Assembly: GCF_003574625.1 (NCBI RefSeq)
Contig: NZ_QNUJ01000010.1
Span: forward strand, 1 to 64,000
Length of the DNA stretch: 64,000 bases
Source of the DNA: Shinella zoogloeoides
GTDB lineage: Bacteria; Pseudomonadota; Alphaproteobacteria; Rhizobiales; Rhizobiaceae
Direction: 5' to 3'
The notes beneath the pieces were generated by a model. That model made no database searches. It was given only the letters and a program-made list of their open reading frames with translations, and was not told where the DNA came from. The position numbers and the translations under genes are program-made. Shown piece by piece: positions 1-64,000 of the stretch. Within the stretch, counting starts at the first letter, position 1. Every line of letters starts with the position of its first letter.

Positions 1-222
1 GGGCCATCATATCGTTCTGGGCGGAAGCGACAAACTGCTGTTGCATGATGTCGATCACATCCATCGACGCCATGATGTTGGCGACGTCATTATGACGCTA
101 TTGATATGAAGCGATCCGGGAGGCCGCCAGCTGAAATGCGCTTTCGTCGTCCCGATTCAGTGGCAACGTCATTATGTTGAAATGTCCCTGCACCGCATCG
201 TGCTCGGACTTGCCGGCGGTAC
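1..222. other. Left-edge segment with a 15-bp direct repeat; origin unclear
   Basis: No complete gene is visible. The motif GGC[G/A]ACGTCATTATG occurs at 80-94 and again at 162-176 in the same orientation, differing at one base. On the minus strand an open frame runs from an ATG at 74 off the left edge and reads MASMDVIDIMQQQF, with no clear ribosome binding site. Short subterminal repeats of this kind occur at ends of IS21-type elements, but I do not recognise a specific element, so this is only a suggestion. Confidence 0.2.
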
Positions 223-265
223 TGCTCTGAGCCCAAAGCTTGGACCGCCGGGAGCTGGAGTTTTC
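223..265 (+). repeat. Left terminal inverted repeat of the IS3-family remnant
   Basis: Reads TGCTCTGAGCCC, then AAAGCTTGGACCGC, then CTGGAGTTTTC. It pairs with 678-722 read on the minus strand, with a few mismatches and two missing A residues. Confidence 0.75.
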
Positions 266-374
266 CGGCTCCGATCACGATGACGGACTGGTTGCGCCAC
301 CTTGCACGCCCGTCGGATCGATATGCCCCAATCCACCAGCATCCCGTCGATCAGTTTTCGCTGGCGGACAGGCC

Positions 375-641
375 TCAGAGCTTACGGCGGATAACATCCT
401 GCAGCATCTCGCGGTCCAGCGTCAGATTTGCGACAATCTTCTTGAGCCTGGAGTTCTCGTCCTCCAGAGCTTTCAGACGGCGCATCTCATCGGGCAACAG
501 GCCCGCATACTTCTTGCGCCAATTGAAATAGGCCGCCTGGCTGATACCCGCCTTCCGGCAGATCTCTGCCACTGGCACGCCATCATCGCCCTGCTTCAAA
601 ATAAACGCCTTCTGGGCGTCCGAAAACTTCGATGCCTTCAT
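375..641 (-). CDS. IS3-family transposase OrfA (helix-turn-helix subunit)
   Basis: An 88-residue protein starting MKASKFSDAQKAFILKQG. It is the DNA-binding half of an IS3-type transposase, normally joined to OrfB by programmed -1 frameshifting. A helix-turn-helix (VAEICRKAGISQAAYFNWRKKY) is followed by a leucine-zipper-like stretch (LKALEDENSRLKKIVANL) and ends MLQDVIRRKL, typical of the IS407/IS2-like branch. The start at 641 matches the family start; an in-frame extension upstream runs into the inverted repeat and was not used. With orfB missing, the protein cannot catalyse transposition and could only bind ends or inhibit related elements. Confidence 0.85.
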   Translation of the reverse strand: MKASKFSDAQKAFILKQGDDGVPVAEICRKAGISQAAYFNWRKKYAGLLPDEMRRLKALEDENSRLKKIVANLTLDREMLQDVIRRKL

Positions 642-677
642 GCTTCCGCTCTTGTTCCCAGCCGGGAAATTACCACA

Positions 678-722
678 GAAAACTCCAGTTAAGAGCGGTC
701 CAGTTTTTTGGGGATCAGAACA
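678..722 (-). repeat. Right terminal inverted repeat of the IS3-family remnant
   Basis: On the minus strand from 722 it reads TGTTCTGATCCCC, then AAAAAACTGGACCGC, then TTAACTGGAGTTTTC. It lies just upstream of orfA, the usual place for the IS3 promoter end. Confidence 0.75.
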
Positions 723-883
723 GCTATCATGATGCACGGCTTCGTATCGTGGCCGCTGGGACGTGGGGCTTGATCGATATCCGCGCTTTCAGGTGCCGAT
801 AAAGCCGCTTCAAACAGTTCGGGGCGCAGGCCATCGCCACGCTGAGCGGCAATAGCATGCAAACCACGCAACAACGTCATCAT
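689..883 (-). CDS. Small unknown protein whose 3' end is formed by the IS element
   Basis: A good ribosome binding site (GGGAGGAAAATCC, then ATG) supports a start at 883. The frame reads MMTLLRGLHAIAAQRGDG and continues for 64 codons. The last ten or so codons (VLIPKKLDRS, stop) are translated from the right inverted repeat of the IS3 remnant, so the native C-terminus was lost when the element inserted. The first part overlaps the 3' end of the gene at 810-1307 in another frame. I do not recognise the family. It may be a broken gene rather than a functional one. Confidence 0.4.
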   Translation of the reverse strand: MMTLLRGLHAIAAQRGDGLRPELFEAALSAPESADIDQAPRPSGHDTKPCIMIAVLIPKKLDRS

Positions 884-1307
884 GGATTTTCCTCCCTCGC
901 ATTTTCCCGATTCGATTGTCAAACCGCATTGATGTGCCTGAGTGCGGAGGAATGACCCCAGATGTGACCTGGGGCGGCTCCCCCTTCTGGTCGTAGAGAG
1001 GGTCTGTTTCCGGGAACAGACCTTGCGCCTGCAGCGCCTCTGTTATCCGCTCCGGCCTGAGCGCGCGTTCCAGCTCCTCCAGTTGGCCGGATGCCCATTC
1101 GATCATTCTCTGGAATTCCGGGGAGGTCGTGTCGCTATCCTGCCGGAGACAAGCGCTTATCCAGGTCTTCAATTCGAGCGCCTGCCTCTGCCTGTCGAGG
1201 AGCTGCCGAAGCACTGCTCGGCGCGCGACTTCGCGCTGGCGCCGAACATCGGCCATCTGCTGACGGCGGCCGAGCTCTTGTGGGTTGTAGATATCAGGGG
1301 CGTCCAT
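810..1307 (-). CDS. Unknown protein, charged and probably helical; Ada-box controlled
   Basis: A 165-residue product starting MDAPDIYNPQELGRRQQ. I chose the ATG at 1307 over the one at 1319 because GGAG lies seven bases before it. The first 110 residues are rich in Arg, Gln, Leu and Glu and look like a long helix or coiled coil. The last 50 residues look less native, so the true 3' end may have been altered by the rearrangement at 223-722. Its promoter region carries a 22-bp Ada-box-like element on the same strand (1365-1386), 57 bases before the start, divergent from the methyltransferase at 1512. Function unknown; the regulatory element suggests a role in alkylation stress. Confidence 0.5.
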   Translation of the reverse strand: MDAPDIYNPQELGRRQQMADVRRQREVARRAVLRQLLDRQRQALELKTWISACLRQDSDTTSPEFQRMIEWASGQLEELERALRPERITEALQAQGLFPETDPLYDQKGEPPQVTSGVIPPHSGTSMRFDNRIGKMRGRKIHDDVVAWFACYCRSAWRWPAPRTV

Positions 1308-1364
1308 GCGCAACTCCATCTGGATTTGAACGCCGACGATACGGTGACTATTCGGGAGGCCGCG

Positions 1365-1386
1365 CTCCGAATATTGCCTTCAAATC
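1365..1386 (-). promoter_or_regulatory. Ada-box-like element, copy 1
   Basis: Reads GATTTGAAGGCAA, TATT, CGGAG on the minus strand. It lies 57 bases upstream of the unknown gene at 1307 and is back to back with copy 2 for the divergent ogt-like gene. Confidence 0.7.
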
Positions 1387-1430
1387 GAAAATAGCAGCAG
1401 GCACCCAAGGAGATCCGACGACCGATATTC

Positions 1431-1452
1431 GATTTGAAAGCAAGGTTCGGAG
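1431..1452 (+). promoter_or_regulatory. Ada-box-like element, copy 2
   Basis: Reads GATTTGAAAGCAA, GGTT, CGGAG, 59 bases upstream of the methyltransferase start at 1512. One of the closest copies to the consensus. Confidence 0.75.
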
Positions 1453-1511
1453 ATCGGCGCGCCGCGGCCGCTTCTATGTTCATCCCGCAATGAGCCTGGA
1501 AGGTAAAAACG

Positions 1512-2021
1512 ATGCGTGAGATTATTCGCTTTGCGTGGGGGATCAGCTCCCTTGGCGACTTTGTCGTCGCTATGTCCGAGAAGGGTCTTGTCGCCCTCGA
1601 ATTCAGTTCAATGCACGCGGCGATGGAAGACGCATTGCGCATCCGTTTTCCGGAAGCTGAACTTGAGCGTAGCGAGGACGGGCTGGCTGCCGTGATGGAG
1701 GTTGTGGCCGGCGTCATCGACGATCCGGCCTCCGACTGCGGCCTGCCGCTTGATCTCCGCGGCACATCTTATGAGGTGCAGGTCTGGATGATGCTGCGGG
1801 AAATTCGGGCGGGGCAGACGACCAGCTATGGGGCTTTGGCCGCCAAACTGGGGTCACGCGATCCGCGAGAAGTGACCGCGGCGATCGCCAACAATCCGAT
1901 CGCAGTGATCGTGCCGTGCCATCGCGTCATCAAGAAGGATGGCTCGATCTCCGGCTATCGCTGGGGTGTGCGCCGCAAGCGGGCGCTTTTGGCGCGTGAA
2001 CAGCATGGGGTGGAACGCTAG
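1512..2021 (+). CDS. ogt: Methylated-DNA-[protein]-cysteine S-methyltransferase (Ogt/Ada-C type)
   Basis: A suicide repair protein that moves the methyl group from O6-methylguanine or O4-methylthymine in DNA to its own cysteine. At 169 residues it matches Ogt length. The C-terminal half has the family core: SYGALAAKLG, then NNPIAVIVPCHRVIKKDGSISGY, with the acceptor cysteine at about residue 136 and the GYRWG loop after it. The N-terminal half resembles the corresponding part of Ada at 4858 (a LVALEF strand, then a divergent helical region). Its TAG stop is followed directly by the ATG of the next gene at 2022, so the two form one transcript. An Ada-box-like element precedes it at 1431-1452. 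It is one of three methyltransferase active sites in 9 kb. Confidence 0.93.
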   Translation: MREIIRFAWGISSLGDFVVAMSEKGLVALEFSSMHAAMEDALRIRFPEAELERSEDGLAAVMEVVAGVIDDPASDCGLPLDLRGTSYEVQVWMMLREIRAGQTTSYGALAAKLGSRDPREVTAAIANNPIAVIVPCHRVIKKDGSISGYRWGVRRKRALLAREQHGVER

Positions 2022-2645
2022 ATGTCGGATATGGACATGTTTTTGAAGGGTGCGCTGCGTGAGGAGCAGGCCGCGATCTCGCCGCTGGCGGGGCCGGGGA
2101 GTGATCTTCCCGAACCACTGGAGGTCATCCAGTTGTCGCTTGCATCCGTCGTCGCTGCCCGCGAGCGGTTTCCCGGCTATCGCCTGACGCGGCTGGTGGC
2201 CGCGCGGCTCGAACTGGACGAAGCCGATATCGGTCGCCTTTCTGGTATCCTCGATGCCGATCTTTTTCGGCCGACCCCCGGCGTGACGAGGCCCTTCGAT
2301 TTCCATTTGCGGGACGTGATCGCGCGATACGATCTGGGCGCGCTTTTCCGTGACGACGGGCATGCACCCTATCATCATTCGATCAGGCCGACCGGCTACG
2401 ACTTCCACCGCGACGAGGTGATTCCTGTCGGAATGGAGCAGTGGCGCGCCGATTATCGTCACATGCCGGACGAGCGGCAGATGATGGCCGCGTCCATCGT
2501 CTGGCTCTACAGGGCGGGGAAAGACAATGTCTGGCTGCGGCGGGTTCCATGCACATGGCATGCTGCCGACGTCATCGCCTGCTTAATCGCCGCTGGCGCT
2601 TTTGAGGACTGGACGCGCCTCTATGCACTCTATCCGGGCTGGTAG
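2022..2645 (+). CDS. Unknown conserved-looking protein coupled to ogt
   Basis: A 207-residue soluble protein (MSDMDMFLKGALREEQAAIS) with no signal peptide or membrane segment that I can see. The start codon abuts the stop of the upstream methyltransferase with no spacer, so translation is probably coupled and the two genes share the Ada-box-like element at 1431-1452. The C-terminal half is rich in Trp, His, Arg and Asp (YHHSIRPTGYDFHRDEV; then WLYRAGKDNVWLRRVPCTWHAADVIACL). I do not recognise the family. The tight link to a DNA methyltransferase suggests a role in handling alkylated DNA or alkylated metabolites; that is inference from context only. Confidence 0.75.
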   Translation: MSDMDMFLKGALREEQAAISPLAGPGSDLPEPLEVIQLSLASVVAARERFPGYRLTRLVAARLELDEADIGRLSGILDADLFRPTPGVTRPFDFHLRDVIARYDLGALFRDDGHAPYHHSIRPTGYDFHRDEVIPVGMEQWRADYRHMPDERQMMAASIVWLYRAGKDNVWLRRVPCTWHAADVIACLIAAGAFEDWTRLYALYPGW

Positions 2646-2696
2646 GTGCTGTGCCGTGAGGTCCGGACACAACCACCGGCAGGAAGCAGGCGAACG

Positions 2697-3152
2697 TCAG
2701 TGCAGCGCCTGTAGCCGATGGTCGACACGGACATCGCGGAGAAAGTCCAGCCAGGTGGCGATATCGTCATCGGTGGGCGTGAATCTGAAGGCCTTCTGCA
2801 CCAGGACCAGAACGCCGTTGGGTATGGAAAGCTTGAACCAGGTATTTTCCGGCTGGCCCGCTTCCCTGTTGAGCGCGCAGATCTGCGACCAGATCAGCGT
2901 CGGCTGTAGACCCTCATGCCCTTGCTCGATGATTTGCACCGAGCCGCGAGAACACATCTCCATCCACCCCTCTTTCATGCCGGCATAGAAGCTGTCGAGC
3001 GTATAACCGTTGACGTTGCGCATCACTTGAACTGTCAGCATTTCGGTCCATGTATCGAGCGTCTCCTCTTCGGGGAGCATCTCGATCGTCACGCCGACGT
3101 CATTCTTGATGCGGAAGGCTACCTTGTAGCCGTATGGGGTCTTTGAAAGCAT
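2697..3152 (-). CDS. Unknown protein, Ada-box controlled
   Basis: A 151-residue soluble protein starting MLSKTPYGYKVAFRIKND, with GGAG just before the ATG at 3152. Alternating hydrophobic residues suggest a mixed alpha/beta domain; Trp and Met are frequent (MKEGWMEMCSRGS; TWFKLSIPNGVLVLVQKAF). No signal peptide or known catalytic motif was recognised. The gene is divergent from the SnoaL-like gene at 3351. Each carries its own Ada-box-like element in the shared 198-bp gap, this one at 3186-3207, only 33 bases from the start. Its 3' end converges on the gene at 2022. Confidence 0.65.
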   Translation of the reverse strand: MLSKTPYGYKVAFRIKNDVGVTIEMLPEEETLDTWTEMLTVQVMRNVNGYTLDSFYAGMKEGWMEMCSRGSVQIIEQGHEGLQPTLIWSQICALNREAGQPENTWFKLSIPNGVLVLVQKAFRFTPTDDDIATWLDFLRDVRVDHRLQALH

Positions 3153-3185
3153 GACTCCACGTTGCGATCCGGCCTTTCGCCGGCA

Positions 3186-3207
3186 CTCCGTTTCTTGCCT
3201 TCGAATT
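3186..3207 (-). promoter_or_regulatory. Ada-box-like element, copy 3 (exact AAT-N6-GCAA)
   Basis: Reads AATTCGAAGGCAA, GAAA, CGGAG on the minus strand. It matches the E. coli Ada contact pattern AAT-N6-GCAA at all seven positions. It serves the minus-strand gene starting at 3152. Confidence 0.75.
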
Positions 3208-3243
3208 CGAAAAACTGAAAAACGAAGGCAGAAAATCGTTTCC

Positions 3244-3265
3244 GATTCAAAGGCATGAAACGGAG
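3244..3265 (+). promoter_or_regulatory. Ada-box-like element, copy 4
   Basis: Reads GATTCAAAGGCAT, GAAA, CGGAG, 85 bases upstream of the SnoaL-like gene at 3351. It is divergent from copy 3, with 36 bases between the two. Confidence 0.65.
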
Positions 3266-3350
3266 TTTGGCGCTCGGCAAGCTCCAATATCCCTCTCGCC
3301 AGGTCATCGAGCGGTTTCGATGGTCCCAGATTTGAAGAGAGGACTTTTCC

Positions 3351-3806
3351 ATGAGCAAGGAAGAAGACAACAAGGCCGTCGTCGTGCGCTGGTTCACCGA
3401 ATTCTGGGGCAAGGACGTCAACCTTGCCGTCATCGACGAGATCGCGCATCCCGACATGCTCCTCCACTATTCGCTGCATGAGCCGCGCCGCGGCCGTGCC
3501 GACATCAAGGCGTTCATGATCGACTTCCGCGCCGCGTTCCCCGACCTTAACTTCTGGGGCACCGCAGACCTGATCGCCGAGGGCGACTATGTGGTCGGCC
3601 AGTGGGAAGGCGGCGGCACGCAGACCGGCGCTGCCTGGAACGATGTCCTTCCGGGCTATGAGGGTCTTCCCGCCGCAACCGGCCGCAAGATGCACTTCAC
3701 CGGCAAGACCGTGCTGAAGGTGGTCGAGGGCCTGATCGTCGAGGAGAACGGCCTGGACGACGGCCTGACGGCGATGATGCAGCTCGGGCTGATCAAGAAA
3801 GCCTGA
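3351..3806 (+). CDS. SnoaL-like / NTF2-fold protein
   Basis: A 151-residue protein with a SnoaL-type alpha+beta barrel signature. The opening helix (KAVVVRWFTEFWGKDVNLAVIDEIAHPDMLLHYSL), the following AFMIDFRAAFPDLNFWG and the late strands (GDYVVGQWEGGGTQTG; KMHFTGKTVLKVVEG) are typical of polyketide-cyclase/ester-cyclase-like members. Such domains bind small hydrophobic ligands; the substrate here is unknown. GGACTTTTCC precedes the start. A strong hairpin terminator follows at 3858-3892, so it is monocistronic. Its own Ada-box-like element sits at 3244-3265, suggesting induction by alkylating agents. Confidence 0.85.
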   Translation: MSKEEDNKAVVVRWFTEFWGKDVNLAVIDEIAHPDMLLHYSLHEPRRGRADIKAFMIDFRAAFPDLNFWGTADLIAEGDYVVGQWEGGGTQTGAAWNDVLPGYEGLPAATGRKMHFTGKTVLKVVEGLIVEENGLDDGLTAMMQLGLIKKA

Positions 3807-3857
3807 TCGAACCGGTATCCGCCCGCCCAAGGGCCGGTGCCTTTCGAAGGGAGGATT

Positions 3858-3892
3858 GAGGCTCGCGCCCCGGCGCGGGCCTCGATTGTTTT
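3858..3892 (+). terminator. Rho-independent terminator after the SnoaL-like gene
   Basis: A stem GAGGC-T-CGCGCC pairs with GGCGCG-G-GCCTC around a very short loop (one T-G wobble) and is followed by ATTGTTTT. It separates the SnoaL-like unit from the next Ada-box-like element at 3921. Confidence 0.7.
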
Positions 3893-3920
3893 GGCGGCCT
3901 CTGAGTTCCCGGGAATTGTT

Positions 3921-3942
3921 GATTTCAGAACAGGATACGGAG
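3921..3942 (+). promoter_or_regulatory. Ada-box-like element, copy 5
   Basis: Reads GATTTCAGAACAG, GATA, CGGAG. A weaker match in the second half-site, 69 bases before the nucleotidyltransferase start at 4012 and directly after the preceding terminator. Confidence 0.55.
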
Positions 3943-4011
3943 CGCTCAAGGAAACGGACAGCGGTAAAACCAATGCATTGATCTTCATTGTTACGACGAG
4001 GAAGCACCGCC

Positions 4012-4530
4012 ATGATACGCATCGGTTATGCGCCCGGAGCCTACGATCTTTTCCATATCGGCCATCTGAATCTGTTGCGTCGCGCCAGAGAGCAGTGTGA
4101 TTACCTGATCGCCGGGGTGGTGTCGGACGAGATTCTGGCGAAACATAAGGGCGTCGTACCTGTTATTCCGCTCGAGGAGCGATTGGAGATCGTCGGAAAC
4201 ATCAGTTTTGTCGATGCTGCCCACCCGGCCATGACGAACGACAAGCTCGAAATCTGGCGGGATCTGCGCTTCAACGTGCTCTTCAAGGGGGACGATTGGC
4301 GTGGGACCGAGAAAGGTGACGAACTCGAACGCGAATTCGGAGCAGTCGGGGTAGATGTGATCTTCTTCCCCTATACGCACGCAACGTCGAGCAGCGCGCT
4401 CCGAAAAGCCATTCATACCAGGAGCGGGCTGGCAAACCATATCGCTACCGCCGAGAGTTTTTCGGGTGGCGTTCGCGCAATGCCATTTCCGCTGCAGTCG
4501 GAAGGGATGTTCCATGCCAGCGTCCGGTAA
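4012..4530 (+). CDS. Cytidylyltransferase-family protein (TagD/glycerol-3-phosphate cytidylyltransferase-like)
   Basis: A 172-residue nucleotidyltransferase-superfamily protein. The start MIRIGYAPGAYDLFHIGH has the HxGH nucleotide-binding motif at residues 15-18, and the later TSSSALRKAI corresponds to the ISSTxIR motif, so both active-site signatures are present. GAGGAAG lies before the ATG; an upstream in-frame ATG at 3988 is less well placed. The family couples CTP or ATP to a phosphorylated alcohol or similar acceptor; the acceptor here cannot be told from sequence. An overlapping small membrane-protein gene begins at 4514. The gene is unexpected inside a DNA-repair island, yet it has the same upstream element as its neighbours (3921-3942). 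Confidence 0.85.
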   Translation: MIRIGYAPGAYDLFHIGHLNLLRRAREQCDYLIAGVVSDEILAKHKGVVPVIPLEERLEIVGNISFVDAAHPAMTNDKLEIWRDLRFNVLFKGDDWRGTEKGDELEREFGAVGVDVIFFPYTHATSSSALRKAIHTRSGLANHIATAESFSGGVRAMPFPLQSEGMFHASVR

Positions 4531-4636
4531 CGCCCTTCTAGCAATTCTCGTGATCGTTCTGGCGATTTCGCTTTGCACCTGGAGCGGTCGCGGGACGTCC
4601 AACGGCGGCCCCAGGAAGCCACCAAGGCTCGGGTAA
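4514..4636 (+). CDS. Possible 40-residue membrane microprotein
   Basis: The frame MPASGNALLAILVIVLAI, then SLCTWSGRGTSNGGPRKPPRLG, has one clear membrane segment followed by a basic, Gly/Pro-rich tail. GGAAGGGATGTTCC, then ATG, gives a good ribosome binding site. It starts 17 bases before the stop of the nucleotidyltransferase, so it would be cotranscribed with it. A competing minus-strand frame starts at 4674 with its own good ribosome binding site; the hydrophobic segment makes me prefer the plus-strand reading. Confidence 0.4.
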   Translation: MPASGNALLAILVIVLAISLCTWSGRGTSNGGPRKPPRLG

Positions 4637-4777
4637 CGCGGTCGCGGGTGATAGCGACGTGGTCTTCGGGCCATTTTCCTTTCCTTCTCCGAGGTTGTGC
4701 CCTCGGCACGGATGCAATGCGTTGCCGGCATCGGCCGGGCGCTTGATATTCGCTCGATATCGGGTGGTTGACTGTTC

Positions 4778-4799
4778 GATTTGAGAGCAAGGATCGGAG
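4778..4799 (+). promoter_or_regulatory. Ada-box-like element, copy 6 (ada operon)
   Basis: Reads GATTTGAGAGCAA, GGAT, CGGAG, 58 bases upstream of the ada start. It would be the autoregulatory site of Ada and the only copy for the ada-alkA-6704-alkB unit. Confidence 0.78.
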
Positions 4800-4857
4800 T
4801 GCGGCCGGCTTTGGTTCTGGAGCAAGCTGGCACCAGATCAAATGCGAGTGAAAGACA

Positions 4858-5955
4858 ATGGAACAGGACATCCAGCCAATGAAGATATCTCGCAAGTCGG
4901 CTCTGCCTGTTGCCGACGACCCGCGCTGGGCGCGCATCGTTGCCCGCGACAAGACCGCCGACGGTGCGCTCTGGTATTCTGTTTCGACGACGGGTGTCTA
5001 TTGCCGCCCCTCGTGCCCGTCCCGCACGGCAAACCCGAAAAACGTGATGTTGCATGACACGATCGAGAGCGCGCGGGCGACAGGGTATCGCCCCTGCAAA
5101 CGGTGCAACCCCGAGGGCCTTTCGCTCGAATGCGAAAACGCCGCGCTGGTCGCGAAAGCCTGCCGCCTCATCGAGGAGCGCGAGGAGGAGCCATCGCTGG
5201 AAGAGCTGGCGGCTGCGGTCGACCGCAGTCCGAGCTATTTCCACCGCGTCTTCAAGGCTTCAACGGGCTTGACGCCAAAGGCCTATGCCTCGGCGAGCCG
5301 TGCGAAGAAAATCCGCGAGGGTCTGGAGACGGGCGCCAGCGTCACCGAGGCGATCTATGACGCCGGCTACAATTCAAGCGGCCGCTTCTACGAGAAGTCC
5401 ACGGGTATGCTCGGAATGACCCCGACGCAATACCGGACCGGTGGCGCGAACGAGGAAATCAAGTTCGCGGTCGGCCAGTCCTGTCTTGGTGCGATTCTCG
5501 TCGCTTCCAGCACCAGGGGCGTGGCCTCGATCCTGCTCGGCGATGATCCGGATGCGTTGGTCCGTAATCTTCAGGACCGCTTTCCGAAGGCGCGGCTGAT
5601 TGGCATGGACCGCGAATACGAGGCGCTGATCGCCCGCGTCTGCGGCTTCGTCGAGAATCCGGGCATCGGGCTCGATCTTCCGCTCGATGTCCGTGGCACG
5701 GCCTTCCAGCGTCGTGTCTGGCAAGCGCTCCAGGAAATCCCGGTCGGCGCGCGTGTGTCCTATGCGGAGGTCGCGCGGCGCATCGGGTCGCCGACCGCGG
5801 TGCGCGCGGTTGCCGGAGCGTGCGCCGCCAATAACATCGCGGTCGCCATTCCCTGCCATCGCGTGGTGCGCAATGACGGGGCGTTGTCGGGCTATGCATG
5901 GGGCGTCGATCGCAAGCGCCAGCTTCTCGATCGGGAGGCATCGCAGAATGCATAA
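4858..5955 (+). CDS. ada: Ada: bifunctional methylation-sensing activator and O6-methylguanine-DNA methyltransferase
   Basis: At 365 residues this is a full-length Ada. The N-terminal zinc domain has the four cysteines at about 49, 53, 80 and 83 (VYCRPSCPS and RPCKRC); the first is the methyl-phosphotriester acceptor that turns Ada into an activator. An AraC-type helix-turn-helix follows (about 90-190, with SLEELAAAVDRSPSYFHRVFK). The C-terminal methyltransferase domain ends in AIPCHRVVRNDGALSGY, with the acceptor cysteine at about 333. All key residues are present. ATG at 4858 is used; a second ATG at 4879 is possible. It heads an operon with alkA, an unknown gene and alkB, and has an Ada-box-like element at 4778-4799. 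It is the expected regulator of all ten elements in the island. Confidence 0.97.
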   Translation: MEQDIQPMKISRKSALPVADDPRWARIVARDKTADGALWYSVSTTGVYCRPSCPSRTANPKNVMLHDTIESARATGYRPCKRCNPEGLSLECENAALVAKACRLIEEREEEPSLEELAAAVDRSPSYFHRVFKASTGLTPKAYASASRAKKIREGLETGASVTEAIYDAGYNSSGRFYEKSTGMLGMTPTQYRTGGANEEIKFAVGQSCLGAILVASSTRGVASILLGDDPDALVRNLQDRFPKARLIGMDREYEALIARVCGFVENPGIGLDLPLDVRGTAFQRRVWQALQEIPVGARVSYAEVARRIGSPTAVRAVAGACAANNIAVAIPCHRVVRNDGALSGYAWGVDRKRQLLDREASQNA

Positions 5956-6042
5956 GGATCGGAATATCGACGCTTTCGCGCCGCTTTCGGACTGCGGAGC
6001 GGCAAATCGAAATCAGCTCACCATTGCCGGGGCGGTATCTGA

Positions 6043-6684
6043 ATGAACTTTCATACCCGCTACGATGAATCCGTCGCTTTCCTCGCGAGCCACGATGATG
6101 ACTGGGCGAGGCTGATCGACCTGATCGGCCCTTGTCGGCACGACCCCAAGGCCGCCCGCGAACCCTATGAGGCGCTCGTGCGGGCAATCGCCTATCAGCA
6201 ACTGACGGCCAAGGCCGGCGATGCGATCATTGGCCGTCTGAAGGGCCTTTTCGAGGGGCGTGATTTCCCAACCCCGGAAGACCTCATCGCAATGGAGTTC
6301 GATACGCTTCGAACTTCTGGCTTCTCTGTCAGCAAGATCGCCACCATCAAGGCGATTGCGCAGGGGACGATGGACGGCCTGATCCCGACTCGCGCCGTCG
6401 CCGCCACCATGGATGACGAAACGCTGATCGAGCGCATGGTCACCATAAAAGGCGTCGGCCGTTGGACCGTCGAGATGCTGCTGATGTACTCGCTGGAACG
6501 GATGGATGTCTTGCCCGTCGACGACTTTGGTGTTCGGGAAGGCTATCGCGTCCTGAAATCGTTGCCCGGGCAGCCGAAACCGAAGGAATTGCGCGAGATC
6601 TCAAAAGCATGGTCGCCGCATCGTACGGTCGCTGCCTGGTACCTTTGGCGCATCCCGCGCGAGCGCGGAAATGTGCTTGCCTAA
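6043..6684 (+). CDS. alkA: DNA-3-methyladenine glycosylase II (AlkA family)
   Basis: A base-excision glycosylase that removes 3-methyladenine and other alkylated bases. The 213 residues cover the helix-hairpin-helix domain; the N-terminal beta domain of E. coli AlkA (282 residues) is absent, as in Mag1-type enzymes. The hairpin motif IKGVGRWTVEM is followed by LPVDDFGVREG, with the catalytic aspartate at about 161. It lies 87 bases downstream of ada with no visible Ada-box-like element, so it is probably read from the ada promoter. The next gene starts 19 bases after its stop. Confidence 0.95.
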   Translation: MNFHTRYDESVAFLASHDDDWARLIDLIGPCRHDPKAAREPYEALVRAIAYQQLTAKAGDAIIGRLKGLFEGRDFPTPEDLIAMEFDTLRTSGFSVSKIATIKAIAQGTMDGLIPTRAVAATMDDETLIERMVTIKGVGRWTVEMLLMYSLERMDVLPVDDFGVREGYRVLKSLPGQPKPKELREISKAWSPHRTVAAWYLWRIPRERGNVLA

Positions 6685-6703
6685 AAGGGCCGGGAAGAGT
6701 GTC

Positions 6704-7336
6704 ATGCCGCTTCAAAATCGCGTAACCCCTTTCGGCGACATCGTTGCCATCTCCCAGCGGGGCCTGTTCACCGGCAATCGCGGCATCATCCACGATCCCA
6801 CCACGAAGACGCTGCTGCGAAAGCGCTGGGCGACACACGCCTGGCTTATCTGTTCGTGCGACTTCAAAGGGCGCCGTCGGAGCGTCATGGCCCTGCGAAG
6901 CTGGACGGAATTGTTCTTCCTTGACGAGGCTGTGGCGCTGGCCGCCGGTCATCGTCCCTGTTTCCTGTGTCGACGCGAAGCCGCGGAACGATTTCGCGCG
7001 TGCTGGGTCGCCGCGAGGAACGAGCCTCGGAGCCTGGCCGCGCGGATGGATTCCGTGCTGCATGCGGAGCGGTGGGAACGCGGCCGTCAGCGCATGCATC
7101 CAAATCCGTATCTGCTGACGGAGCTGCCTGACGGCGTTGTCGTCGCCACGGAGGGGGAGGCATATACGCTGCGCACCGGCCTTGCATATCGCTGGACCGT
7201 CGGGGGCTACGACCGGCCAGTGGTTCTCCATGATGCCAGTTGGCTGCTGACACCGCCATCGACGCTCCTGGCACTCTTTGAGGGCTACGAGCCCGTCCTT
7301 CATCCCTCGATCAATGCGACACCGGATAGGCCCTGA
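6704..7336 (+). CDS. Unknown cysteine-containing protein between alkA and alkB
   Basis: A 210-residue protein starting MPLQNRVTPFGDIVAISQRG, with GGGAAGAG before the ATG. It has CSC at about 50-52 and HRPCFLCRREAAERF at 83-97, a CxxC that could bind metal, with Trp- and Arg-rich surroundings (RRSVMALRSWTELFFLDEAVALAAGHRPC). No membrane segment or signal peptide is visible. From memory, proteins of this type are found beside ada/alkB in alphaproteobacteria and annotated only as hypothetical. Its position, 19 bases after alkA and with its stop next to the alkB start at 7338, places it in the Ada operon. Nucleic-acid binding or processing is a guess from context. Confidence 0.88.
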   Translation: MPLQNRVTPFGDIVAISQRGLFTGNRGIIHDPTTKTLLRKRWATHAWLICSCDFKGRRRSVMALRSWTELFFLDEAVALAAGHRPCFLCRREAAERFRACWVAARNEPRSLAARMDSVLHAERWERGRQRMHPNPYLLTELPDGVVVATEGEAYTLRTGLAYRWTVGGYDRPVVLHDASWLLTPPSTLLALFEGYEPVLHPSINATPDRP

Positions 7337-7337
7337 T

Positions 7338-7988
7338 ATGCCCGATCTATTTGACATGCTTGCCCCGACCGAACTCTCCGTCGAAAACATGGCCGAAGGC
7401 GCCATGCTGTTGCGCGGTGCAGCGCTTGCCTATGAGAAAGACCTGCTCGTGGCGCTCGGCGATATCACCGGCCAGTCTCCCTTCCGGCACATGGTCACGC
7501 CCGGCGGCTTCACCATGTCGGTGGCGATGACCAATTGCGGCGCGGCCGGCTGGGTCACGGATCGCACCGGTTATCGCTACGATCGCAACGACCCGGAGAC
7601 AGGCCGTCCCTGGCCGGCCATGCCGGACTGCTTCCTCGATCTGGCAGTGGAGACAGCGACGCGGGCAGGTTACCCGGATTTTCGCCCCGACGCCTGCCTG
7701 ATCAACCGCTATGAGTCCGGTGCTCGTCTCTCGCTGCATCAGGACAAGAATGAACGGGACTTTGCCAATCCGATCGTGTCGGTCTCCCTCGGCTTGCCGG
7801 CGACCTTCCAGTTCGGTGGTCTGAAGCGGAACGATCCCGTGAAGAAATATGCATTGCGGCATGGTGACGTGGCGGTCTGGGGCGGCCCGTCGCGGCTCTT
7901 CTATCACGGCGTACCCGAATTGAAGGAGGGCCTTCATGAGACCGTCGGGCGGATGCGGATCAATCTAACGTTCCGGGGAGCGCTGTAA
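7338..7988 (+). CDS. alkB: AlkB: 2-oxoglutarate/Fe(II)-dependent DNA dealkylase
   Basis: It oxidatively removes methyl groups from 1-methyladenine and 3-methylcytosine in DNA. The length of 216 residues equals that of E. coli AlkB, and the iron ligands and 2-oxoglutarate arginines fall at the expected places: H134 and D136 in LSLHQDKNE, H190 in FYHGV, and R207 and R213 in RMRINLTFRG. The dinucleotide-binding loop is represented by GYRYDRNDPETGRPWPAMP. I chose the ATG at 7338, directly after the TGA of the previous gene; an upstream in-frame ATG at 7278 would add residues unlike AlkB. Last gene of the ada operon. Confidence 0.96.
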   Translation: MPDLFDMLAPTELSVENMAEGAMLLRGAALAYEKDLLVALGDITGQSPFRHMVTPGGFTMSVAMTNCGAAGWVTDRTGYRYDRNDPETGRPWPAMPDCFLDLAVETATRAGYPDFRPDACLINRYESGARLSLHQDKNERDFANPIVSVSLGLPATFQFGGLKRNDPVKKYALRHGDVAVWGGPSRLFYHGVPELKEGLHETVGRMRINLTFRGAL

Positions 7989-8005
7989 GTTTCGAATATT
8001 CCTTC

Positions 8006-8027
8006 GGTTTGACGACAATAACCGGAG
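8006..8027 (+). promoter_or_regulatory. Ada-box-like element, copy 7
   Basis: Reads GGTTTGACGACAA, TAAC, CGGAG. It lies 18 bases after alkB and 115 bases before the small gene at 8143, the longest element-to-start distance in the set. Confidence 0.55.
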
Positions 8028-8142
8028 TGCCGCTGAAACAATCTTGGTGCCAGATGTGCTATCAATCGGAAAGTCGACCTGCGGATTTCTGGTCGTTCAG
8101 GATCGGACAGCCGCAACGACAAGGACAAGGATATCCAGGCTT

Positions 8143-8394
8143 ATGTTCTCGCGCGGCGGATTCGATGCGAAGGCGAGCCGGCGCAGGCTACCCGGAACGG
8201 AAGCGGCTGCCGACGCCCTCGTTGCGCTTGCCCGGGACAATCCGGATAAGGCGCTCGTCATGAGATATATCGGCCAGCTCGTGGCTGATGGCTACGCGGA
8301 ATGGGCCGCGCTCGCCAATGGAGAGATCGAGGTCTGTTTCACAACCGGTGAAACCTACTTGCTCACGGAAACCACGATCATCAGGCTCGCTTGA
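8143..8394 (+). CDS. Small unknown protein (83 residues)
   Basis: The frame MFSRGGFDAKASRRRLPGTE runs to NGEIEVCFTTGETYLLTETTIIRLA. A basic N-terminus leads into a helical part (AAADALVALARDNPDKALVMRYIGQLVADGY) and a predicted beta hairpin. AAGGACAAGGA is the upstream ribosome binding site. A longer in-frame start at 8044 is possible but has poorer upstream sequence. It forms a single-gene unit between alkB and the oxygenase genes, with its own Ada-box-like element at 8006-8027. Family not recognised. Confidence 0.6.
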   Translation: MFSRGGFDAKASRRRLPGTEAAADALVALARDNPDKALVMRYIGQLVADGYAEWAALANGEIEVCFTTGETYLLTETTIIRLA

Positions 8395-8473
8395 CCGATT
8401 GCCCGCCGAAAGCGCCGTGCGTCTCCCGCGTGCGGCGAGGAGATGTTTTCTCGCGATGGCGGCCGGCCATCGC

Positions 8474-8495
8474 AGTTTGAAAGTATGAATCGGAG
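8474..8495 (+). promoter_or_regulatory. Ada-box-like element, copy 8
   Basis: Reads AGTTTGAAAGTAT, GAAT, CGGAG, 84 bases upstream of the first of the three paralogous oxygenases (start 8580). Confidence 0.6.
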
Positions 8496-8579
8496 TGTGA
8501 GCGCGGGTCGAAAGTGCTCGATAGGGCAAGGCGTCACTCAGCGCCGCTCTCTCGCCGCTTATCCCGGAAGAACACGATC

Positions 8580-9332
8580 ATGAAAATGCAACTGGACCAC
8601 GATCGGCCCGATGTCCCGTTCGCGGGTTACATCGAGCGTATCGCGCGCTATCCATGGGACCGCATCGCGGGCGATCTCGATGCCTACGGCGCTGCCGTTC
8701 TCCCCGGCCTGCTGTCCGACGACGAGTGTGTCGCCGCCGCGGAATTCTTCAGCAGCTCCTGGCTGGTCCGTGTCCCTGCTGTGGAAGACCAGCGCGCCTG
8801 GGGCAATGGTAATTATCGCTACATGCGCTATCCGCTTCCGGCGCTCGTCACCAGCCTGCGGACGGCCATCTATCCGCGCCTGGCGCCGATCGCCAACGCA
8901 TGGAACGAGAAAATGGAGATCGGCGAACGTTACCCGATCACCCATGAGGCTTATCTCGAGACCTGCCATCGTGTCGGCCAGACCATTCCAACGTCGATGA
9001 TGCTGGAGCACGCCGCCGGGCAGCAAACACTGCTGCACCAGGACATTTACGGCGAGCGGGCGTTTCCGCTTCAGGTCGCGATCATGCTCTCGCAACGCGG
9101 GGCGGACTATGCCGGTGGCGAGTTCGTAATCACCGAGCAGCGCCCGCGCATGCAAACCCGTCCCGAGGTCGTCACTCTCGGAAAGGGCGACGCCGTCGTG
9201 TTTGCCGTCTCGAACCGCCCTGTAACGGGCACGCGAGGCACGTATCGCGTCAACTTGCGCCATGGCTTCAGCCAGGTTCGCGAGGGCCGGCAACATGTGC
9301 TCAGCATCATCTTCCACGACGCGGCCCTGTAG
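8580..9332 (+). CDS. 2OG-Fe(II) oxygenase, paralogue 1 (not AlkB family)
   Basis: A 250-residue protein starting MKMQLDHDRPDVPFAGYIER, with GGAAG before the ATG at 8580. The HxD iron motif is in LLHQDIYGERAFPLQVAIML, the strand GGEFVITEQRPR follows, and the distal iron histidine is in VNLRHG. After it the family pattern HGVSRVRSGxRH is altered to HGFSQVREGRQH, so the arginine expected to bind the 2-oxoglutarate carboxylate is shifted by one position or lost. The overall fold resembles prolyl-4-hydroxylase-type oxygenases rather than AlkB. The next gene begins 17 bases downstream, so the pair shares the element at 8474-8495. Substrate unknown; alkylated DNA, RNA or protein are candidates from context. 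Confidence 0.85.
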   Translation: MKMQLDHDRPDVPFAGYIERIARYPWDRIAGDLDAYGAAVLPGLLSDDECVAAAEFFSSSWLVRVPAVEDQRAWGNGNYRYMRYPLPALVTSLRTAIYPRLAPIANAWNEKMEIGERYPITHEAYLETCHRVGQTIPTSMMLEHAAGQQTLLHQDIYGERAFPLQVAIMLSQRGADYAGGEFVITEQRPRMQTRPEVVTLGKGDAVVFAVSNRPVTGTRGTYRVNLRHGFSQVREGRQHVLSIIFHDAAL

Positions 9333-9349
9333 GCGACGGAGACCTGACG

Positions 9350-10081
9350 ATGACAATTCTTCAAGCCGAGAACCTTTCCCCCGCCGAGCGCGTGGATCGG
9401 GTCGATTGGGACCGCATGGCGAAAGATCTCGCCGGCGGCGGTTCGGCTGTCGCCCGGCAGTTGCTGACGCCTGAGGAATGCGAGGCGCTCACGGCCCTTT
9501 ATCCGCAGAACGATCTCTTCCGCAGCCGCGTCGTCATGGCGCGCTACGCATTCGGCAAGGGCGAATACCAGTATTTCAGCTATCCCCTCCCGGATCTCGT
9601 CGGCGAGTTGCGCACCGCATTCTACCGTCGTCTGGCGCCGATCGCCAATGGCTGGAACCAGCGGATGCGCATCGATACCAGCTATCCGGCCGAGCATGCC
9701 GATTATCTCGACCTTTGCCATCGCGCCGGCCAGAAGCGGCCGACGCCGTTGCTGCTCGAATATGGTGCGGGCGACTACTGCTGCATGCATCAGGATCTCT
9801 ATGGCGATCTCGCATTTCCCATGCAGGTTGTGATCCTGCTGGCCGAGCCGGAGCAGGATTTCACCGGTGGGGAATTCCTGCTCGTCGAACAGAACCCGCG
9901 AGGCCTTTCCAAGGCGGAGGTCGTTCCGCTTCGGCAGGGCGATGCGGTAGCCTTCGCCGTCAACCACCGGCCGGCGAAAAGCGCGCGGGGAACCGCGCGC
10001 GTGAACCTTCGTCACGGTGTCAGCCGCCTGCACTCCGGGCATCGCCATACGCTCGGCATCATTTTCCACGACGCGAAATAG
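9350..10081 (+). CDS. 2OG-Fe(II) oxygenase, paralogue 2
   Basis: A 243-residue paralogue of the genes at 8580 and 10793. The iron motif is in CCMHQDLYGDLAFPMQVVILL, then GGEFLLVEQNPR, and the C-terminus NLRHGVSRLHSGHRHTLG has both the distal histidine and the canonical arginine. The N-terminal half, with VDWDRMAKDLAGGGSAVARQLL and the aromatic stretch YAFGKGEYQYFSYPLPDLV, is shared by all three. It is 17 bases downstream of paralogue 1 and probably cotranscribed with it. Codon use matches its neighbours, so the triplication is not obviously recent foreign DNA. Confidence 0.87.
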   Translation: MTILQAENLSPAERVDRVDWDRMAKDLAGGGSAVARQLLTPEECEALTALYPQNDLFRSRVVMARYAFGKGEYQYFSYPLPDLVGELRTAFYRRLAPIANGWNQRMRIDTSYPAEHADYLDLCHRAGQKRPTPLLLEYGAGDYCCMHQDLYGDLAFPMQVVILLAEPEQDFTGGEFLLVEQNPRGLSKAEVVPLRQGDAVAFAVNHRPAKSARGTARVNLRHGVSRLHSGHRHTLGIIFHDAK

Positions 10082-10147
10082 GCGATGGCCGATCGATAGG
10101 CCGGGCGCACAAACGCCCGCCATCATTCATTCTCGCAACAAGACTTC

Positions 10148-10169
10148 GATTTGAAAACAAGGATCGGAG
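10148..10169 (+). promoter_or_regulatory. Ada-box-like element, copy 9
   Basis: Reads GATTTGAAAACAA, GGAT, CGGAG, 60 bases before the second methyltransferase at 10230. Confidence 0.75.
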
Positions 10170-10229
10170 TTCGAGGGCGCGGTGAAGGTCGTAGTTTCGA
10201 TCATGAGGTTCGAACAAGGAGATACGACG

Positions 10230-10796
10230 ATGAACCGCATGATCAATATCGATATGCTGCGGTCCGATCCGCAGGAAAATGCAATTCCGGTGACCGCTGA
10301 CGTTCTCTCTTATGCGATCGCCAACTGCGAAATGGGCAAGGTGCTGGTCGCACGCAGCCCGAAGGGCGTTTGTTCGATCCTGCTGGGCGATGATGCAGAG
10401 GTGCTGGTGGAGGATATTGCCGGCCGCTTCCCGCAGTCGACGCTCGTTCCGAACGAGCGCGCTGTGAAGGACGATGTCGCCAGGGTCCTGCGCTATCTCG
10501 CGAAACCCTCCGACGGTTTGCAGTTGACGCTCGACATGCGCGGCACGCCGTTCCAGCGCCGCGTCTGGGAGAAGTTGCGGACCATACCCACCGGCCGGAC
10601 GGTGAGCTACACCGAGCTTGCCCGCTGGGTGAGCCCGCTTTCCCATCCGCGCGCCGTCGCTACCGCCTGCGCCGCCAACCCGATCGCGTTGGCCATCCCC
10701 TGCCACCGCGTCCGGCGAAGTGACGGCGGCCTTGCCGGCTATCGCTGGGGGCTCGAGCGCAAGCGCATCCTCATCGAGAAGGAAGCCCGGGCATGA
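10230..10796 (+). CDS. Methylated-DNA-[protein]-cysteine S-methyltransferase, Ada-C paralogue
   Basis: A 188-residue suicide methyltransferase. It closely follows the C-terminal half of Ada at 4858: SILLGDDAE here against SILLGDDPD there, and RGTPFQRRVWEKLRTIPTG against RGTAFQRRVWQALQEIPVG. The acceptor cysteine is at about residue 158 in AIPCHRVRRSDGGLAGY. It lacks the N-terminal zinc domain and the AraC helix-turn-helix, so it repairs bases but cannot sense phosphotriesters or act as activator. AAGGAGATACGACG gives a strong ribosome binding site for ATG 10230; an earlier ATG at 10203 is less likely. Its stop overlaps the start of the oxygenase at 10793 (ATGA), so the two are coupled. Confidence 0.92.
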   Translation: MNRMINIDMLRSDPQENAIPVTADVLSYAIANCEMGKVLVARSPKGVCSILLGDDAEVLVEDIAGRFPQSTLVPNERAVKDDVARVLRYLAKPSDGLQLTLDMRGTPFQRRVWEKLRTIPTGRTVSYTELARWVSPLSHPRAVATACAANPIALAIPCHRVRRSDGGLAGYRWGLERKRILIEKEARA

Positions 10797-11542
10797 ACGG
10801 GACTGCGAACACCATGGTTCCGGCCTCCGCGGATGTACCCGCGGAGGCTCGGATTGCCGCCTATGACTGGCAGGCGCTGGCCGGCGAGCTCGACAGCTAT
10901 GGCTGCGCCGTCCTGCCCAACCTTCTCTCGGCGGAGGAGTGCCGCGGCCTCGCTGCGCTCTATCCCGATACGAGCCATTTCCGCAGCCATATCATCATGG
11001 CGCGGCATGGCTTCGGGAAGGGCGAATATCGCTACTTCAAGTATCCGCTTCCAGATATCATCGGCGGTATCCGCACGGCCCTCTATCCGCCCCTTGCCGG
11101 TGTCGCCAATCGCTGGAACGAGCGGATGGGGCTGGACCAGCGGTTCCCCGGCGAACACGCCGCTTTCCTGAAGCAGTGCCACGATGCCGGCCAGGTCCGG
11201 CCGACGCCGCTCCTGCTGCAGTACGTCTCCGGTGACTTCAACTGCCTGCATCAGGATCTCTATGGCGATCTCGCCTTCCCGATCCAGGTGGCGATCCTGC
11301 TGTCCGAGCCGGGCCGCGATTTCACGGGCGGCGAGTTCGCACTGACCGAACAGCGGCCGCGCATGCAGAGCCGCGTCGAAGTCGTGCCGCTGCGCCAGGG
11401 TGATGCCGTTGCTTTCGCAGTTCACAATCGCCCGGTCCAGGGGACGAAGGGAAACTATCGCGTGAACCTGCGCCATGGCGTCAGCCGCGTCCGCTCCGGC
11501 ATGCGCCACACCGTCGGGATCATTTTCCACGACGCGCGGTGA
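10793..11542 (+). CDS. 2OG-Fe(II) oxygenase, paralogue 3
   Basis: A 249-residue oxygenase with the iron motif in CLHQDLYGDLAFPIQVAILL, the strand GGEFALTEQRPRMQ, and a canonical C-terminus NLRHGVSRVRSGMRHTVG that carries the distal histidine and the 2-oxoglutarate arginine. It is closer to paralogue 2 than to paralogue 1 in its HQDLYGDLAFP block. Its ATG overlaps the TGA of the methyltransferase gene by four bases, so one transcript makes an alkyl acceptor and an oxygenase. A GC-rich hairpin follows at 11553-11579. Confidence 0.88.
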   Translation: MNGTANTMVPASADVPAEARIAAYDWQALAGELDSYGCAVLPNLLSAEECRGLAALYPDTSHFRSHIIMARHGFGKGEYRYFKYPLPDIIGGIRTALYPPLAGVANRWNERMGLDQRFPGEHAAFLKQCHDAGQVRPTPLLLQYVSGDFNCLHQDLYGDLAFPIQVAILLSEPGRDFTGGEFALTEQRPRMQSRVEVVPLRQGDAVAFAVHNRPVQGTKGNYRVNLRHGVSRVRSGMRHTVGIIFHDAR

Positions 11543-11552
11543 TCACGCGATG

Positions 11553-11579
11553 CCGGCGCCGCACTTGGCGCGGCGCCGG
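11553..11579 (+). terminator. Hairpin after oxygenase paralogue 3
   Basis: A perfect 10-bp stem, CCGGCGCCGC pairing with GCGGCGCCGG, has a 7-base loop and begins 10 bases after the stop codon. Only a short TT follows, so it may act as a terminator or an mRNA-stabilising structure. Confidence 0.5.
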
Positions 11580-11896
11580 TTCATCAAGGAAACACGCCCT
11601 GTCGCTCGGGGACGGGTTTTCCAGGTGAGCCGGACTGTGTAATCGACAAGCGTGTATCTGCCTGCCGCATGGGAATGCGCGCCGTCGAACTCCAGATTTT
11701 GGAAGAAGTTTCCTCTGGGTGCGAGATTCATGATCTATATGTCTCTCTCGTCAGGGCGATAACGAGGCATGAGTCAGAACCGGCGCGATGCGAGTTGCAT
11801 CTAAGCGTTGAGGAAACCTTCAACAGGATTGTCTCTCTGGTTCATATCTGGGGCACCCTTCTCAAAGTGAAAGCCCGCGCAGGGGCACATGGGAAT

Positions 11897-11940
11897 CGCC
11901 GCACCGCGAAAATGGCGGTGCGGCGCTGTCATTTGATTTT
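11897..11940 (+). terminator. Strong hairpin followed by a T-rich run
   Basis: An 11-bp stem, CGCCGCACCGC pairing with GCGGTGCGGCG, has a 7-base loop and is followed by ATTTGATTTTT after a few bases. It would isolate chaC from transcription arriving from the oxygenase genes. Confidence 0.55.
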
Positions 11941-11969
11941 TCGAAATCCGTTCGCCGAGGCTCATTCCC

Positions 11970-11991
11970 GATTTGCGGATAGCAAACGGAG
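11970..11991 (+). promoter_or_regulatory. Ada-box-like element, copy 10
   Basis: Reads GATTTGCGGATAG, CAAA, CGGAG, 79 bases before chaC. The GATTTG and CGGAG ends hold at the right spacing, but the GCAA half-site is degenerate. Confidence 0.5.
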
Positions 11992-12070
11992 TGCTGCGGG
12001 GCACCGCTTCGAGGAAAGTCGCGTAAAGGCCGCGGAGAAGCCGCCGCCAGCAACGAAGGCGCGACGTATC

Positions 12071-12808
12071 ATGCATAAGGCTCAATTCACCAATCCGGCA
12101 ATCTCAGTGGTGTCGCCAGGCGCGACGATCCTGACCCGCGAATTGTTGGTCAGGGGTGGTGCAGCGTCTCTCGTCCACAGGGATGCGGCGGACGTTCGAC
12201 TGTTGTCGGACGAGCAGCGCCGCACGTCGCTTGACACATTCATGAAGAGCCGGCCAGCGGGTGATCTCTGGATTTTCGCTTACGGATCGTTGATCTGGAA
12301 TCCGGCGTTGCGAATCTCGGAACGCCGAGTGGCAGAGATTCATGGCTGGCATCGGTCGTTCTGCCTATCGATGTCGGTCGGACGTGGTACGCCGGGTCAA
12401 CCCGGACTGGTGCTGGGTCTTGACCGTGGCGGTGTTTGCAAGGGCGTTGCCTATCGGATCGACGAGCGCGACGTCTCGTCCGAGCTTCCCATCCTGTGGA
12501 GCCGTGAAATGCTGGTTGGTGGCTACAACCCGATCTGGACTGACTTGATCGGGGATGGCGGTGAAAAGTTCGGTGCTGCGATCATCTTCACGATCGACCA
12601 AGGACACGACAACTATGCCGGAGGCATATCGCTGCAAGAGAAGGTCAGGCGCCTGGCCATTGCGGAGGGAAGCTGGGGATCTTCGGCAGACTACCTGTTT
12701 CGCACGATCGGCAGCCTTCGCGAGCACGGGATCCACGACGTCGAAATCGAACATCTTGGAGTTATGGTCGCCTCTGCTGCATTCGAAGCATTCGGTGAGG
12801 CTGCTTGA
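12071..12808 (+). CDS. chaC: Glutathione-specific gamma-glutamylcyclotransferase (ChaC family)
   Basis: It degrades glutathione to 5-oxoproline and Cys-Gly. The 245-residue protein has the family signature IFAYGSLIWNP at about 68-78, then WHRSFCLSMSVGRGTPGQPGLVLGL and the catalytic-glutamate region SREMLVGGYNPIW. ATG 12071 gives a normal ChaC length. Its placement at the end of the alkylation island, with an Ada-box-like element at 11970-11991, suggests that turnover of glutathione or of alkylated glutathione is part of the response; the link is inference. Confidence 0.9.
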   Translation: MHKAQFTNPAISVVSPGATILTRELLVRGGAASLVHRDAADVRLLSDEQRRTSLDTFMKSRPAGDLWIFAYGSLIWNPALRISERRVAEIHGWHRSFCLSMSVGRGTPGQPGLVLGLDRGGVCKGVAYRIDERDVSSELPILWSREMLVGGYNPIWTDLIGDGGEKFGAAIIFTIDQGHDNYAGGISLQEKVRRLAIAEGSWGSSADYLFRTIGSLREHGIHDVEIEHLGVMVASAAFEAFGEAA

Positions 12809-13040
12809 CCCAACACCGCGCTTGACCTCTGACCCCATCCTGGGCGGGCGCGCGATGTCTCATGTCATGTATTTTATTCTAAATTAGTGAATATGATTTC
12901 AGGGGCGCTAGGCCGTCCGGATATGCTCCAGAGTCTATTGCCCAACCGATAGGACTGGAGGGTTCTTACCGGAATAGGCCGACGGCCCCTTCAAGAGCAC
13001 TTGCCAATGCCGGCATCCGCGGAAGCGCTGTGCAGCAGGT

Positions 13041-13715
13041 TTACGGCCTTGCCGCGATCTCGTAGCTTTCGTCGATCCGGCTGCACAGTTCTTCGGCGGT
13101 CACCGAACCGTCGAGTCGTGCCGTCACCCAGTGTTTCTTGTTCATGTGGTATCCGGGGAAATAGCTGTCGCCATCGATGATGTTGCTCAGGTATTCCGGT
13201 TTCACCCTGAAGTCGATGATCTCGATCTCGTCGTCTCCGCCAAGCCCGATCTTGTTTGCTTTGACGACCAGGAGCGCGGCGTACCATTTTCCGTTGTCCT
13301 GTCGCCGGAAAACCGCGTTGTAGGGAAATTTCGCCCAAAGGAACTGCAACTCATCCCGGTAGGTATCGCGAACATGCTGGATAAGGCGCTTTGCGATCTC
13401 GCTCCTGAATATCTCATGGTCGAAACAGGCTTCGGCGATCCGGGAGAGGACACCTTCGTATTCCCGGATGAGTTCGAGGTCGTCTTCGCCTGTGCCTTCC
13501 GGGGCTTTGTGGAGCGAGTGAGGTTCCTTCGTATGTGCATCGATCAAGTGCACGGTCACCCCGCCCGCTGGCGTAATGGTGATCGTCATTTCATACCGGC
13601 CACCGGAGACGTGCGTGGAATAGGCGTATTTTCCGCGGCTCCTGACGAAGCCGAAGGGGATGAGGCGGCTGGTGTCGACCCTCTTGTTTCGGAAAATAGC
13701 TTCCATGCCGGTCAT
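13041..13715 (-). CDS. YjbR/MmcQ-like domain protein
   Basis: A 224-residue protein. GGAG six bases before the ATG at 13715 fixes the start. The C-terminal part, WYAALLVVKANKIGLGGDDEIEIIDFRVKPEYL, then DGDSYFPGYHMNKKHWVTARLDG and a terminal helix, matches the YjbR (CyaY-like fold) pattern, in which a GYHMNKKHW-type stretch is characteristic. The N-terminal half is an extra domain that is common in this group. YjbR-type proteins have been proposed to bind DNA, but their role is not settled. No Ada-box-like element is visible upstream, so I place this gene outside the island regulon. Confidence 0.82.
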   Translation of the reverse strand: MTGMEAIFRNKRVDTSRLIPFGFVRSRGKYAYSTHVSGGRYEMTITITPAGGVTVHLIDAHTKEPHSLHKAPEGTGEDDLELIREYEGVLSRIAEACFDHEIFRSEIAKRLIQHVRDTYRDELQFLWAKFPYNAVFRRQDNGKWYAALLVVKANKIGLGGDDEIEIIDFRVKPEYLSNIIDGDSYFPGYHMNKKHWVTARLDGSVTAEELCSRIDESYEIAARP

Positions 13716-13824
13716 AGGATTCTCCAATCGGATACGCACGCGATTTGCGCATCATGCCACGCTGGCGCGATAATTCGTCCGATGTGCACAAACCCTTTGC
13801 CATCGAGCGCCACCTCGCGAATTG

Positions 13825-14775
13825 CTAAACGGTCCTCGGCCGGCAGGGGGTGCCGAGGGCGCATTCGAGCGCTTCGCGATCCCATTTGCCGAGATCGGCC
13901 GCCGCCTCATAGGTGCTCTGCAGGAACGCCATCAGTGTCGCTTCCGGGTCGGGGGCCATGCGCACGGCATCATAGGGCAGCAGGAACTCGCCGAAGTCCT
14001 GCGAGAAGAACGCCTCGCGTGGTTGGACGGATGCGGCGGAAAAGCCTTCCGGCCCTGGATAGGCATAGGAATAGAAGGCCGGGTAGTCGATCACCCCGCC
14101 GCCCGGCCAGAAGCCGGCGCTGCTCACCTCATGCGAATAGGCTTCGCGGGTCACTGTATCGGACAGGCGCGGAATGCCGCCTGGATGCAGCGGCGCGTGC
14201 CGGCCGGAAAAGCGCGTCATGGCGAGATCGAAGCCGCCCCAGAAGAAATGCACCGGGCTGACCTTGCCGAGGAAACCGGTGCGGAATCGCGAAAACACCG
14301 CCTGCGTCGACAAAAGGATGCGCCAGAAACGGTTGGCATACAGGGGATCGTAGGCGGTATGGACATTGTCCCGGTCGAAAACGATGCCGTCGGGTATCTC
14401 GCAGGGCAGCGTATCGATCGGCGTGCCGAGCCCGAGTTCGATCAATGCTTCCATCACCTCGCCGTAGAATTCCGCCACCGGCTTCGGCGCGAGCATCACC
14501 TGGCGCATATGGTCGTCGCTGGTTCTGATCCAAAGCACATGGTCGATGAAATCGAAATCGATCTGAAAGGCCCGCGCGCCGGCCGGCATGGGCGAGGTGG
14601 TCAGGCCGCGCGCCGTCACATAGAGCGCGACCTGCCAGGAATGGTTCAGCCAGGGCTCGCGCATGAGCCTGATCTTGCCGACGATCTGCGTCCACAGATG
14701 CAGCGTCTCATAGGTCGGCCTCCATGCCGCATAGGGCAGTTCGGGCCAGCGTTCCGTTTGCAGGGCAGAAGACAT
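13825..14775 (-). CDS. DUF5996 family protein
   Basis: A 316-residue soluble protein starting MSSALQTERWPELPYAAWRPTYETLHLWTQIVGKIRL, which is the characteristic opening of DUF5996. Further family-like segments are HSWQVALYVTARGLTTSPMP, VSPVHFFWGGFDLAMTRFSGR and the Phe/Tyr/Pro-rich GVIDYPAFYSYAYPGPEGF. GGGAGAAAGG is the ribosome binding site. A 13-base sequence of the Ada-box kind (AATTCGAAAGCAA) lies only 12 bases before the start and lacks the CGGAG part, so I do not count it. Function unknown. Confidence 0.88.
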   Translation of the reverse strand: MSSALQTERWPELPYAAWRPTYETLHLWTQIVGKIRLMREPWLNHSWQVALYVTARGLTTSPMPAGARAFQIDFDFIDHVLWIRTSDDHMRQVMLAPKPVAEFYGEVMEALIELGLGTPIDTLPCEIPDGIVFDRDNVHTAYDPLYANRFWRILLSTQAVFSRFRTGFLGKVSPVHFFWGGFDLAMTRFSGRHAPLHPGGIPRLSDTVTREAYSHEVSSAGFWPGGGVIDYPAFYSYAYPGPEGFSAASVQPREAFFSQDFGEFLLPYDAVRMAPDPEATLMAFLQSTYEAAADLGKWDREALECALGTPCRPRTV

Positions 14776-15001
14776 TCCTTTCTCCCGTTGCTTTCGAATT
14801 CGGAAGACCGGCTGGATGGCTGCCGGCCGATCACTGCCGACGTCTTTGGACTGTTGGCGGTATATAGGGGACCGTCTGCAATATGAAAGCGAAGCTGCCA
14901 GACGATCAAGCCGGTCTTGAAACCCTTAAGGGAAACACTGCCATGCTCTGCAAATTACAGATCCTGAACCTGGTGGACGCCTGTCATGTGCTTGGCCTTG
15001 C

Positions 15002-17347
15002 TTACTGAACGCGGGTACCCAGGCCGTCATCCGAGGCCAGTATGGCTTTCACGTAATCCGGCCTGAGCGGAATCCGGCGCGCGGGTTTGCCCGTCGCATC
15101 CAGGAAAGCCCCAGCGATGGCAGGTGCAGCCAGGGCGTTGGCGGTTTCGGAGCCCGTGCCGAACACGCCGAGTTCCGGCCGTGATACGATAACCACTTTA
15201 ACCTCGGGTATTTCCGACATGGTCAAGATGGGATAGCCGCTCCAATCCTCCGAAGTGATGCCGCTTTCATCAAAGGTGACTTCCTCATGAAGGGCGATGC
15301 TTGTTCCCATTAAACCGCCCGCCTGCACTTGGCGTTTAAGCTGAAGCGGATTCACGACAACGCCGGGTTCGACAATGATTGTCAGTCGCTCGACCCGTAC
15401 TTCACCCGTGTCCGGCCTAACCGCGATATGTGCTGCGCAGGCCCAATATCCCTGCTCGCGGACAATCATGGATACACCTTGGCCGCGCAGCAGTCCGTCA
15501 CCGTCTGCCTTTTGTGAGGACGATGCCGCTCGGGTGACCCACCCGCTTTCCTCCCGCAATCTGGTCAACACCCCCTTGAAGCGGTCATCGCCTACGTGAT
15601 CAAGCCGGAACTGGAGAGGATCGGCACCTGCCAGCGCGGCGGCTTCCGTCACGGCGACCTCGCGCGGGAAGTTTTGCTGGAACTGGATAGGTGTCCGCAT
15701 ACTATGGTCGCGCAGCCCGAGGTTGATCGGAGATTCCCGCTGTCCGATCTGGAAGGCGCCGTGGCCTGTTACCGCCACGTTTGGCACGGTGTCATAGGCC
15801 CAGGGGTCCGACATGATCATCTTGTTGTTGGAAATCGGGACCGGGTTTGTCGGGCTTGGCGGATCTATGACCGGCAGCCCAGCCAGAATCGCACTTATCA
15901 GGCGGTCATCCTGCATCGGCGGACCTTTGTGGTCGGCCCGATAGGACGCCATCCGACCATGGTCGTCCAACCCGATTGAAACGTCAGTATACATGGGTGA
16001 AGACTGGGTCGACCATTTCATGTCGTCATCTCGCATCCACTGCAAGCGCACAGGGCGACCAAGTTCCTGAGAAAGCAAGACGGCCCCGTCCTCCGAACCG
16101 GCGTTGCCGCCGTTGGATCGGCCGAAATGGCTGGGTCCCGGATAGGTGCGGATCACCACCGCCTCTTCGGGCCTGCTCAGCATCCTGGCAATGGAGTACC
16201 GCAAGAAACCCGGATTCTGGCTGTGTGTGTGAAGTGTCACCGAACCGTCTGGCCGAACGTCCGCCAGGGAAACTGTCGGCCCGATGGGAGCATGCTTGAG
16301 GAAAGGCGTGAAATAGGTACCTGAATGGGTCTTGGCGACGGCGATGGCAACATCGCCCTTGTTCTCTTTTCCCGCCGTTCCGGATACTTCGTCCCACTTC
16401 ACCTCCTGGCGCAGATGATCAAGCAGTTGTCCGGAAGGCGGCAATCCCTTCCATTCGCTCCACTGGGTATCGTCGGCGATCTGTACGGCCGCTTGCACGG
16501 CCTCCCACTCGCTTTCCGAAACGACCGCGACGAAGTTGCCAATGACGACGACCTGCGCCTTGGGGAACTGGCTTCTGTCGACTTTACCCACGGCAACCAG
16601 CGTCGAGCCAAGCGTTGCAGGATGGACGGCGCGGGCGTGCAGCATTCCCGGTAGCTTGACATCTCCCACCCACACGGTCTCGCCCGCAATCTTGGGTCGG
16701 ATCGAGGGGTTCTTATAGGGCTTCCCCACGACCCTATAGGCGCCGATGGGTTTGAGGGGCGGGTCGCCGAGGACCTCAACGCCGCCAAAATCGGTTTGAT
16801 TTCCCTTCACGGGAATTGTGAGCCGAAGATCCTGGCCAGCCACCAGTTCTCCGTAGGTCGCCGACGTGCCTGCACCCGAGATCACCCCATCGGCGACCGA
16901 AATCTGGTTGCGCGGGACGCCGAACTTCTGGCTAGCCAGCTCAAACACGGCCTCACGGGTGTACGCCGCAGCCTTGCGCAGGTTCGACAGCCCCATGCTC
17001 ATCAGGGCGAACGTTCCGCCGCCGTCGGGTGTGACATCAGTGTCGCCGGAGACCACCGTGGTGATCGCCTCGAATGCTATCCCCAGTTCGTCAGCCACAA
17101 CCTGGGGATACGCGGTATAGATCGTGCTCTGTCCAAGATCGCTCTTTCCGGTACGGATCAGCACGGTGTTGTCCGCGTGTATCTCGATCCAGGAGGTGGA
17201 CCGGGCGGGATCCAATGCCGCGGCCCTGCCGCCGGGCGCTGCCCATGCAGGAACGCTGAAGGAAACGACCAGCGCGCCGCCTGCTGCGAGAAAACCGCGC
17301 CGACTCAACGCTGCCTTGCCTATCGTCATTTCCCCGGGCCTAGTCAT
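15002..17347 (-). CDS. Molybdopterin-binding subunit of an isoquinoline 1-oxidoreductase-like molybdenum hydroxylase
   Basis: A 781-residue large subunit of the xanthine dehydrogenase superfamily, IorB type. A twin-arginine signal, SRRGFLAAGGALVVSFSVPAWA, targets it to the periplasm. Family features include VLIRTGKSDLGQS, the molybdopterin loops around SNGGNAGSEDGAVLLSQEL and GHGAFQIGQRESP, and the late GTGSETANALAAPAIAGA with the catalytic glutamate. ATG 17347 overlaps the end of the iron-sulfur subunit gene by eight bases, so the pair is translationally coupled. The enzyme would hydroxylate an N-heterocycle or aldehyde; the substrate is not predictable from sequence. No FAD subunit gene is present, as expected for the IorAB type. 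Confidence 0.92.
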   Translation of the reverse strand: MTRPGEMTIGKAALSRRGFLAAGGALVVSFSVPAWAAPGGRAAALDPARSTSWIEIHADNTVLIRTGKSDLGQSTIYTAYPQVVADELGIAFEAITTVVSGDTDVTPDGGGTFALMSMGLSNLRKAAAYTREAVFELASQKFGVPRNQISVADGVISGAGTSATYGELVAGQDLRLTIPVKGNQTDFGGVEVLGDPPLKPIGAYRVVGKPYKNPSIRPKIAGETVWVGDVKLPGMLHARAVHPATLGSTLVAVGKVDRSQFPKAQVVVIGNFVAVVSESEWEAVQAAVQIADDTQWSEWKGLPPSGQLLDHLRQEVKWDEVSGTAGKENKGDVAIAVAKTHSGTYFTPFLKHAPIGPTVSLADVRPDGSVTLHTHSQNPGFLRYSIARMLSRPEEAVVIRTYPGPSHFGRSNGGNAGSEDGAVLLSQELGRPVRLQWMRDDDMKWSTQSSPMYTDVSIGLDDHGRMASYRADHKGPPMQDDRLISAILAGLPVIDPPSPTNPVPISNNKMIMSDPWAYDTVPNVAVTGHGAFQIGQRESPINLGLRDHSMRTPIQFQQNFPREVAVTEAAALAGADPLQFRLDHVGDDRFKGVLTRLREESGWVTRAASSSQKADGDGLLRGQGVSMIVREQGYWACAAHIAVRPDTGEVRVERLTIIVEPGVVVNPLQLKRQVQAGGLMGTSIALHEEVTFDESGITSEDWSGYPILTMSEIPEVKVVIVSRPELGVFGTGSETANALAAPAIAGAFLDATGKPARRIPLRPDYVKAILASDDGLGTRVQ

Positions 17348-17882
17348 GGCGTGCTCCCTCGGACATGAGCTGAGCGGCACGATGCACCCCGTCCAGAATT
17401 GCAGCATAGCTGGCGCAGCGGCAGAGGTGGGGTGACGGGCCGGACTCCGTCAGGGCCGCCTTGATCTCCGCATCGGTTGGCTTCGGGTTTTGATCAAGCA
17501 ACTCCGTGACTTTGATCATCATGCCGAACTGACAGATCCCGCACTGCGGCACCTGCTCTTCAATCCAGGCTTCTTGAACCGGGTGCAATGTCCGGGCCGC
17601 CTGGTCGGAGGAGAGGTTACGCTGCTTCGCCCAACGGGCCGCCAAACCTTCTACGGTCGTGACTTCCCTGTCTGCGACCGCATCGACAGGCGTTACGCAT
17701 GAACGGATCTCCTCGCCATCCAACAGCACCGAGCACGCACCGCATTGCGCCAGCCCGCAGCCGAACTTGGGCGACATCACATTCAGTTCGTTACGCAGAA
17801 CGTACAAAAGGGGCGTGTCGGGCGGTGATTGAACCGTCCGCATCTCACCATTGACCATGATACGGATCACCGCTTCCTCCAC
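17340..17882 (-). CDS. (2Fe-2S)-binding subunit of the molybdenum hydroxylase (IorA-like)
   Basis: A 180-residue electron-transfer subunit with two iron-sulfur centres. The plant-ferredoxin-type set is at about C42, C47, C50 and C62 (GCGLAQCGACSVLL). The second set is C114 and C117 (PQCGICQFGM) with C154 and C156 (HLCRCASY). It has no signal of its own and would be exported with the Tat-bearing large subunit. First gene of the two-gene operon, divergent from the LysR regulator at 18185. Confidence 0.93.
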   Translation of the reverse strand: MEEAVIRIMVNGEMRTVQSPPDTPLLYVLRNELNVMSPKFGCGLAQCGACSVLLDGEEIRSCVTPVDAVADREVTTVEGLAARWAKQRNLSSDQAARTLHPVQEAWIEEQVPQCGICQFGMMIKVTELLDQNPKPTDAEIKAALTESGPSPHLCRCASYAAILDGVHRAAQLMSEGARHD

Positions 17883-18184
17883 GTCGATATGAAATTTACA
17901 TCGCTTCCCACCGTTCGACCGATCGCCGGTGCCGCCCGGATGACGAAGGAAGATCCATCCCGGTAAAACGGTGTCGCCTCGCGCTATGCGCGCACACCCG
18001 GGTTATTCCCGCCCTCGGCGCGAATTGCCGCAATGCGGGATGGTTTCCTTAGTCTGCTGGACTGCTAGCCCGGAACTCGCCGGCCTGTCGGCGTACCGTT
18101 CGAAATGCTTCCGATCAAAGTTACGGCTTCTATATTTATAAAAAAAGCCATACAAAATTGAATATTCTATTCAGGAGAATTGAA
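17883..18184. other. Divergent promoter region between the hydroxylase operon and its LysR regulator
   Basis: A non-coding gap of 302 bases. It becomes AT-rich near the LysR gene (TATATTTATAAAAAAAGCC), with AGGAG as the LysR ribosome binding site. The divergent layout suggests a shared LysR operator, but I see no unambiguous T-N11-A palindrome. Confidence 0.5.
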
Positions 18185-19096
18185 ATGCGGTCACCCGGAA
18201 TTCCAAGCCTGGACCAGCTTCTGGTCCTGTTGGCCGTGGTCGAGGCTGGAAGTTTGACTGGCGCGGCAAAGCATCTTCAGCGGGCTACCTCGGCTATCAG
18301 CTACGCTGTCGATACGCTGGAGAAGCAACTGGGTATTTCCCTATTTGACCGCGGAACGACGCGAAGGCCGAGACTTACGCGGGAAGGAGAGGCCGTCGTT
18401 GCCGAGGCCAAAGCCGTTATACACCGGGTCGATACCTTGCGCTCCCGTGTGCGGGGCCTCCTCGACGGCCTCGAATCCGAGGTATTGCTCGTGGTCGACT
18501 GCATGTATCCGAGCGATCAGTTGCTGGCGGTGCTGCACGACTTCCATGCGGCATTCCCAACCGTCCCTCTGCGGCTCTCGGTGCAAGCACCCGACGGTGT
18601 CGAACGGGTCGTCCGCAACGGCGATCCGTGGATTGGCGTTGGAGGCGTGCTCCATATCGACATGACCGGCCTGAAGCGGGTTCAGATCGGCGCAGTGCAG
18701 ATTATTCCCGTCGCCGCTCCGGATCACCCCCTGGCGCTGGCTGACAACAAGTCGCCTTCCTCCGCTTCGGACCATGTTCAGCTTGTTCTTTCCGATCAGC
18801 CCACACCCGGACCACGTGACGTCGGCGTTGTCAGCCTGACGAATTGGCGCGTTGGTGACATGACATTGAAGCATAAGCTTCTCGTCGCCGGACTGGGCTG
18901 GGGCGGAATGCCGGAGCCGGCCGTTCGCGCCGATCTGCAGGCGGGAAGGTTGGTGCGACTGGACCTGCACGATTGGCGCGGCGGAGCCTACGAGATGCAG
19001 GTGGCGTACAAGACCGAAACGCCGCCTGGTCCTGCCGGCCGGTGGCTGATCGAGCGTCTGGTGCTTTCGTCGCCGGCGTACGACAGTCGATCTTAG
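18185..19096 (+). CDS. LysR-family transcriptional regulator
   Basis: A 303-residue regulator. The N-terminal helix-turn-helix (LLVLLAVVEAGSLTGAAKHLQRATSAISYAVDTLEKQLG, with LFDRG after it) is typical, followed by a periplasmic-binding-like effector domain. The start at 18185 is preferred because AGGAG sits at the right distance; an in-frame ATG at 18158 has no such site. It is divergent from the molybdenum hydroxylase genes, which it probably controls. Confidence 0.9.
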   Translation: MRSPGIPSLDQLLVLLAVVEAGSLTGAAKHLQRATSAISYAVDTLEKQLGISLFDRGTTRRPRLTREGEAVVAEAKAVIHRVDTLRSRVRGLLDGLESEVLLVVDCMYPSDQLLAVLHDFHAAFPTVPLRLSVQAPDGVERVVRNGDPWIGVGGVLHIDMTGLKRVQIGAVQIIPVAAPDHPLALADNKSPSSASDHVQLVLSDQPTPGPRDVGVVSLTNWRVGDMTLKHKLLVAGLGWGGMPEPAVRADLQAGRLVRLDLHDWRGGAYEMQVAYKTETPPGPAGRWLIERLVLSSPAYDSRS

Positions 19097-19134
19097 CGCA
19101 ATCCGGCCAAGGTCAGAGACACAGCACGACTGCG

Positions 19135-19416
19135 TCAATGCTCGATCCGTTCAGCCGCGGGGAGGGTGCGAGGATAATGCCCTGCGAGCGAAAGCGCGGC
19201 AATGCCTGCCCGAGCGAAAGCCTCTAGGTATGAATCATCGCTATGACGTGAATAGGCACCCACATTGGTTTCGATCCAGCGCCCTTCGTCTCCCGACCAC
19301 ATCACGATAGGGAAGTCATGCACCGGGTCTGCACCTGCCATCTGCCGAATGATCTCGCGAGTTGCGATGGGCGTTGCCGCCGGCGTCAAAGATACTGCGG
19401 TAGAAGAGATTTCCAT
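19135..19416 (-). CDS. Small unknown protein (93 residues)
   Basis: The frame starts MEISSTAVSLTPAATPIATRE and includes MAGADPVHDFPIVMWSGDEGRWIETNVG. A textbook ribosome binding site, AGGAGGAATCCACC, precedes the ATG, which is the best evidence that the gene is real. It is predicted soluble. It lies downstream of the DoxX gene on the same strand with a 115-base gap and could be its operon partner. Family not recognised. Confidence 0.65.
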   Translation of the reverse strand: MEISSTAVSLTPAATPIATREIIRQMAGADPVHDFPIVMWSGDEGRWIETNVGAYSRHSDDSYLEAFARAGIAALSLAGHYPRTLPAAERIEH

Positions 19417-19531
19417 GGTGGATTCCTCCTGATTAGCGCATGGAATGGCCGTACGGGTCGATCAATCCGCGTGGGTGAGGTCCTCACCCACGCCAGGACT
19501 GGATCGCGTGACGGTAAGAGAGATGATCGGT

Positions 19532-19927
19532 TCACTCTGTCTTGATCTTGACTGCCGCGCGCTCCGCCCAGCGGCCATGGAAAACGACGGAACTGCGAGT
19601 GGCCAAGGTGAGGGCGATGAGACCGCCAGCGAGACCAACGTTCTTCAAAAGTGCAATCGGGTCGCCCAAATGGGACACCAAGCCCGTTGCGATGCACCAC
19701 AAGGCGAAAAGCGTGGCGACAATTCCGGTCCGGTACCCGGCCAGCAAGGCGGCCCCGCCGGCAATCTCGCCCGCGCCGATGAGATAGACCATCAAATGCG
19801 GGGCCGGCAGACCCAGTTGTGCGAAAAATCCTGCCGTCTGCGCGGCAAATATGAATTTCATGGCGCCGCTGACCAGAAACAGAAGTGACATCAGCGTACG
19901 CGACAAGAGTAACGGGATGTTTTGCAT
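19532..19927 (-). CDS. DoxX-family membrane protein
   Basis: A 131-residue inner-membrane protein starting MQNIPLLLSRTLMSLLFLVSG, with four hydrophobic segments and the family features FLVSGAMKF near the start, VYLIGAGEIAGGAALLAGYRT in the second helix pair and a late FHGRWAERAAVKIK. DoxX-like proteins are linked to respiratory or thiol-redox functions. AAGGA lies about ten bases before the ATG; an in-frame ATG at 20011 would add a polar stretch unlike the family. Confidence 0.88.
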   Translation of the reverse strand: MQNIPLLLSRTLMSLLFLVSGAMKFIFAAQTAGFFAQLGLPAPHLMVYLIGAGEIAGGAALLAGYRTGIVATLFALWCIATGLVSHLGDPIALLKNVGLAGGLIALTLATRSSVVFHGRWAERAAVKIKTE

Positions 19928-20046
19928 GATACGAATTCCTTCTTGCTTGAAGTGAGTTACCTTCCGCAGTTCCTTCGAACACTCTGAGGCGAGATGCAGG
20001 TCTTCCGACATGCGATCTTGCCCGAGTGGTGCGGAATTGCGGCAGT

Positions 20047-20490
20047 CTAAGCGGCGGCCAGGTGCGATAGCGCCATGTCCCTCAGGACGGCATTTTCCAT
20101 GTTCGTCTCATCGAGGCGCGCGGCCACGATGTCGCCGATTGAAAGCACGCCCACGAGATTCCGGCCGTCGACGACGGGGACATGACGCATCCGCGACAGG
20201 GTCATCATCGTCATGACATTGTGGATCTTCTCGTCAGGCCGCACCTGGGGAAGATCCGTGATCATGATGTCCCGGCTGAAGAGCTGCATCGCTGCCGATC
20301 CATGCTTGTTCAGCGCGGCGACGATTTCGCGCTCGGAAATGATCCCGGCGACGCTCCCGTCGATCCGGACAATGACGACGGCGCCGATATTTTCAGCGCG
20401 CATCAGGTTGACGATTTCGCTGACCGGGGTCGTGGGAGGACGGCTGATGATCCGCCCGGCCTTGCGGCGAAGTATCTGGTCCAGGGACAT
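20047..20490 (-). CDS. CBS-domain pair protein
   Basis: A 147-residue protein of two tandem CBS domains. The first contains ISRPPTTPVSEIVNLMRAENIGAVVIV and GIISEREIVAAL; the second contains MITDLPQVRPDEKIHNVMTMM and HVPVVDGRNLVGVLSIGDIV. Stand-alone CBS pairs bind adenosyl nucleotides and act as energy or stress sensors. It lies upstream of the DoxX gene on the same strand, with a gap of about 120 bases. Confidence 0.92.
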   Translation of the reverse strand: MSLDQILRRKAGRIISRPPTTPVSEIVNLMRAENIGAVVIVRIDGSVAGIISEREIVAALNKHGSAAMQLFSRDIMITDLPQVRPDEKIHNVMTMMTLSRMRHVPVVDGRNLVGVLSIGDIVAARLDETNMENAVLRDMALSHLAAA

Positions 20491-21049
20491 TGCTGCTACT
20501 CCTTCGTTTTCTTGGGTTTCAAGTTCTGTTGAAGGATGTACGCCATTTCCTATTACTTGATTAGATGGGGAAGATGGATGTCACTTGCTCATAAATGGAA
20601 AGATCGGGTTTCGAAGATGTAGCTGGACGAGACCGGCCTCTTCATCGCGTTGACGCGATATGGAGGCTTTTTCGAAGCGGGCGACGGCACGGCATTTCTC
20701 CCGACATGGCCAGCAGGCGTATCGAACCGGCATCAGGCGTCCGGCCATGCAATGATCGACACGCCGTCCGACGCTGACCGGTGCGGGACACGATCTGCTC
20801 GACCGCTGCGCGAGTGCCGTGGAGACGATCTGGTAGGCCAATCGGGCATCCGCTTTCGCATCGACGGAGATCCCGCGCCGATCGCCTGACCGCGATCCGG
20901 TTTGCCGGCAATGCGAGCGCGCGACCGCTTTCCTATCTTGTTGCCAATACAATGTATCGATTGCAGCCGAATACCGGCCGGATCAATTTGCCCCATCGAT
21001 CATCGAAGCGTCTCGGCGCTTGCGGAACACAGACGGCGGAGACACCGGC
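20491..21049. other. Intergenic region between the CBS gene and the TauE/SafE gene
   Basis: The 559 bases separate divergent genes. Several short frames exist on both strands, but none has a ribosome binding site, family resemblance or coding-like composition. It presumably holds both promoters; I see no distinct operator or terminator. Confidence 0.5.
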
Positions 21050-21808
21050 ATGGAATTGACGTTTGCGACGGTCCTCGTCGCCTTTGCCGGCGTATTCCTG
21101 ATCAGCTTCATGCGTGGCGCCTTTGGCGGCGGCTTTGCCATCGTCGGCATTCCGCTGCTGTCGACCGTGATGGACCCGGTCGTCGCCGGCGGCCTGCTGG
21201 CGCCCCTTTTCATCGCGATGGATCTCTATGCCTTGCGCTACTGGAAGCCTTCGACCTGGTCGAAACCGGATCTCGTGCTGCTCGTGCCCGCGCTGGTGAT
21301 CGGCATCGGGGTCGGCTATCTGGTGTTCCGCGTCCTCGATCACCGGGCCATCGCGATCCTGATGGCCGCGATCACGCTCGCCTTCGTCTGTCTCTGGCTC
21401 CTTCGCGGGGCCGAAGTGACGCATCGCCCCCGTTCCACGCCAAAGGCGGTCGCGGCCGGCTTCACCTCCGGCATCACGACCATGGTGGCGCATTCTGGCG
21501 GCCCGCCGCTTGCGATGTATCTGCTGCCGCTCGGCCTCGGCAAGGAACTCTATGCAGGAACCACCAGCCTGTTCTTCACCGTCGGCAATGCGACCAAGCT
21601 GGTCCCGTGGCTGCTGCTGGCGCAGCCGGCGACCGAGACCTGGAAACTGATGGGGATTTGCCTGTTCGCGATCCCGTTCGGCGTGTGGTCGGGCTGGCGC
21701 CTCCATGGCGTGCTGGACCAGCGCCAGGTTTATCGCGCCTGTTACGGGTTGCTGGTCGTGACGGCGCTGAAACTGTTGTGGGACGGTATGTCCGGCTGCC
21801 TGGTGTGA
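21050..21808 (+). CDS. TauE/SafE-family (TSUP) anion exporter
   Basis: A 252-residue inner-membrane permease with about eight hydrophobic segments, starting MELTFATVLVAFAGVFLISFMRG. The two family repeats are visible: GAFGGGFAIVGIPLLSTVMDP near the N-terminus and GFTSGITTMVAHSGGPPLAMYLLPLGL in the middle. Members export sulfite, sulfoacetate or other organosulfur anions; the substrate here is unknown. ATG 21050 places the first helix at the N-terminus. Confidence 0.9.
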   Translation: MELTFATVLVAFAGVFLISFMRGAFGGGFAIVGIPLLSTVMDPVVAGGLLAPLFIAMDLYALRYWKPSTWSKPDLVLLVPALVIGIGVGYLVFRVLDHRAIAILMAAITLAFVCLWLLRGAEVTHRPRSTPKAVAAGFTSGITTMVAHSGGPPLAMYLLPLGLGKELYAGTTSLFFTVGNATKLVPWLLLAQPATETWKLMGICLFAIPFGVWSGWRLHGVLDQRQVYRACYGLLVVTALKLLWDGMSGCLV

Positions 21809-21878
21809 TACTGTCTAAGGTCTGCAACGGCATCCACGGGTAGCCGCCAGCCTGACCGGCGACGGTCGTGAGCCGGGC

Positions 21879-22787
21879 TCATGGGCCATGCAGGGCAAAC
21901 GCCTGTTCGAACTTGCGCATGACGGAGGTGACGAAGGCCTTCACGGCGGGGGAGACCTGCCGGTGACTGGGATAGACGACACACAGGCTCTGATTGCCGC
22001 GGCTGTATTGCGGCAGGACGGGCACCAGCGCGCCGCGGGCGATATCGGCCACCGTGACCACGCTCGGCAGCAGCGCGATGCCGAGGCCGGCGAGGGCTGC
22101 CTGATGCAGCGCCCGCGTATTGCCGGCCGCGAAGGGGCCGGCGACTTCGACCTGTTCCTCGACGCCGTCCGAACCTTGCAGGCGCCATAGGGCGCGGCTC
22201 GACGGGTGCGGCATCGTCAGGCAGCGGTGCCGCGTCAATTCCGCCAGCGTCCGGGGTATGCCGTGCTTGCCGACATAGTCGGGGCTTGCGAACAGCGCGA
22301 TGGGCGGAACCGGCATCCGGTGGGCGATGTAGCCCGTTTCGCTGTCGGCACCACCCCGGAAGGCCACATCGATGCGATCGGCGATCAGGTCGACCATCGC
22401 GTCGTCGAGCAGGAATTCCAGCCGGACCTGCGGATATTCCTCGAGGAAGGCCGCGGCGGCCGCGGGCGTGTAGAAGTCGAGAAAGTTCGCGGTCGAGGCC
22501 ACACGGACAAGGCCGCTCGGTACCTTCCGCCCGGCGGTCAGGTCCTGGCTGGCCTGCTGCAGGCTGTCCACGGCTTCGGTACAACGATCGTAAAATCCCT
22601 GGCCGGCGTCGGTCAGCGTCAGCTTGCGGGTCGAACGCTGCATCAGGCGCGACCCGAGCTGGTCCTCGAGCCCCTGAATGCGCCGGCTGACGGTATTGGG
22701 CGGCATGCCGAGTCGCCGGCCGGCCTCCGAGAAGCTGCCGTAGCGCACGACCTGCACGAACAGCGCGATATCGTTGAAATCGAACAT
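21879..22787 (-). CDS. LysR-family transcriptional regulator
   Basis: A 302-residue regulator with the N-terminal helix-turn-helix (FVQVVRYGSFSEAGRRLGMPPNTVSRRIQGLEDQLG, then LMQRSTRKLTLTDAG) of the AaeR/DmlR-like subgroup, and a LysR substrate domain. It is divergent from the small frame at 22897 and the FMN reductase/pirin genes, its likely targets. Confidence 0.92.
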   Translation of the reverse strand: MFDFNDIALFVQVVRYGSFSEAGRRLGMPPNTVSRRIQGLEDQLGSRLMQRSTRKLTLTDAGQGFYDRCTEAVDSLQQASQDLTAGRKVPSGLVRVASTANFLDFYTPAAAAAFLEEYPQVRLEFLLDDAMVDLIADRIDVAFRGGADSETGYIAHRMPVPPIALFASPDYVGKHGIPRTLAELTRHRCLTMPHPSSRALWRLQGSDGVEEQVEVAGPFAAGNTRALHQAALAGLGIALLPSVVTVADIARGALVPVLPQYSRGNQSLCVVYPSHRQVSPAVKAFVTSVMRKFEQAFALHGP

Positions 22788-22896
22788 GGCAGGATATTAC
22801 TTCAATTTCTGGCTAGATTAAATCCAATCATTCCGTCTAATCGATGGATCGGATCGGCGCTATCTCTTTCTGGCAACCAGCTGAAGGGATTGTGCC

Positions 22897-23022
22897 ATGA
22901 CCAGTATGTTTCTCCTTCTCGCCACCTTGTCGCTCGGTGCGTTCGCGCTCGTCCAGCCCCTTCCGAAGCGGGCCGGTCTGGCCGTGGCAATCAGATTGCC
23001 GGTCTCGAACGACAACAGTTGA
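22897..23022 (+). CDS. Possible 41-residue secreted or membrane microprotein
   Basis: The frame MTSMFLLLATLSLGAFALVQ, then PLPKRAGLAVAIRLPVSNDNS, has one hydrophobic segment and a short basic, then polar tail. AAGGGA precedes the ATG. It lies between the LysR gene and the FMN reductase gene and would lead that operon. A coding role is plausible but not proven. Confidence 0.35.
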   Translation: MTSMFLLLATLSLGAFALVQPLPKRAGLAVAIRLPVSNDNS

Positions 23023-23090
23023 GCAGCCCCGCACCGGTGGCCCGGCAACGGGTCGCCTGCATCCACGTCCAAAACAAATTGGAGTTCTCC

Positions 23091-23681
23091 ATGAGCCCGC
23101 ATTCAACGCCCCGCATCGGCATCATCATCGGCTCCACCCGGGAAGGGCGCTTCGGTGACAAGCCGGCCCGGTGGATCAGCGGCATCGCCGCCAAGCGCAC
23201 CGACATGCAATTCGAACTGATCGACCTCAGGGACTATCCGCTGCCGTTCTTCGAGGAACAGATGTCTCCCGTCTATGCGCCGCCGCAACACCCGGTCGCG
23301 CAGCGCTGGGCCGCCAGGCTGGCGACCCTGGACGGCTTCATCGTGGTGACGCCGGAATACAACCATAGCGCCAGCGCCGTGCTGAAGAACGCACTCGACT
23401 ATGCCTACAAGGAGTTCAACCGCAAACCGATCGCCTTCGTCGGTTATGGCGGTGTGGGCGCGGCGCGCTCGGTCGAGCACCTGCGGATGGTCGCGGTCGA
23501 GCTCCAGATGGCCCCGATCCGCTTCGCCGTCCATATCGGCATGATCGAGTTTCTCGGCGTCTGGCAACAGGGCAAGAGCTTCGACGACTTCCCGCATCTC
23601 GGCCAGGCGGCCACGGCCATGTTCGAGGATATGGCCTGGTGGACGCAGGCGCTGAAGGCAGCGCGGGAAACGCAGGACTGA
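23091..23681 (+). CDS. NADPH-dependent FMN reductase-family flavoprotein
   Basis: A 196-residue flavodoxin-fold protein. The FMN phosphate loop IIIGSTREGRFGDKPARW is at the N-terminus, and the second signature VVTPEYNHSASAVLKNALDYAY follows at about residue 85. Such enzymes reduce flavins, quinones, chromate or azo compounds with NAD(P)H. GGAG before the ATG at 23091 supports the start. It is followed by a pirin gene after 75 bases, and the divergent LysR gene is the likely regulator. Confidence 0.93.
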   Translation: MSPHSTPRIGIIIGSTREGRFGDKPARWISGIAAKRTDMQFELIDLRDYPLPFFEEQMSPVYAPPQHPVAQRWAARLATLDGFIVVTPEYNHSASAVLKNALDYAYKEFNRKPIAFVGYGGVGAARSVEHLRMVAVELQMAPIRFAVHIGMIEFLGVWQQGKSFDDFPHLGQAATAMFEDMAWWTQALKAARETQD

Positions 23682-23756
23682 CGTGACCGCTGCGCTGCGC
23701 GACTGTTTCGCCGCGCAGCACAATCGACCTCCCTCATATCCGGAAAGGAAAACACG

Positions 23757-24605
23757 ATGCCTCGCAATCAATCTACCGCCTATGCCGTCCCGGCTCCGGC
23801 CGCCCGGAAAATCTTCAGCCGGACCGGCGGCACGCCGCGCGGCCCCATCACCCGCCTGATGAGCCCGTCCGACCTCGGCCAGTATCTCAAGCCGTTCGTC
23901 TTCCTCGACATGGTCGACGCGCCGTCCTCGATCACGGCCAGCGACAATCTCCATCCGCATTCCGGTATCGCCACGGTGACGGTGTTGACGGAAGGCAATC
24001 TCCGCTTCGACATGGGCAAATGGGGCGCCGGACGGCTCGACCATGGCGGCGTCGAATGGATGCGCGCCGGCAGCGGTATCTGGCATGGCGGCGAATACCG
24101 TCCCGATACTGCACCCCACTTCAAGGGCTTCCAGCTCTGGGTGGCCTTGCCCGCCGCGCTCGAAGCCAGCGAACCGGAATGGCAGTTCATCGAATCGAAA
24201 GACATGCCCGCGGTCGGCTCGGCGCGCCTGATCGTCGGCAGCTACCAGGGCAAGATGAGCCCCGTGCGCGCCTTCGACGGCCTCAACTACCTGCTGGTGA
24301 CGCTCGCGCCCGGCGAGGCCTGGACCTACGAGACGCCCGCAGGCCACGATGTCGGCTGGCTCAGCCTGTCGCATGGCAGCCTGCTGGGCGACGGCCGCTA
24401 CGACGCCGGCGAGCTGCTCGCCTTCGACCGAAGCGATGCCGCGATCCCGCTGCTCGCCGGCCCGGAAGGCGCGACCTTCGTGCTCGGTTCGGCCGTGCCG
24501 CATCCGCACGACCTCGTCCTCGGCTATTATTCGATCCATACTTCCGAAGAGGCGCTGAAGGCCGGAGAGGCGCGCATCGCCGAAGTGCGCCACCTCTACA
24601 TGTAA
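23757..24605 (+). CDS. Pirin-family protein (bicupin, quercetinase-like)
   Basis: A 282-residue bicupin. The N-terminal cupin has the metal-site pattern HPHSGIATVTVLTEG (histidines at about 66 and 68), then LDHGGVEWMRAGSGIWHGGE with H110 and E113 as likely further ligands. The C-terminal cupin (VNYLLV-like strand, PAGHDVGWLSLSHG) lacks metal ligands, as in other pirins. Bacterial pirins can cleave quercetin or act as redox-dependent regulators. It belongs with the flavin reductase upstream and the NTF2-like gene 31 bases downstream. Confidence 0.92.
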   Translation: MPRNQSTAYAVPAPAARKIFSRTGGTPRGPITRLMSPSDLGQYLKPFVFLDMVDAPSSITASDNLHPHSGIATVTVLTEGNLRFDMGKWGAGRLDHGGVEWMRAGSGIWHGGEYRPDTAPHFKGFQLWVALPAALEASEPEWQFIESKDMPAVGSARLIVGSYQGKMSPVRAFDGLNYLLVTLAPGEAWTYETPAGHDVGWLSLSHGSLLGDGRYDAGELLAFDRSDAAIPLLAGPEGATFVLGSAVPHPHDLVLGYYSIHTSEEALKAGEARIAEVRHLYM

Positions 24606-24636
24606 GCACCGATTGCCATAAAGGGAGACAATCATC

Positions 24637-25041
24637 ATGCCAGCCCCCACGCCCCTCGATATCGTCAACGCCTTCTCCCTGCGCACCGTCACGGCCGCGG
24701 ATACCGCGGAAATCGCCGAACTGGTCAGCGACGATGTCGACTGGTTCGTCGTCGGCGATCGGGCGGTCGTGCCCTGGGCCGGCCGCTGGACCGGCAAGGC
24801 GGGGGTCGCGCAATTCTACGCGACCTTGCGGGCCGAAACCGTTTCCGAGCGTTTTGACGTGACGACGGTGCTCGCCCAGGGAAACCGCGTCGCCGTGATC
24901 GGCGAACTGGCGACGCGCGTAAAACGCACCGGCAAGCGCATCGAATGCGAATTCGTATTCGATTTCGTCGTGGAGAACGGCCTCATCACCCGTTTCCGCC
25001 CCTTCGAAGACAGCCTCGCCGTCGCGCTGGCCTGCCTATGA
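24637..25041 (+). CDS. NTF2-like / SnoaL-type protein
   Basis: A 134-residue alpha+beta barrel protein. The segments IAELVSDDVDWFVVGDRAVVPWAGRWTGKAGVAQFYATL, FDVTTVLAQGNRVAVIGE and FDFVVENGLITRFRPFEDS match the NTF2-like pattern seen in ketosteroid-isomerase-like and SnoaL proteins. It is the third gene of the flavin reductase/pirin unit. Its stop overlaps a possible ATG for the patatin gene (ATGA at 25038). Confidence 0.88.
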   Translation: MPAPTPLDIVNAFSLRTVTAADTAEIAELVSDDVDWFVVGDRAVVPWAGRWTGKAGVAQFYATLRAETVSERFDVTTVLAQGNRVAVIGELATRVKRTGKRIECEFVFDFVVENGLITRFRPFEDSLAVALACL

Positions 25042-25070
25042 CACGATGTCGTGACGATGGAAAACAACCC

Positions 25071-26210
25071 ATGACAGCCTTTCGTTTTCGCCATGTGTCG
25101 TGGGTTGCATCGTTCCTCACGACCTACCGGCCGCGGCCGCGTCTGCCCTATTCGGCCATGCACGCGGCGCGGCCGAGCATTCTCGATCTGTCGGGACTTC
25201 GGTACTTCGCAGACGACCCCGGGGACAGTTTCAGGAAGTTTCAGCCTCCGGTCGCCGTCAACGGCGAGATCGCCTATCTCGCGCTTTCGGGCGGAGGCGC
25301 GGATGGCGCCTTCGGTGCCGGGGCGCTTGCCGGCCTGTCCGATGCCGGTTCGCGTCCCACATTCTCGGTCATATCCGGTGTCAGCACCGGGGCGCTGATC
25401 GCCCCTTTCGCGTTTCTCGGGTCCCGCTACGATCCGACGCTTGCCGAACTCTATACAAGCGGCATCGCCGCCAGCCTGGTCGATGGGGCCGCCCCGCTCA
25501 GCATCCTCGCCACCTCGGGCCCGCTCGCCAACAACCGGTTGCGGGCACTGATCGACCGCTATGTGGACGAGGCGCTGCTCTCGGCCATCGCCGCCGAAAG
25601 CGCCGGCGGGCGCATCCTGCTCGTCATCACGACCAATCTCGATACCCAGAGGGCAAGCGTCTGGAATCTCGGCAAGATCGCGGAGATCGGCACGCCGGAG
25701 GCGCTCGCCCTGTTTCGGCAGGTTCTCACGGCCTCGGCCAGCGTGCCGATCATATATCCGCCGGTCCTCATCGAGGCAGAGGCGGACGGTCACCGTTTCG
25801 AGGAAATGCATGTCGACGGCAGCGTGACGTTTCCGATCCACACCCTGCCCGAGACCTTCCTCTTCAGGGGGCGGAACCTGCCCGGGCCGAAGCTCAACCT
25901 CTACGTTCTCATCAACAACAAGCTCCGCCACGATTTCCGCATCGTCCCGGTGGAAGCGCGCAAGATCGCGGCGCGCAGCGCCAGCACGCTGGTCAAGATG
26001 CAGACGCGCGCCATGATCTTCGAAACCTACAATTTCACGCGCCGGAACGGCTCGGGCTTCAACCTCGCCTATATGGACGACGACATCTCGACCGAGGGCG
26101 CGGACGATTTCGACACGGACTACATGCGGTCTCTCTTCGACCATGGCTATGCGCGGTCGGGGTCGGGAGACCTCTGGAATACGGAACTGCCGCCGGAAGC
26201 GGCGTTCTGA
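25071..26210 (+). CDS. Patatin-like phospholipase
   Basis: A 379-residue lipid acyl hydrolase. The oxyanion loop LALSGGGADGAFGAG is at about 71-84, the nucleophile lies in ISGVSTGALI with Ser at about 105, and the catalytic aspartate is in MHVDGSVTFP. No signal peptide is visible. Two starts are possible: 25038, overlapping the previous stop, and 25071, which has a weak GATGGA site; I use the latter. A bidirectional hairpin at 26371 is a possible terminator. Confidence 0.87.
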   Translation: MTAFRFRHVSWVASFLTTYRPRPRLPYSAMHAARPSILDLSGLRYFADDPGDSFRKFQPPVAVNGEIAYLALSGGGADGAFGAGALAGLSDAGSRPTFSVISGVSTGALIAPFAFLGSRYDPTLAELYTSGIAASLVDGAAPLSILATSGPLANNRLRALIDRYVDEALLSAIAAESAGGRILLVITTNLDTQRASVWNLGKIAEIGTPEALALFRQVLTASASVPIIYPPVLIEAEADGHRFEEMHVDGSVTFPIHTLPETFLFRGRNLPGPKLNLYVLINNKLRHDFRIVPVEARKIAARSASTLVKMQTRAMIFETYNFTRRNGSGFNLAYMDDDISTEGADDFDTDYMRSLFDHGYARSGSGDLWNTELPPEAAF

Positions 26211-26593
26211 TCTGGTGACCTCCTTCGTCGTCGAGGAAGGCGGCAGGGTGTTCGAGGGCATTCACGCTGTCAGGGAAGCATAGTGCTACGCATCGCAACG
26301 CGAACGAATTCGTTGACGATCGCGTCCAAGTCTCTGTGTCCTCAGGCCCCGCAACCAGCCTTGTCGAATAAAACCCGTTGCTTGCGCAGCGGGTTTTTGT
26401 TGCCCACGCCAGACCCCAGCCGAACACAGCCTCGATATCGGCGCTGTGCCTTCTATGGTTAGCATAACGTTACCTTGCATTTTCCAAATTGAATTAAGTT
26501 GCATTTCGAAATACATCGCGCGTTCACCGTGTATTTTAGCGGGATATACAATTCGGCCGGATAGATTTGCCCTCAACCTTGGAGGGTTATCCG
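26211..26593. other. Intergenic region before the LapG-like gene
   Basis: A gap of 383 bases holding a strong hairpin (26371-26399) and an AT-rich stretch (26455-26560) that probably includes the lapG promoter. No tRNA or gene was recognised, although the hairpin resembles those that follow tRNA genes. Confidence 0.55.
26371..26399 (+). terminator. Rho-independent terminator (bidirectional)
   Basis: AAACCCGTTGC pairs with GCAGCGGGTTT (one G-T pair) around a 4-base loop. T-runs follow on the plus strand and A-runs precede it, so it can terminate in both directions. Confidence 0.7.
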
Positions 26594-27424
26594 ATGGCAA
26601 GAAGACAGGCATCCCCGGCAGGACGGCATTATCTGACAGTGATGAGTGGCATCCTGTTGGGCGGGTTCCTGTTTGCGAATGGCATCACGAATGGTGAGGC
26701 GGATGCGGACCGGGCATTCCGGCAGGGGCCGGCCGTCATCGCGGCAGATGATCTCGGTCTTGACATGACGATGACCGGCACTGTGTCCTCGGGCCTTTTC
26801 GGCTCGGTGGCCTTTCCCTTCAAGCCCGGCGCCCTGGTGCGCTGGAAGGAGATCGAAGCCGCCGCGGCTGGCCTTTCGCCGGAGGATTGCGGCGAGCAGG
26901 CGACGTGCCGGACCCGCCTGAAGATGCTGCGCGAAACGATCGACGCCGCGGCCGATCAGCCGCTTCTGCGCAAGATCGAGGCGCTCAATGTCTCTGTCAA
27001 CCGGCTTGTCCGCTATACCAAGGACGTCGATGCGCACGGCGAACTCGACTATTGGGCGACGCCGGCCGAAATCCTCGCTCTGGGCAAGGGTGACTGCGAG
27101 GACTATGCGATCCTCAAGCTTGCCGCCTTGCGCCAGGCGGGCATCGAGGCCGAAAGCATGACGCTGGTCGTCCTGCGGGAAACGCGGCGCAACTTCTACC
27201 ACGCCGTCCTGACGGTCGCGATCGACGGCAAGAACTACGTGCTCGACAACATGCGCGACGTGGTTCTGACGGATCGGCAACTGCCGGACTATCAGGCGCT
27301 CTATTCGCTCGGAACCGAGCGTGCCTATGTCCATGGCTACAAGCGCGGCTCGGAATTCGCCATGCAGAAACGCCCTGCCTCGCTCGACGCGGTGCAGCCG
27401 GGCGAAGGTATTCCGGCGTTTTGA
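26594..27424 (+). CDS. lapG: LapG-like periplasmic transglutaminase-fold cysteine protease
   Basis: A 276-residue protein of the bacterial transglutaminase-like cysteine peptidase (BTLCP) family. An N-terminal hydrophobic segment (about 14-32) would deliver it to the periplasm. The catalytic triad is clear: C168 in LGKGDCEDYA, H203 in NFYHAVLTV and D218 in YVLDNM, matching the C/H/D of Pseudomonas LapG. GGAGGG precedes the ATG at 26594. In the Lap system this protease cuts the N-terminus of the giant adhesin to release cells from a surface. Here it lies 7.5 kb from the adhesin gene and converges on the secretion operon. Confidence 0.9.
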   Translation: MARRQASPAGRHYLTVMSGILLGGFLFANGITNGEADADRAFRQGPAVIAADDLGLDMTMTGTVSSGLFGSVAFPFKPGALVRWKEIEAAAAGLSPEDCGEQATCRTRLKMLRETIDAAADQPLLRKIEALNVSVNRLVRYTKDVDAHGELDYWATPAEILALGKGDCEDYAILKLAALRQAGIEAESMTLVVLRETRRNFYHAVLTVAIDGKNYVLDNMRDVVLTDRQLPDYQALYSLGTERAYVHGYKRGSEFAMQKRPASLDAVQPGEGIPAF

Positions 27425-27445
27425 CGATGAAAGGCTGCCGCCCGG

Positions 27446-28063
27446 TCAGGGCAGCACGTAGCAGAGCATGATGCTCTGCCCTGCGGCCGGCGCCAGCAGG
27501 GCGTTGAGTACACCGCGCAGACGACGCCCCCCGAGCCCGACGGTAAAGCCCGCTTCAAGCGGCCGATTGCCATTCGCCTTCAGATTGGCGGCGAGGACGG
27601 CAAGCTGCACGTCGAGCGCAAGGCGAAGATCGCGGTTGACCGGTTCCGTTTCCCCGTGGGAAAAACGGGCCTGTATATAGTTCAGGAAAGACTGGTTATA
27701 GGCGATGAGCCGCTTGTCCAGCCCGAGGGCGAATGCCGGGGCGGGCGACGCGCGCACCAGATTGCCGATGCCGGACGGATCGGTGACTTCCCGCTCGGCA
27801 GCGAGCATATCGAGCGCCGAGCGCAGGCAGTAGACCCGCAGGAACGCCGTCGTGTTGGCCTCTTCGGGCGCCTCCGCGAGGATGGCGCCGACCAGCGCGC
27901 CGATCTTCTTCTGCCTGAGCTCCGCGATTTCCCGCAGTACCCGCCAATAGATCGCCTCCAGGCGAATGCCGCGACGAATACCGCCGTCCTCCACGACGCG
28001 GAAGACAAGCTCGCTATCCCGTGTCTGCGGGCGGTCATCCACCTTGTCGGAAGGTTGCGCCAT
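27446..28063 (-). CDS. Ribbon-helix-helix domain protein at the end of the secretion operon
   Basis: A 205-residue protein. The first 75 residues fit a ribbon-helix-helix DNA-binding domain (ELVFRVVEDGGIRRGIRLEAIYWRVLREIAELRQKKIGALVGAIL, RHH_4 type). The remaining part is an unassigned helical domain (ALGLDKRLIAYNQSFLNYIQ; RDLRLALDVQLAVLAANLK). Its start lies two bases after the HlyD-like stop, so it belongs to the same transcript. It may be a repressor or activator of the adhesin system. It converges with lapG, with 21 bases between the stops. Confidence 0.85.
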   Translation of the reverse strand: MAQPSDKVDDRPQTRDSELVFRVVEDGGIRRGIRLEAIYWRVLREIAELRQKKIGALVGAILAEAPEEANTTAFLRVYCLRSALDMLAAEREVTDPSGIGNLVRASPAPAFALGLDKRLIAYNQSFLNYIQARFSHGETEPVNRDLRLALDVQLAVLAANLKANGNRPLEAGFTVGLGGRRLRGVLNALLAPAAGQSIMLCYVLP

Positions 28064-28065
28064 GA

Positions 28066-29346
28066 TTACCGTTCCTGCATGGCCTCGGTACGCGCCTTGT
28101 TGATGGGCTTCAGCAGATATTGCAGGATGGTCTTGCGGCCCGTCATGATGTCCACGGAGGCGACCATGCCGGGAATGATCGCATGGGACTTGCCGTTGCG
28201 GACGATCTCGGATTTGTCCGTCTTCACCTGCGCCAGATAGTAGGTTTCGTTGGACTTCTCGTCGAACATGGAGTCGGCGGAAACGTTGGACACCTCGCCG
28301 TGCAGGCCGCCATAGATGGAGAAGTCGAAAGCGGTGATCTTCACCAGCGCCGGCTGGCCGGCCCGGATGAAGGCGATGTCGTTGGGCGATATGTGAGCTT
28401 CCACGAGCAGCGTGTCCGACGTGGGCACGACCTCGGCGACGATCGTGCCGGGCTGCACATACCCGCCGATGGTGGTGATCTCCAGCCGGTTGACCACGCC
28501 GTCCACCGGCGAGCGCAGGTCCGTACGCTGCACCCGGTCCGATGCGCCGCGTACCGTTTCTGTCACGACGGAAAGATCGGCAAGGGCCTTTGTCTTTTCC
28601 GCCAGCGCCTCCTGCTGGAAGGCGAGCATGATCTCGTCCACCTGGAGCGAGGCTTCCTTGATGGCGGCGCGGATGCGCTCGAGCGATTCCTTGAGCAGCT
28701 TGAGCTGGCCGGTCGAGTCGGTCAGTTCCTTCTGCACGCGCAGGAGATCGGTCTGGGGCGCCAGCTTGCGCTTGACCAGCGGCTCCAGAAGATCGGCTTC
28801 CTTGTCGGAGACCGCGATGTTCTTCTCGAGGCGGTCGATATTCACCAGCGCCTCGTCAAGCTCCTTGCGCCGCTGCAGATGGCGCTCCTGCAGGACCGAG
28901 AGCTTGTTCTGGAAGGCATCGCGCCTGGCCTTCAGGAGCTGGGCCTCGTTGGCGCAGATTTCCGGGCTCGATTTGGCGACCTCCGGCGGGCAGGTCATCG
29001 GCGAGAGCATGTCGCCGGCCTGCTCCATCTCGAGGCGGGCGATCTGCACGCGCAAGGCCCGGGCGCGCGCTTCGAGTTCGCCGAGCGTCGAGGTCGTGGC
29101 CGTATCGTCGAGCCGGACGATGAGATCGCCCTTCTTGACGATCTGGCCGAGCTTCACGGCGATTTCCTGCACCACGCTTGCTTCCGTCGCCTGGATGAGC
29201 TGCGTGCGGGAGACCGGAACGACCTTGCCCTGTCCGCGGGCGATCTCGTCCACTTCGGTGATCGCCGCCCAGACGACGAAGAATACGATCAGGAGGCCAA
29301 CGGAGACGAGGCTCATCCGCGCCCAGAAAGGAGGGGAATCCGTCAT
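28066..29346 (-). CDS. HlyD-family type I secretion periplasmic adaptor (LapC-like)
   Basis: A 426-residue adaptor that links the inner-membrane ABC exporter to the TolC-type channel. It has one N-terminal membrane anchor (LVSVGLLIVFFVVWAAITEVDE), a biotinyl-lipoyl-like segment, a long coiled coil (about 110-280, rich in Leu, Glu and Lys) and the C-terminal barrel ending ISPNDIAFIRAGQPALVKITAFDFSIYGGLHG, with IPGMVASVDIMTGRKTILQYLLKPI, a typical HlyD ending. Its start overlaps the ABC gene stop by four bases. Confidence 0.95.
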   Translation of the reverse strand: MTDSPPFWARMSLVSVGLLIVFFVVWAAITEVDEIARGQGKVVPVSRTQLIQATEASVVQEIAVKLGQIVKKGDLIVRLDDTATTSTLGELEARARALRVQIARLEMEQAGDMLSPMTCPPEVAKSSPEICANEAQLLKARRDAFQNKLSVLQERHLQRRKELDEALVNIDRLEKNIAVSDKEADLLEPLVKRKLAPQTDLLRVQKELTDSTGQLKLLKESLERIRAAIKEASLQVDEIMLAFQQEALAEKTKALADLSVVTETVRGASDRVQRTDLRSPVDGVVNRLEITTIGGYVQPGTIVAEVVPTSDTLLVEAHISPNDIAFIRAGQPALVKITAFDFSIYGGLHGEVSNVSADSMFDEKSNETYYLAQVKTDKSEIVRNGKSHAIIPGMVASVDIMTGRKTILQYLLKPINKARTEAMQER

Positions 29347-31517
29347 GAAGGCCGTCCCGCTTTCTTCTGCAGCTCCTCGATGACCGCGCCCTTCGGCCCG
29401 TCGGCGATGACGCGGCCGGCCTCGAGGACGATCAGCCGGTCGACCAGCTCGAGCATGCTGTAGCGATGGGTGGAGATGACGATGGTCGTTTCCGGACCGA
29501 AGGCGGTGGACAGGTTGGTGATCAGCCGGCGCTCAGAGGCAAGGTCCATCGCGCCCGAAGGCTCGTCGAGGAAGATGATCTTCGGCTGGGCGAGCAGCAG
29601 GCGGGCGATGGCCACCGCTTGCCGCTGGCCGCCGGAGAGATTGCCGCCGCGCTCGCCGACCGGCATGTCGTAGCCGCGGGGATGGCGGGAGACGAACTCA
29701 TCGACGCCCGTGCGGCGCGCGACCTCGATGATATCGGCGTCGCTCGCCTCCGGATTGGCCATCAGGAGGTTTTCCTTCACCGAGCCGGAGAACAGGTCCG
29801 CCGACTGCGAGGCGACCGCGACCGCCGTGCGCACCACCGCCGGGTGATACTGGCGGATGTCGATCCCGTCGATCATCAGGCTGCCGCCGGTCGGGGGATA
29901 CAGCGCGCCGAGCAGGCGGCCGATGGTCGTCTTGCCCGAGCCGATGCGGCCGATTACGCCGACGCGCTCGCCCGGCCGGACAGTGAAGGTGAGGCCATTC
30001 AGCACCTTCTGGTCGGATCCCGGATAGGAGAATTCCACCTGGTTGAAGGCAAAGCCGCCCTTGGCGATATCGCGGTTCACGAAGCCGGTGGCGCCCGGCA
30101 GGTCCTCGGGCATCTCCATGATCGAATTGAGGATACGCAGCGACAGCAGCGCCTGGCGCAGGCGCGCGAGCGTCATGGCGATCTGCCCCATGGGCGCGAC
30201 GGCCCGGCCGGACAGCATGACCGCCGCGATGATGGCGCCCGACGACATCTTGCCCTGCGAGAACTGGTAGGCCCCGGCGAGGATGATGACCACCGAGACG
30301 AGCTGCGAGACGAACTGTGTCCAGTTGGCCGCCGAGGAGGAGAGCTGCTTGATCTCCTCCGAGGTCAGCGCCGCCTTCTTGGAGAGCTCGTGCCATTTGC
30401 GCAGCAGGTTGCGCTCCGCCTTCAGCGACTTGACGGTCTCGATGGTCGAGATCGTCTCGACGAGCAGCGATTGCTTCATCGAGGATTCGTTCGTGGCGGC
30501 CGCGACCCGCCGGCCGATCCGGTGCTGCGCGATGAGGCCGATCGCCAGCGCCAGGAGGAAGGCGCCGGCCGGAACGATGACGATCCAGCCCGACACCAGA
30601 TAGATGACGATCAGGAAGACGAAGACGAAGACCGTATCGATGAGCACGCTGATCGTGTTGGAGGTGAAGAATTCGCGGACGAATTCGTATTGCGTGATGC
30701 GGCTTGCATATTCGCCGGTCTGCATGGGCCGTGCCGACATGCTGGCGTTGAGCACCTTCTCGAAGAGCAGATAGGAAAGCTTGAGGTCGGCGCGGCGGCC
30801 GGCATAGTCGATCAGCGCGGACCGGGCGGTCTTCAGCACGAGGTCGAAGAGGATCGCGCCCGAGACGCCGAGCGCCAGCACCCAGAGCGTCGCCTTGGCG
30901 TCGTTCGGCAGGATGCGGTCGTAGACGTTCATCGTGAAGAGCGGCGAGGTGAGCGCCAGCAGATTGATGAACAGGGCGGCGACAGCGACCTGCGCATAGG
31001 AGCGCCAGAACGGAACGAGCGCGCTTACCAGCCAGTGCTGGCGCACGATTGTGCCGTCTCTGCCTTCGATGGCGGATTTCATCGTATCCGCGCTGACCGT
31101 GCTGAACGCCAGCACTGCCCGGATGCTTTCCCTGGCGGGCAGGTGGCCTTGCAACTGGCTGCGCATGGCCTCGACATAAGACGTATTGCCCGCCCCGTGG
31201 ATTTCCAGCAGCGAGACTGCGGATCCGTCGTTGAAAAGGATGATGGCGGGCAGGTCGAAATTGCCGGCGGCGAGATCGCGCCAGCCGAAGGCGCGTACAT
31301 CGAGGCCGACACGGTCGCTCAGACGCTGGACGTCTTCCAGCGACGGCATGGCCTCGTCGAAGGGCACGCCCGAAAAGAGGACGACTTCAGACCCCGGCCG
31401 GCCGAGAAAGACGGCGACCCGCTGAAAGGCTGTCCTGAAGGTTTCTCCGCCGATCGAGGCCGGCTCAGGAGCGGGATGTACAATGCCGGCCGTTTCGGCG
31501 GCCAGCGTCACGGCCAT
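29343..31517 (-). CDS. Type I secretion ABC transporter (LapB-like permease/ATPase)
   Basis: A 724-residue half-transporter. The N-terminal 150 residues have a C39-like fold, but the protease cysteine region is not recognisable, as expected for non-cleaving C39-like domains of RTX exporters. The membrane domain covers about 160-450. The nucleotide-binding domain has Walker A GRIGSGKTTIGR, signature LSGGQRQAVAIAR and Walker B IIFLDEPSGAMD. The frame stays open upstream back to the stop of the TolC-like gene with no ATG or GTG, so the ATG at 31517 is used although its ribosome binding site is poor. Partner of the HlyD- and TolC-like proteins; the likely cargo is the adhesin at 34974. Confidence 0.93.
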   Translation of the reverse strand: MAVTLAAETAGIVHPAPEPASIGGETFRTAFQRVAVFLGRPGSEVVLFSGVPFDEAMPSLEDVQRLSDRVGLDVRAFGWRDLAAGNFDLPAIILFNDGSAVSLLEIHGAGNTSYVEAMRSQLQGHLPARESIRAVLAFSTVSADTMKSAIEGRDGTIVRQHWLVSALVPFWRSYAQVAVAALFINLLALTSPLFTMNVYDRILPNDAKATLWVLALGVSGAILFDLVLKTARSALIDYAGRRADLKLSYLLFEKVLNASMSARPMQTGEYASRITQYEFVREFFTSNTISVLIDTVFVFVFLIVIYLVSGWIVIVPAGAFLLALAIGLIAQHRIGRRVAAATNESSMKQSLLVETISTIETVKSLKAERNLLRKWHELSKKAALTSEEIKQLSSSAANWTQFVSQLVSVVIILAGAYQFSQGKMSSGAIIAAVMLSGRAVAPMGQIAMTLARLRQALLSLRILNSIMEMPEDLPGATGFVNRDIAKGGFAFNQVEFSYPGSDQKVLNGLTFTVRPGERVGVIGRIGSGKTTIGRLLGALYPPTGGSLMIDGIDIRQYHPAVVRTAVAVASQSADLFSGSVKENLLMANPEASDADIIEVARRTGVDEFVSRHPRGYDMPVGERGGNLSGGQRQAVAIARLLLAQPKIIFLDEPSGAMDLASERRLITNLSTAFGPETTIVISTHRYSMLELVDRLIVLEAGRVIADGPKGAVIEELQKKAGRPS

Positions 31518-31622
31518 CGCCCGCGAAAGGACGACGGCGTCGTGCCTGTCGCGAAGAGCGAGATATCGCTCCCGCTCAAGCCAATCGGTCCGCGACAGAG
31601 CATGCGTATTGCTTTCCGCTCG

Positions 31623-33056
31623 TTACTTCATGTTGGCCAGCAGGTCCATCGGCAGGTCGTTCACTTGCCGTGAGGGCATGCGGCGGTAGGTTTCCGTCGG
31701 CGCCGTTTCCGGTACATGGAATTCCGCGCGGGCATAGGCATCCGACTGCTTCGCCGGCGTCAGGTTCATGCTGCTGAGCAGCATGCCGCTGGCCGCGAGG
31801 ATGCGGTATTCGGCAAAACGGGCGGCATAAACGGCCGTGCGCGACAGGACGTTGACGGTATAGCGCGAGTTCTGCGCGCCGAGCACGTCGAGCAGCGAGC
31901 GCCGGCCGACCGCGAGCTGCTCGCGATAGGATTCCACGAGGTTGCCGTTGACGCCCGCCTGCTGCTTCAAGGTGGCGGCAAGTTCCGTCTGGCGGATGCG
32001 GCGATCCCAGGAGACGCGGACGGCTTCTTCCACTTCGCGGTAGCTCTGGTGCAGCACGAGGCGCTGCTCGCTGGCGCGGCGAATCTGTTCCTGCTCGTTG
32101 GCGATGTCGATGCCGCCGCGATAGAGGTTCCATCTCGCCACGACGCGCGCCTGAAGGCTGGTGCTGCGGCCGTCGTTTCCATCGATGTCCATGCCCGTGC
32201 GGGCGCGGCCTTCGAGCGAGACCGTCGGGAACATGTCGGAGCGGGCGCCCTTCACCATGGCGTCCGCCGCGTCGATATCGGAGTTGGCGACCTTGATGCG
32301 CGCATTGTTGGTGCGGGCAAGGCCGATCGCCTCGTCGAGCGACTTGGGCAGGGCCGCAGCCATGGAGCCCGGCATGGTGGGATTGGAGAACGGCTTGCCG
32401 ACGAGACGCTGGAAGCGAATCTTCGCCGATTCCAGCTCTTCTTCGGCTTCCTTCTGGCGGGCCTTGGCGGCAAGCAGCCGTTCCTGTGCCTGCTGGCGGT
32501 CGGCATCCGTCAACGTGCCGCCGGAGATCAGCGAACTGATGTCGCCGAGCATCTGCTGATGGACGGCCGCGTTGCGGCGCGATTCCTGGACGATCTCGCC
32601 CTGGAGCATGATCTCGAGATATTCGCGCACGACCTGCAGCGCGATCGTCTCGGAACGCTCCAGCACACGGAACGAGGCGCTATCCACGCGGGCGGCCTGA
32701 CGCTCCAGCTCCGCCCGGCGACCGCCGCCGTCAAAGAGCTTCTGCGTGACGGAGAGGCCGACATCGGCGGGGTAGAGCGGATCATCCTCGATGCTGGTGA
32801 GGCGTCGGGAATTATTGTCGAGCCTCTCGATGCCGGCACCCGCTTCCAGATCGACACTCGGCAGGTAGAGGCCGCGCGCCTGGCGAAGCTCGAACTCGAT
32901 GGCTTCCCGGTTTTCCAGCGCCTGACCGATCTCAGGGTTGGATTCCAGCGTAACCGCCATCGCTTCCTTCAGGGTCAGCGCATGCGCATTGACCGGCACA
33001 AAGGCCGCCCCTACCAACAGAGCAGCCGAAATGGCGCCTAGAAACGACCTGTGCAT
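31623..33056 (-). CDS. TolC-family outer membrane channel (LapE-like)
   Basis: A 477-residue outer-membrane efflux protein. A signal peptide (MHRSFLGAISAALLVGAAFV, then PVNAHA) is followed by two repeated coiled-coil/strand units; LTLKEAMAVTLESNPEIGQA and LPKSLDEAIGLARTNNARIKVA are the paired starts, and YREQLAVGRRSLLDVLGAQNS is the signature of the agglutination/type I secretion subgroup. ATG 33056 places the signal at the N-terminus; 33074 is a possible alternative. First gene of the operon leading to the ABC, HlyD and ribbon-helix-helix genes. Confidence 0.94.
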   Translation of the reverse strand: MHRSFLGAISAALLVGAAFVPVNAHALTLKEAMAVTLESNPEIGQALENREAIEFELRQARGLYLPSVDLEAGAGIERLDNNSRRLTSIEDDPLYPADVGLSVTQKLFDGGGRRAELERQAARVDSASFRVLERSETIALQVVREYLEIMLQGEIVQESRRNAAVHQQMLGDISSLISGGTLTDADRQQAQERLLAAKARQKEAEEELESAKIRFQRLVGKPFSNPTMPGSMAAALPKSLDEAIGLARTNNARIKVANSDIDAADAMVKGARSDMFPTVSLEGRARTGMDIDGNDGRSTSLQARVVARWNLYRGGIDIANEQEQIRRASEQRLVLHQSYREVEEAVRVSWDRRIRQTELAATLKQQAGVNGNLVESYREQLAVGRRSLLDVLGAQNSRYTVNVLSRTAVYAARFAEYRILAASGMLLSSMNLTPAKQSDAYARAEFHVPETAPTETYRRMPSRQVNDLPMDLLANMK

Positions 33057-33233
33057 TATTGCCCCCGACCCCATATGAACCGCGCCGACGCCCAATCGGC
33101 AGCGCAGGTTCACTTCCTTCACTCATTCTTAGGCACGTCGCGAGGCGTGCAGCAATCGGACGATTCGCAAACATCCTTAACAAGCAATATTATATGCAAC
33201 CATGTGGCGATTCCGCCACATTTTCCCTTGGGC

Positions 33234-33866
33234 TTACCGGACGACGACGAGGCTTCCGACGCTGACCCTGTCGAAAAGCTCGACGACATCGTCATTGGCC
33301 ATGCGGATGCAGCCGGAAGAGACGGCCTTGCCCAGGGTCCAGGGCTCATTGGTTCCGTGGATGCGATAGAGCGTATCGCCGAGATAGAGCGCGCGTGCGC
33401 CGAGCGGGTTTTCAGGTCCGCCTTCCATCGTTGCCGGCAGAATCCTTCCCTTCCGGGCTTCGCGGCTCACCATTTCCGCCGGGGGCGTCCAGCTCGGCCA
33501 TTCCGCCTTGCGGCTGATCTTCTGCTTGCCCTTCCACGCGAAGCCCTCGCGGCCGACGCCGATCGCATATTGGCGGGCAGTGCCGTCTCCATTGATATAG
33601 AGCAGCCGCCGCTTTCCCGTATCCACGATGATCGTGCCGCGCTTGAATTCGCCGGCATAGGCGACGGTCTGCGCGGGGATCGGGGAGGCGCTCAGCCGTC
33701 CCGAAAGCTTGCGGGTATCGATCCGCTTCACGGTCCATGTGCCGGTTCTGGCGTCGAACTGGCGGACCGCCTGCTCGGCAAGGGCCGGGGAGGCGGCGAA
33801 CAGGGCGGAGAGAATGGAAAACGCCGCGATGCGGCTGCGCGAAACGATGGGCCGAACTACCCGCAT
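33234..33866 (-). CDS. L,D-transpeptidase (YkuD family)
   Basis: A 210-residue exported enzyme with a signal peptide (MRVVRPIVSRSRIAAFSILS, then ALFAASPALA). The YkuD catalytic motif is complete: YRIHGTNEPWTLGKAVSSGCIRM, with the nucleophile cysteine at about 186. These enzymes make 3-3 cross-links in peptidoglycan or attach proteins to it. It lies directly upstream of the TolC-like gene on the same strand with a 177-base gap, and is divergent from the GGDEF gene. Its place inside the adhesion cluster may be chance or may reflect envelope remodelling for adhesin anchoring. Confidence 0.93.
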   Translation of the reverse strand: MRVVRPIVSRSRIAAFSILSALFAASPALAEQAVRQFDARTGTWTVKRIDTRKLSGRLSASPIPAQTVAYAGEFKRGTIIVDTGKRRLLYINGDGTARQYAIGVGREGFAWKGKQKISRKAEWPSWTPPAEMVSREARKGRILPATMEGGPENPLGARALYLGDTLYRIHGTNEPWTLGKAVSSGCIRMANDDVVELFDRVSVGSLVVVR

Positions 33867-33987
33867 GAAAAGGCTCCCGGTAGGTATGACCGATTTATAT
33901 CGCCTATTGGTAGAATCTGACAGATGTCGGAAACGGCGATTTTACACGCCTGCTTTATAAGCCTCGTCATACCGGAACTCGGCAGAC

Positions 33988-34779
33988 ATGAGGACGATGG
34001 GCATGCGGGACACCTTTTTCCTTCGCGGGACGACGAGCGGCTGGCTGGCGGGGGGCGGTGCTGCCGCGCTCGGGCTGGGGCTGGCGGCCGCGGCCGTCAC
34101 GAATGCCGTTTCCTCGACCGTATCGGCAGCGGGCAGCGCCGTGCTTGCCGGCGGGGTGGCGCTCGCCGTATCCCTTCCGCTTCTCTACACCTGCAGCCGC
34201 ATGGCGAAACGGATCGCCGCCTTGCGCAGGGAGGTCCAGCATCTCGGGCAGCGTGACGGGCTGACGGCCTGTCTCAACGAGCCCACATTCTCGGCGCTCG
34301 TCGATACCTATGCGGACCGCCGCGCGGCCCCGGACGGCTCCAGCCGCGGAACCGTCCTGCTCATTCATGTCGATGACCTCCCGATCGTCAACGATCGCTT
34401 CGGTTATAGCTGGGGCAACGAAGCTCTCGTCCGGATCGCCGCCGCCATTCGCGGGACCGTCCGGCAGGGCGATATCGTGGGCCGTATCTCCGGCAACCAG
34501 TTTGGCGTCTTCCTTCCCGGTGCGGACGAGACGAATGCGAAGGGCGTCGCCGACCGCATCCACGAAAGCGTCACCGGCCTCGATTTCCTGCCCGCCGGCG
34601 TCCGTTATCCGCTCTCGATCCGGGCAGGCGCGGTCATCCTCGCCGACCGGGCGAAATTCGACGACCTGCTGAAGGCGGCTGTCGGCACCCTGGAAATGAC
34701 CAGGGAGCAGGGGGAGGACTGGATCCGCTACACGTCGCTGGGCGGATGGCCACAGGACGGCGCGGCGAGACTCCAGTAA
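33988..34779 (+). CDS. Membrane GGDEF-domain protein with dead active site and intact I-site
   Basis: A 263-residue protein. Two hydrophobic segments (about 16-40 and 50-70) anchor it in the inner membrane and the GGDEF domain (about 85-250) faces the cytoplasm. The catalytic GGDEF is replaced by SGNQF at 168-172, so cyclase activity is unlikely. Five residues upstream, RQGD at 159-162 matches the RxxD inhibitory site that binds cyclic di-GMP. The fold is otherwise well kept (LLIHVDDLPIVNDRFGYSWGNEALVRIAAAI). This suggests a cyclic di-GMP receptor. Start is 33988 or 34003. It sits beside the adhesin gene, where a LapD-type receptor would be needed. Confidence 0.87.
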   Translation: MRTMGMRDTFFLRGTTSGWLAGGGAAALGLGLAAAAVTNAVSSTVSAAGSAVLAGGVALAVSLPLLYTCSRMAKRIAALRREVQHLGQRDGLTACLNEPTFSALVDTYADRRAAPDGSSRGTVLLIHVDDLPIVNDRFGYSWGNEALVRIAAAIRGTVRQGDIVGRISGNQFGVFLPGADETNAKGVADRIHESVTGLDFLPAGVRYPLSIRAGAVILADRAKFDDLLKAAVGTLEMTREQGEDWIRYTSLGGWPQDGAARLQ

Positions 34780-34973
34780 CGCCACCCTTGGATGGGAAGC
34801 GCGATCCGACGGCGGGAAAGCCTGTCGCCTGTGGACCGCGACAGTCCGTAAGTTAACCAATCGTAAAAAAGGAACCAGGCCGATATAGCCCGATATATGG
34901 CACCCGATGCCCCGCTATTGATCGGCCAAAAATTCCGTGGCTTGACTAGCGCAATTGTAGAAGGGGTTCGGCT

Positions 34974-37900
34974 ATGACTACCGAGGGCTTTATCGAAAAT
35001 CTGTCTGTTTCCGACGCTTCGCACGGCGCCGGCGAGCGCCCGGCGGCGTTCCCCGCCGAAGCCGGCGGGCTGGCGCACGAGGCGCAGCAGATCGCGCAGG
35101 CGGAGACGCAGCAGGGCGCAGCAGCCGTCCCGCAGTCGGGCGAGCAGATCGTTGCCGCCGTGGATAACGTCGTCAAGCTCCCCGCAGGCACGTCCATCGA
35201 AAAGGTCGAGATCGACGGCGACAACCTCATCCTCGTCCAGCCTGACGGCAGCCGCATCGTCATCGAGCACGCCGCCCTGCACGTTCCGACCTTCGTTATC
35301 GACGATGTCGAGATTCCGCAGGAAGCCCTGGTCGCCGCGCTCGAAGCAAGCAACATCAACGTGGCGGCCGGCCCCGACGGCACGCTGACGGCAGCGGCTG
35401 CCGGCAGCGAAAGCGCCGGCGGCAACTTCAGCGAAGCCATTCCCGGCATCGGCGACGCGGGCCCGGCAATCGACCTCCTGCCTCCGACGGCACTGCAGTT
35501 CGGCGCGCCCGAGGATCGGCAGCTTCTTGCCGCGTTCGATGCGCCCAATCGCGGCCCGGGGATAGAGTTTCCGGAAAATCCCTCGACCGGAGAAGGTGAA
35601 CCCGACCTGCATCTCCGCGTTGAGACGGTCTACGAAAAATATATGAAAGACGGGACAGAGGGGAACGGAGAGGACAACGACGGTACCATCGTTAAAGGTA
35701 CATTCACCATATCCGACCCTGACGGCCGCGGTGACATAGCCTCGCTGACGATCCAAGGCCTTGAGCCTCTTCCGGCCGGTGTAAGTTCCACGCATCCGAT
35801 TGGCGAGCTTGTGGGGTGGACTATCTATGGTGCGCATGGCGTCCTGAAGATCACCGCTTACGATCCCCTCTCAGGCAAGGTGAGCTACGAATACACGCTG
35901 ACTAGCAAGGTCAATCACCCGGTCGCGGGACAGGCCGATATTGCAGACGATGCAGATCATTTCACCATCCAGGTCACCGACAAGGGCGGCCTCGGCGCGT
36001 CGGCGACGCTGAAAATCGATATCGTCGATGACGTGCCCAAGCTCGACATCCAAGGAAATGCCGTTCAGGTCGTTCACGATGAAAGCTTCGGCCCTCAGGG
36101 CCAAGGCGCGAACGATATCAGCAAGACCATCCCCAATCTACAAGCGCTGGCGCTGTTTGCACCAATCGCATCCAAGGGCAAGGACCCGCAGTCTCCACTC
36201 GGTCTGCCGCTCGGGTTCGCCCATAGCAAAGGAGCGATCGTAGACGTCACGGTCAATCATGGAGCGGACGGGCAAGGCAAGCCGCTGTCCTATTCGCTTG
36301 CGACGGAGGCGGGAACGGATTCCGGCCTGTCGACAACGGAAGGCGGCAGGATCTTTCTCTACGCCGAAACCTATAACGGCATCACCTATATCGTCGGTCG
36401 CCTTGGCGAGGGCGATACCGCAAATCCGGAAGGCAAGGCCGCATTCGCGCTGCACAGCGACGGAAACGGCGAGGTCACGGTGGCGCAGTGGCTTTCCATC
36501 CATAACACCCAGGCAGGCGGTAGCGCGGCCGACTACAACGAAGTGGACCATCTCGCCGCGGGCGCGGTGTTTGTCGTGGTGACTGCTGAGGATGGAGATG
36601 GCGACAAGGTCAGCAAGACCGTCGATATTTCCGGACAAATAGGCTTCCGCGACGACGGACCGGATGCCCGGGACGCGAAGGGGCTCTGGACGCTCGACGA
36701 TGAAAGCTTCCACGACGGCATCAAGGGCGGGCCGGGCGACACTTCTCCTGACTTGGTTCCCAAGCTCGCCGGTGTTCTGCCCTTGAATGGCGGCATGGAC
36801 GGGGTGAAGCAGGTTTCCGTCTCGGAGGCCGTCAATGTTGTTAATGACAAAGGCGATTCGTCGGCAGTCCTGAAGGCGATCTTTGTCGATGGTCAGGGCG
36901 TTGGGCACGCTTGCGATGTGACGGTCGGATGGACCGAGAACGGCAGCGGCGGAGGCACGCTCAAAGGTACGGCAGAATACGGCGGGACTTCCTTTGATGT
37001 GTTTACACTCAAGGTGAATGCCGATGGAACTTATACGCTCCAGATGCATGCCCCCCTCGATCACCCGCTGACGAGTGAAAGCGGAAGCGATATTGCGACC
37101 TCCTGGGAAGACAATCTCAAAATCGAGTTCAGCTACACGGTGACCGACGGTGACGGCGATACCGCTTCCGCTAAGCTTTCCGTGACCGTGAATGACGACT
37201 CGCCGGAGTTCGCTTCCAGCGGGAGCCGCGACAGCACGGTCCAGGACGATCACGGGACGTGGACGGCGAGTGGCGACGTCCACATAAAATTTGGCTCGGA
37301 CGGTCAGCATGCGAACGCGGCGGGAGAGGCTGACGGCCTGAAAATCACCGACTACAACCATCACCTGGCTGGGGTTACGGAAACCTTGTCAGATGATGGA
37401 AGGACGGTGACTGCAAAAATCGACGGAACAGACAAGCTTCTCTATACGCTGACCTTGAACAATGACGGCAGCTATACCTTCGTACAGCACAACGAGTTGC
37501 CGGGTGGCGTTGGAAGTCTGCCGATGGTCTCGACCGGCGGCGGCTTCGGACCGACATATGATCCGAAGAGCTTCGCCGGCTTCACGCTTGCCGGTGTGAG
37601 TGGACCGCTGAGCGGTTCCAACGGTGTCGGCGTGAGCGACGGCAACATGGATGCCGGCGACAGTTTCAAGATTTCGTTCGACCACGCGATGGTGTCGGCC
37701 GATCTCGGCATCAAGGCGCAGGGGCAGGGCACGCTTTTGCTGCACTGGACTGCCTATGACGCAGATGGCAATCAGGTTGCGGACGGGTATACCAACGCCT
37801 TTGGCAAAGATGCTTCGAGCGTGGCGATCACACCGCCGGCGGGCGTCGTGTTCCAGTCCCTCAGTGTCGAGGTTGCTTTGGGGAGTGCCCCCAGCCCGCA

Positions 37901-40667
37901 TGCGCCAAACTTCAAACTGACGGGCGTCGGCGGCGAGACGCAGACGACGGTTCCCCTCGACAAATTGACCTTTGGCGTCTCCGCAACGGATGGTGACGGC
38001 GACACCGTCTCCGCCGATTTCACCGTCGGGATGCATGCTTCCGGGCCGACCATCGCCATCCCTGCCGCAGGTAAGGCTGACGCCGGCACCTTGGTTGATG
38101 AAGCGGGCCTTTCGGTGCGTATCATCGACGGACATGAGGAGGCAGCCGGTTCGAAAGCCGGTACGGGTGTGGACACCGCAAAAGGAACGGTCGCCTTCAC
38201 CTCGCAGGGCGCTCCCGCCGAAGTCACACTGGAAGGCAAGGCCCTGTCTTCCGACAAGGACAACCCCACGACCGTCAAGGACGACGCCGCCGGCGCGCTG
38301 AAAGCCTGGTACGTCTACGACACGACGACGGGTAAGGGTGAAATCCACTACGTCTACACATTAAAGGACAATACGTCCGGTGACGGTCGCTCGGTCGCGT
38401 TCGACGTGGCTGTGAAGGATGCGGGCGGCGCCGATATATCCGGCAAACTGGTCATCGACATCCTCGATGATGGCCCGACCGCCCGCACCGACGATGGAAA
38501 TGTCGTCAAGGGCGCGACGCTCACGGTATCGGCGGACGATGGCGTGTTGCATAACGATTCCGCCGGCGCGGACGGGTATGCATCGGAAGGGGGTGTCGTC
38601 GGTGTCCGTGCCGTTCTCAACGGCAACGATATCACGACTGCCGTGCAGGTCGGCATCAACACCGCGATTGTGGGATTGTATGGCACGCTGACGCTACAGG
38701 CGAACGGCTCTTATGAATACAAGGTCACCGCCAGCCACATCCCTCCGGATGCGCAGGACAAGTTCGTCTATTCCATCATGGATGGGGATGGGGATCTCTC
38801 GACGACGACGCTGACGATCAATGTCGCGAACGTCGTCCTCACTCCCGACAATCAGGTCGGGGTCGTCCATGAGGCCGCGCTTGATCTGGTGAAAGATCCG
38901 GCTGACCTTGCCATCGGAACGGTAAAGGGCTCGAACCCTGCGAGCCCGTTGGAAACTGTTACGGGGCAACTCCACGTGTCCGGCAGCCAAGGTATTGTCT
39001 ACGAGGCCTTTACCAAGACCACAGCGCACGGGGTCTTCGAGCTGAAGACAGACGGTTCCTGGACATATACGCTGACGTCACCTTATGACAGCGGCGCTGT
39101 CCAGGGCGACAATACAGTGTCGGGCGATCAGTTCGCCTATACGGCCAAGGATGCTTTCGGCAATCTTGTCCAGGGGACGGTGCAGGTTAATGTCGTCGAC
39201 GACGTTCCGGCCTTCACCCTTGTCAACGACGGCAACCGCAATGGGGTCGTGGAGCTGTCGGCGTCCAACCCGGGGGCGAATGTTACCTATACCGGCCAGT
39301 TCGCGGAGTGGCATTATGGGGCGGATGGATACAAAAGTATCACGATGCCGACGCTGCAAACCGGCAATCTGAAGGTGGAGACGGTCTCCTCGGGTCCGGA
39401 CAAGATTGTGCTCGACCTGAAGGAGAACGGCACCGTCGTCGCCAAGCTGACGCTGAATGCCAACGGCACCGATTCACTGGAGGTGATGCACCGGGAAGGC
39501 AAGGTCGACTTTACCCCCTTCCCGACGAATAACGGTGGCGGTGGAAAGCCGGTCGACTTCAAGGTCATAGACTTGGCAGACTTCGATGTTGTCGCATCCG
39601 CCACCAAGAACGGCTCCAAGGATCAGGTGAATTCCAACAATGGGTGGGGTGTCGACAACGGCAACATCAACAAGAACGAAGCTATCCTGTTCAAGTTTGT
39701 CGACAATCTCAGCGACCCCTCGAATCCCGCTGCAGTGAACGCCGCCGCTGGCCATCGTGCTTATGATTTCCAATTCACGACAACAAGTCTCAACGGATTC
39801 CCTGGTCCCAAGGACGACGCGGTGGCCTCCGTCATCGTCAGGGTCTACCTTGACGCCGGGATGACGAAATACGATGAGGTCACGGTTTCTGCAAAGCAGG
39901 GAGACAGTTTCCAGATCAGCCATCTCGACTGGTCGGCGGCTGCCGGCAATGGAAGTTACCATTCGGGCGATCCGATATTCGGCGTACGGGTTCTCAACGC
40001 GACAAATAAGGGTACTTTCCGCCTGGATGACATCGCGGTTGGCGCCGACCATGTCACTCCGCCGGCCGATCTCGACTTCAAGGGCATCGAAATAAAGATC
40101 ACGGATGGCGATGGCGATACCGCCACGCAGAAATTCGACGTTCATATCGGCGGAGCGTCCGGCGATCATTTGACGGTGGAAGCCGTTGCCGGAACATCGG
40201 ATAACGACACGCTGCACGGAGCCGCCGGTAGCGATACCCTGATCGGCGGGCTTGGTGATGACATCCTCTACGGGGGGGACGGTAATGACATTCTCATTGG
40301 CGGGCTGGGCCATAACACGCTGTATGGCGGCGGAGGCAACGACACGTTCGTAATTGACGCGTCGAAGGCACTGTCGGGGGCGCTGTCGGACATGATCATG
40401 GACTATCACAACGGCCAGAGTGGAGAGCATGATGTGGTCGACCTGAGCGAATTGCTGCATGGCATCACCGTGACGGAGGCGAACCCCATCGGCAACTATG
40501 TGAAGGTCATCGACCATGGCGCGGACGGGGCCGCCGCGGATGAATTGCAGGTCAGCACGACCGGCAATGCCAGCGACTTCCACACAGTCGCGGTTCTGAA
40601 TACGGATGCAGGCGTCAAGATTCTCTATAATACGGACCATACGGAAACGACTATTCCGCATCCTTGA
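34974..40667 (+). CDS. Giant RTX adhesin with retention region (LapA-like)
   Basis: A 1897-residue secreted protein. The N-terminus resembles the LapA retention module: an Ala/Gln-rich leader, then VDNVVKLPAGTSIEKVEIDG and DNLILVQPDGSRIVIEHAAL (63-102), followed at 139-144 by TAAAAG, a candidate LapG cleavage site; VAAG at 130-133 is a second. The middle consists of VCBS/T1SS-143-type repeats with acidic DGDGDT turns near residues 540, 725, 1005, 1270 and 1710. RTX calcium-binding nonapeptides (GGLGDDILYGGDGNDILIGG) span about 1740-1795, and an uncleaved C-terminal type I signal follows. AAGGGG precedes the ATG. It is the natural cargo of the exporter at 28066-33056. Confidence 0.93.
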   Translation: MTTEGFIENLSVSDASHGAGERPAAFPAEAGGLAHEAQQIAQAETQQGAAAVPQSGEQIVAAVDNVVKLPAGTSIEKVEIDGDNLILVQPDGSRIVIEHAALHVPTFVIDDVEIPQEALVAALEASNINVAAGPDGTLTAAAAGSESAGGNFSEAIPGIGDAGPAIDLLPPTALQFGAPEDRQLLAAFDAPNRGPGIEFPENPSTGEGEPDLHLRVETVYEKYMKDGTEGNGEDNDGTIVKGTFTISDPDGRGDIASLTIQGLEPLPAGVSSTHPIGELVGWTIYGAHGVLKITAYDPLSGKVSYEYTLTSKVNHPVAGQADIADDADHFTIQVTDKGGLGASATLKIDIVDDVPKLDIQGNAVQVVHDESFGPQGQGANDISKTIPNLQALALFAPIASKGKDPQSPLGLPLGFAHSKGAIVDVTVNHGADGQGKPLSYSLATEAGTDSGLSTTEGGRIFLYAETYNGITYIVGRLGEGDTANPEGKAAFALHSDGNGEVTVAQWLSIHNTQAGGSAADYNEVDHLAAGAVFVVVTAEDGDGDKVSKTVDISGQIGFRDDGPDARDAKGLWTLDDESFHDGIKGGPGDTSPDLVPKLAGVLPLNGGMDGVKQVSVSEAVNVVNDKGDSSAVLKAIFVDGQGVGHACDVTVGWTENGSGGGTLKGTAEYGGTSFDVFTLKVNADGTYTLQMHAPLDHPLTSESGSDIATSWEDNLKIEFSYTVTDGDGDTASAKLSVTVNDDSPEFASSGSRDSTVQDDHGTWTASGDVHIKFGSDGQHANAAGEADGLKITDYNHHLAGVTETLSDDGRTVTAKIDGTDKLLYTLTLNNDGSYTFVQHNELPGGVGSLPMVSTGGGFGPTYDPKSFAGFTLAGVSGPLSGSNGVGVSDGNMDAGDSFKISFDHAMVSADLGIKAQGQGTLLLHWTAYDADGNQVADGYTNAFGKDASSVAITPPAGVVFQSLSVEVALGSAPSPHAPNFKLTGVGGETQTTVPLDKLTFGVSATDGDGDTVSADFTVGMHASGPTIAIPAAGKADAGTLVDEAGLSVRIIDGHEEAAGSKAGTGVDTAKGTVAFTSQGAPAEVTLEGKALSSDKDNPTTVKDDAAGALKAWYVYDTTTGKGEIHYVYTLKDNTSGDGRSVAFDVAVKDAGGADISGKLVIDILDDGPTARTDDGNVVKGATLTVSADDGVLHNDSAGADGYASEGGVVGVRAVLNGNDITTAVQVGINTAIVGLYGTLTLQANGSYEYKVTASHIPPDAQDKFVYSIMDGDGDLSTTTLTINVANVVLTPDNQVGVVHEAALDLVKDPADLAIGTVKGSNPASPLETVTGQLHVSGSQGIVYEAFTKTTAHGVFELKTDGSWTYTLTSPYDSGAVQGDNTVSGDQFAYTAKDAFGNLVQGTVQVNVVDDVPAFTLVNDGNRNGVVELSASNPGANVTYTGQFAEWHYGADGYKSITMPTLQTGNLKVETVSSGPDKIVLDLKENGTVVAKLTLNANGTDSLEVMHREGKVDFTPFPTNNGGGGKPVDFKVIDLADFDVVASATKNGSKDQVNSNNGWGVDNGNINKNEAILFKFVDNLSDPSNPAAVNAAAGHRAYDFQFTTTSLNGFPGPKDDAVASVIVRVYLDAGMTKYDEVTVSAKQGDSFQISHLDWSAAAGNGSYHSGDPIFGVRVLNATNKGTFRLDDIAVGADHVTPPADLDFKGIEIKITDGDGDTATQKFDVHIGGASGDHLTVEAVAGTSDNDTLHGAAGSDTLIGGLGDDILYGGDGNDILIGGLGHNTLYGGGGNDTFVIDASKALSGALSDMIMDYHNGQSGEHDVVDLSELLHGITVTEANPIGNYVKVIDHGADGAAADELQVSTTGNASDFHTVAVLNTDAGVKILYNTDHTETTIPHP
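40192..40360 (+). repeat. RTX nonapeptide repeat block in the adhesin gene
   Basis: Encodes tandem GGxGxDxLx units (DTLHGAAGSDTLIGG, LGDDILYGGDGNDILIGG, LGHNTLYGGGGNDTF), about five to six repeats that would fold as a calcium-bound parallel beta-roll. The block is short for a protein of this size. Confidence 0.85.
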
Positions 40668-40677
40668 GGATACGATT

Positions 40678-40708
40678 GCGCCCGGCAGTCCTCTCTAGGC
40701 TGGCGGGC
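40678..40708 (+). terminator. Imperfect hairpin after the adhesin gene
   Basis: GCGCCCGGCAG can pair with CTGGCGGGC (one mismatch) around an 11-base loop, ten bases after the stop. No T-run follows, so termination is uncertain. Confidence 0.3.
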
Positions 40709-40771
40709 GTTGAAACGAGTGTAAAATTAGAATAAGCGAAAATGAGGCTTTTCAGTCTTCCGGGGGATTTC

Positions 40772-41131
40772 ATGTTTTCGATGCGAAAGGCTCTTGCCGC
40801 GGCGCTTCTGCTGGCAGGAAGCGTGACGGCTCAGGCTGCGGATATCGGTGAAGGGTATGCGCAGTGCGCGCTGGCGACGGGCTCGACCCTTGCCGGCCAG
40901 CAGAACAATGCAACGCTTTCCGACGAGGTGGTGCGGTTGATGAACGAGGCCGTGGGGGTCGCCGACGATCCCCGCTGGATCAATTCGCGCCAGCCGGCCT
41001 TTACCTGGGCTTCAGAGGCGAAGGCCGCCTGCGGCAAGGCCTATGGTTATCTCAAGGCGAGCTATCGCGACGAGGATTGGCTCAACAAGTGCGAATGTTT
41101 CCATTCGCGCATGCTTCAATACATGAACTGA
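40772..41131 (+). CDS. Small secreted protein of unknown function
   Basis: A 119-residue precursor with a clear signal peptide (MFSMRKALAAALLLAGSVTA, then QAADIGEG) and four cysteines in the mature part (AQCALATG, KAACGKAY, KCECFHSRM), which could form disulfides. GGGGGA lies before the ATG at 40772; an in-frame ATG at 40742 and one at 40781 are alternatives. It is three bases upstream of the lipoprotein gene, so they share a transcript. Family not recognised. Confidence 0.75.
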   Translation: MFSMRKALAAALLLAGSVTAQAADIGEGYAQCALATGSTLAGQQNNATLSDEVVRLMNEAVGVADDPRWINSRQPAFTWASEAKAACGKAYGYLKASYRDEDWLNKCECFHSRMLQYMN

Positions 41132-41134
41132 TCC

Positions 41135-42253
41135 ATGCGCGTTCTTCTTCGCGGTTGCCGCGTTTTCAGCGCCTGCTCGCTTGCGCTTGCACTATTGGCC
41201 GCCTGTCAGTCGGGCTCGGCGCCTGAGGCATTGGACAGCGCCGCGCACGAAAGCCATGCGGCGGCCGACGTTTCCACGCGTGTCGGATCGGGCAGCGCCC
41301 ATGTCGATCTCTTCATCGATCGCAGCATGCCGGGCACCGCCGACGACTATCGGGACGGCGCGGCACTGGCGGCCAAGAAACTTGGAGCCGGCAAGCTGGC
41401 GCTTTCCGTGCACGATCTGCGTTCGGGCACGGGGGATCTCGCAGGCGAGGTCCGCAAGGCGGCTGCCGGCGGCTCGAAGTTCTTCATCGGACCGCCGTCC
41501 CTTTCGGGAGCCGCTGCTGCGGCGGCAAGCGGATCCGCTGTCGTGCTTCTGGCCAGCGAGCCGGTGGCAGGTGGCGGCGCCATCATTTCCGATGAGGTCG
41601 ATGGCCTCATCGAGGTGGCGGCCTATGCCGCGGGTGCCGGGCGGAAAGACATCATGGCGGTCGCTTCGCGGCACCTGAGCGATGTGGAGGCGCAGCGCCT
41701 GCGTAGCGGCCTGAAGAAGGCTGGTGCCAACCTTCTCGACATCGTCACGGATCCGAGTTCGCCAGCCGGCAAGAAGAGCCTCGCCAAGCTCGCCAGCGTG
41801 CAGGCGGTGCTGCTGATCGGCGAGGATGCGCCGAAGGTAATTGCACCCATCCTTCGCCAGGGCGGCGCACTGCCGGCGGACGTTCCGTTCCTCGGCACGG
41901 CGACCTGGCCGGCCAGTAGCTATGCCGAGCCGGCGCTGGAAGGCGCGATGCTGGCCTTGGTGGATCAGACCGCGCTGAAACGCATCTCCAAGCCCTTCCA
42001 GGAGGCCTATGGCCGGCCCCTGTCCCTTGATGCCGCCTACGCATTCGATGCGGTCGCCGTTGCGGCAGGCATCGTGCATTCAAAGGGAGATCAGGCGCTG
42101 ACGGCCGACGCCCTTCATGCTTCATCGGGCTTTGCAGGCGCCACTGGCGTCTTTCGCTTCGACGCACAAGGTCGCGTAGAGCGCCGTTTCGCCGTTTACC
42201 GTCTGGCACATGGCAAACCGAGCCTGCTGGACGCCGCGCCCATGGGGTTTTGA
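41135..42253 (+). CDS. Periplasmic-binding-like lipoprotein (penicillin-binding protein activator/LivJ-like fold)
   Basis: A 372-residue lipoprotein. The lipobox is LALALLAAC with the modified cysteine at about 24. The mature part reads as a type I periplasmic-binding fold: VDLFIDRSMPGTADDYRDGAALAAKKLG, a second Rossmann-like half around VLLIGEDAPKVIAPILRQGGALP and VPFLGTATWPASSY, and GATGVFRFDAQGRVERRFAVYRL near the end, the usual closing strand pair of ABC solute-binding and LpoA-type proteins. No transporter genes adjoin it, which favours a regulatory or structural envelope role. It follows the small secreted protein by three bases. Confidence 0.82.
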   Translation: MRVLLRGCRVFSACSLALALLAACQSGSAPEALDSAAHESHAAADVSTRVGSGSAHVDLFIDRSMPGTADDYRDGAALAAKKLGAGKLALSVHDLRSGTGDLAGEVRKAAAGGSKFFIGPPSLSGAAAAAASGSAVVLLASEPVAGGGAIISDEVDGLIEVAAYAAGAGRKDIMAVASRHLSDVEAQRLRSGLKKAGANLLDIVTDPSSPAGKKSLAKLASVQAVLLIGEDAPKVIAPILRQGGALPADVPFLGTATWPASSYAEPALEGAMLALVDQTALKRISKPFQEAYGRPLSLDAAYAFDAVAVAAGIVHSKGDQALTADALHASSGFAGATGVFRFDAQGRVERRFAVYRLAHGKPSLLDAAPMGF

Positions 42254-42417
42254 TACCGGGATAGACCCATAGGGGCGCGAGCGGCGAGATGCGATCGTGC
42301 GAGCTGTCAACTGGAAGCAGGGGATTGGTGGCCGGAGCTTGGCGGTGGCGTTTCGTATTTTCGTGCTGGCGCCGCCGGCCCGGCGAAACGGCACCAGCGG
42401 AAGAACGCTGATCTCCG

Positions 42418-43116
42418 TTACTCTGCCGCACGTGTCTCGGCGCCGGCGTCTCGGTCCTTCAGGAGATCGAGCAGCACGAGGCGGATGTGATCGACGTGCT
42501 CGCGCATGAGCGCCGCACCTTGTTCGAACCTGCCTTCGCGGCAGAGCTTCAAGATCGACTTGTGCTCTTCGACCGCCCGGTTTCGATCCGGAGTGATATT
42601 TGTCAATTGGATGCGGGTATGCCGGTCGCATTCCGCAAGAAGATTTTGCACCGTCGCCAGGATACGGGGGCTGCGCGCGTGCCGGTACAGCGTCACGTGA
42701 AAGTCGGTGTTCAGGTCGTTCCAGCTGTCGACATCGACCGCTTCCATCGCAGCCGTATACCGTTCCAGATTTTCGGCAAGATGCTGGAAGTCGTCGGCCG
42801 TGAGCTTCGGGGCGGAGCGGAGGAACAGGAACGGCTCCAGCAGCAGCCGCATGTTGAAGAGCTCTTCGATCTCGTCGACCGACAGTTCGACGACGACGGC
42901 TCCGCGGTGGGGCATCATCGTGAGGATGCCTTCCCGCTCGAGAACCAGCAGGGCTTCTCGAATCGGAATCCGGCTCATGCCGAACTCTTCCGCCAGTGCG
43001 TCCTGACGCAACCGCATTCCCGGTGGATAGGCGCCGCCGAGGATGCGTTCGCGGATGGCGGACGCAGCGGCCTCGGCCATGGTTTTGTGCATCAACCCTT
43101 TGCCGACCGTTGCCAT
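42418..43116 (-). CDS. GntR-family transcriptional regulator (FadR/FCD subgroup)
   Basis: A 232-residue regulator. The winged helix-turn-helix (ASAIRERILGGAYPPGMRLRQDALAEEFGMSRIPIREALLVLE, then GILTMMPHRGAVV) is followed by an FCD effector domain with metal-ligand histidines in NTDFHVTLYRHA and EEHKSILKLCREG, then REHVDHIRL. I prefer the ATG at 43116, preceded by GAGACGGG, to that at 43137. It lies 138 bases downstream of the Ldh-type dehydrogenase gene on the same strand and is its likely regulator. Confidence 0.92.
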   Translation of the reverse strand: MATVGKGLMHKTMAEAAASAIRERILGGAYPPGMRLRQDALAEEFGMSRIPIREALLVLEREGILTMMPHRGAVVVELSVDEIEELFNMRLLLEPFLFLRSAPKLTADDFQHLAENLERYTAAMEAVDVDSWNDLNTDFHVTLYRHARSPRILATVQNLLAECDRHTRIQLTNITPDRNRAVEEHKSILKLCREGRFEQGAALMREHVDHIRLVLLDLLKDRDAGAETRAAE

Positions 43117-43254
43117 GCCGTGTCGCCCGTCTCTCATGAAATCGATTTGTTGATTTATATGATGCTGAAAGAGGCCTGTCCAATCCGGCAGGGATGGTGC
43201 GGGCAGTCGTGGGCGTGAGAACGAAACTCGGGGAGCCAGCGGGCGCGCGCCCGT

Positions 43255-44262
43255 TCAGGCGTCGTGGCCGAGCATCTCGATCTTTTGCAGGAGCGCCGAA
43301 GAGACTTCCACCCCGTCGGCCTCGCTTCTCTTCCTTGTTTCGTATCGCCGCTGCGACGGCAGCCGGACGCCCGGCTGAGACAAGGCTTCGGCAAAGAAGC
43401 CTTCCCCGGCCTTGCGGGCGTCAACTCCGAACACGCCCGGATCGATGACCACAAAAAGCTCGCCGCCCGGCGGAGGTCCCCCATCCGAAATGTCAAGGCG
43501 GGCGACCTGGCCGCTTGTGCGTTCACCGATGAGCGGGCCGGCGATCAACTCGACCATCATCGACAAGGCCGAACCCTTGTGACCGCCGAACGGCAAAAGC
43601 GCGCCGCCCAAGGCGCTTCCGGCATGCACGGTCGGGTTTCCTTCGCTATCGATGGCCCATCCCTCGGGGAGCCGTTCGCCCGCCTGGTTCCGCAGTTCGA
43701 CCTCACCGCGCGCGGCGGCGCTTGTCGCAAAATCGAAGATGAAGGCACCCCCTTCGGGCCGCGGCCAGCCGAAGGCCACCGGATTCGTGCCCAGCAGGCG
43801 CCGCACGCCGCCGTGGGGCGCGACGGCGCATTGCCCGACGACATAGCACCATGCCACCAGATCGGCTGCAATCAGCGGTTCGAGGTCCGCCCACAGGGCG
43901 GAGAAGTGATGCGTGTTTCCGCAGGCCAGCGCCGCGATACCGTTTTGCCGCGCGGCGGAGACGAGTGCGGTCCTTGCGGCTTCGAAGGCGGCCGGCGCGA
44001 AACCCCTGTCGCCGTCGACATATATGACGCCGGGAGCCCGCATGTTCACCCGAGGTTCCGCGGCCCCGTTGGCTCGTCCCGAGCGCACGGCCGCGACATA
44101 GCCTGGCACACGGTACAGTCCATGGGATTGGCAACCGTCCGCTTCCGCCCGGGTGACGACATCCGCAACGGCGCGCGCCTGCTTGTCCGAAAATCCGTTG
44201 CGAGTGAGCGCCAGCATCGTAATCGACCGGATTCGATCGAGCGAAAGGTTTATTGACGTCAT
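43255..44262 (-). CDS. Ldh-family NAD(P)-dependent oxidoreductase (malate/L-lactate dehydrogenase type)
   Basis: A 335-residue enzyme of the family that includes malate/lactate dehydrogenases and delta1-piperideine-2-carboxylate reductase. Family segments include [72 protein letters not shown] and [29 protein letters not shown] before ATG 44262 supports this start; 44268 is possible. Substrate could be a 2-oxo acid or cyclic imine such as those in proline or hydroxyproline metabolism. Confidence 0.92.
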
Positions 44263-44461
44263 TGCCATTTCCTTGCCGGGGCGGCTTGCCAGTCGATTGT
44301 CCATTGCCGAACTAGATTTGCATAAAATATACAAAATGAACAGGGCTCTTTACGTGGAATGCATGAGAGGCGCGCGAAACGTGCCGCCAGCCTCCGGAAG
44401 GGGCGGCCCCGACCTCTGCCGGTATCGGACCGCCTGGGATGGCTGGAGGGAGCAGGAGTGG

Positions 44462-45379
44462 CTAAGGCCCGGAAAGAGCGTCCCTTTTCTCGACGAGGAA
44501 ATCGACCAGCGCGCGGAGCTTCGCCGGCATCTGCTCGCGAGACGGCAGATAGAGATCGAAGCCGTCGAAAGGCGGACACCAGGCATCGAGCACGCGCAGC
44601 AGTGCCCCGCCGGCTATATGCTCGCGCAGGGCGATTTCCATATGCATGACGAGCCCTGCGCCCTGCAGCGCCGCGCGTATCATCATCTCGTCGCTGTTGG
44701 TGACGAGGCTTCCACGCGGGGCGATCTCGAACTGTCGTCCGGTCGCCGGGTCCGTGAAATCCCAGCGATAGAGGCCGCCGCCTCTGCTGGGCCGAAAGCC
44801 CACGCAGTCGAACCGCTCAAGCTCGGACGGCACCTGCGGCGGGGGCTTTCCCGCGAAGAAGGCGGGGGAACCGACCACCGCCATCGCCATGGGCGGGCTG
44901 ATCGGAATGGCGATCATGCTGTCGTTGACGCTCTCGCGCAGGCGAATGCCCGCGTCGCATCCCTCGCCGATGATGTCGCCGAGGCCGTCGTCGATGATGA
45001 TTTCCAGATGGACGAGCGGATAACGCCGTCTGAATTCGCCGAGATGCGGCTCCAGGAAATAGCGGGCGGCAAAGCCCGAGGTGTTGATGCGCAGTTCGCC
45101 CGTCGGGCGCCTCGCCGAGGCGCCGAGGTTGCCCACCGCATCCGTGATCATCGCGAGGCCCGGATTCATCTCGGCCAGAAGCCTGCGGCCATCCTCGGTG
45201 ACGGACACCGACCGGGTCGAACGGTTCAGCAGACGGACATCAAGCCGTTTTTCCAGCGTGCGGATGATCTGCGAAAGCGCGGAAGGCGAAATGCGCATCT
45301 GGGCGGCCGCGCGAGTAAAGCTTCCCGCGCGTGCCACTTCCGCAAATGCCGCGAGCGCGGGAAGCAGATTACGGTCCAT
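44462..45379 (-). CDS. LysR-family transcriptional regulator
   Basis: A 305-residue regulator with the helix-turn-helix [36 protein letters not shown], then [15 protein letters not shown], and a LysR effector domain. It is divergent from the NAD(P)-binding protein gene at 45512, with 132 bases between the starts, and probably regulates that gene and the hydrolase after it. Confidence 0.92.
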
Positions 45380-45511
45380 GGGTTCCTGATTGTGAAGATA
45401 GGCTTCAAACTCATTGAAGAATGCCCGGATTTTTCGAAGCCGTCCAGGGGATTATCTTTGTTGAGGAATGGTAAGCGGCAGGCGCCCGCTTCCCGGGAAA
45501 TCTGCAAGGAG

Positions 45512-46153
45512 ATGACCGTGACGAAGATATCGATCCTCGGTGCGAGCGGCCAGATCGCCCGCCATGTCGTGAACATGCTGGCGGGACGGGAGGGCGTCGC
45601 GATGACCTTGTTCCTGCGCGATGCGAAGAGGCTCGGCCGGGACATTCCGGGCAATGCCCGCGTGATCGCGGCCGACGTGCTCGACGGTGCCATGCTGAAG
45701 GCGGCGGTGGCCGGGCAGGACATCGTCTATGCAAACCTTGCAGGCGATATCGATCTGCAGGCAGCTGCGATCATCGCCGCCATGAAGGAGACCGGTACGG
45801 AAAAGCTGGTCTTCTGCACGACGCTGGGCATCTACGACGAGGTGCCCGGCAAGTTCGGCGAGTGGAACAACCGCGAAATCGGCGATTATCTTCCGCCCTA
45901 TCGCAAGGCCGCCGACCTGATCGAGGCCTCCGGGCTGGATTATGCGATCCTGCGCCCGGCATGGCTGACCGATGCGGAAGAGGTGGATTTCGAACTCACC
46001 GAGCGCAACGAACCGTTCAAGGGAACGGAAGTGTCGCGCAGGAGCGTCGCGGCCGTGGTCGTCCAGCTTGCCGAGGCGTCCGGCCCTCTCGGCAATCGCA
46101 ATATCGGCATCAACAAGCCCGGAACGGATGGCGGCAAGCCCGCCTTCATGTGA
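45512..46153 (+). CDS. NAD(P)H-binding atypical short-chain dehydrogenase-like protein
   Basis: A 213-residue Rossmann protein starting [20 protein letters not shown], with the GASGQIA dinucleotide loop at about 10-16, a D57-type acidic segment (AADVLDG) and the ILRPAWLTD block typical of NmrA/SDR-a5-like proteins. AAGGAG touches the ATG, leaving no spacer, whereas the in-frame GTG at 45518 is seven bases away, so the real start may be that GTG (residue 3). It is followed by an alpha/beta hydrolase gene after 60 bases. Confidence 0.9.
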
Positions 46154-46213
46154 CCTCGCCCGAAGCGATCCGGCCACCAATCAATCGGAATTGACGAAAG
46201 AGGAGACTGCATC

Positions 46214-47140
46214 ATGGAAACCGTGAAAATCCGCAACCGCGACATGTCCTGGGACATCGCCGCCGATATCCATTTTCCGCCGGACTTCGACAGGTCGAAG
46301 ACCTATCCGGCCATCATCAGCGCCCATCCGATCGGGAGCTGCAAGGACCAGACCTCGGGCAATGTCTATGGCGTTGCACTGGCAAGGGAAGGCTTCGTCG
46401 TCATCGCCTTCGATGCCAGCTTCCAGGGGTCGAGCGGGGGCGAGCCACGCTTCATCGAGGACCCGACCCTGCGCGTCGAGGATTTTCGCCACGTCACCGA
46501 CTATCTGGTGACGCTGCCCTATGTCGATGAGAACCGCATCGGCGTGCTCGGTATCTGCGGCGGTGGCGGCTATTCGATCAATGCCGCGATGACCGAACGG
46601 CGCATCAAGGCCGTCGGCACCGTCACAGGCGCAAACTACGGCCGGCTGATGCGTGAAGGCTTCACCGGCTACGATCCGATTGGTGCGCTGGAAGCGATGG
46701 CCAGGCAGCGCACGGCCGAGGCCCGCGGCGCGGAGTTCAAGGTCGACGACCTGTTGCCGCCGTCGCCGGCAGAGGCCCGACGCCTCGGCGTCACGGATCG
46801 AGATCCCCTGGAGGCGACCGAATACTATCGCACGCCGCGCGGCCGGCAGCCGAACGGCCTCAATCGCTCGATGCCCTCGCATCAGGCCGCGGCCATTGGC
46901 TGGGATGCCTTCCACCTGGCCGAAGTCCTCCTGACCCAGCCGCTCTGCGTCGTTGTCGGCGATCAGGTCGGCGCCTTTGGCGCCTATCGCGACGGCTGCG
47001 AGATCATCGGCCGTGCCGCCTCGAAGAAGAAGGAACTGGTCGTGATCGAGGGCTGGTCGCATTACGACCTCTATGACAAGCCCGAGCCGGTCGGGCAGGC
47101 GCTCGCAAAACTCATCCCCTTCTATAGGGAAAACCTCTGA
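46214..47140 (+). CDS. Alpha/beta hydrolase (dienelactone-hydrolase-like)
   Basis: A 308-residue hydrolase. The oxyanion segment AIISAHPIGSCKDQ, the aromatic VIAFDASFQGSSGGEPRFIEDP, the nucleophile region IGVLGICGGGGYSINAA (the nucleophile position is cysteine, as in dienelactone hydrolases) and the late histidine in IEGWSHYDLYDKP are visible. The family acts on lactones or esters; the substrate is unknown. It probably forms an operon with the NAD(P)-binding protein and converges on the LysR gene at 47191. Confidence 0.9.
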   Translation: METVKIRNRDMSWDIAADIHFPPDFDRSKTYPAIISAHPIGSCKDQTSGNVYGVALAREGFVVIAFDASFQGSSGGEPRFIEDPTLRVEDFRHVTDYLVTLPYVDENRIGVLGICGGGGYSINAAMTERRIKAVGTVTGANYGRLMREGFTGYDPIGALEAMARQRTAEARGAEFKVDDLLPPSPAEARRLGVTDRDPLEATEYYRTPRGRQPNGLNRSMPSHQAAAIGWDAFHLAEVLLTQPLCVVVGDQVGAFGAYRDGCEIIGRAASKKKELVVIEGWSHYDLYDKPEPVGQALAKLIPFYRENL

Positions 47141-47190
47141 TCGGGATCGCCTGGGTCTGCGGCCTTATTCTTATCGCAGGCTCGACAGGC

Positions 47191-48087
47191 TCAGGCCCCC
47201 CTCTCGCGAAGAGCGTCCGCGATAACCGAGAACGCCGGCAGGTTCTGCCGGCGGCTCGGATAATAGAGGTAGTAGCCTTGAAATTTCGGCGTCCAGTCCT
47301 CGAGGACGAGTGTCAGGCGTCCTTCCCTGACATGCGCCTCGACATAGCTCTCGGGCACAAAGGCAATGCCGTATCCCTGCAATGCGGCATTCACCATCTC
47401 GTTGTCGGTGTTGAAGGTGAACCGGCCCTCCACCCGCACCCGCACCTCTTCCTCGTTCTTCTCGAATTCCCAGGCGTAGAGGCCGCCCACGCGGTCCAGC
47501 CGCCGATTGATGCAATCGTGGCGCATCAGTTCCTGCGGCGTGGTCGGTACGGGATGCGCCGTGAAATAGCCCGGCGAGCCGACGGCGACCAGCCGCCAGT
47601 CTGGCCCGATCCGGACGGCGATCATGTCCTTCTCGAGGCTCTCGCCAAGGCGCACGCCCGCGTCGAAACCGTCCTGGACGATATCGCGGAACGAGTTGTC
47701 GACGCTGAGCTCCAGCTTGATGTCGGGATATTCCCCGAGGATCGGCGCGAGCTTGGGCCAGACCACACTCTCCATTGCGTGGTTCGACAGGGTGATCTTG
47801 ACCGTGCCCGCAGGCTTGTCACGGTAGGCCATCAGCGCTTCGATGTCGGCCTCGATCTCCGAGATGCGCGGTCCGAGCGATTGCTTGAGACGCTCCCCGG
47901 CCTCGGTGGTCGACACACTGCGCGTCGTCCGCGTCAGCAGCCGCAGCCCCATCCGGGCTTCCAGCTCCTTGACCGCATAGCTCAGGGTGGATTGCGCAAC
48001 GCCGAGTTTGGCGGCCGCCCTGGTGAAGCTCCGCTCCTCGGCGACCGCGAGGAAAAGCAGCAGTTCGTTGAAATTTCCGCGGGCCAT
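47191..48087 (-). CDS. LysR-family transcriptional regulator
   Basis: A 298-residue regulator starting MARGNFNELLLFLAVAEERS, with AGGGAA before the ATG. The helix-turn-helix FTRAAAKLGVAQSTLSYAVKELEARMGLRLLTRTTRSVS is typical. An in-frame ATG at 48144 would add a polar stretch without a ribosome binding site. It is divergent from the major facilitator gene at 48336, its probable target. Confidence 0.92.
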   Translation of the reverse strand: MARGNFNELLLFLAVAEERSFTRAAAKLGVAQSTLSYAVKELEARMGLRLLTRTTRSVSTTEAGERLKQSLGPRISEIEADIEALMAYRDKPAGTVKITLSNHAMESVVWPKLAPILGEYPDIKLELSVDNSFRDIVQDGFDAGVRLGESLEKDMIAVRIGPDWRLVAVGSPGYFTAHPVPTTPQELMRHDCINRRLDRVGGLYAWEFEKNEEEVRVRVEGRFTFNTDNEMVNAALQGYGIAFVPESYVEAHVREGRLTLVLEDWTPKFQGYYLYYPSRRQNLPAFSVIADALRERGA

Positions 48088-48335
48088 GCCGGATTCCCTG
48101 GTTGGCGGGCTTTCTCCATTAATAGCCGAACTCGATAAGTCCATGCAAATTGCGGCAGCTAATCCGCATTATCGAACGGTGCTACTTGTCTCCCGACGAA
48201 GCGAGGCAGGCGCTGCGCCCCGATAGGGGCCGGCCATCGTCGGACATGGCGTCCCGGCGCACGGGAATGCCCCAACGGCAACACGCGGCCCTCGCCGGAT
48301 TCCATGAACAGCCCCTTTTGAAGCGAAACATCGAT

Positions 48336-49532
48336 ATGGACACCGCATACGACATGAAAATCGAAACCCGGACGACGCCGTGGAGCGCCGTCATCTGCAT
48401 GATGCTGACCTCCTTCACGCTCGTCGCCTCCGAGTTCATGCCTGTCAGCCTTCTCACGCCGATCGCGGATGAACTGGCGATCACCGCCGGCCAGGCGGGG
48501 CAGGCGATATCGATTTCCGGCTTCTTCGCGGTCTTCACGGCTCTGTTCAGCAACGTCGTGCTCGGCCGTTTCGACCGTCGTCTGGTCGTCCTCGGCTACA
48601 CCATTGTGCTCGTCGCCTCCGGTCTGATCGTGACGCTCGCACCGAACTACCTCGTGTTCATGATCGGCCGCGCGCTCATCGGCATATCGATCGGCGGCTA
48701 CTGGTCGCTGTCGACGGCGATCATCGCCCGCATCGCCTCCACGTCCGACGTGCCGAAGGCGCTTGCCATGCTTCAGGGCGGTAGTGCACTCGCGGCCGTA
48801 ATCGCGGCCCCGCTCGGCAGCTTCCTCGGCGGCCTGATCGGCTGGCGCGGCGCGTTCTTCATCGTGGTGCCGATCGGCGCCGCCGCCTTCCTCTGGCAAC
48901 TTGCCGTCCTTCCCCGGATGCCGGGCGCCCGGCATGGATCGCTCGGCCGGACGTTCGCCCTCATGGCGAACCGCACCTTCGCACTCGGCATGACCGCGAT
49001 GATCCTGTTCTTCATGGGGCAGTTCGCACTATCGACCTATCTGCGGCCGTTTCTCGAAGACATCACGCTCCTCGACGTCAACGCGCTCTCGCTCGTCCTT
49101 CTCGGGGTCGGTCTTGCGGGTCTCGGCGGCACCTGGTTGATTCCCGGCATTCTGCGCTCCCATATGGGGCACGTCCTGATCGGCTTTCCCGCGTTTCTGG
49201 TGATTGTCGCGCTCGCCCTCGTCGGCCTCGGTTCGTTCGCCTTCGTGACGGCGGGCCTGCTGCTTCTCTGGGGATTGTTCACGACTCCTGTTCCGGCGGC
49301 ATGGACGACATGGATGACCCGGACGATTCCCGATCGTCTTGAGGAAGGCGGAGCGTGGTTCGTCGCACTCATCCAGTTCGCCATCACGTCGGGCGCATTT
49401 GCCGGCGGCCTGCTGTTCGATCACGTCGGCTGGTGGAGCCCCTTTGTCCTGACCGCCGTGACGATGGCAGCTTCCGCCCTTGTCGCGTTGGCGGTAGCGC
49501 GCCCGTGGGCGCGTCGCGCGATGTTCGCCTAG
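48336..49532 (+). CDS. Major facilitator superfamily transporter (DHA1-like)
   Basis: A 398-residue membrane protein with about 12 hydrophobic segments. Family features are the first helix MLTSFTLVASEFMPVSLLTPIADEL (the SEFMPVSLL stretch is common in arabinose-efflux-type carriers), VVLGRFDRRLVVLGY in the first cytoplasmic loop and GRALIGISIGGYWSLSTAIIARI. It probably exports a drug or sugar; the substrate is unknown. The frame is open upstream to 48150, but the first helix is best placed with ATG 48336 (48354 is also possible). Confidence 0.9.
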   Translation: MDTAYDMKIETRTTPWSAVICMMLTSFTLVASEFMPVSLLTPIADELAITAGQAGQAISISGFFAVFTALFSNVVLGRFDRRLVVLGYTIVLVASGLIVTLAPNYLVFMIGRALIGISIGGYWSLSTAIIARIASTSDVPKALAMLQGGSALAAVIAAPLGSFLGGLIGWRGAFFIVVPIGAAAFLWQLAVLPRMPGARHGSLGRTFALMANRTFALGMTAMILFFMGQFALSTYLRPFLEDITLLDVNALSLVLLGVGLAGLGGTWLIPGILRSHMGHVLIGFPAFLVIVALALVGLGSFAFVTAGLLLLWGLFTTPVPAAWTTWMTRTIPDRLEEGGAWFVALIQFAITSGAFAGGLLFDHVGWWSPFVLTAVTMAASALVALAVARPWARRAMFA

Positions 49533-49568
49533 GAGCGGCATGGCGGCTCCCCACTGAAAGCGGGCGTG

Positions 49569-50483
49569 TCACGGCTGCGTGCTTCGCGTGAACTCCCGCA
49601 CTTCCCGCAGGATCCAGTCCCGGAAAATGCGGACCTTCGGGTGGTCCTGATTGCCGATCCTGTAGATCAGGTCGTAGCCCCATTCGACTTCAAGCGTCGC
49701 CTGCGGGAAGAGCGATATCAGGCGGCCGGCGGCAAGGTCCTCCGCGACGAGGACGCTCCGGCCGAGCGCGACACCCGCCCCGCGCACGGCAGCGTCGATG
49801 GACATGCTGCCGTGGCTGTATCCGGGTCCGCGCCTGCCCGGATAGGGCAGCGCCATCATCGCGAACCACCGTTCCCATGTCGTGTTCATCCCGATCTCGT
49901 GGATGAGCTGACATTTCGCTAGATCGTCCATCGCATGGAACCCGCCCATCCTGTCGCGATAGTCAGGGGAGCAGACCGGCGAGACCGTTTCGTTCATGAT
50001 GCGCTCGGATGCCGCGAAGGCATACTCGCCGTCGCCATAGCGCAGCGCCACGTCGACATGGCCTGCCGCGAAATCCACCGGTGCATCGGTTACTTCCAGA
50101 TGGATATCGAGATCGGGAGAAGTCGCCATCAGGCGATGAAGGCGCTGCGTCAGCCACTTGCTGGCAAAGGAGACGCTGCAATTCACGACCAGACGGGACG
50201 TGTCGTTCTTCCGGCGCAGTTCCTCCGCCTCACGTGCCAGTTCCGACAGGAGCCGCGTTACCGTGCTGAAGAAAGCCTGCCCCGCATCGGTCAGCTCGAT
50301 CCTGCGGGTGAGGCGGCGAAAGAGCGGCACGCCCAGATGATCCTCCAGCGCCTTGATCTGGCGGCTCACGGCGCCGTGGGTCAGGTGGAGCTCCTGCGCC
50401 GCGAGCGTCATGCTCAGGCGCCGTCCCGTCGCCTCGAATGCCCGGAGTGTCTGAAGCGGGGGAAGCTGGTCGGCCATGGTCAT
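49569..50483 (-). CDS. LysR-family transcriptional regulator (GcvA-like)
   Basis: A 304-residue regulator starting MTMADQLPPLQTLRAFEATGR, with the helix-turn-helix MTLAAQELHLTHGAVSRQIKALEDHLGVPLFRRLTRRIELTD that is characteristic of the GcvA/AmpR-like branch. It is divergent from the EamA transporter gene with 70 bases between the starts. Confidence 0.93.
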   Translation of the reverse strand: MTMADQLPPLQTLRAFEATGRRLSMTLAAQELHLTHGAVSRQIKALEDHLGVPLFRRLTRRIELTDAGQAFFSTVTRLLSELAREAEELRRKNDTSRLVVNCSVSFASKWLTQRLHRLMATSPDLDIHLEVTDAPVDFAAGHVDVALRYGDGEYAFAASERIMNETVSPVCSPDYRDRMGGFHAMDDLAKCQLIHEIGMNTTWERWFAMMALPYPGRRGPGYSHGSMSIDAAVRGAGVALGRSVLVAEDLAAGRLISLFPQATLEVEWGYDLIYRIGNQDHPKVRIFRDWILREVREFTRSTQP

Positions 50484-50553
50484 ATGCGTGATCTGGTATC
50501 ACGCGTCCTGTGAGAACAAATGGTTTGTCGGGCGGGTAAATCCCGGCCTACAC

Positions 50554-51543
50554 ATGACACAGTCGCAAGCGAGTGCCAATCCGCAAGGCCCCCTGGAAGT
50601 GTCTCAGAATTCCCCTGACGTAACCGTCGCGCCGCAATCGCTCACCTCGATAGGTTCCCTCTCGATGAAGAGCTTCGGAGCCATGTTCCTGCTGGCGCTG
50701 ATGTGGGGACTTTCGATCCCGATCACCAAGCTTGGCCTCGGCAGCATCCCGCCCATGACCCTGACGGCGCTCCGCTTCATGGTCGCCGTGCCGCTGATGA
50801 TGTTCCTGGCTCGGCGGGAACTGCGGGTTCCCGCAAAGGCGGTTCTTCCCATCATCGGCCTCGGCGTCATGGGCATCACGCTCGGCAACGTCGCGCAGTC
50901 CTTCGGCGTGCAGGGCACGTCGGCCTCCGTTGCGACCATCCTTTCGGCAACCATCCCGCTGTTCATCGTCATTCTGGCCGCCATCCGCTTCAGGCAGTCG
51001 GTGACGCCGCTGCAATGGAGCGGCCTCCTTGCCGCTTTCCTTGGGATCGCCCTCGTCGCCGTCGGCAGTGGACCGGGCGTCGACGACATGTCGAGAACGA
51101 CGGTCTCCGGGGTGGCCCTGATGCTGATCTCGTCCGCCGGCATCGCGGCCTATTACATCTGGAGCGCCGAACTGGCGGAGAAGTACGGCCTGCTGCCCGT
51201 TGCTGCATGGAACATGCTCGTCGGGCTCCTGACGGTCCTGCCGCTCGCGGGCTGGGAAATGTCCCGCCAGCCTGTCGGCATCACCGCACAGGCTCTGGCA
51301 GCCATCGTCTATCTCGGCGTCGTGGTCACCGTGATCGGGCTGATCCTGTGGCTCTATCTTCTGAAGGCTGTTCCCGCCCGCATCGCTGCGAGCGTGCAAT
51401 ATCTGCAACCCGTATTCGGTATTGGCGCCAGTGCGTTTCTGTTCGGCGACAGGCTCGGCCTGCTGTTCGCCGCGGGTGTGGCGCTTGTTCTCGGCGGCCT
51501 CGCACTCGCGGCTTGGGGTAAGCGTGCCAGCGCCCACACATGA
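50554..51543 (+). CDS. EamA-family (drug/metabolite) transporter
   Basis: A 329-residue membrane protein with about ten hydrophobic segments in two EamA repeats. The first starts FGAMFLLALMWGLSIPITKLGL, the second around GVALMLISSAGIAAYYIWSAEL. The N-terminal 37 residues are polar, and ATG 50665 would remove them. It likely exports amino acids or related metabolites and is probably controlled by the divergent GcvA-like regulator. A canonical terminator follows at 51586. Confidence 0.9.
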   Translation: MTQSQASANPQGPLEVSQNSPDVTVAPQSLTSIGSLSMKSFGAMFLLALMWGLSIPITKLGLGSIPPMTLTALRFMVAVPLMMFLARRELRVPAKAVLPIIGLGVMGITLGNVAQSFGVQGTSASVATILSATIPLFIVILAAIRFRQSVTPLQWSGLLAAFLGIALVAVGSGPGVDDMSRTTVSGVALMLISSAGIAAYYIWSAELAEKYGLLPVAAWNMLVGLLTVLPLAGWEMSRQPVGITAQALAAIVYLGVVVTVIGLILWLYLLKAVPARIAASVQYLQPVFGIGASAFLFGDRLGLLFAAGVALVLGGLALAAWGKRASAHT

Positions 51544-51585
51544 AGTTTCATTTCCCCCGCTCGGTTTTTACTCCCCGAGCGACTT

Positions 51586-51612
51586 GGCCCGCCCCGGTGG
51601 CGGGCCTTTTTT
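51586..51612 (+). terminator. Rho-independent terminator after the EamA gene
   Basis: GGCCCGCC pairs perfectly with GGCGGGCC around a 5-base loop and is followed directly by six T residues. It separates the transporter gene from the convergent phosphonate cluster. Confidence 0.9.
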
Positions 51613-51694
51613 CATGAGCCGGTGAGGTGGCCGGAGCATGGTGCCGCCCCTGCGGGCGCCATCCGGTGGCCATTCGCCGGCCGCCGCGCGGGTG

Positions 51695-52498
51695 TCAGGG
51701 CCTTTCGCCCCTTGCCATGCGCGCCTCGATCTCCTCGATGATCGGCGGCAGGTCGGCGACTGTGTCGATGATGTAGTGGGGGCGGTGGCGACCGAGGGCG
51801 GCGCTCGCCTTTTCGCGCAAGGCCTGGCGCTCCCCGTCGGAGAGGGCGGCGAGTTCGTCCGCGGTGACGCCGGCCTCGTTGCCGGAGAGCGCGAGGCCCA
51901 CCGTCCAGGTGCCGGCTTCCCGGCCCTCGTCGATGCCGACGCCGGTATCGTCCACCTTCACGACGGCAGAGGCCGGCCAGACGTCGAGGTCGAGAAAGCA
52001 CCTGTACATGTTCATCGGCGTCGGGCGGCCATGCGGCAGGTCGCCGGCGCAGACGAGGTTGTCGGGGGCGTAGCCCTGCCTTTCGGCGAGCGGCAGCACG
52101 CGGGCCATGATCGAGCGCGTATAGCCGGTGGTGGAGCCGATCTTCAGGCCCCGCCCGCGCAGCGCCGCGACGGTCTCGACCGTGCCGGGCACGAGGTCGC
52201 AATAGTCGCTGACGACCTGCTCGTTGAGCGGCACGAAGACGTCGTAGACCGCCTGGATGTCCTCGGTCGCCGGCGCGCGGCCGTGCTTTTCCGTCCAGGC
52301 GGCGCGGATGCGCGGCTGGGCGAGCATGGCCTCGATATGGTCCCATTTCGGCCGGCCCATCGGCTCGCGGGCCTCCGCGATGGAAACCTCGATGCCGAAG
52401 CGGCGGAAGGCCTCGACGAAAACGCCCATCGGCGCGAAGGAACCGAAGTCGATGACCGTGCCGGCCCAATCGAAGACGACAGCCTTGAGATGGCTCAT
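51695..52498 (-). CDS. phnX: Phosphonoacetaldehyde hydrolase (phosphonatase)
   Basis: A 267-residue HAD-superfamily enzyme that splits phosphonoacetaldehyde into acetaldehyde and phosphate. The nucleophile motif VVFDWAGTVID (D10, with Ala at 12) is diagnostic of PhnX within the HAD family, and the Schiff-base lysine is K51 in MGRPKWDHI. Later HAD motifs are KIGSTTGYTRSIM and VVKVDDTGVGIDEG. It is the last gene of the cluster, nine bases after the flavoprotein gene. Confidence 0.95.
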   Translation of the reverse strand: MSHLKAVVFDWAGTVIDFGSFAPMGVFVEAFRRFGIEVSIAEAREPMGRPKWDHIEAMLAQPRIRAAWTEKHGRAPATEDIQAVYDVFVPLNEQVVSDYCDLVPGTVETVAALRGRGLKIGSTTGYTRSIMARVLPLAERQGYAPDNLVCAGDLPHGRPTPMNMYRCFLDLDVWPASAVVKVDDTGVGIDEGREAGTWTVGLALSGNEAGVTADELAALSDGERQALREKASAALGRHRPHYIIDTVADLPPIIEEIEARMARGERP

Positions 52499-52507
52499 GA
52501 TGTTCTC

Positions 52508-53638
52508 CTAAGCATAGATATCGGAAATGACCTCCTCGCCGAGCGCGAAGCCCGTCGAGGCGCCGGTGCCGCCCGTGACCATGACGAGGCGGATATTGTC
52601 GGCGGGCCTGTCGACGAGGACGGTTCGGTCGCTGGCCGAGGCATAGGTGCCGACCCAGCGCGCCGTGACGCGCCGGCCCGGCATGTCGAAGATCTCGTCG
52701 AAGCCCTTGAGGATCAGGTCGTCGATGCGCTCCTCGGCGAAGGGCTGCGGGGCGTTGCCGTAGACATGGCTGTCGCCGACGACCAGTGAGCCGTCCGAGG
52801 ACTGCACGGCGATGACATGGATGCCGGCGGCGCGCATCTCGGCGCAGTCGGCGTCGAGCCGGGCGGCGAGCGCGCGGCCTTCCGGCAGGTCGGCGAAGCC
52901 CTCGTAGCGGCCGAAACTGAGGTCCGACATGACGGCCGCGCCGAAGCGCACGGGCGCCGCAGGGGCGATGCGCAGCATCTGCAGCGTGCAGACCTTCAGG
53001 CCGTAGGGCGCAATGCGCCCGGGATAGAGCGTCGAGAAATCGTCGCCAGGGCAGACGGCGACCGCCCCGGCATTCAGTACGCCGCGGCTCGTCTCGATGC
53101 GCTCGCCGTCGATGCCGGTGACGGCGGTGCTCCAGTGGAAGGAAACGCCGTGCTTCTCTTCCAGCCAGACTGCGAGCTTCGGGATGGCGTCCTTCGATTC
53201 CACCCGCAATTCGTGCGGGCTGTAGAGGGCGCTGCGCATGCCGTTTTCGCGAAGCGCCGGCACGTAGTCCAGCGCCTTGCCCGATGTGATGCTGTGGCAG
53301 TCGGCGCCCATCGGGGTTTCGAGGAAGGCGTCGAGCACGTCCGCGGCCTCCCTGCGATAGGCCGGCATGACGAGGCCGCGATGCACCACCTCGATGCCGG
53401 CCTGCCCGACGATCTCCGCCCAGACGTCGCGGGCGCGGCGGGCCCTTGCCCAATGCTCGCCGGCCTTCTGGCCGGAAACGGTGACGAAGCCGAAATTGCG
53501 GATGGAGGCGCCGACGGCCCTGGCGTTGCGCTCGACGACGGCGACCCTCTTGCCCTTGCGGGCGGCGGCGAGCGCCGTGCCGAGGCCGACGATGCCGGCG
53601 CCGACGACGACGAGATCGAATCCCTGATTGCTGCGCAT
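52508..53638 (-). CDS. FAD-dependent oxidoreductase of phosphonate clusters (TIGR03364 type)
   Basis: A 376-residue D-amino-acid-oxidase-fold flavoprotein. The N-terminus DLVVVGAGIVGLGTALAAARKG binds FAD, ASIRNFGFVTVSGQ is characteristic of the TIGR03364 group, and VMVTGGTGASTGFALGEEV closes the FAD site. GGGAAACC precedes the ATG at 53638. Proteins of this group occur with phnX; from memory, related enzymes have been reported to oxidise N-methylated 2-aminoethylphosphonate. With phnW missing here, it is the likely source of phosphonoacetaldehyde. A very long frame extends upstream across the ABC genes but is antisense noise. Confidence 0.92.
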   Translation of the reverse strand: MRSNQGFDLVVVGAGIVGLGTALAAARKGKRVAVVERNARAVGASIRNFGFVTVSGQKAGEHWARARRARDVWAEIVGQAGIEVVHRGLVMPAYRREAADVLDAFLETPMGADCHSITSGKALDYVPALRENGMRSALYSPHELRVESKDAIPKLAVWLEEKHGVSFHWSTAVTGIDGERIETSRGVLNAGAVAVCPGDDFSTLYPGRIAPYGLKVCTLQMLRIAPAAPVRFGAAVMSDLSFGRYEGFADLPEGRALAARLDADCAEMRAAGIHVIAVQSSDGSLVVGDSHVYGNAPQPFAEERIDDLILKGFDEIFDMPGRRVTARWVGTYASASDRTVLVDRPADNIRLVMVTGGTGASTGFALGEEVISDIYA

Positions 53639-53652
53639 GGTGGTTTCCCGGT

Positions 53653-55680
53653 TCAGCGCGTGCGCCAGGTCTGGAGGCGGCGCACCACGGCATCCGCGCC
53701 CCAGCCGTGCAGCACCCGGACGACGACATTGGTGTAGAAGATCATCATGCCCATGGCGGCGGCCGGCGCGATGTCGCCGGCATCGTCCATGTTGAGCACG
53801 GCGATGGAGGAGAGGGTGGTGGTGGAGGAATAGATGAAGACCACCGCCGAGACCGTCGTCATGGCATTGACGAAGAGGTAGATCCACACCTCCGCCATGG
53901 CGGGGAAGCAGACCGGTATGCTGACGCGGCCGAGCGTGCGCCAGAAGGGCTGCTTCAGCGACATGGAGACCGCCTCGAACTCGCCGTCGAGCTGCTTCAG
54001 CGCCGTCGCCGCCGTCAGGTGCGGCACGATATAGAGATGGCTGATCGTGCAGACGACGAGGATCGCCATCGTGCCGTAGATGAAGTTCAGCGGATTGGAA
54101 GGGTTGTTGAAGAAGAAGATATAGGCAAGGCCGAGCACCATGCCGGGCACCGCCATGGGGATCATGGCGAGCATCTGCATGATGAGCCGCGGCGTCTCGA
54201 AATTGCGCGTCTTCTCGACCAGATAGGCCCCGAGGAAGACGATGCCCGCGCCGATGGTCGCGACCAGCACGGCGAGTTGCAGCGAATTGGCATAGGAGCG
54301 CCAGCCGCCGCCGTCCATGCGGTTGAAGTCGTAGTGCTGCAGGCCGGGCGTCAGGTCGTAGGGCCAGAACCTGGCGAGCGCGGCGAGCTGGCACATGCCG
54401 ATGATCGAGAGCAGGAACAGCGAGACGGCCGCGCAGAAGGCGAAGAAGACGCGGTCGCGGCGCTTGTCCTCCTTCGGCGTATAGGGCATGGCGCGCGCCG
54501 TCATCTGCGCCACCTGGCGGCGGCTGACCATGCGGTCGACGACGAAGGCGACGATGGCGGGCAGCAGCAGGACGAGCGAGACGACCGCGCCCATCTGGAA
54601 GTTCTGCTGGCCGATCACCTGCTTGTAGATGTCGAGCGCCAGCATCGGGAAATCGCCGCCGATCACCTTCGGCACGCCGAAATCGGTGACGACGAGCGTG
54701 AAGACCACGAAGAAGGCGGAGATCAGGCCGTAGCGCGCGCCGGGCAGCGTCACGGTGCGGAAGATGCGGAAGGGGGAGGCGCGCAGCACCTCGGCCGCCT
54801 CGTAGAGCCGCTGGTCGCTGGCCGAGAGCGCCACGGTCATGATGACGAGCGCATGCGGCAGGGTGAAGAAGACCGAGGCGAGCACGATGCCGAGCGGGCC
54901 GTAGATCGGCACGCCGAGGAGGATCGGTGTCAGCACGCCCTGCTTGCCGAAGAGATAGACGAGGCCGATGGCCGGCAGCAGCGAGGGCACGAGCACCGGA
55001 ATGGAGGCGATGAGGCGGAAGACGCCCTTGCCGCGCATATGGGTGCGCATCAGCCCGTAGGCGAAGGCAAAGGAGAGCGGCGTGACGATGCCGGCGACGA
55101 GCATGGCGACGATCAGCGAGTTGAAGATCGACTGGCGAAGGCTCGCCGTGCGGAAGTAGAAGGCGAAATTGTCGAGCCCGTAGGCCATGGCCGGCTTCAT
55201 CTGCACCGCGCCGAAATCGGCCTTCGCCACCTCCACGGTCTTGCCGAGCGTCGGCTTGCCGCCGATGACGATGAGGCCCCCTGCCGGCGAGGTGTCGCTG
55301 AGGCGCACGGCCTCGATGTCGCGGCGCTCGCGCTTGGGAATGATGGCGGCGGGCTCGATGCGGCTGCGCTCGCTCGGCATAAGGTCGGGGTTCTGCACGA
55401 AGCCGGATTTCAGCGCCCAGTCGGCCAGCGTGCCCTGCGGCGTCCAGGCGCCGTCCTTGCGGAACTCGACGCTCACCTGCTGCAGCGGGAAATGGAAGGT
55501 CTGCAGGGCCTTCATGCCGACCAGCGACAGCGGCAGCACCAGCGCGACGACGAGATAGAGCATGACAAGGCCGAGGAGGCCCCGCTGGATCAGCTCGTCG
55601 CCGGCGAGCTTCGGCCGGATGCGGGTGCGGCGATAGGCGGGGGGAATGACGATGCCGCGGGCGGCTGCGATATCCGGCAT
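53653..55680 (-). CDS. 2-Aminoethylphosphonate ABC transporter permease (fused two-module)
   Basis: A 675-residue inner-membrane permease with two binding-protein-dependent transport modules, as in Fe(III)-type (FbpB) permeases and the AEP family (TIGR03262 type). The first EAA-like loop is near EAAEVLRASPFRIFRTVTLPGARYG and the second near LDGEFEAVSMSLKQPFWRTLGRVSIPVC. A periplasmic insertion of about 120 residues follows the first helix. It lies between the ATPase and flavoprotein genes on the same strand, and would move 2-aminoethylphosphonate or N-alkyl derivatives. Confidence 0.92.
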   Translation of the reverse strand: MPDIAAARGIVIPPAYRRTRIRPKLAGDELIQRGLLGLVMLYLVVALVLPLSLVGMKALQTFHFPLQQVSVEFRKDGAWTPQGTLADWALKSGFVQNPDLMPSERSRIEPAAIIPKRERRDIEAVRLSDTSPAGGLIVIGGKPTLGKTVEVAKADFGAVQMKPAMAYGLDNFAFYFRTASLRQSIFNSLIVAMLVAGIVTPLSFAFAYGLMRTHMRGKGVFRLIASIPVLVPSLLPAIGLVYLFGKQGVLTPILLGVPIYGPLGIVLASVFFTLPHALVIMTVALSASDQRLYEAAEVLRASPFRIFRTVTLPGARYGLISAFFVVFTLVVTDFGVPKVIGGDFPMLALDIYKQVIGQQNFQMGAVVSLVLLLPAIVAFVVDRMVSRRQVAQMTARAMPYTPKEDKRRDRVFFAFCAAVSLFLLSIIGMCQLAALARFWPYDLTPGLQHYDFNRMDGGGWRSYANSLQLAVLVATIGAGIVFLGAYLVEKTRNFETPRLIMQMLAMIPMAVPGMVLGLAYIFFFNNPSNPLNFIYGTMAILVVCTISHLYIVPHLTAATALKQLDGEFEAVSMSLKQPFWRTLGRVSIPVCFPAMAEVWIYLFVNAMTTVSAVVFIYSSTTTLSSIAVLNMDDAGDIAPAAAMGMMIFYTNVVVRVLHGWGADAVVRRLQTWRTR

Positions 55681-55743
55681 GGTTTTCTCTCTGTTCTGGC
55701 GCAGTTCCGGACGGAAAACCGCTTCGCACTTTTCCTGGAGCTG

Positions 55744-56832
55744 CTAGACCGCCTGCGCATAGACACGGATGCGCTCGCGCGGGATCGCGACGGGCATTTC
55801 CTCGCCGGGGCGGAGCTTCAGGTTGCGGATGTCGTGCATGGCGACGTCGGCGCGCAGGCTGTTCTCGCCGAGGTCGCCGCCGCCGAAGCGGGCGCGGAAG
55901 AAGGAACCGAGGAACTCGCCCTCCTCGATGCGGGCGCGAAAACTGTTCGGCCGCCCGTCGGCGGTGCTGACGACGACATCCTCCGGGCGCACGGCCGCAA
56001 GGACCGAACGCTCGCGCTGGCCGGACGTGTCGGCGTCGAATTCGATGCGGCCGATGCGCACGCGGTTGTCGGCGACGATCTCGGCGGGGATGAAGTTCAT
56101 CTCGCCGACGAAATCGGCGACGAAGGCGCTGGCCGGGTTCTGGTAGATCTCCTCGGGCGTGCCGACCTGCTCGATCTGGCCGCCGCTCATGACGACGATG
56201 CGGTCGGCCATGGTCAGCGCCTCGTGCTGGTCGTGCGTGACCATGATGGTGGTGACGCCGAGATTGCGCTGGAGGTCCTTCATCTCGCGGCGCAGGTGGT
56301 TGCGGACCTTGGCGTCGAGCGCGGAAAGCGGCTCGTCGAGGAGGAGGAGCTTCGGCTCGGTCGCCAGTGCGCGGGCGAGCGCCACGCGCTGCTGCTGGCC
56401 GCCGGAAAGCTTCGTCGGATGTTTCCTGCCCTGGTCGGGCAGGCCGACGGTGTCGAGCAGCGAAGCGACGCGCCTGTCCATCTCGGCGCGCTTCAGGCCG
56501 CGCCCGACGAGGCCATAGGCGACGTTCTGGTTGACCGTGAGATTGGGGAACAACGCATAGGACTGGAAGACGATGCCGAAATCGCGCTGAGAGGGCGGCA
56601 GGGCCGAGACGTCGCGGCCGTTCATGAAGATCTGCCCTTCGCTCTGGATGTCGAGGCCGGCAATGGCGCGCAAAAGCGTGGTCTTGCCGCAGCCGGACGG
56701 GCCGAGGAAGCAGATGAACTCGCCCGGCCAGATATCGAGCGAGACGTCCCGCAGCGCGGAGAAATCGCCGAAGGATTTCGTGACGTGGTCGATCCGCACA
56801 TGCGGCTGGTGCTTCAGGTTGTCGGTCTGCAT
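55744..56832 (-). CDS. 2-Aminoethylphosphonate ABC transporter ATP-binding protein
   Basis: A 362-residue ATPase. Walker A is GPSGCGKTT at about 44-52, the signature is KLSGGQQQRVALARAL, and Walker B is LLLLDEPLSALDAKV, with a C-terminal regulatory (TOBE-type) region. I use ATG 56832; an in-frame ATG at 56931 would translate the palindromic repeat (SFSPLVGEMPAG) and is rejected. The gene is separated from the binding-protein gene by that repeat. Confidence 0.93.
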   Translation of the reverse strand: MQTDNLKHQPHVRIDHVTKSFGDFSALRDVSLDIWPGEFICFLGPSGCGKTTLLRAIAGLDIQSEGQIFMNGRDVSALPPSQRDFGIVFQSYALFPNLTVNQNVAYGLVGRGLKRAEMDRRVASLLDTVGLPDQGRKHPTKLSGGQQQRVALARALATEPKLLLLDEPLSALDAKVRNHLRREMKDLQRNLGVTTIMVTHDQHEALTMADRIVVMSGGQIEQVGTPEEIYQNPASAFVADFVGEMNFIPAEIVADNRVRIGRIEFDADTSGQRERSVLAAVRPEDVVVSTADGRPNSFRARIEEGEFLGSFFRARFGGGDLGENSLRADVAMHDIRNLKLRPGEEMPVAIPRERIRVYAQAV

Positions 56833-56872
56833 GAGTTGCCTCTGCCTGTGGAAATGGAAATACGGGGAAAGA

Positions 56873-57005
56873 CCCCCTCTGCCTGCCGGCATCTCCCCCA
56901 CAAGGGGGGAGAAGGATAGAGGCTTGCTCACTGCTCGAAATCGAATGCAAACGGAGCGGCGAGGTAAGCCCCTCCCCCTTGTGGGGAGGGGTTGGGGAGG
57001 GGTTT
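56873..57005. repeat. Palindromic intergenic repeat element (rhizobial type)
   Basis: Two arms are inverted copies: CCCCACAAGGGGGGAG (left, near 56896-56911) and CTCCCCCTTGTGGGG (right, near 56971-56986). Each can also form its own hairpin. The right side continues GAGGGGTTGGGGAGGGGTTT. Sequences of this kind are scattered between genes in Rhizobiaceae, from memory. It lies between the binding-protein and ATPase genes and could act as an mRNA-processing or attenuation site. Confidence 0.75.
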
Positions 57006-57010
57006 CGCGA

Positions 57011-58030
57011 TCAGCCCTTCGGCTCGTTCTTGCTGCCGTAGCGCTTTTCCCATTCGGTCAGGATGCGCTCGCGGTTGGAGGCCGACCACTGGAAGTCGTT
57101 CTTGATCATCTTCTTGTCGACGTCGGCCGGGAAGTTCTCCACCGGCTGGGCGATGCCCGGAACGGCGAGGATCGCGTAGTTCTGGTTATAGAGCTTCATC
57201 GCGTCCTCGGAGATCGAGAAGTCGAGGAGCTTCTTGGCTGCGTCCAGCTTGTCCGTGTCGGCGACGATGGCGGCGGCTTCCGCATCCCAGCCGATGCCTT
57301 CTTCCGGAACCACCACCTCGACCGGCGCGCCGCGGGTCTTTTCCTGCGCGCCGCGGAAGTCGAAGGAGATGCCGATGGTCACTTCACCGCGGGCGGCGTC
57401 CTTGCAGGGCTTGGAGCCGGAATGCATGTAGCTGGAGATGTTGGCGTCGAGCGCGTCCATGTAGGACCAGCCCTTTTCCTCGCCCATCATCTGCAGCCAG
57501 GCGGCGACATCGAGGAAGCCGGTGCCGGAGGAGGCCGGATTCGGCATGGCGATCATGCCCTTGTATTCCGGCTTGGTGAGGTCGGCCCAGCTCTTCGGCA
57601 TAGCGGCGCCGGCCTTTTCAAGCTCGACGGTGTTCACGCAGAGCGCCGCAGACCAGGCATCGAGGCCGACCCAGGCCGGCGGATTGGCTTCGTCCCGGAA
57701 GCGCGGGTCCAGCTTGTCGGCGCCGGCCGGGGCATAGGCTTCCAGCATGCCTTCCTGCTTGAGCAGCAGCAGCGAGGTGGCGGCAAGGCCCCAGACCACG
57801 TCGGCCTGCGGGTTTTCCTTCTCGGCGAGCAGCTTGGCGGTGACGACGCCGGTGGAATCGCGGATCCAGTCGATCTTGATGTCCGGGTTCGCCTTCTCGA
57901 AGGCGGCCTTGTAGGCCTCGAGCTGCTCGGCCTCGAAGGCGGTGTAGACGGTCAGCCTCGTCTCGGCGAAAGCCGAGCCGGCGGCAAGCGCGGCCAGCGA
58001 AAGCGTGGCGGCGAAAAGGTGGTTCTTCAT
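57011..58030 (-). CDS. 2-Aminoethylphosphonate ABC transporter substrate-binding protein
   Basis: A 339-residue periplasmic protein with a signal peptide (MKNHLFAATLSLAALAAGSA, then FAETRLTVYTAFE). It resembles Fe(III)-type binding proteins: LLAEKENPQADVVWGLAATSL, NPASSGTGFLDVAAWLQMMGEEKGW and GWDAEAAAIVADTDKLDAAKKLLDFSISEDAM. The match to the AEP group (TIGR03261 type) comes mainly from context with phnX and the TIGR03364 flavoprotein. First structural gene of the transporter. Confidence 0.92.
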   Translation of the reverse strand: MKNHLFAATLSLAALAAGSAFAETRLTVYTAFEAEQLEAYKAAFEKANPDIKIDWIRDSTGVVTAKLLAEKENPQADVVWGLAATSLLLLKQEGMLEAYAPAGADKLDPRFRDEANPPAWVGLDAWSAALCVNTVELEKAGAAMPKSWADLTKPEYKGMIAMPNPASSGTGFLDVAAWLQMMGEEKGWSYMDALDANISSYMHSGSKPCKDAARGEVTIGISFDFRGAQEKTRGAPVEVVVPEEGIGWDAEAAAIVADTDKLDAAKKLLDFSISEDAMKLYNQNYAILAVPGIAQPVENFPADVDKKMIKNDFQWSASNRERILTEWEKRYGSKNEPKG

Positions 58031-58111
58031 CGGGAGCCCTCTCGAATATGGGGATTAAGTTCGAGGGAACAGCTAGCCCTGTTATATGACAGGCATATGA
58101 AACGCGCTAAA

Positions 58112-59038
58112 TCATAGATTTTGTCTATGATCGATTGACCCGTCGCCGGGAACCGGGCCGCCGGCCAGCCCGTAATGGGCGCGGGCAATGCCGAAAAACG
58201 CTTCGACGGCGGCATGTTCGCGGCATTCCGGCAGGCAGACGAGATAATGGCCGATGGAAAGTTCCGGATCGGCCAGCGGCACGACGTCGATATTGCTGTC
58301 CGCCTGCACCTCGCCCTCGATGGCGCAGCCGAGCCCGATGCCGGCGGCCGCCGATGCATAGGCGACGTCGAGCGTGGCGACTTCCAGCACGCAGTTGAGC
58401 GTGACGCCCGCCTGCCGCGCGGCAAGGTCGAGCGTCGAGCGCGTGCCGGACATCCGGTTCCACAGGACGAGCTTTTCGGGGGCGAGCTGCCGTAGCGTCA
58501 GCGCGCTGCCCTGCAGCGCCGAATGGCTCTTGGGGCCGTAGATGACGATGCGGCTGCGCAGGATCTCCTCGCAGAACAGCCGCTCGTCGGCGAGCGGCAT
58601 GGAGACGGCGGCAAGGTCGAGATCGCCGTTCAGCACGTCGCCGAGCAGGGAAAGCGAGGGGCCCCCTTGCGTGTTGATATGGATCGCCGGATAGCGCCGC
58701 ACGAAGGCGGTCAGCGCCGGCATGATCAGGCGATGGGCGGAAAAGCCGACGCCGAGCGTGCCGCGCTCCATGCGCGCTTCGGAATAGAGCGCCTCGTTGA
58801 CGTCGGCGAGGCATTTCAGCGTGACGCGGATCTTCGCGATCAGCTCCTGCGCCCCGGCCGCGACCTTCACCGTATGCCCCTTGCGCTGGAAGATGCGCCG
58901 CTTGCAGAGCTGCTCGAAGGCCTGCACCTGCGAGGAGACGGTCGGCTGGCTGATGCCCAGTTCCTCGGCCGCGGCGGAAAACTTCCCCGTGCGCGACAGC
59001 GCCTCCACGGCCTTCATCTGGGCAAGGGTGACACTCAT
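58112..59038 (-). CDS. LysR-family regulator of the phosphonate cluster
   Basis: A 308-residue regulator starting MSVTLAQMKAVEALSRTGKF, with the helix-turn-helix SAAAEELGISQPTVSSQVQAFEQLCKRRIFQRKGHTVKV and a LysR effector domain. It lies 81 bases upstream of the binding-protein gene on the same strand. LysR genes in this position are common in AEP clusters, where they respond to AEP rather than to phosphate limitation. Confidence 0.92.
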   Translation of the reverse strand: MSVTLAQMKAVEALSRTGKFSAAAEELGISQPTVSSQVQAFEQLCKRRIFQRKGHTVKVAAGAQELIAKIRVTLKCLADVNEALYSEARMERGTLGVGFSAHRLIMPALTAFVRRYPAIHINTQGGPSLSLLGDVLNGDLDLAAVSMPLADERLFCEEILRSRIVIYGPKSHSALQGSALTLRQLAPEKLVLWNRMSGTRSTLDLAARQAGVTLNCVLEVATLDVAYASAAAGIGLGCAIEGEVQADSNIDVVPLADPELSIGHYLVCLPECREHAAVEAFFGIARAHYGLAGGPVPGDGSIDHRQNL

Positions 59039-59114
59039 GCTGCGGCTCCTGCGAATGCGTCGATCACAATCGCATTAGTCTAGCACCGCTCTGTGACGAT
59101 TGGCTGATGCCGGT

Positions 59115-59609
59115 TCAACCCTTGCCGTCCGGCGGCGCATCCTTGGAAAGCATGTCCCGGGAGATCGGCGCGATCGCCATGGAATCCTCGCCGCGGTGGA
59201 AGGCGATGGCGAGGCGGAAGGAATGGGCGATGCGCAATGCCCGGTTGAGGAAGAGATCGGCGACCTCCGGCGGGCAGAGCCGCTCGACCGTCGCCCGGAA
59301 GAGCGAGAGCCAGCGGCGGAAATGCGCTTCCTGAAGCTCCGGGATGGCAAGATGCGGCGGCAGCGGGCGGCCCTCGTAGCGGTCGGTGCGCAGCAGCGTC
59401 GCCGACCAGAAATTGCACATCCTGGCAAGATGCGCCGGCCAGTCATCCGGCGCGATATGGCCGTTGAAGATCGGGCCGAGCAGGTCGTCCCTGCGGATCT
59501 CGTCGTAGAAGCCGTGCACCACGGCATGGACCATCGCCTCGTCCAGCACTTCCGGCAGGGGCTTGCCGTCGATGACGATGGTGCGCTGCGGCGCAGGCCG
59601 GCCCCTCAT
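59115..59609 (-). CDS. Group III truncated hemoglobin
   Basis: A 164-residue globin. Group III features are VHGFYDEIRRDDLLGPIFNGHI near the N-terminus (Tyr at about 35, the B10 position), DDWPAHLARMCNFWSATLL, RYEGRPLPPHLAIPEL and the proximal histidine in EAHFRRWLSLF (about 96). It would bind O2 or NO at low oxygen. Its start overlaps the DUF2189 stop by four bases (ATGA), so it is translated from the cbb3 operon message. Confidence 0.92.
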   Translation of the reverse strand: MRGRPAPQRTIVIDGKPLPEVLDEAMVHAVVHGFYDEIRRDDLLGPIFNGHIAPDDWPAHLARMCNFWSATLLRTDRYEGRPLPPHLAIPELQEAHFRRWLSLFRATVERLCPPEVADLFLNRALRIAHSFRLAIAFHRGEDSMAIAPISRDMLSKDAPPDGKG

Positions 59610-60391
59610 CGGATCGCCCTGTAGCTGTGCCAGGTGCCGTGGCCGAGCAGTGGGAAGATGACGATGAGGCCGAGGAAGCCCGTGGCGATGCCGAGCGCGG
59701 TGAGGACGAGCACGATGGCGCCCCAGGCGAGCATGACCGGCAGGTTGCGGAAGACCAGCGAGATGCTGGTGCCCATGGCCGTGAAGGCATCCGTCTTCTC
59801 GGCGAGCAGCATGGGGATGGCGAAGGTGCTGATGGCGAAGGAGAAGGCGGCGAAGAGCCCGCCCACCGCCGTGCCGACGGCGAGCATGCCGAGCCCCTCG
59901 GGCGTCGAGAACAGCATGGCGACGACACCGTCGAGGCCGGGGAAGGGGCGAAGCCCCACGAAGAGCGCATAGATGATGACCGCGGCGCGCATCCAGACGA
60001 CCATCAGCAGGCAGAGGATCGCGCCGGTATACCAGACCTGCCCGCCCGAAGCGGCCTTGACGAAGATCATGCGCGACAGGCTCGGCGCGATGCCGTCCTC
60101 CAGGTCCCGGCTCTTGCGGTAGAGGCCGATCGCCACCAGCGGGCCGACCACCATGAAGCCGGCGAGCGCCGGGAAGAGGATATAGTCCAGCTCCCAGCGG
60201 AAGAGGCACCAGACCACCGCGATGGAGATAAGGAAGACGGCAAGCCCGTAGAGGAGGCTCGGCAGCGGCGTGTGCCAGAGGTCACGCCAGCCGGCGGAAA
60301 GCCAGCCGAGGGCGGCGCTGGCGGGAAGGCGGCGGCGGCGCTGCTCGGCGAGCGGCAGGGGCGCGTTGCCGGTCTTTTCGGTCGTTCCCAT
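59606..60391 (-). CDS. DUF2189 family membrane protein
   Basis: A 261-residue inner-membrane protein with about six hydrophobic segments. The start LGWLSAGWRDLWHTPLPSLLYGLAVFLISI, then FPALAGFMVVGPLVAIGLYRKSRDLEDG and the ending FPLLGHGTWHSYRAIR are characteristic of DUF2189. Its function is unknown, but members often occur near cytochrome oxidase genes. It lies between the 65-residue protein and the truncated hemoglobin gene. Confidence 0.9.
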   Translation of the reverse strand: MGTTEKTGNAPLPLAEQRRRRLPASAALGWLSAGWRDLWHTPLPSLLYGLAVFLISIAVVWCLFRWELDYILFPALAGFMVVGPLVAIGLYRKSRDLEDGIAPSLSRMIFVKAASGGQVWYTGAILCLLMVVWMRAAVIIYALFVGLRPFPGLDGVVAMLFSTPEGLGMLAVGTAVGGLFAAFSFAISTFAIPMLLAEKTDAFTAMGTSISLVFRNLPVMLAWGAIVLVLTALGIATGFLGLIVIFPLLGHGTWHSYRAIR

Positions 60392-60405
60392 GGGGTCTCC
60401 TCCGT

Positions 60406-60603
60406 TCAGCAGGCCGGGCCGGCGGCGCGGTATGCGCCGTCCCGGCCTTGCGTCTTCAGGTGCTCCACGCAGTCGGGCTGCGAGGAGAGGGCGACATGGA
60501 CGAGATGCGCATTGGCGCCGATGAAGACCAGCACGCCCGCCCCGACGATCAGGAAGGAGACGAGCCGCCAGTTGAGGCGCGGCTTTTCCGCAAGCGTGTT
60601 CAT
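60406..60603 (-). CDS. 65-residue membrane protein of the cbb3 operon
   Basis: The frame MNTLAEKPRLNWRLVSFLIV, then GAGVLVFIGANAHLVHVALS, has one membrane segment followed by a short tail with two cysteines (QPDCVEHL and AGPAC). Its ATG overlaps the ccoP stop by four bases, which strongly supports it as a real, coupled gene. Family not recognised; it might be a small accessory subunit of the oxidase. Confidence 0.8.
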   Translation of the reverse strand: MNTLAEKPRLNWRLVSFLIVGAGVLVFIGANAHLVHVALSSQPDCVEHLKTQGRDGAYRAAGPAC

Positions 60604-61478
60604 CGGGCGGCCTCCCCGAGCGTGCCGACATAGAGCGCCAGGATCTTGATGTCGACCGGCGAGAGCCGGCCCTCCCAGTGCGGCATGTGGCCCTGCCGCC
60701 CGGAATAGATCGTGGTGTAGACCGTCTGCGCGTCGCTGCCGTATATCCATGTCGCGTCGGTAAGGTTCGGCGCACCGACATCCGTGCTGCCATGCCCGTC
60801 CTCGCCGTGGCAGGCGACGCAATTGTCGGCGAAGACCTGCTTGCCGTCCTCGACCAGCGCCTTGTCGCTTGCCCCCATCGGCAGGTCCGAGAGCGAGCGC
60901 ACATAGGCGGCGACCGCGCGGACCTGGCCGTCGTCGAGCACGCCGTCGCGGCCGAAGGCCATCATCTGCGAGACGCGCGTCTCATCGTTGGTGGCGTTGA
61001 TGCCGATGCGGATCGTCTCGGCGATGGTGTCCGGCTCGCCGCCCCACAGCCAGGCCCTGGCGGCAAGGTTGGGAAAGCCCGGCCCGCCGGTGCCGCGCGT
61101 GCCGTGGCAGGCGGCGCAATTGTCGATGAAGAGCGTGCGGCCCGTCTCGCGCACATGGTTCATCAGGTCGGGATCGGCGGCGATGTCCTCGAGGCTCGCC
61201 TCGGCGATGCGGCCGGTCCAGGCCGCGCGGGTGGCGGCGGCGTCCTCGACCTGCTTCGTCACGACGGCGCGCTGGTCGATGCCGAGCAGGCCCTTCGTAT
61301 AGGTGACGCCGAGCGGCCAGGCCGGCATCAGGATCCAGTAGCCGATGGCGAACAGCGTGGTGACCGTCAGGAAGAAGATGACGACGCGCGGGATCGGCGT
61401 CTCCAGCTCCTCGATGCCGTTCCATTCATGCCCGGTGGTCAGCCGCCCGGTGGCGGGATCTTTTCTTTCCGTTGCCAT
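60600..61478 (-). CDS. ccoP: cbb3-type cytochrome c oxidase subunit III (diheme)
   Basis: A 292-residue diheme cytochrome c that feeds electrons to the cbb3 oxidase. A short cytoplasmic N-terminus (HEWNGIEELETPIP is the typical opening) leads into a membrane anchor at about 32-52. Two heme-binding motifs follow: CAACH at 121-125 and CVACH at 220-224, each followed by an NLAARAWLWGG- or NLTDATWIYG-type segment. It is three bases from the ccoQ stop. Confidence 0.97.
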   Translation of the reverse strand: MATERKDPATGRLTTGHEWNGIEELETPIPRVVIFFLTVTTLFAIGYWILMPAWPLGVTYTKGLLGIDQRAVVTKQVEDAAATRAAWTGRIAEASLEDIAADPDLMNHVRETGRTLFIDNCAACHGTRGTGGPGFPNLAARAWLWGGEPDTIAETIRIGINATNDETRVSQMMAFGRDGVLDDGQVRAVAAYVRSLSDLPMGASDKALVEDGKQVFADNCVACHGEDGHGSTDVGAPNLTDATWIYGSDAQTVYTTIYSGRQGHMPHWEGRLSPVDIKILALYVGTLGEAAR

Positions 61479-61481
61479 CGT

Positions 61482-61652
61482 CTAGTCCCCCGGCCGGTCG
61501 TCTTTGTCGAGAATGCTCTTCTTCGCGCGGTTGAAGCGCTTCCGGTTGCCCGGCCAGAGGGCGTAGATCAGCACGCCCACGGCCATTGCGATGAGGTAGA
61601 ACAGGCCCCAGCTCTTGGCGAAGGCGACGATGGTGCCGTGATCCGCGTCCAT
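61482..61652 (-). CDS. ccoQ: cbb3-type oxidase subunit CcoQ/FixQ
   Basis: A 56-residue protein starting MDADHGTIVAFAKSWGLFYL, with one membrane helix (LFYLIAMAVGVLIYALW), then a basic tail (PGNRKRFNRAKKSILDKDD). It sits between ccoO and ccoP as in all fixNOQP operons, with its start two bases past the ccoO stop. Confidence 0.95.
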   Translation of the reverse strand: MDADHGTIVAFAKSWGLFYLIAMAVGVLIYALWPGNRKRFNRAKKSILDKDDRPGD

Positions 61653-61653
61653 G

Positions 61654-62394
61654 TCATTCCTCCTTCACTGCTGCTTCCTGGTGGGCGGCCCCGGTGAGCT
61701 GGCCGACGATCTGGAGATAGGCGACGAGCGCGTCCATCTCCGTCAGGAGGCCCGGATTGCCGTCGAAGGCACGCACATTCGTCTTCTCGCCGTAGCGCTC
61801 GCTGACGCCGGCGGCCTCGTTGCCGTCCGGGTTCGCCTGGCCGCGGGCGTCCGCCACCGCATGTTCGATCATCTCGTCCGTATAGGGCACGCCGACCGTG
61901 CGCTGGGCGGAAAGGTGCTCGCCGAGATCGTCGATCCTCAGCGCGTTGGTCTTCAGCCAGCCGTAGCGCGGCATCACCGATTCCGGCACCACGTCGCGCG
62001 GGTTCATCAGGTGGGCGACATGCCAGGCGTCGGAATACTTGCCGCCGAGGCGGGCAAGGTCCGGTCCGGTGCGCTTGGAGCCCCAGAGCATCGGGTGGTC
62101 GTATTTCGATTCCACGGCGAGCGAATAGGGGCCGTAGCGCTCCACCTCGTCGCGCAGCGTGCGGATCATCTGCGAATGGCAGGCGTAACAGCCCTCGCGG
62201 ATGTAGATGTTGCGGCCGGCCAGCTCCAGCGGCGTGTAGAGCCGCATGTCCGGCGCGTCCTCCACCGTCTCGTGGATGGTGAAGAGCGGGGCGATCTCGA
62301 CGAGGCCGCCGATGGAGGCGACGCCGACGATGGCGAGCACGAAGCCGATGGCGTTGCGCTCGATCCTGCGGTGGAAGAATTCCTTCATGGTCAT
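61654..62394 (-). CDS. ccoO: cbb3-type cytochrome c oxidase subunit II (monoheme)
   Basis: A 246-residue monoheme cytochrome c anchored by one N-terminal helix (about 15-35). The heme site is EGCYACHSQMIRTL at about 68-81, followed by ERYGPYSLAVESKYDHPMLWGSKRTGPDLARLGGKYSD, a hallmark of CcoO. ATG 62394 overlaps the ccoN stop (ATGA); ATG 62388 has a better-spaced site and is an alternative. Confidence 0.97.
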   Translation of the reverse strand: MTMKEFFHRRIERNAIGFVLAIVGVASIGGLVEIAPLFTIHETVEDAPDMRLYTPLELAGRNIYIREGCYACHSQMIRTLRDEVERYGPYSLAVESKYDHPMLWGSKRTGPDLARLGGKYSDAWHVAHLMNPRDVVPESVMPRYGWLKTNALRIDDLGEHLSAQRTVGVPYTDEMIEHAVADARGQANPDGNEAAGVSERYGEKTNVRAFDGNPGLLTEMDALVAYLQIVGQLTGAAHQEAAVKEE

Positions 62395-64000
62395 TCTCCC
62401 GCCGGTGCGAGGACGGGAACGTCGCCGCCCGCCCCGGTCTTCAGCGCATGGCGCGCCATGCGGATCGTCATGCCGACATTAATGCAGCAGACCACCGCGC
62501 CGGCAAGGAAGAGCAGGCCGCCGAAGGCGCGGGCGATATAGTAGGGATGCATGGCGACCAGGCTGTCGATGAAGGAATAGGCGAGCGTGCCGCTGTCATT
62601 GTAGGTGCGCCACATCAGGCCCTGGATGATGCCCGAATTCCACATGGCGAAGACGTAGACGACGGTGCCGGCCAGCGCGAGCCAGAAGTGGACCTCGATC
62701 AGCCTGGGTGAATACATGCGCTCCGTCTTCCACATCCACGGCACGAGGGCGTAGAGCGAGCCGAAGGTGATCATCGCCACCCAGCCGAGCGCGCCGGCAT
62801 GGACATGGCCGACGGTCCAGTCGGTATAGTGCGAGAGCGAGTTGACGGCGCGGATCGCCATGAACGAGCCCTCGAAGGTCGAAAGCCCGTAGAAGACGGC
62901 GGCGACCATCATGAAGCGCAGCGTCGCGTCGTCGCGCACCTTGTGCCAGGCGCCGTTGAGCGTGGCGAGCGCGTTGCCGGCAGACGCCCAGGAGGGCACC
63001 AGCAGCACGATGGAGAAGGTCATGCCGAGCGTCTGCACCCATTGCGGCAGGGCGGTGTAGTGCAGGTGGTGGGCGCCCGCCCACATATACATGAAGGTGA
63101 TGCCCCAGAAGCTGATGATGGAGAGCCGGTAGGAGAAGATCGGCCGCTCCGCGCGCTTCGGCAGGTAGTAGTACATCATGCCGAGGAAGCCGGATGTCAG
63201 GAAGAAGGCGACGGCGTTGTGGCCGTACCACCATTGCGTCATGGCGTCCTGAACGCCGGAAAACAGCGAATAGCTCTTCGCATGGCCGAAGGAGACCGGC
63301 ACGGCGAGGTTGTTGACGATGTGCAGCACCGCCACGACCAGGATGAAGGCCATGTAGTACCAGTTTGCCACGTAGATATGCGGCTCCTTGCGGCGCTGGA
63401 GCGTGCGGATGTAGATCAGGAAATAGACGACCCAGACGATGACAAGCCAGATGTCGGCATACCATTCCGGCTCGGCATATTCCTTGGACTGGGTGAGGCC
63501 CATCAGGTAGCCGGTCGCGGCGACAAGACAGAAGAGGTTGTAGCCGATCAGCACGAACCACGGGCTGAACTGGTCGGGCAGCCGCGCGCGACAGGTGCGC
63601 TGGAGGACATGGAAGGAGGTGGCGATCAGCGCATTGCCGCCGAAGCCGAAGATGACGCCGGACGTGTGCACGGGCCTCAGCCGCCCGAAGCTCGCCCAGG
63701 CCGAATCCACGAAGGTCAGCTCCGGCCATGCCAGGAGCGCCGCCACCCAGACACCGACGAACATGCCGGCGACCGCCCAGGCGAGCGACAGGATGATGCC
63801 GACCCGCGTCGGGTCGTCGTAATATTCCGAAAGCCGGCTTTCCGGCGGCTCGGGGGAGAAGAGGACGGACAGGACCGCAAAGCCGAAGGCGAGGCTGAAG
63901 GCGAGCACGATATAGCCGTGCACGGCGAGCGGATCGCCCTGGCCGGCCACCGCCATGGCAAGCCCCACCAGCGCCAGCGCGCCGAGCACGAAGAGCGCGG
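62391..64000 (-). CDS. ccoN: cbb3-type cytochrome c oxidase subunit I (5' end beyond the window)
   Basis: At least 536 residues are present and the frame is open at the right edge, so the first few codons are missing. It is the catalytic heme-copper subunit with 12 or more helices. Visible ligands and motifs include the low-spin heme histidine in RPVHTSGVIFGFGGNAL, WWYGHNAVAFFLTSGFLGMMYY for the CuB site, MYMWAGAHHLHYTALPQW with the paired histidines, and TDWTVGHVHAGALGW for the heme ligands. It heads the ccoNOQP operon, which provides high-affinity respiration at low oxygen. Confidence 0.97.
   Translation of the reverse strand, partial: ALFVLGALALVGLAMAVAGQGDPLAVHGYIVLAFSLAFGFAVLSVLFSPEPPESRLSEYYDDPTRVGIILSLAWAVAGMFVGVWVAALLAWPELTFVDSAWASFGRLRPVHTSGVIFGFGGNALIATSFHVLQRTCRARLPDQFSPWFVLIGYNLFCLVAATGYLMGLTQSKEYAEPEWYADIWLVIVWVVYFLIYIRTLQRRKEPHIYVANWYYMAFILVVAVLHIVNNLAVPVSFGHAKSYSLFSGVQDAMTQWWYGHNAVAFFLTSGFLGMMYYYLPKRAERPIFSYRLSIISFWGITFMYMWAGAHHLHYTALPQWVQTLGMTFSIVLLVPSWASAGNALATLNGAWHKVRDDATLRFMMVAAVFYGLSTFEGSFMAIRAVNSLSHYTDWTVGHVHAGALGWVAMITFGSLYALVPWMWKTERMYSPRLIEVHFWLALAGTVVYVFAMWNSGIIQGLMWRTYNDSGTLAYSFIDSLVAMHPYYIARAFGGLLFLAGAVVCCINVGMTIRMARHALKTGAGGDVPVLAPAGE

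Follow-up and report, generated by a model that had tools for sequence, protein, structure and literature searches.

Genes and operators of the ada cluster

The window, a 64,000-nt stretch of the 5.4-Mb genome of a soil bacterium, contains ten transcription units grouped around ada, each with one copy of a 22-bp element, here designated the operator, ahead of it (features are on the plus strand unless stated). Copy 1 (1365-1386, minus strand; GAT..GCAA..CGGAG) lies 45 bases before a gene for a 169-aa protein (810-1319, minus strand) that has no Pfam or NCBIfam match. Copy 2 (1431-1452), which has the exact consensus and TATGTT 22 bp past its X-box, is 59 bases before ogtA (1512-2021; O6-methylguanine-DNA methyltransferase, PF01035), which is abutted by the gene for a 207-aa protein (2022-2645), and copy 3 (3186-3207, minus strand; AAT..GCAA..CGGAG) is 33 bases before the gene for a 151-aa protein (2697-3152, minus strand); neither of these two proteins is assigned to a family. 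Copies 4 (3244-3265) and 5 (3921-3942) precede, by 85 and 69 bases respectively, genes encoding a SnoaL-like protein (3351-3806; PF07366) and a nucleotidyltransferase of the cytidylyltransferase-like type (4012-4530; PF01467). Copy 6 (4778-4799) reads GAT-N6-GCAA, with G rather than A as the first letter of the E. coli AAT, and is positioned 58 bases before ada (4858-5955), consistent with autoregulation. Downstream of ada are genes for an AlkA-like DNA glycosylase (6043-6684; PF00730), a 221-aa protein with no assigned family (6671-7336) and an AlkB-like 2OG-Fe(II) dioxygenase (7338-7988; PF13532). The A- and B-boxes are degenerate in copies 7 (8006-8027) and 8 (8474-8495), located respectively 115 bases before the ATG at 8143 of a short protein with no assigned family (8143-8394; alternatively 116 aa, from 8044) and 84 bases before a pair of oxygenase genes, A (8580-9332) and B (9350-10081), both PF09859. 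Copy 9 (10148-10169) has the top score, with TAGTTT 22 bp past its X-box, and precedes ogtB (10230-10796; methyltransferase, PF01035) and oxygenase C (10793-11542; PF09859). Copy 10 (11970-11991), the lowest scoring at 24.2 bits, is 79 bases before a gene for a ChaC-like gamma-glutamylcyclotransferase (12071-12808; PF04752).

The operator has three parts, an A-box (RAT), a B-box (GCAA) and an X-box (CGGAG), separated by six and four variable bases, and a TG is conserved directly after the X-box. The X-box is present at a fixed spacing in all ten copies, as stated in an earlier note on this DNA, and the coordinates and strands given there, the count of one element per unit and the distance of 33 to 115 bases to a start codon, here an ATG, all hold. 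Its description of the upstream half as usually GAT-N6-GCAA is correct for the A-box, which is GAT or AAT in eight copies, but overstates the B-box, as only four have an exact GCAA. Positions T3, T4, A12 and the CGGAG at 18-22 are invariant, and the ten copies are a family, not near-identical repeats. With a matrix built from them, they score up to 33.6 bits and the next match in the window scores 10.0; leave-one-out scores are 18.9-31.8 bits, so that every copy is recoverable without itself. The consensus in the earlier note, allowing three or fewer mismatches, recovers five of the ten (shuffles, mean 0.03). Given the distances to the start codons, CGGAG was rejected as a Shine-Dalgarno sequence.

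A degenerate pattern derived from the ten copies has ten exact matches in the genome, and these are the window copies. Allowing one or two mismatches adds 17 matches (reversed control, 22). Of these 17, the top one reaches 20.9 bits and the remaining 16 score 17.2 bits or less. No further convincing operator was found outside the cluster by this search of the 5.4-Mb genome, which used the pattern and not the matrix and could miss weaker or more divergent sites. The 20.9-bit match (C23:223552) was rejected as an operator, since it lacks a -10-like hexamer at the expected position. It is flanked by two frames on the opposite strand, one phosphoesterase-like, ending ~20 bases away, and the other LacI-type, and so has no recognised gene downstream in its own direction.

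Similar arrangements recur elsewhere. Up to ten operators are grouped around ada in other Rhizobiales, which, together with the genome search, supports the clustered regulon proposed in the earlier note. We found 76 places in 59 genomes and analysed 70 loci of these (30 + 40). For the operators mapped in other genomes, the downstream gene was taken as the longest frame within 260 bp and assigned by BLAST to the window proteins. The same gene families stand behind the operator in other genera, with SnoaL-like relatives operator-linked in 52 of 78 named loci. Operators followed by a gene that matches no window protein occur in 22 loci, and operators with no frame behind them in 5. A pattern search of 121 genomes of the family was set aside as too loose (110 matched, and matches to the reversed control were frequent too).

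No TTGACA-like -35 was seen at the operator promoters. Of 108 GCAA-N4-CGG sites upstream of Ada genes, 59 have a -10-like hexamer 22 bp beyond the X-box; among the window copies, YANNNT occurs at this offset in only two and TA in four.

The Ada protein and the X-box

The Ada encoded in the window has the architecture of E. coli Ada, with a metal-binding A-box domain (PF02805), an AraC-type HTH pair (PF12833) and a methyltransferase domain (PF01035) in one chain, all above the cut-offs. As it has the metal-binding domain, it is not a Cada2. Acceptor cysteines and residues for A-box and B-box contact (C42, C73, R49, R75, R123 and C326 of PCHR) are invariant over 21 proteins. F114 and H115, which are B-box residues in E. 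coli Ada, align with Ser and Tyr, so that conservation of the B-box contacts is only partial. The second HTH (HTH2) has the motif SSGRFYE, with Arg176 (Arg169 if counted from the ATG at 4879); where Cada2 has RLHD this Ada has RFYE, and the Arg is common to both. The predicted fold of the full-length protein is poor (pLDDT 67.9, with HTH2 below 50), and the HTH domain was therefore folded alone. The model has the two-HTH fold of the AraC family and matches MarA, SoxS, Rob and AdpA, although pLDDT is below 50 at 89-97 and HTH2 is the least certain part; the second fold omitted L265, which has a stop in frame. The N-Ada chains among the PDB matches stop short of HTH2.

The relationship between the X-box and HTH2 was evaluated for 205 distinct full-length Ada genes (222 before duplicates were removed), taken from matches covering both ends of Ada, with 300 bp upstream searched; an earlier sample limited to full-length frames had 134, 123 of them distinct. 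GCAA-N4-CGG is present upstream of 98 of the 162 genes whose product has an HTH2 Arg, at the Arg position of the Cada2 RLHD, and of 1 of the 43 without it. On the tree, the Arg trait changes only four to five times, and the branches with support yield a single independent pair; much of this association could therefore stem from shared ancestry. The Leu/Val-Phe trait changes once. Within the 300 bp, 64 of the 162 Arg-type genes have no site, 29 of them from loci L252-L294, many of which have operators before SnoaL and ogtB instead. For six Arg-type genes from other genomes, DNA farther upstream contains three clear A+B+X or B+X sites, one doubtful GCAA-N4-CGG and, for two genes, no site. An A+B site without CGG is an exception among the representatives (L173, L355 and L200), the count for the full set being 7 of 74. 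GCAA-N5-CGG precedes 9 of the 43 non-Arg genes. Eleven non-Arg genes have an A+B site, and 4 of them are among these 9; the four are enteric-like, read GCAA-GRTTG-CGGGTTT and thus have CGG one base farther out than here, such that the third contact may have moved by one base. The overall pattern suggests that a three-point switch is common in relatives, with a third point that goes along with a single Arg in Ada.

A proposed three-box switch and its alternatives

The A-to-B spacing, the residues at the positions of the E. coli A-box contacts and B-box Arg, and the site before ada all fit an autoregulated Ada operator, and the X-box, one step beyond the B-box and where HTH2 of an AraC-type domain would be expected to read, fits the extra half-site that the earlier note had envisaged; on sequence grounds, that interpretation is supported. 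The association with HTH2 and the breadth of the sample are new, and the note had not recognised the third box as the X-box published for Cada2, nor seen that the genome has a Cada2-like regulator with a different site of its own or how widely the element occurs. From the sites, their fixed spacings, the Arg association, the phasing with the -10 and the recurrence in other genomes, we infer binding by Ada, an assignment of its domains to the boxes and methyl-dependent activation, a reading that we regard as very probable. The metal-binding domain would read the A-box, the first HTH the B-box and HTH2, through the Arg of SSGRFYE, the CGGAG one step further on the same face of the DNA. Taking the hexamer 22 bp downstream as the -10, the X-box would be just upstream of the expected -35 position and, with no TTGACA-like -35, bound Ada would bring RNA polymerase to a promoter with a -10 alone. 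The trigger would be transfer of a methyl group from damaged DNA to Ada, and the outcome would be increased expression of ada and of the nine further adjoining units, with their direct repair and associated enzymes.

It is improbable, in our estimate, that the CGGAG half is instead bound by a Cada2-like regulator, each element then combining A+B for Ada with B+X for Cada2. The same genome does encode a Cada2-like protein with RLHD, Cada2 reads GCAA and CGG according to the available parts of the Caulobacter study (PMC10957082), and four bases separate B from X in both kinds of site as read here. The promoter of the cada2-like gene, however, reads GCAGGAAACGGGTG, and of 23 loci, 11, this one included, have GCAR-N4-CGGGTG before a Cada2-like gene, in a pattern that required CGGGTG, whereas the window copies all have CGGAG; the X-box, moreover, appears to track HTH2 of Ada itself.

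A somewhat smaller chance is left to CGGAG being a promoter element contacted by a sigma factor, in substitution for a -35, a role suggested by the missing TTGACA, by the rigid 22-bp distance to the -10-like hexamer and by the overlap of the conserved TG with the expected -35 position. The usual spacer between -35 and -10 is 17 bp, which the 22-bp gap exceeds; one would not expect contact by a sigma factor to track a residue in Ada, and the distance to GCAA varies as little as the distance to the -10. Scrambling B and X together, furthermore, is reported to have abolished Cada2-dependent induction (PMC10957082, as available). That the ten sites are leftovers of one duplicated promoter and its flank, with no common regulator, is very improbable: the three oxygenase genes and the three methyltransferase-domain genes, ada among them, do resemble duplicates, but the flanks differ among the ten copies, the sites precede unrelated families and, in other genera, the site again stands before members of these families.

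Relation to known Ada systems

The regulon proposed here shares with that of E. coli (ada-alkB, alkA, aidB) the domain architecture of Ada and A- and B-boxes separated by N6, and would share autoregulation of ada and control of alkA and alkB. The E. coli ada promoter differs in having no CGG after GCAA, its Ada has Ser at the HTH2 position, and the E. coli targets are few and dispersed, not clustered. If TAAAGG is, as we presume, the -10 of E. coli ada, it is 5 bp farther from GCAA than here. The HTHs of two-HTH AraC-family activators read successive major grooves; relative to MarA, SoxS, Rob and AdpA, Ada reads in addition with its metal-binding domain, as a third reader, and has methylation as the trigger. 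A third box for an Ada of the E. coli type is not described in the available portions of the literature searched, with subscription journals mostly outside it.

In Caulobacter, Cada2 sites have an X-box in place of the A-box, and the regulon resembles the one described here in GCAA plus CGG, the Arg in the second HTH and the adaptive response genes; Cada2 itself has no metal-binding domain (PMC10957082, as available). Compared with the Cada2-type operator, GCAA then CGG, the window copies agree in every X-box and in four B-boxes, with a spacer of four bases, as also at the Cada2-like promoters read here (X-box CGGGTG), versus the published three (PMC10957082, as available). In Pseudomonas putida, AlkA and Ada are controlled through an Ada box made up of an A and a B part; the A-box is reported to be less needed there and exchange of boxes with E. 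coli to have failed, and the accessible text names no X-box (PMC3788762). A third contact could explain both findings. Six presumed Pseudomonas genomes, with a TRALY-type HTH2, have no A+B+X before ada or in ~3 kb upstream, and one has a GCAA-N4-CGG match without an A-box, a result neither for nor against that explanation in P. putida.

The published view recognises two switches, A+B in E. coli and B+X in Caulobacter, each with its own type of protein (PMC10957082, as available). It is quite possible, if not quite probable, that Ada proteins with the HTH2 Arg constitute a third widespread class with three boxes, in which HTH2 residues set the X-box, and that E. coli Ada and Cada2 are reduced forms. 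If so, Arg would specify CGG, a following Phe CGGAG or CGGGA, a following Leu, Val or Ile CGGAT, and RLHD CGGGTG, with decay of the A-box in some lineages. From an ancestor with three contacts, E. coli Ada would have lost or shifted the third and Cada2 would have lost the metal-binding domain, both being reductions and not alternative inventions. A three-box switch would unite the A+B and B+X forms, assign a role to HTH2 of Ada, provide a readable residue-to-base rule, give the failed box exchange an explanation that can be tested and make Ada regulons predictable in rhizobia, including SnoaL-like, PF09859 and other little-studied genes.

A Cada2-like protein is present in all 20 genomes of the genus, as judged from match ranges, with RLHD read only in the fetched loci. 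A search of the genome for GCARGANNCGGGTG gave five matches (control, 0), one being cada2, one before a 166-aa frame and three before unconvincing or coding frames only. The window retains CGGGTGG at 4761, without a clear B-box. In three relatives (L108-L110), the Ada operator is preceded at a distance of 33-34 bp by a GCAAGAAYCGGGT site, an arrangement that touches on the idea of a hierarchy of Cada2 over Ada.

A predicted three-box operator in the ada cluster

All ten copies claimed for the 22-bp element (A-box RAT, N6, B-box GCAA, N4, X-box CGGAG) are present where they were placed in the window, each 33-115 bases upstream of an ATG in the gene's orientation, with one for each of ten units from 810 to 12808. 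CGGAG is identical in 10/10. They hold together as one element under a matrix built from the ten: the copies score 24.2-33.6 bits, nothing else in the 64 kb exceeds 10.0 bits, and each copy is still recovered when left out of the matrix (18.9-31.8 bits). Only 5/10, though, lie within 3 mismatches of the claimed consensus. The Ada contacts proposed in the earlier note fit in part, with GAT or AAT present in 8/10 but exact GCAA in just 4/10. A search of the 5.4-Mb genome with a pattern derived from the ten found no further exact match; with 1-2 mismatches there are 17 further matches vs 22 for a reversed control, no excess, the best of the 17 scoring 20.9 bits and the remaining ones at most 17.2. 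The earlier reading, in which Ada would control its own gene and a cluster of neighbours through an operator with a third half-site, stands.

The main addition to that reading is that the predicted third half-site is the X-box of Cada2, here joined to an A-box. According to Kamat et al. 2024 (PMC10957082), Caulobacter Cada2 reads GCAA plus an X-box CGG at sites without an A-box, mutating the RLHD arginine, which lies in the second helix-turn-helix (HTH2), compromises binding and abrogates induction, and all organisms tabulated with an E. coli-type Ada carried E. coli features. The window operator combines all three boxes: the A- and B-box are those that E. coli Ada contacts, and the X-box is shared with the Cada2 sites, from which the operator differs in its A-box. 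HTH2 of the window Ada reads SSGRFYE, its Arg aligning with that of RLHD, whereas E. coli Ada has Ser at this position. The full-length Ada model is weak. The HTH part modelled alone (pLDDT 76.7, <50 at 89-97) has an AraC-type two-HTH arrangement, in which the Arg would sit next to where the second recognition helix begins. It matches N-Ada-DNA and, only as far as model residue 88, AdpA-DNA and MarA-DNA; the N-Ada chains among the PDB matches have at most 146 residues, ending before HTH2.

Covariation of the X-box with HTH2

Through the Ada family, presence of the predicted X-box goes with this one Arg. The comparison took in 205 distinct full-length Ada genes, drawn from the class and the phylum of the window, from the class to which an enteric-like genome belongs (the classes presumably being Alpha- and Gammaproteobacteria), from 78 named loci and from E. 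coli K-12. Counted as sequences, not as evolutionary events, GCAA-N4-CGG lies within 300 bp upstream of 98/162 Arg-type genes vs 1/43 non-Arg, and of 55/74 vs 1/32 representatives at 70% identity; other spacings occur in at most 7/162 of the Arg group. When sites were picked by A- and B-box alone, CGG was present in 35/38 Arg vs 0/8 non-Arg. The tree shows 4-5 changes of the Arg trait, its supported branches give one independent pair, and a sign test is unable to reach significance. The residue after the Arg goes in turn with the end of the X-box, which is T in 11/12 representatives with Leu or Val vs 1/41 with Phe, and the sole Ile protein having a site, outside the representative set, has CGGAT. 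Since the AT of the A-box is kept in only 36/55 Arg-type representatives having an X-box, some lineages seem to manage with B- and X-box while retaining the metal-binding domain.

There are exceptions. No site was found within 300 bp upstream of 64/162 Arg-type genes, 29 of them from loci L252-L294; DNA farther upstream of six such genes from other genomes has a clear site in three. GCAA-N5-CGG is present at 9/43 non-Arg genes, four of them with enteric-like A+B operators (GCAA-GRTTG-CGGGTTT). In these four, at loci L176, L177, L180 and L182, CGG is 5 bases past GCAA, not 4. This arrangement may reflect common ancestry or a one-base shift of the third contact, so that loss of this contact from the E. 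coli protein counts as one possible reading and not as a finding. One family (f167) holds a natural contrast: genomes L162 and L164-L167 have an A+B+X-type site 47-55 bases upstream of ada, with CAGAG in L164 and CGGGG in L166 in place of CGGAG, and others of the family have a TRALY-type HTH2 and no such site.

Reader of the sites and promoter geometry

The same genome also encodes a Cada2-like protein, with a promoter of GCAGGAAACGGGTG and no A-box, and this regulator might read the cluster sites in place of Ada. A CGGGTG-type site precedes the Cada2-like gene at 11/23 loci examined with a pattern that required CGGGTG, whereas all ten cluster sites read CGGAG, a difference that favours Ada as the probable reader and leaves the Cada2-like protein less favoured. 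The N5-CGG result and the 11/23 count make the Ada reading slightly less, and its rival slightly more, credible. The two regulators may also be connected, as Cada2-type and Ada-type sites stand in tandem about 112 bases before ada at three loci from relatives (L108-L110), which suggests that Cada2 feeds Ada in some strains. At window position 4761, only CGGGTGG remains of a Cada2-type site before ada. A second GCAGGAAACGGGTG site in this genome (contig C3:164360, locus L368) precedes a 166-aa frame, which the Cada2-like regulator might control.

YANNNT lies exactly 22 bp past the X-box in 59/108 sites before Arg-type ada (other offsets, mean 1.6, max 7) and in 84/175 other sites of related loci (mean 2.2, max 8), counts from related sequences and not independent draws. 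At this offset, the window copies have YANNNT in 2/10 and TA in 4/10. No TTGACA-like -35 was seen in the sites. With the hexamer as -10, CGGAG would span roughly -39 to -35, a position from which an activator could touch sigma; in E. coli ada, with the -10 where we take it to be, the corresponding distance is by count five bases longer.

Cluster genes and their recurrence

The ada gene (4858-5955) has the E. coli domain layout. Its companions are alkA, alkB, two more methyltransferases, three PF09859 oxygenases, a SnoaL-like protein, a cytidylyltransferase-like protein, ChaC and five proteins without family. The oxygenases are three paralogues in one cluster (8580-11542), of a family that acts on damaged DNA according to its Pfam description. 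Between alkA and alkB (6671-7336) is a 221-aa protein with CFLCRREA and no family assigned. Because full-length Ada at ≥83% identity is present in only 5/20 genus genomes searched, this one counted (a sixth has one at 52%), the cluster looks accessory. A transposase-like ORF (PF01527; 375-737, minus strand) adjoins it at the extreme start of the contig and may mark a mobile edge.

Sites of ≥18 bits number 208, in 73/78 named loci, vs 0 in shuffles of 1.43 Mb, the loci having been picked by their Ada, many from Mesorhizobium, as a sample neither random nor independent that covers sites near ada only. The SnoaL-like gene (window 3351-3806) is the commonest operator neighbour (52/78 loci), and SnoaL is unmentioned among the best matches in the literature searched with alkylation terms. 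It is followed by ogtB-like genes (42; window 10230-10796), ada (35), ogtA-like genes (11; window 1512-2021), oxygenase C (10), a 116-aa family (7) and the cytidylyltransferase (5); another 22 loci counts concern sites before frames that match no window protein. Ten sites are also found in Rhizobium tropici PTD1, isolate AFS001111 and Bradyrhizobium neotropicale (ten each at ≥14 bits; 9, 9 and 8 at ≥18 bits), which places the window among the richest examples of this recurrent arrangement.
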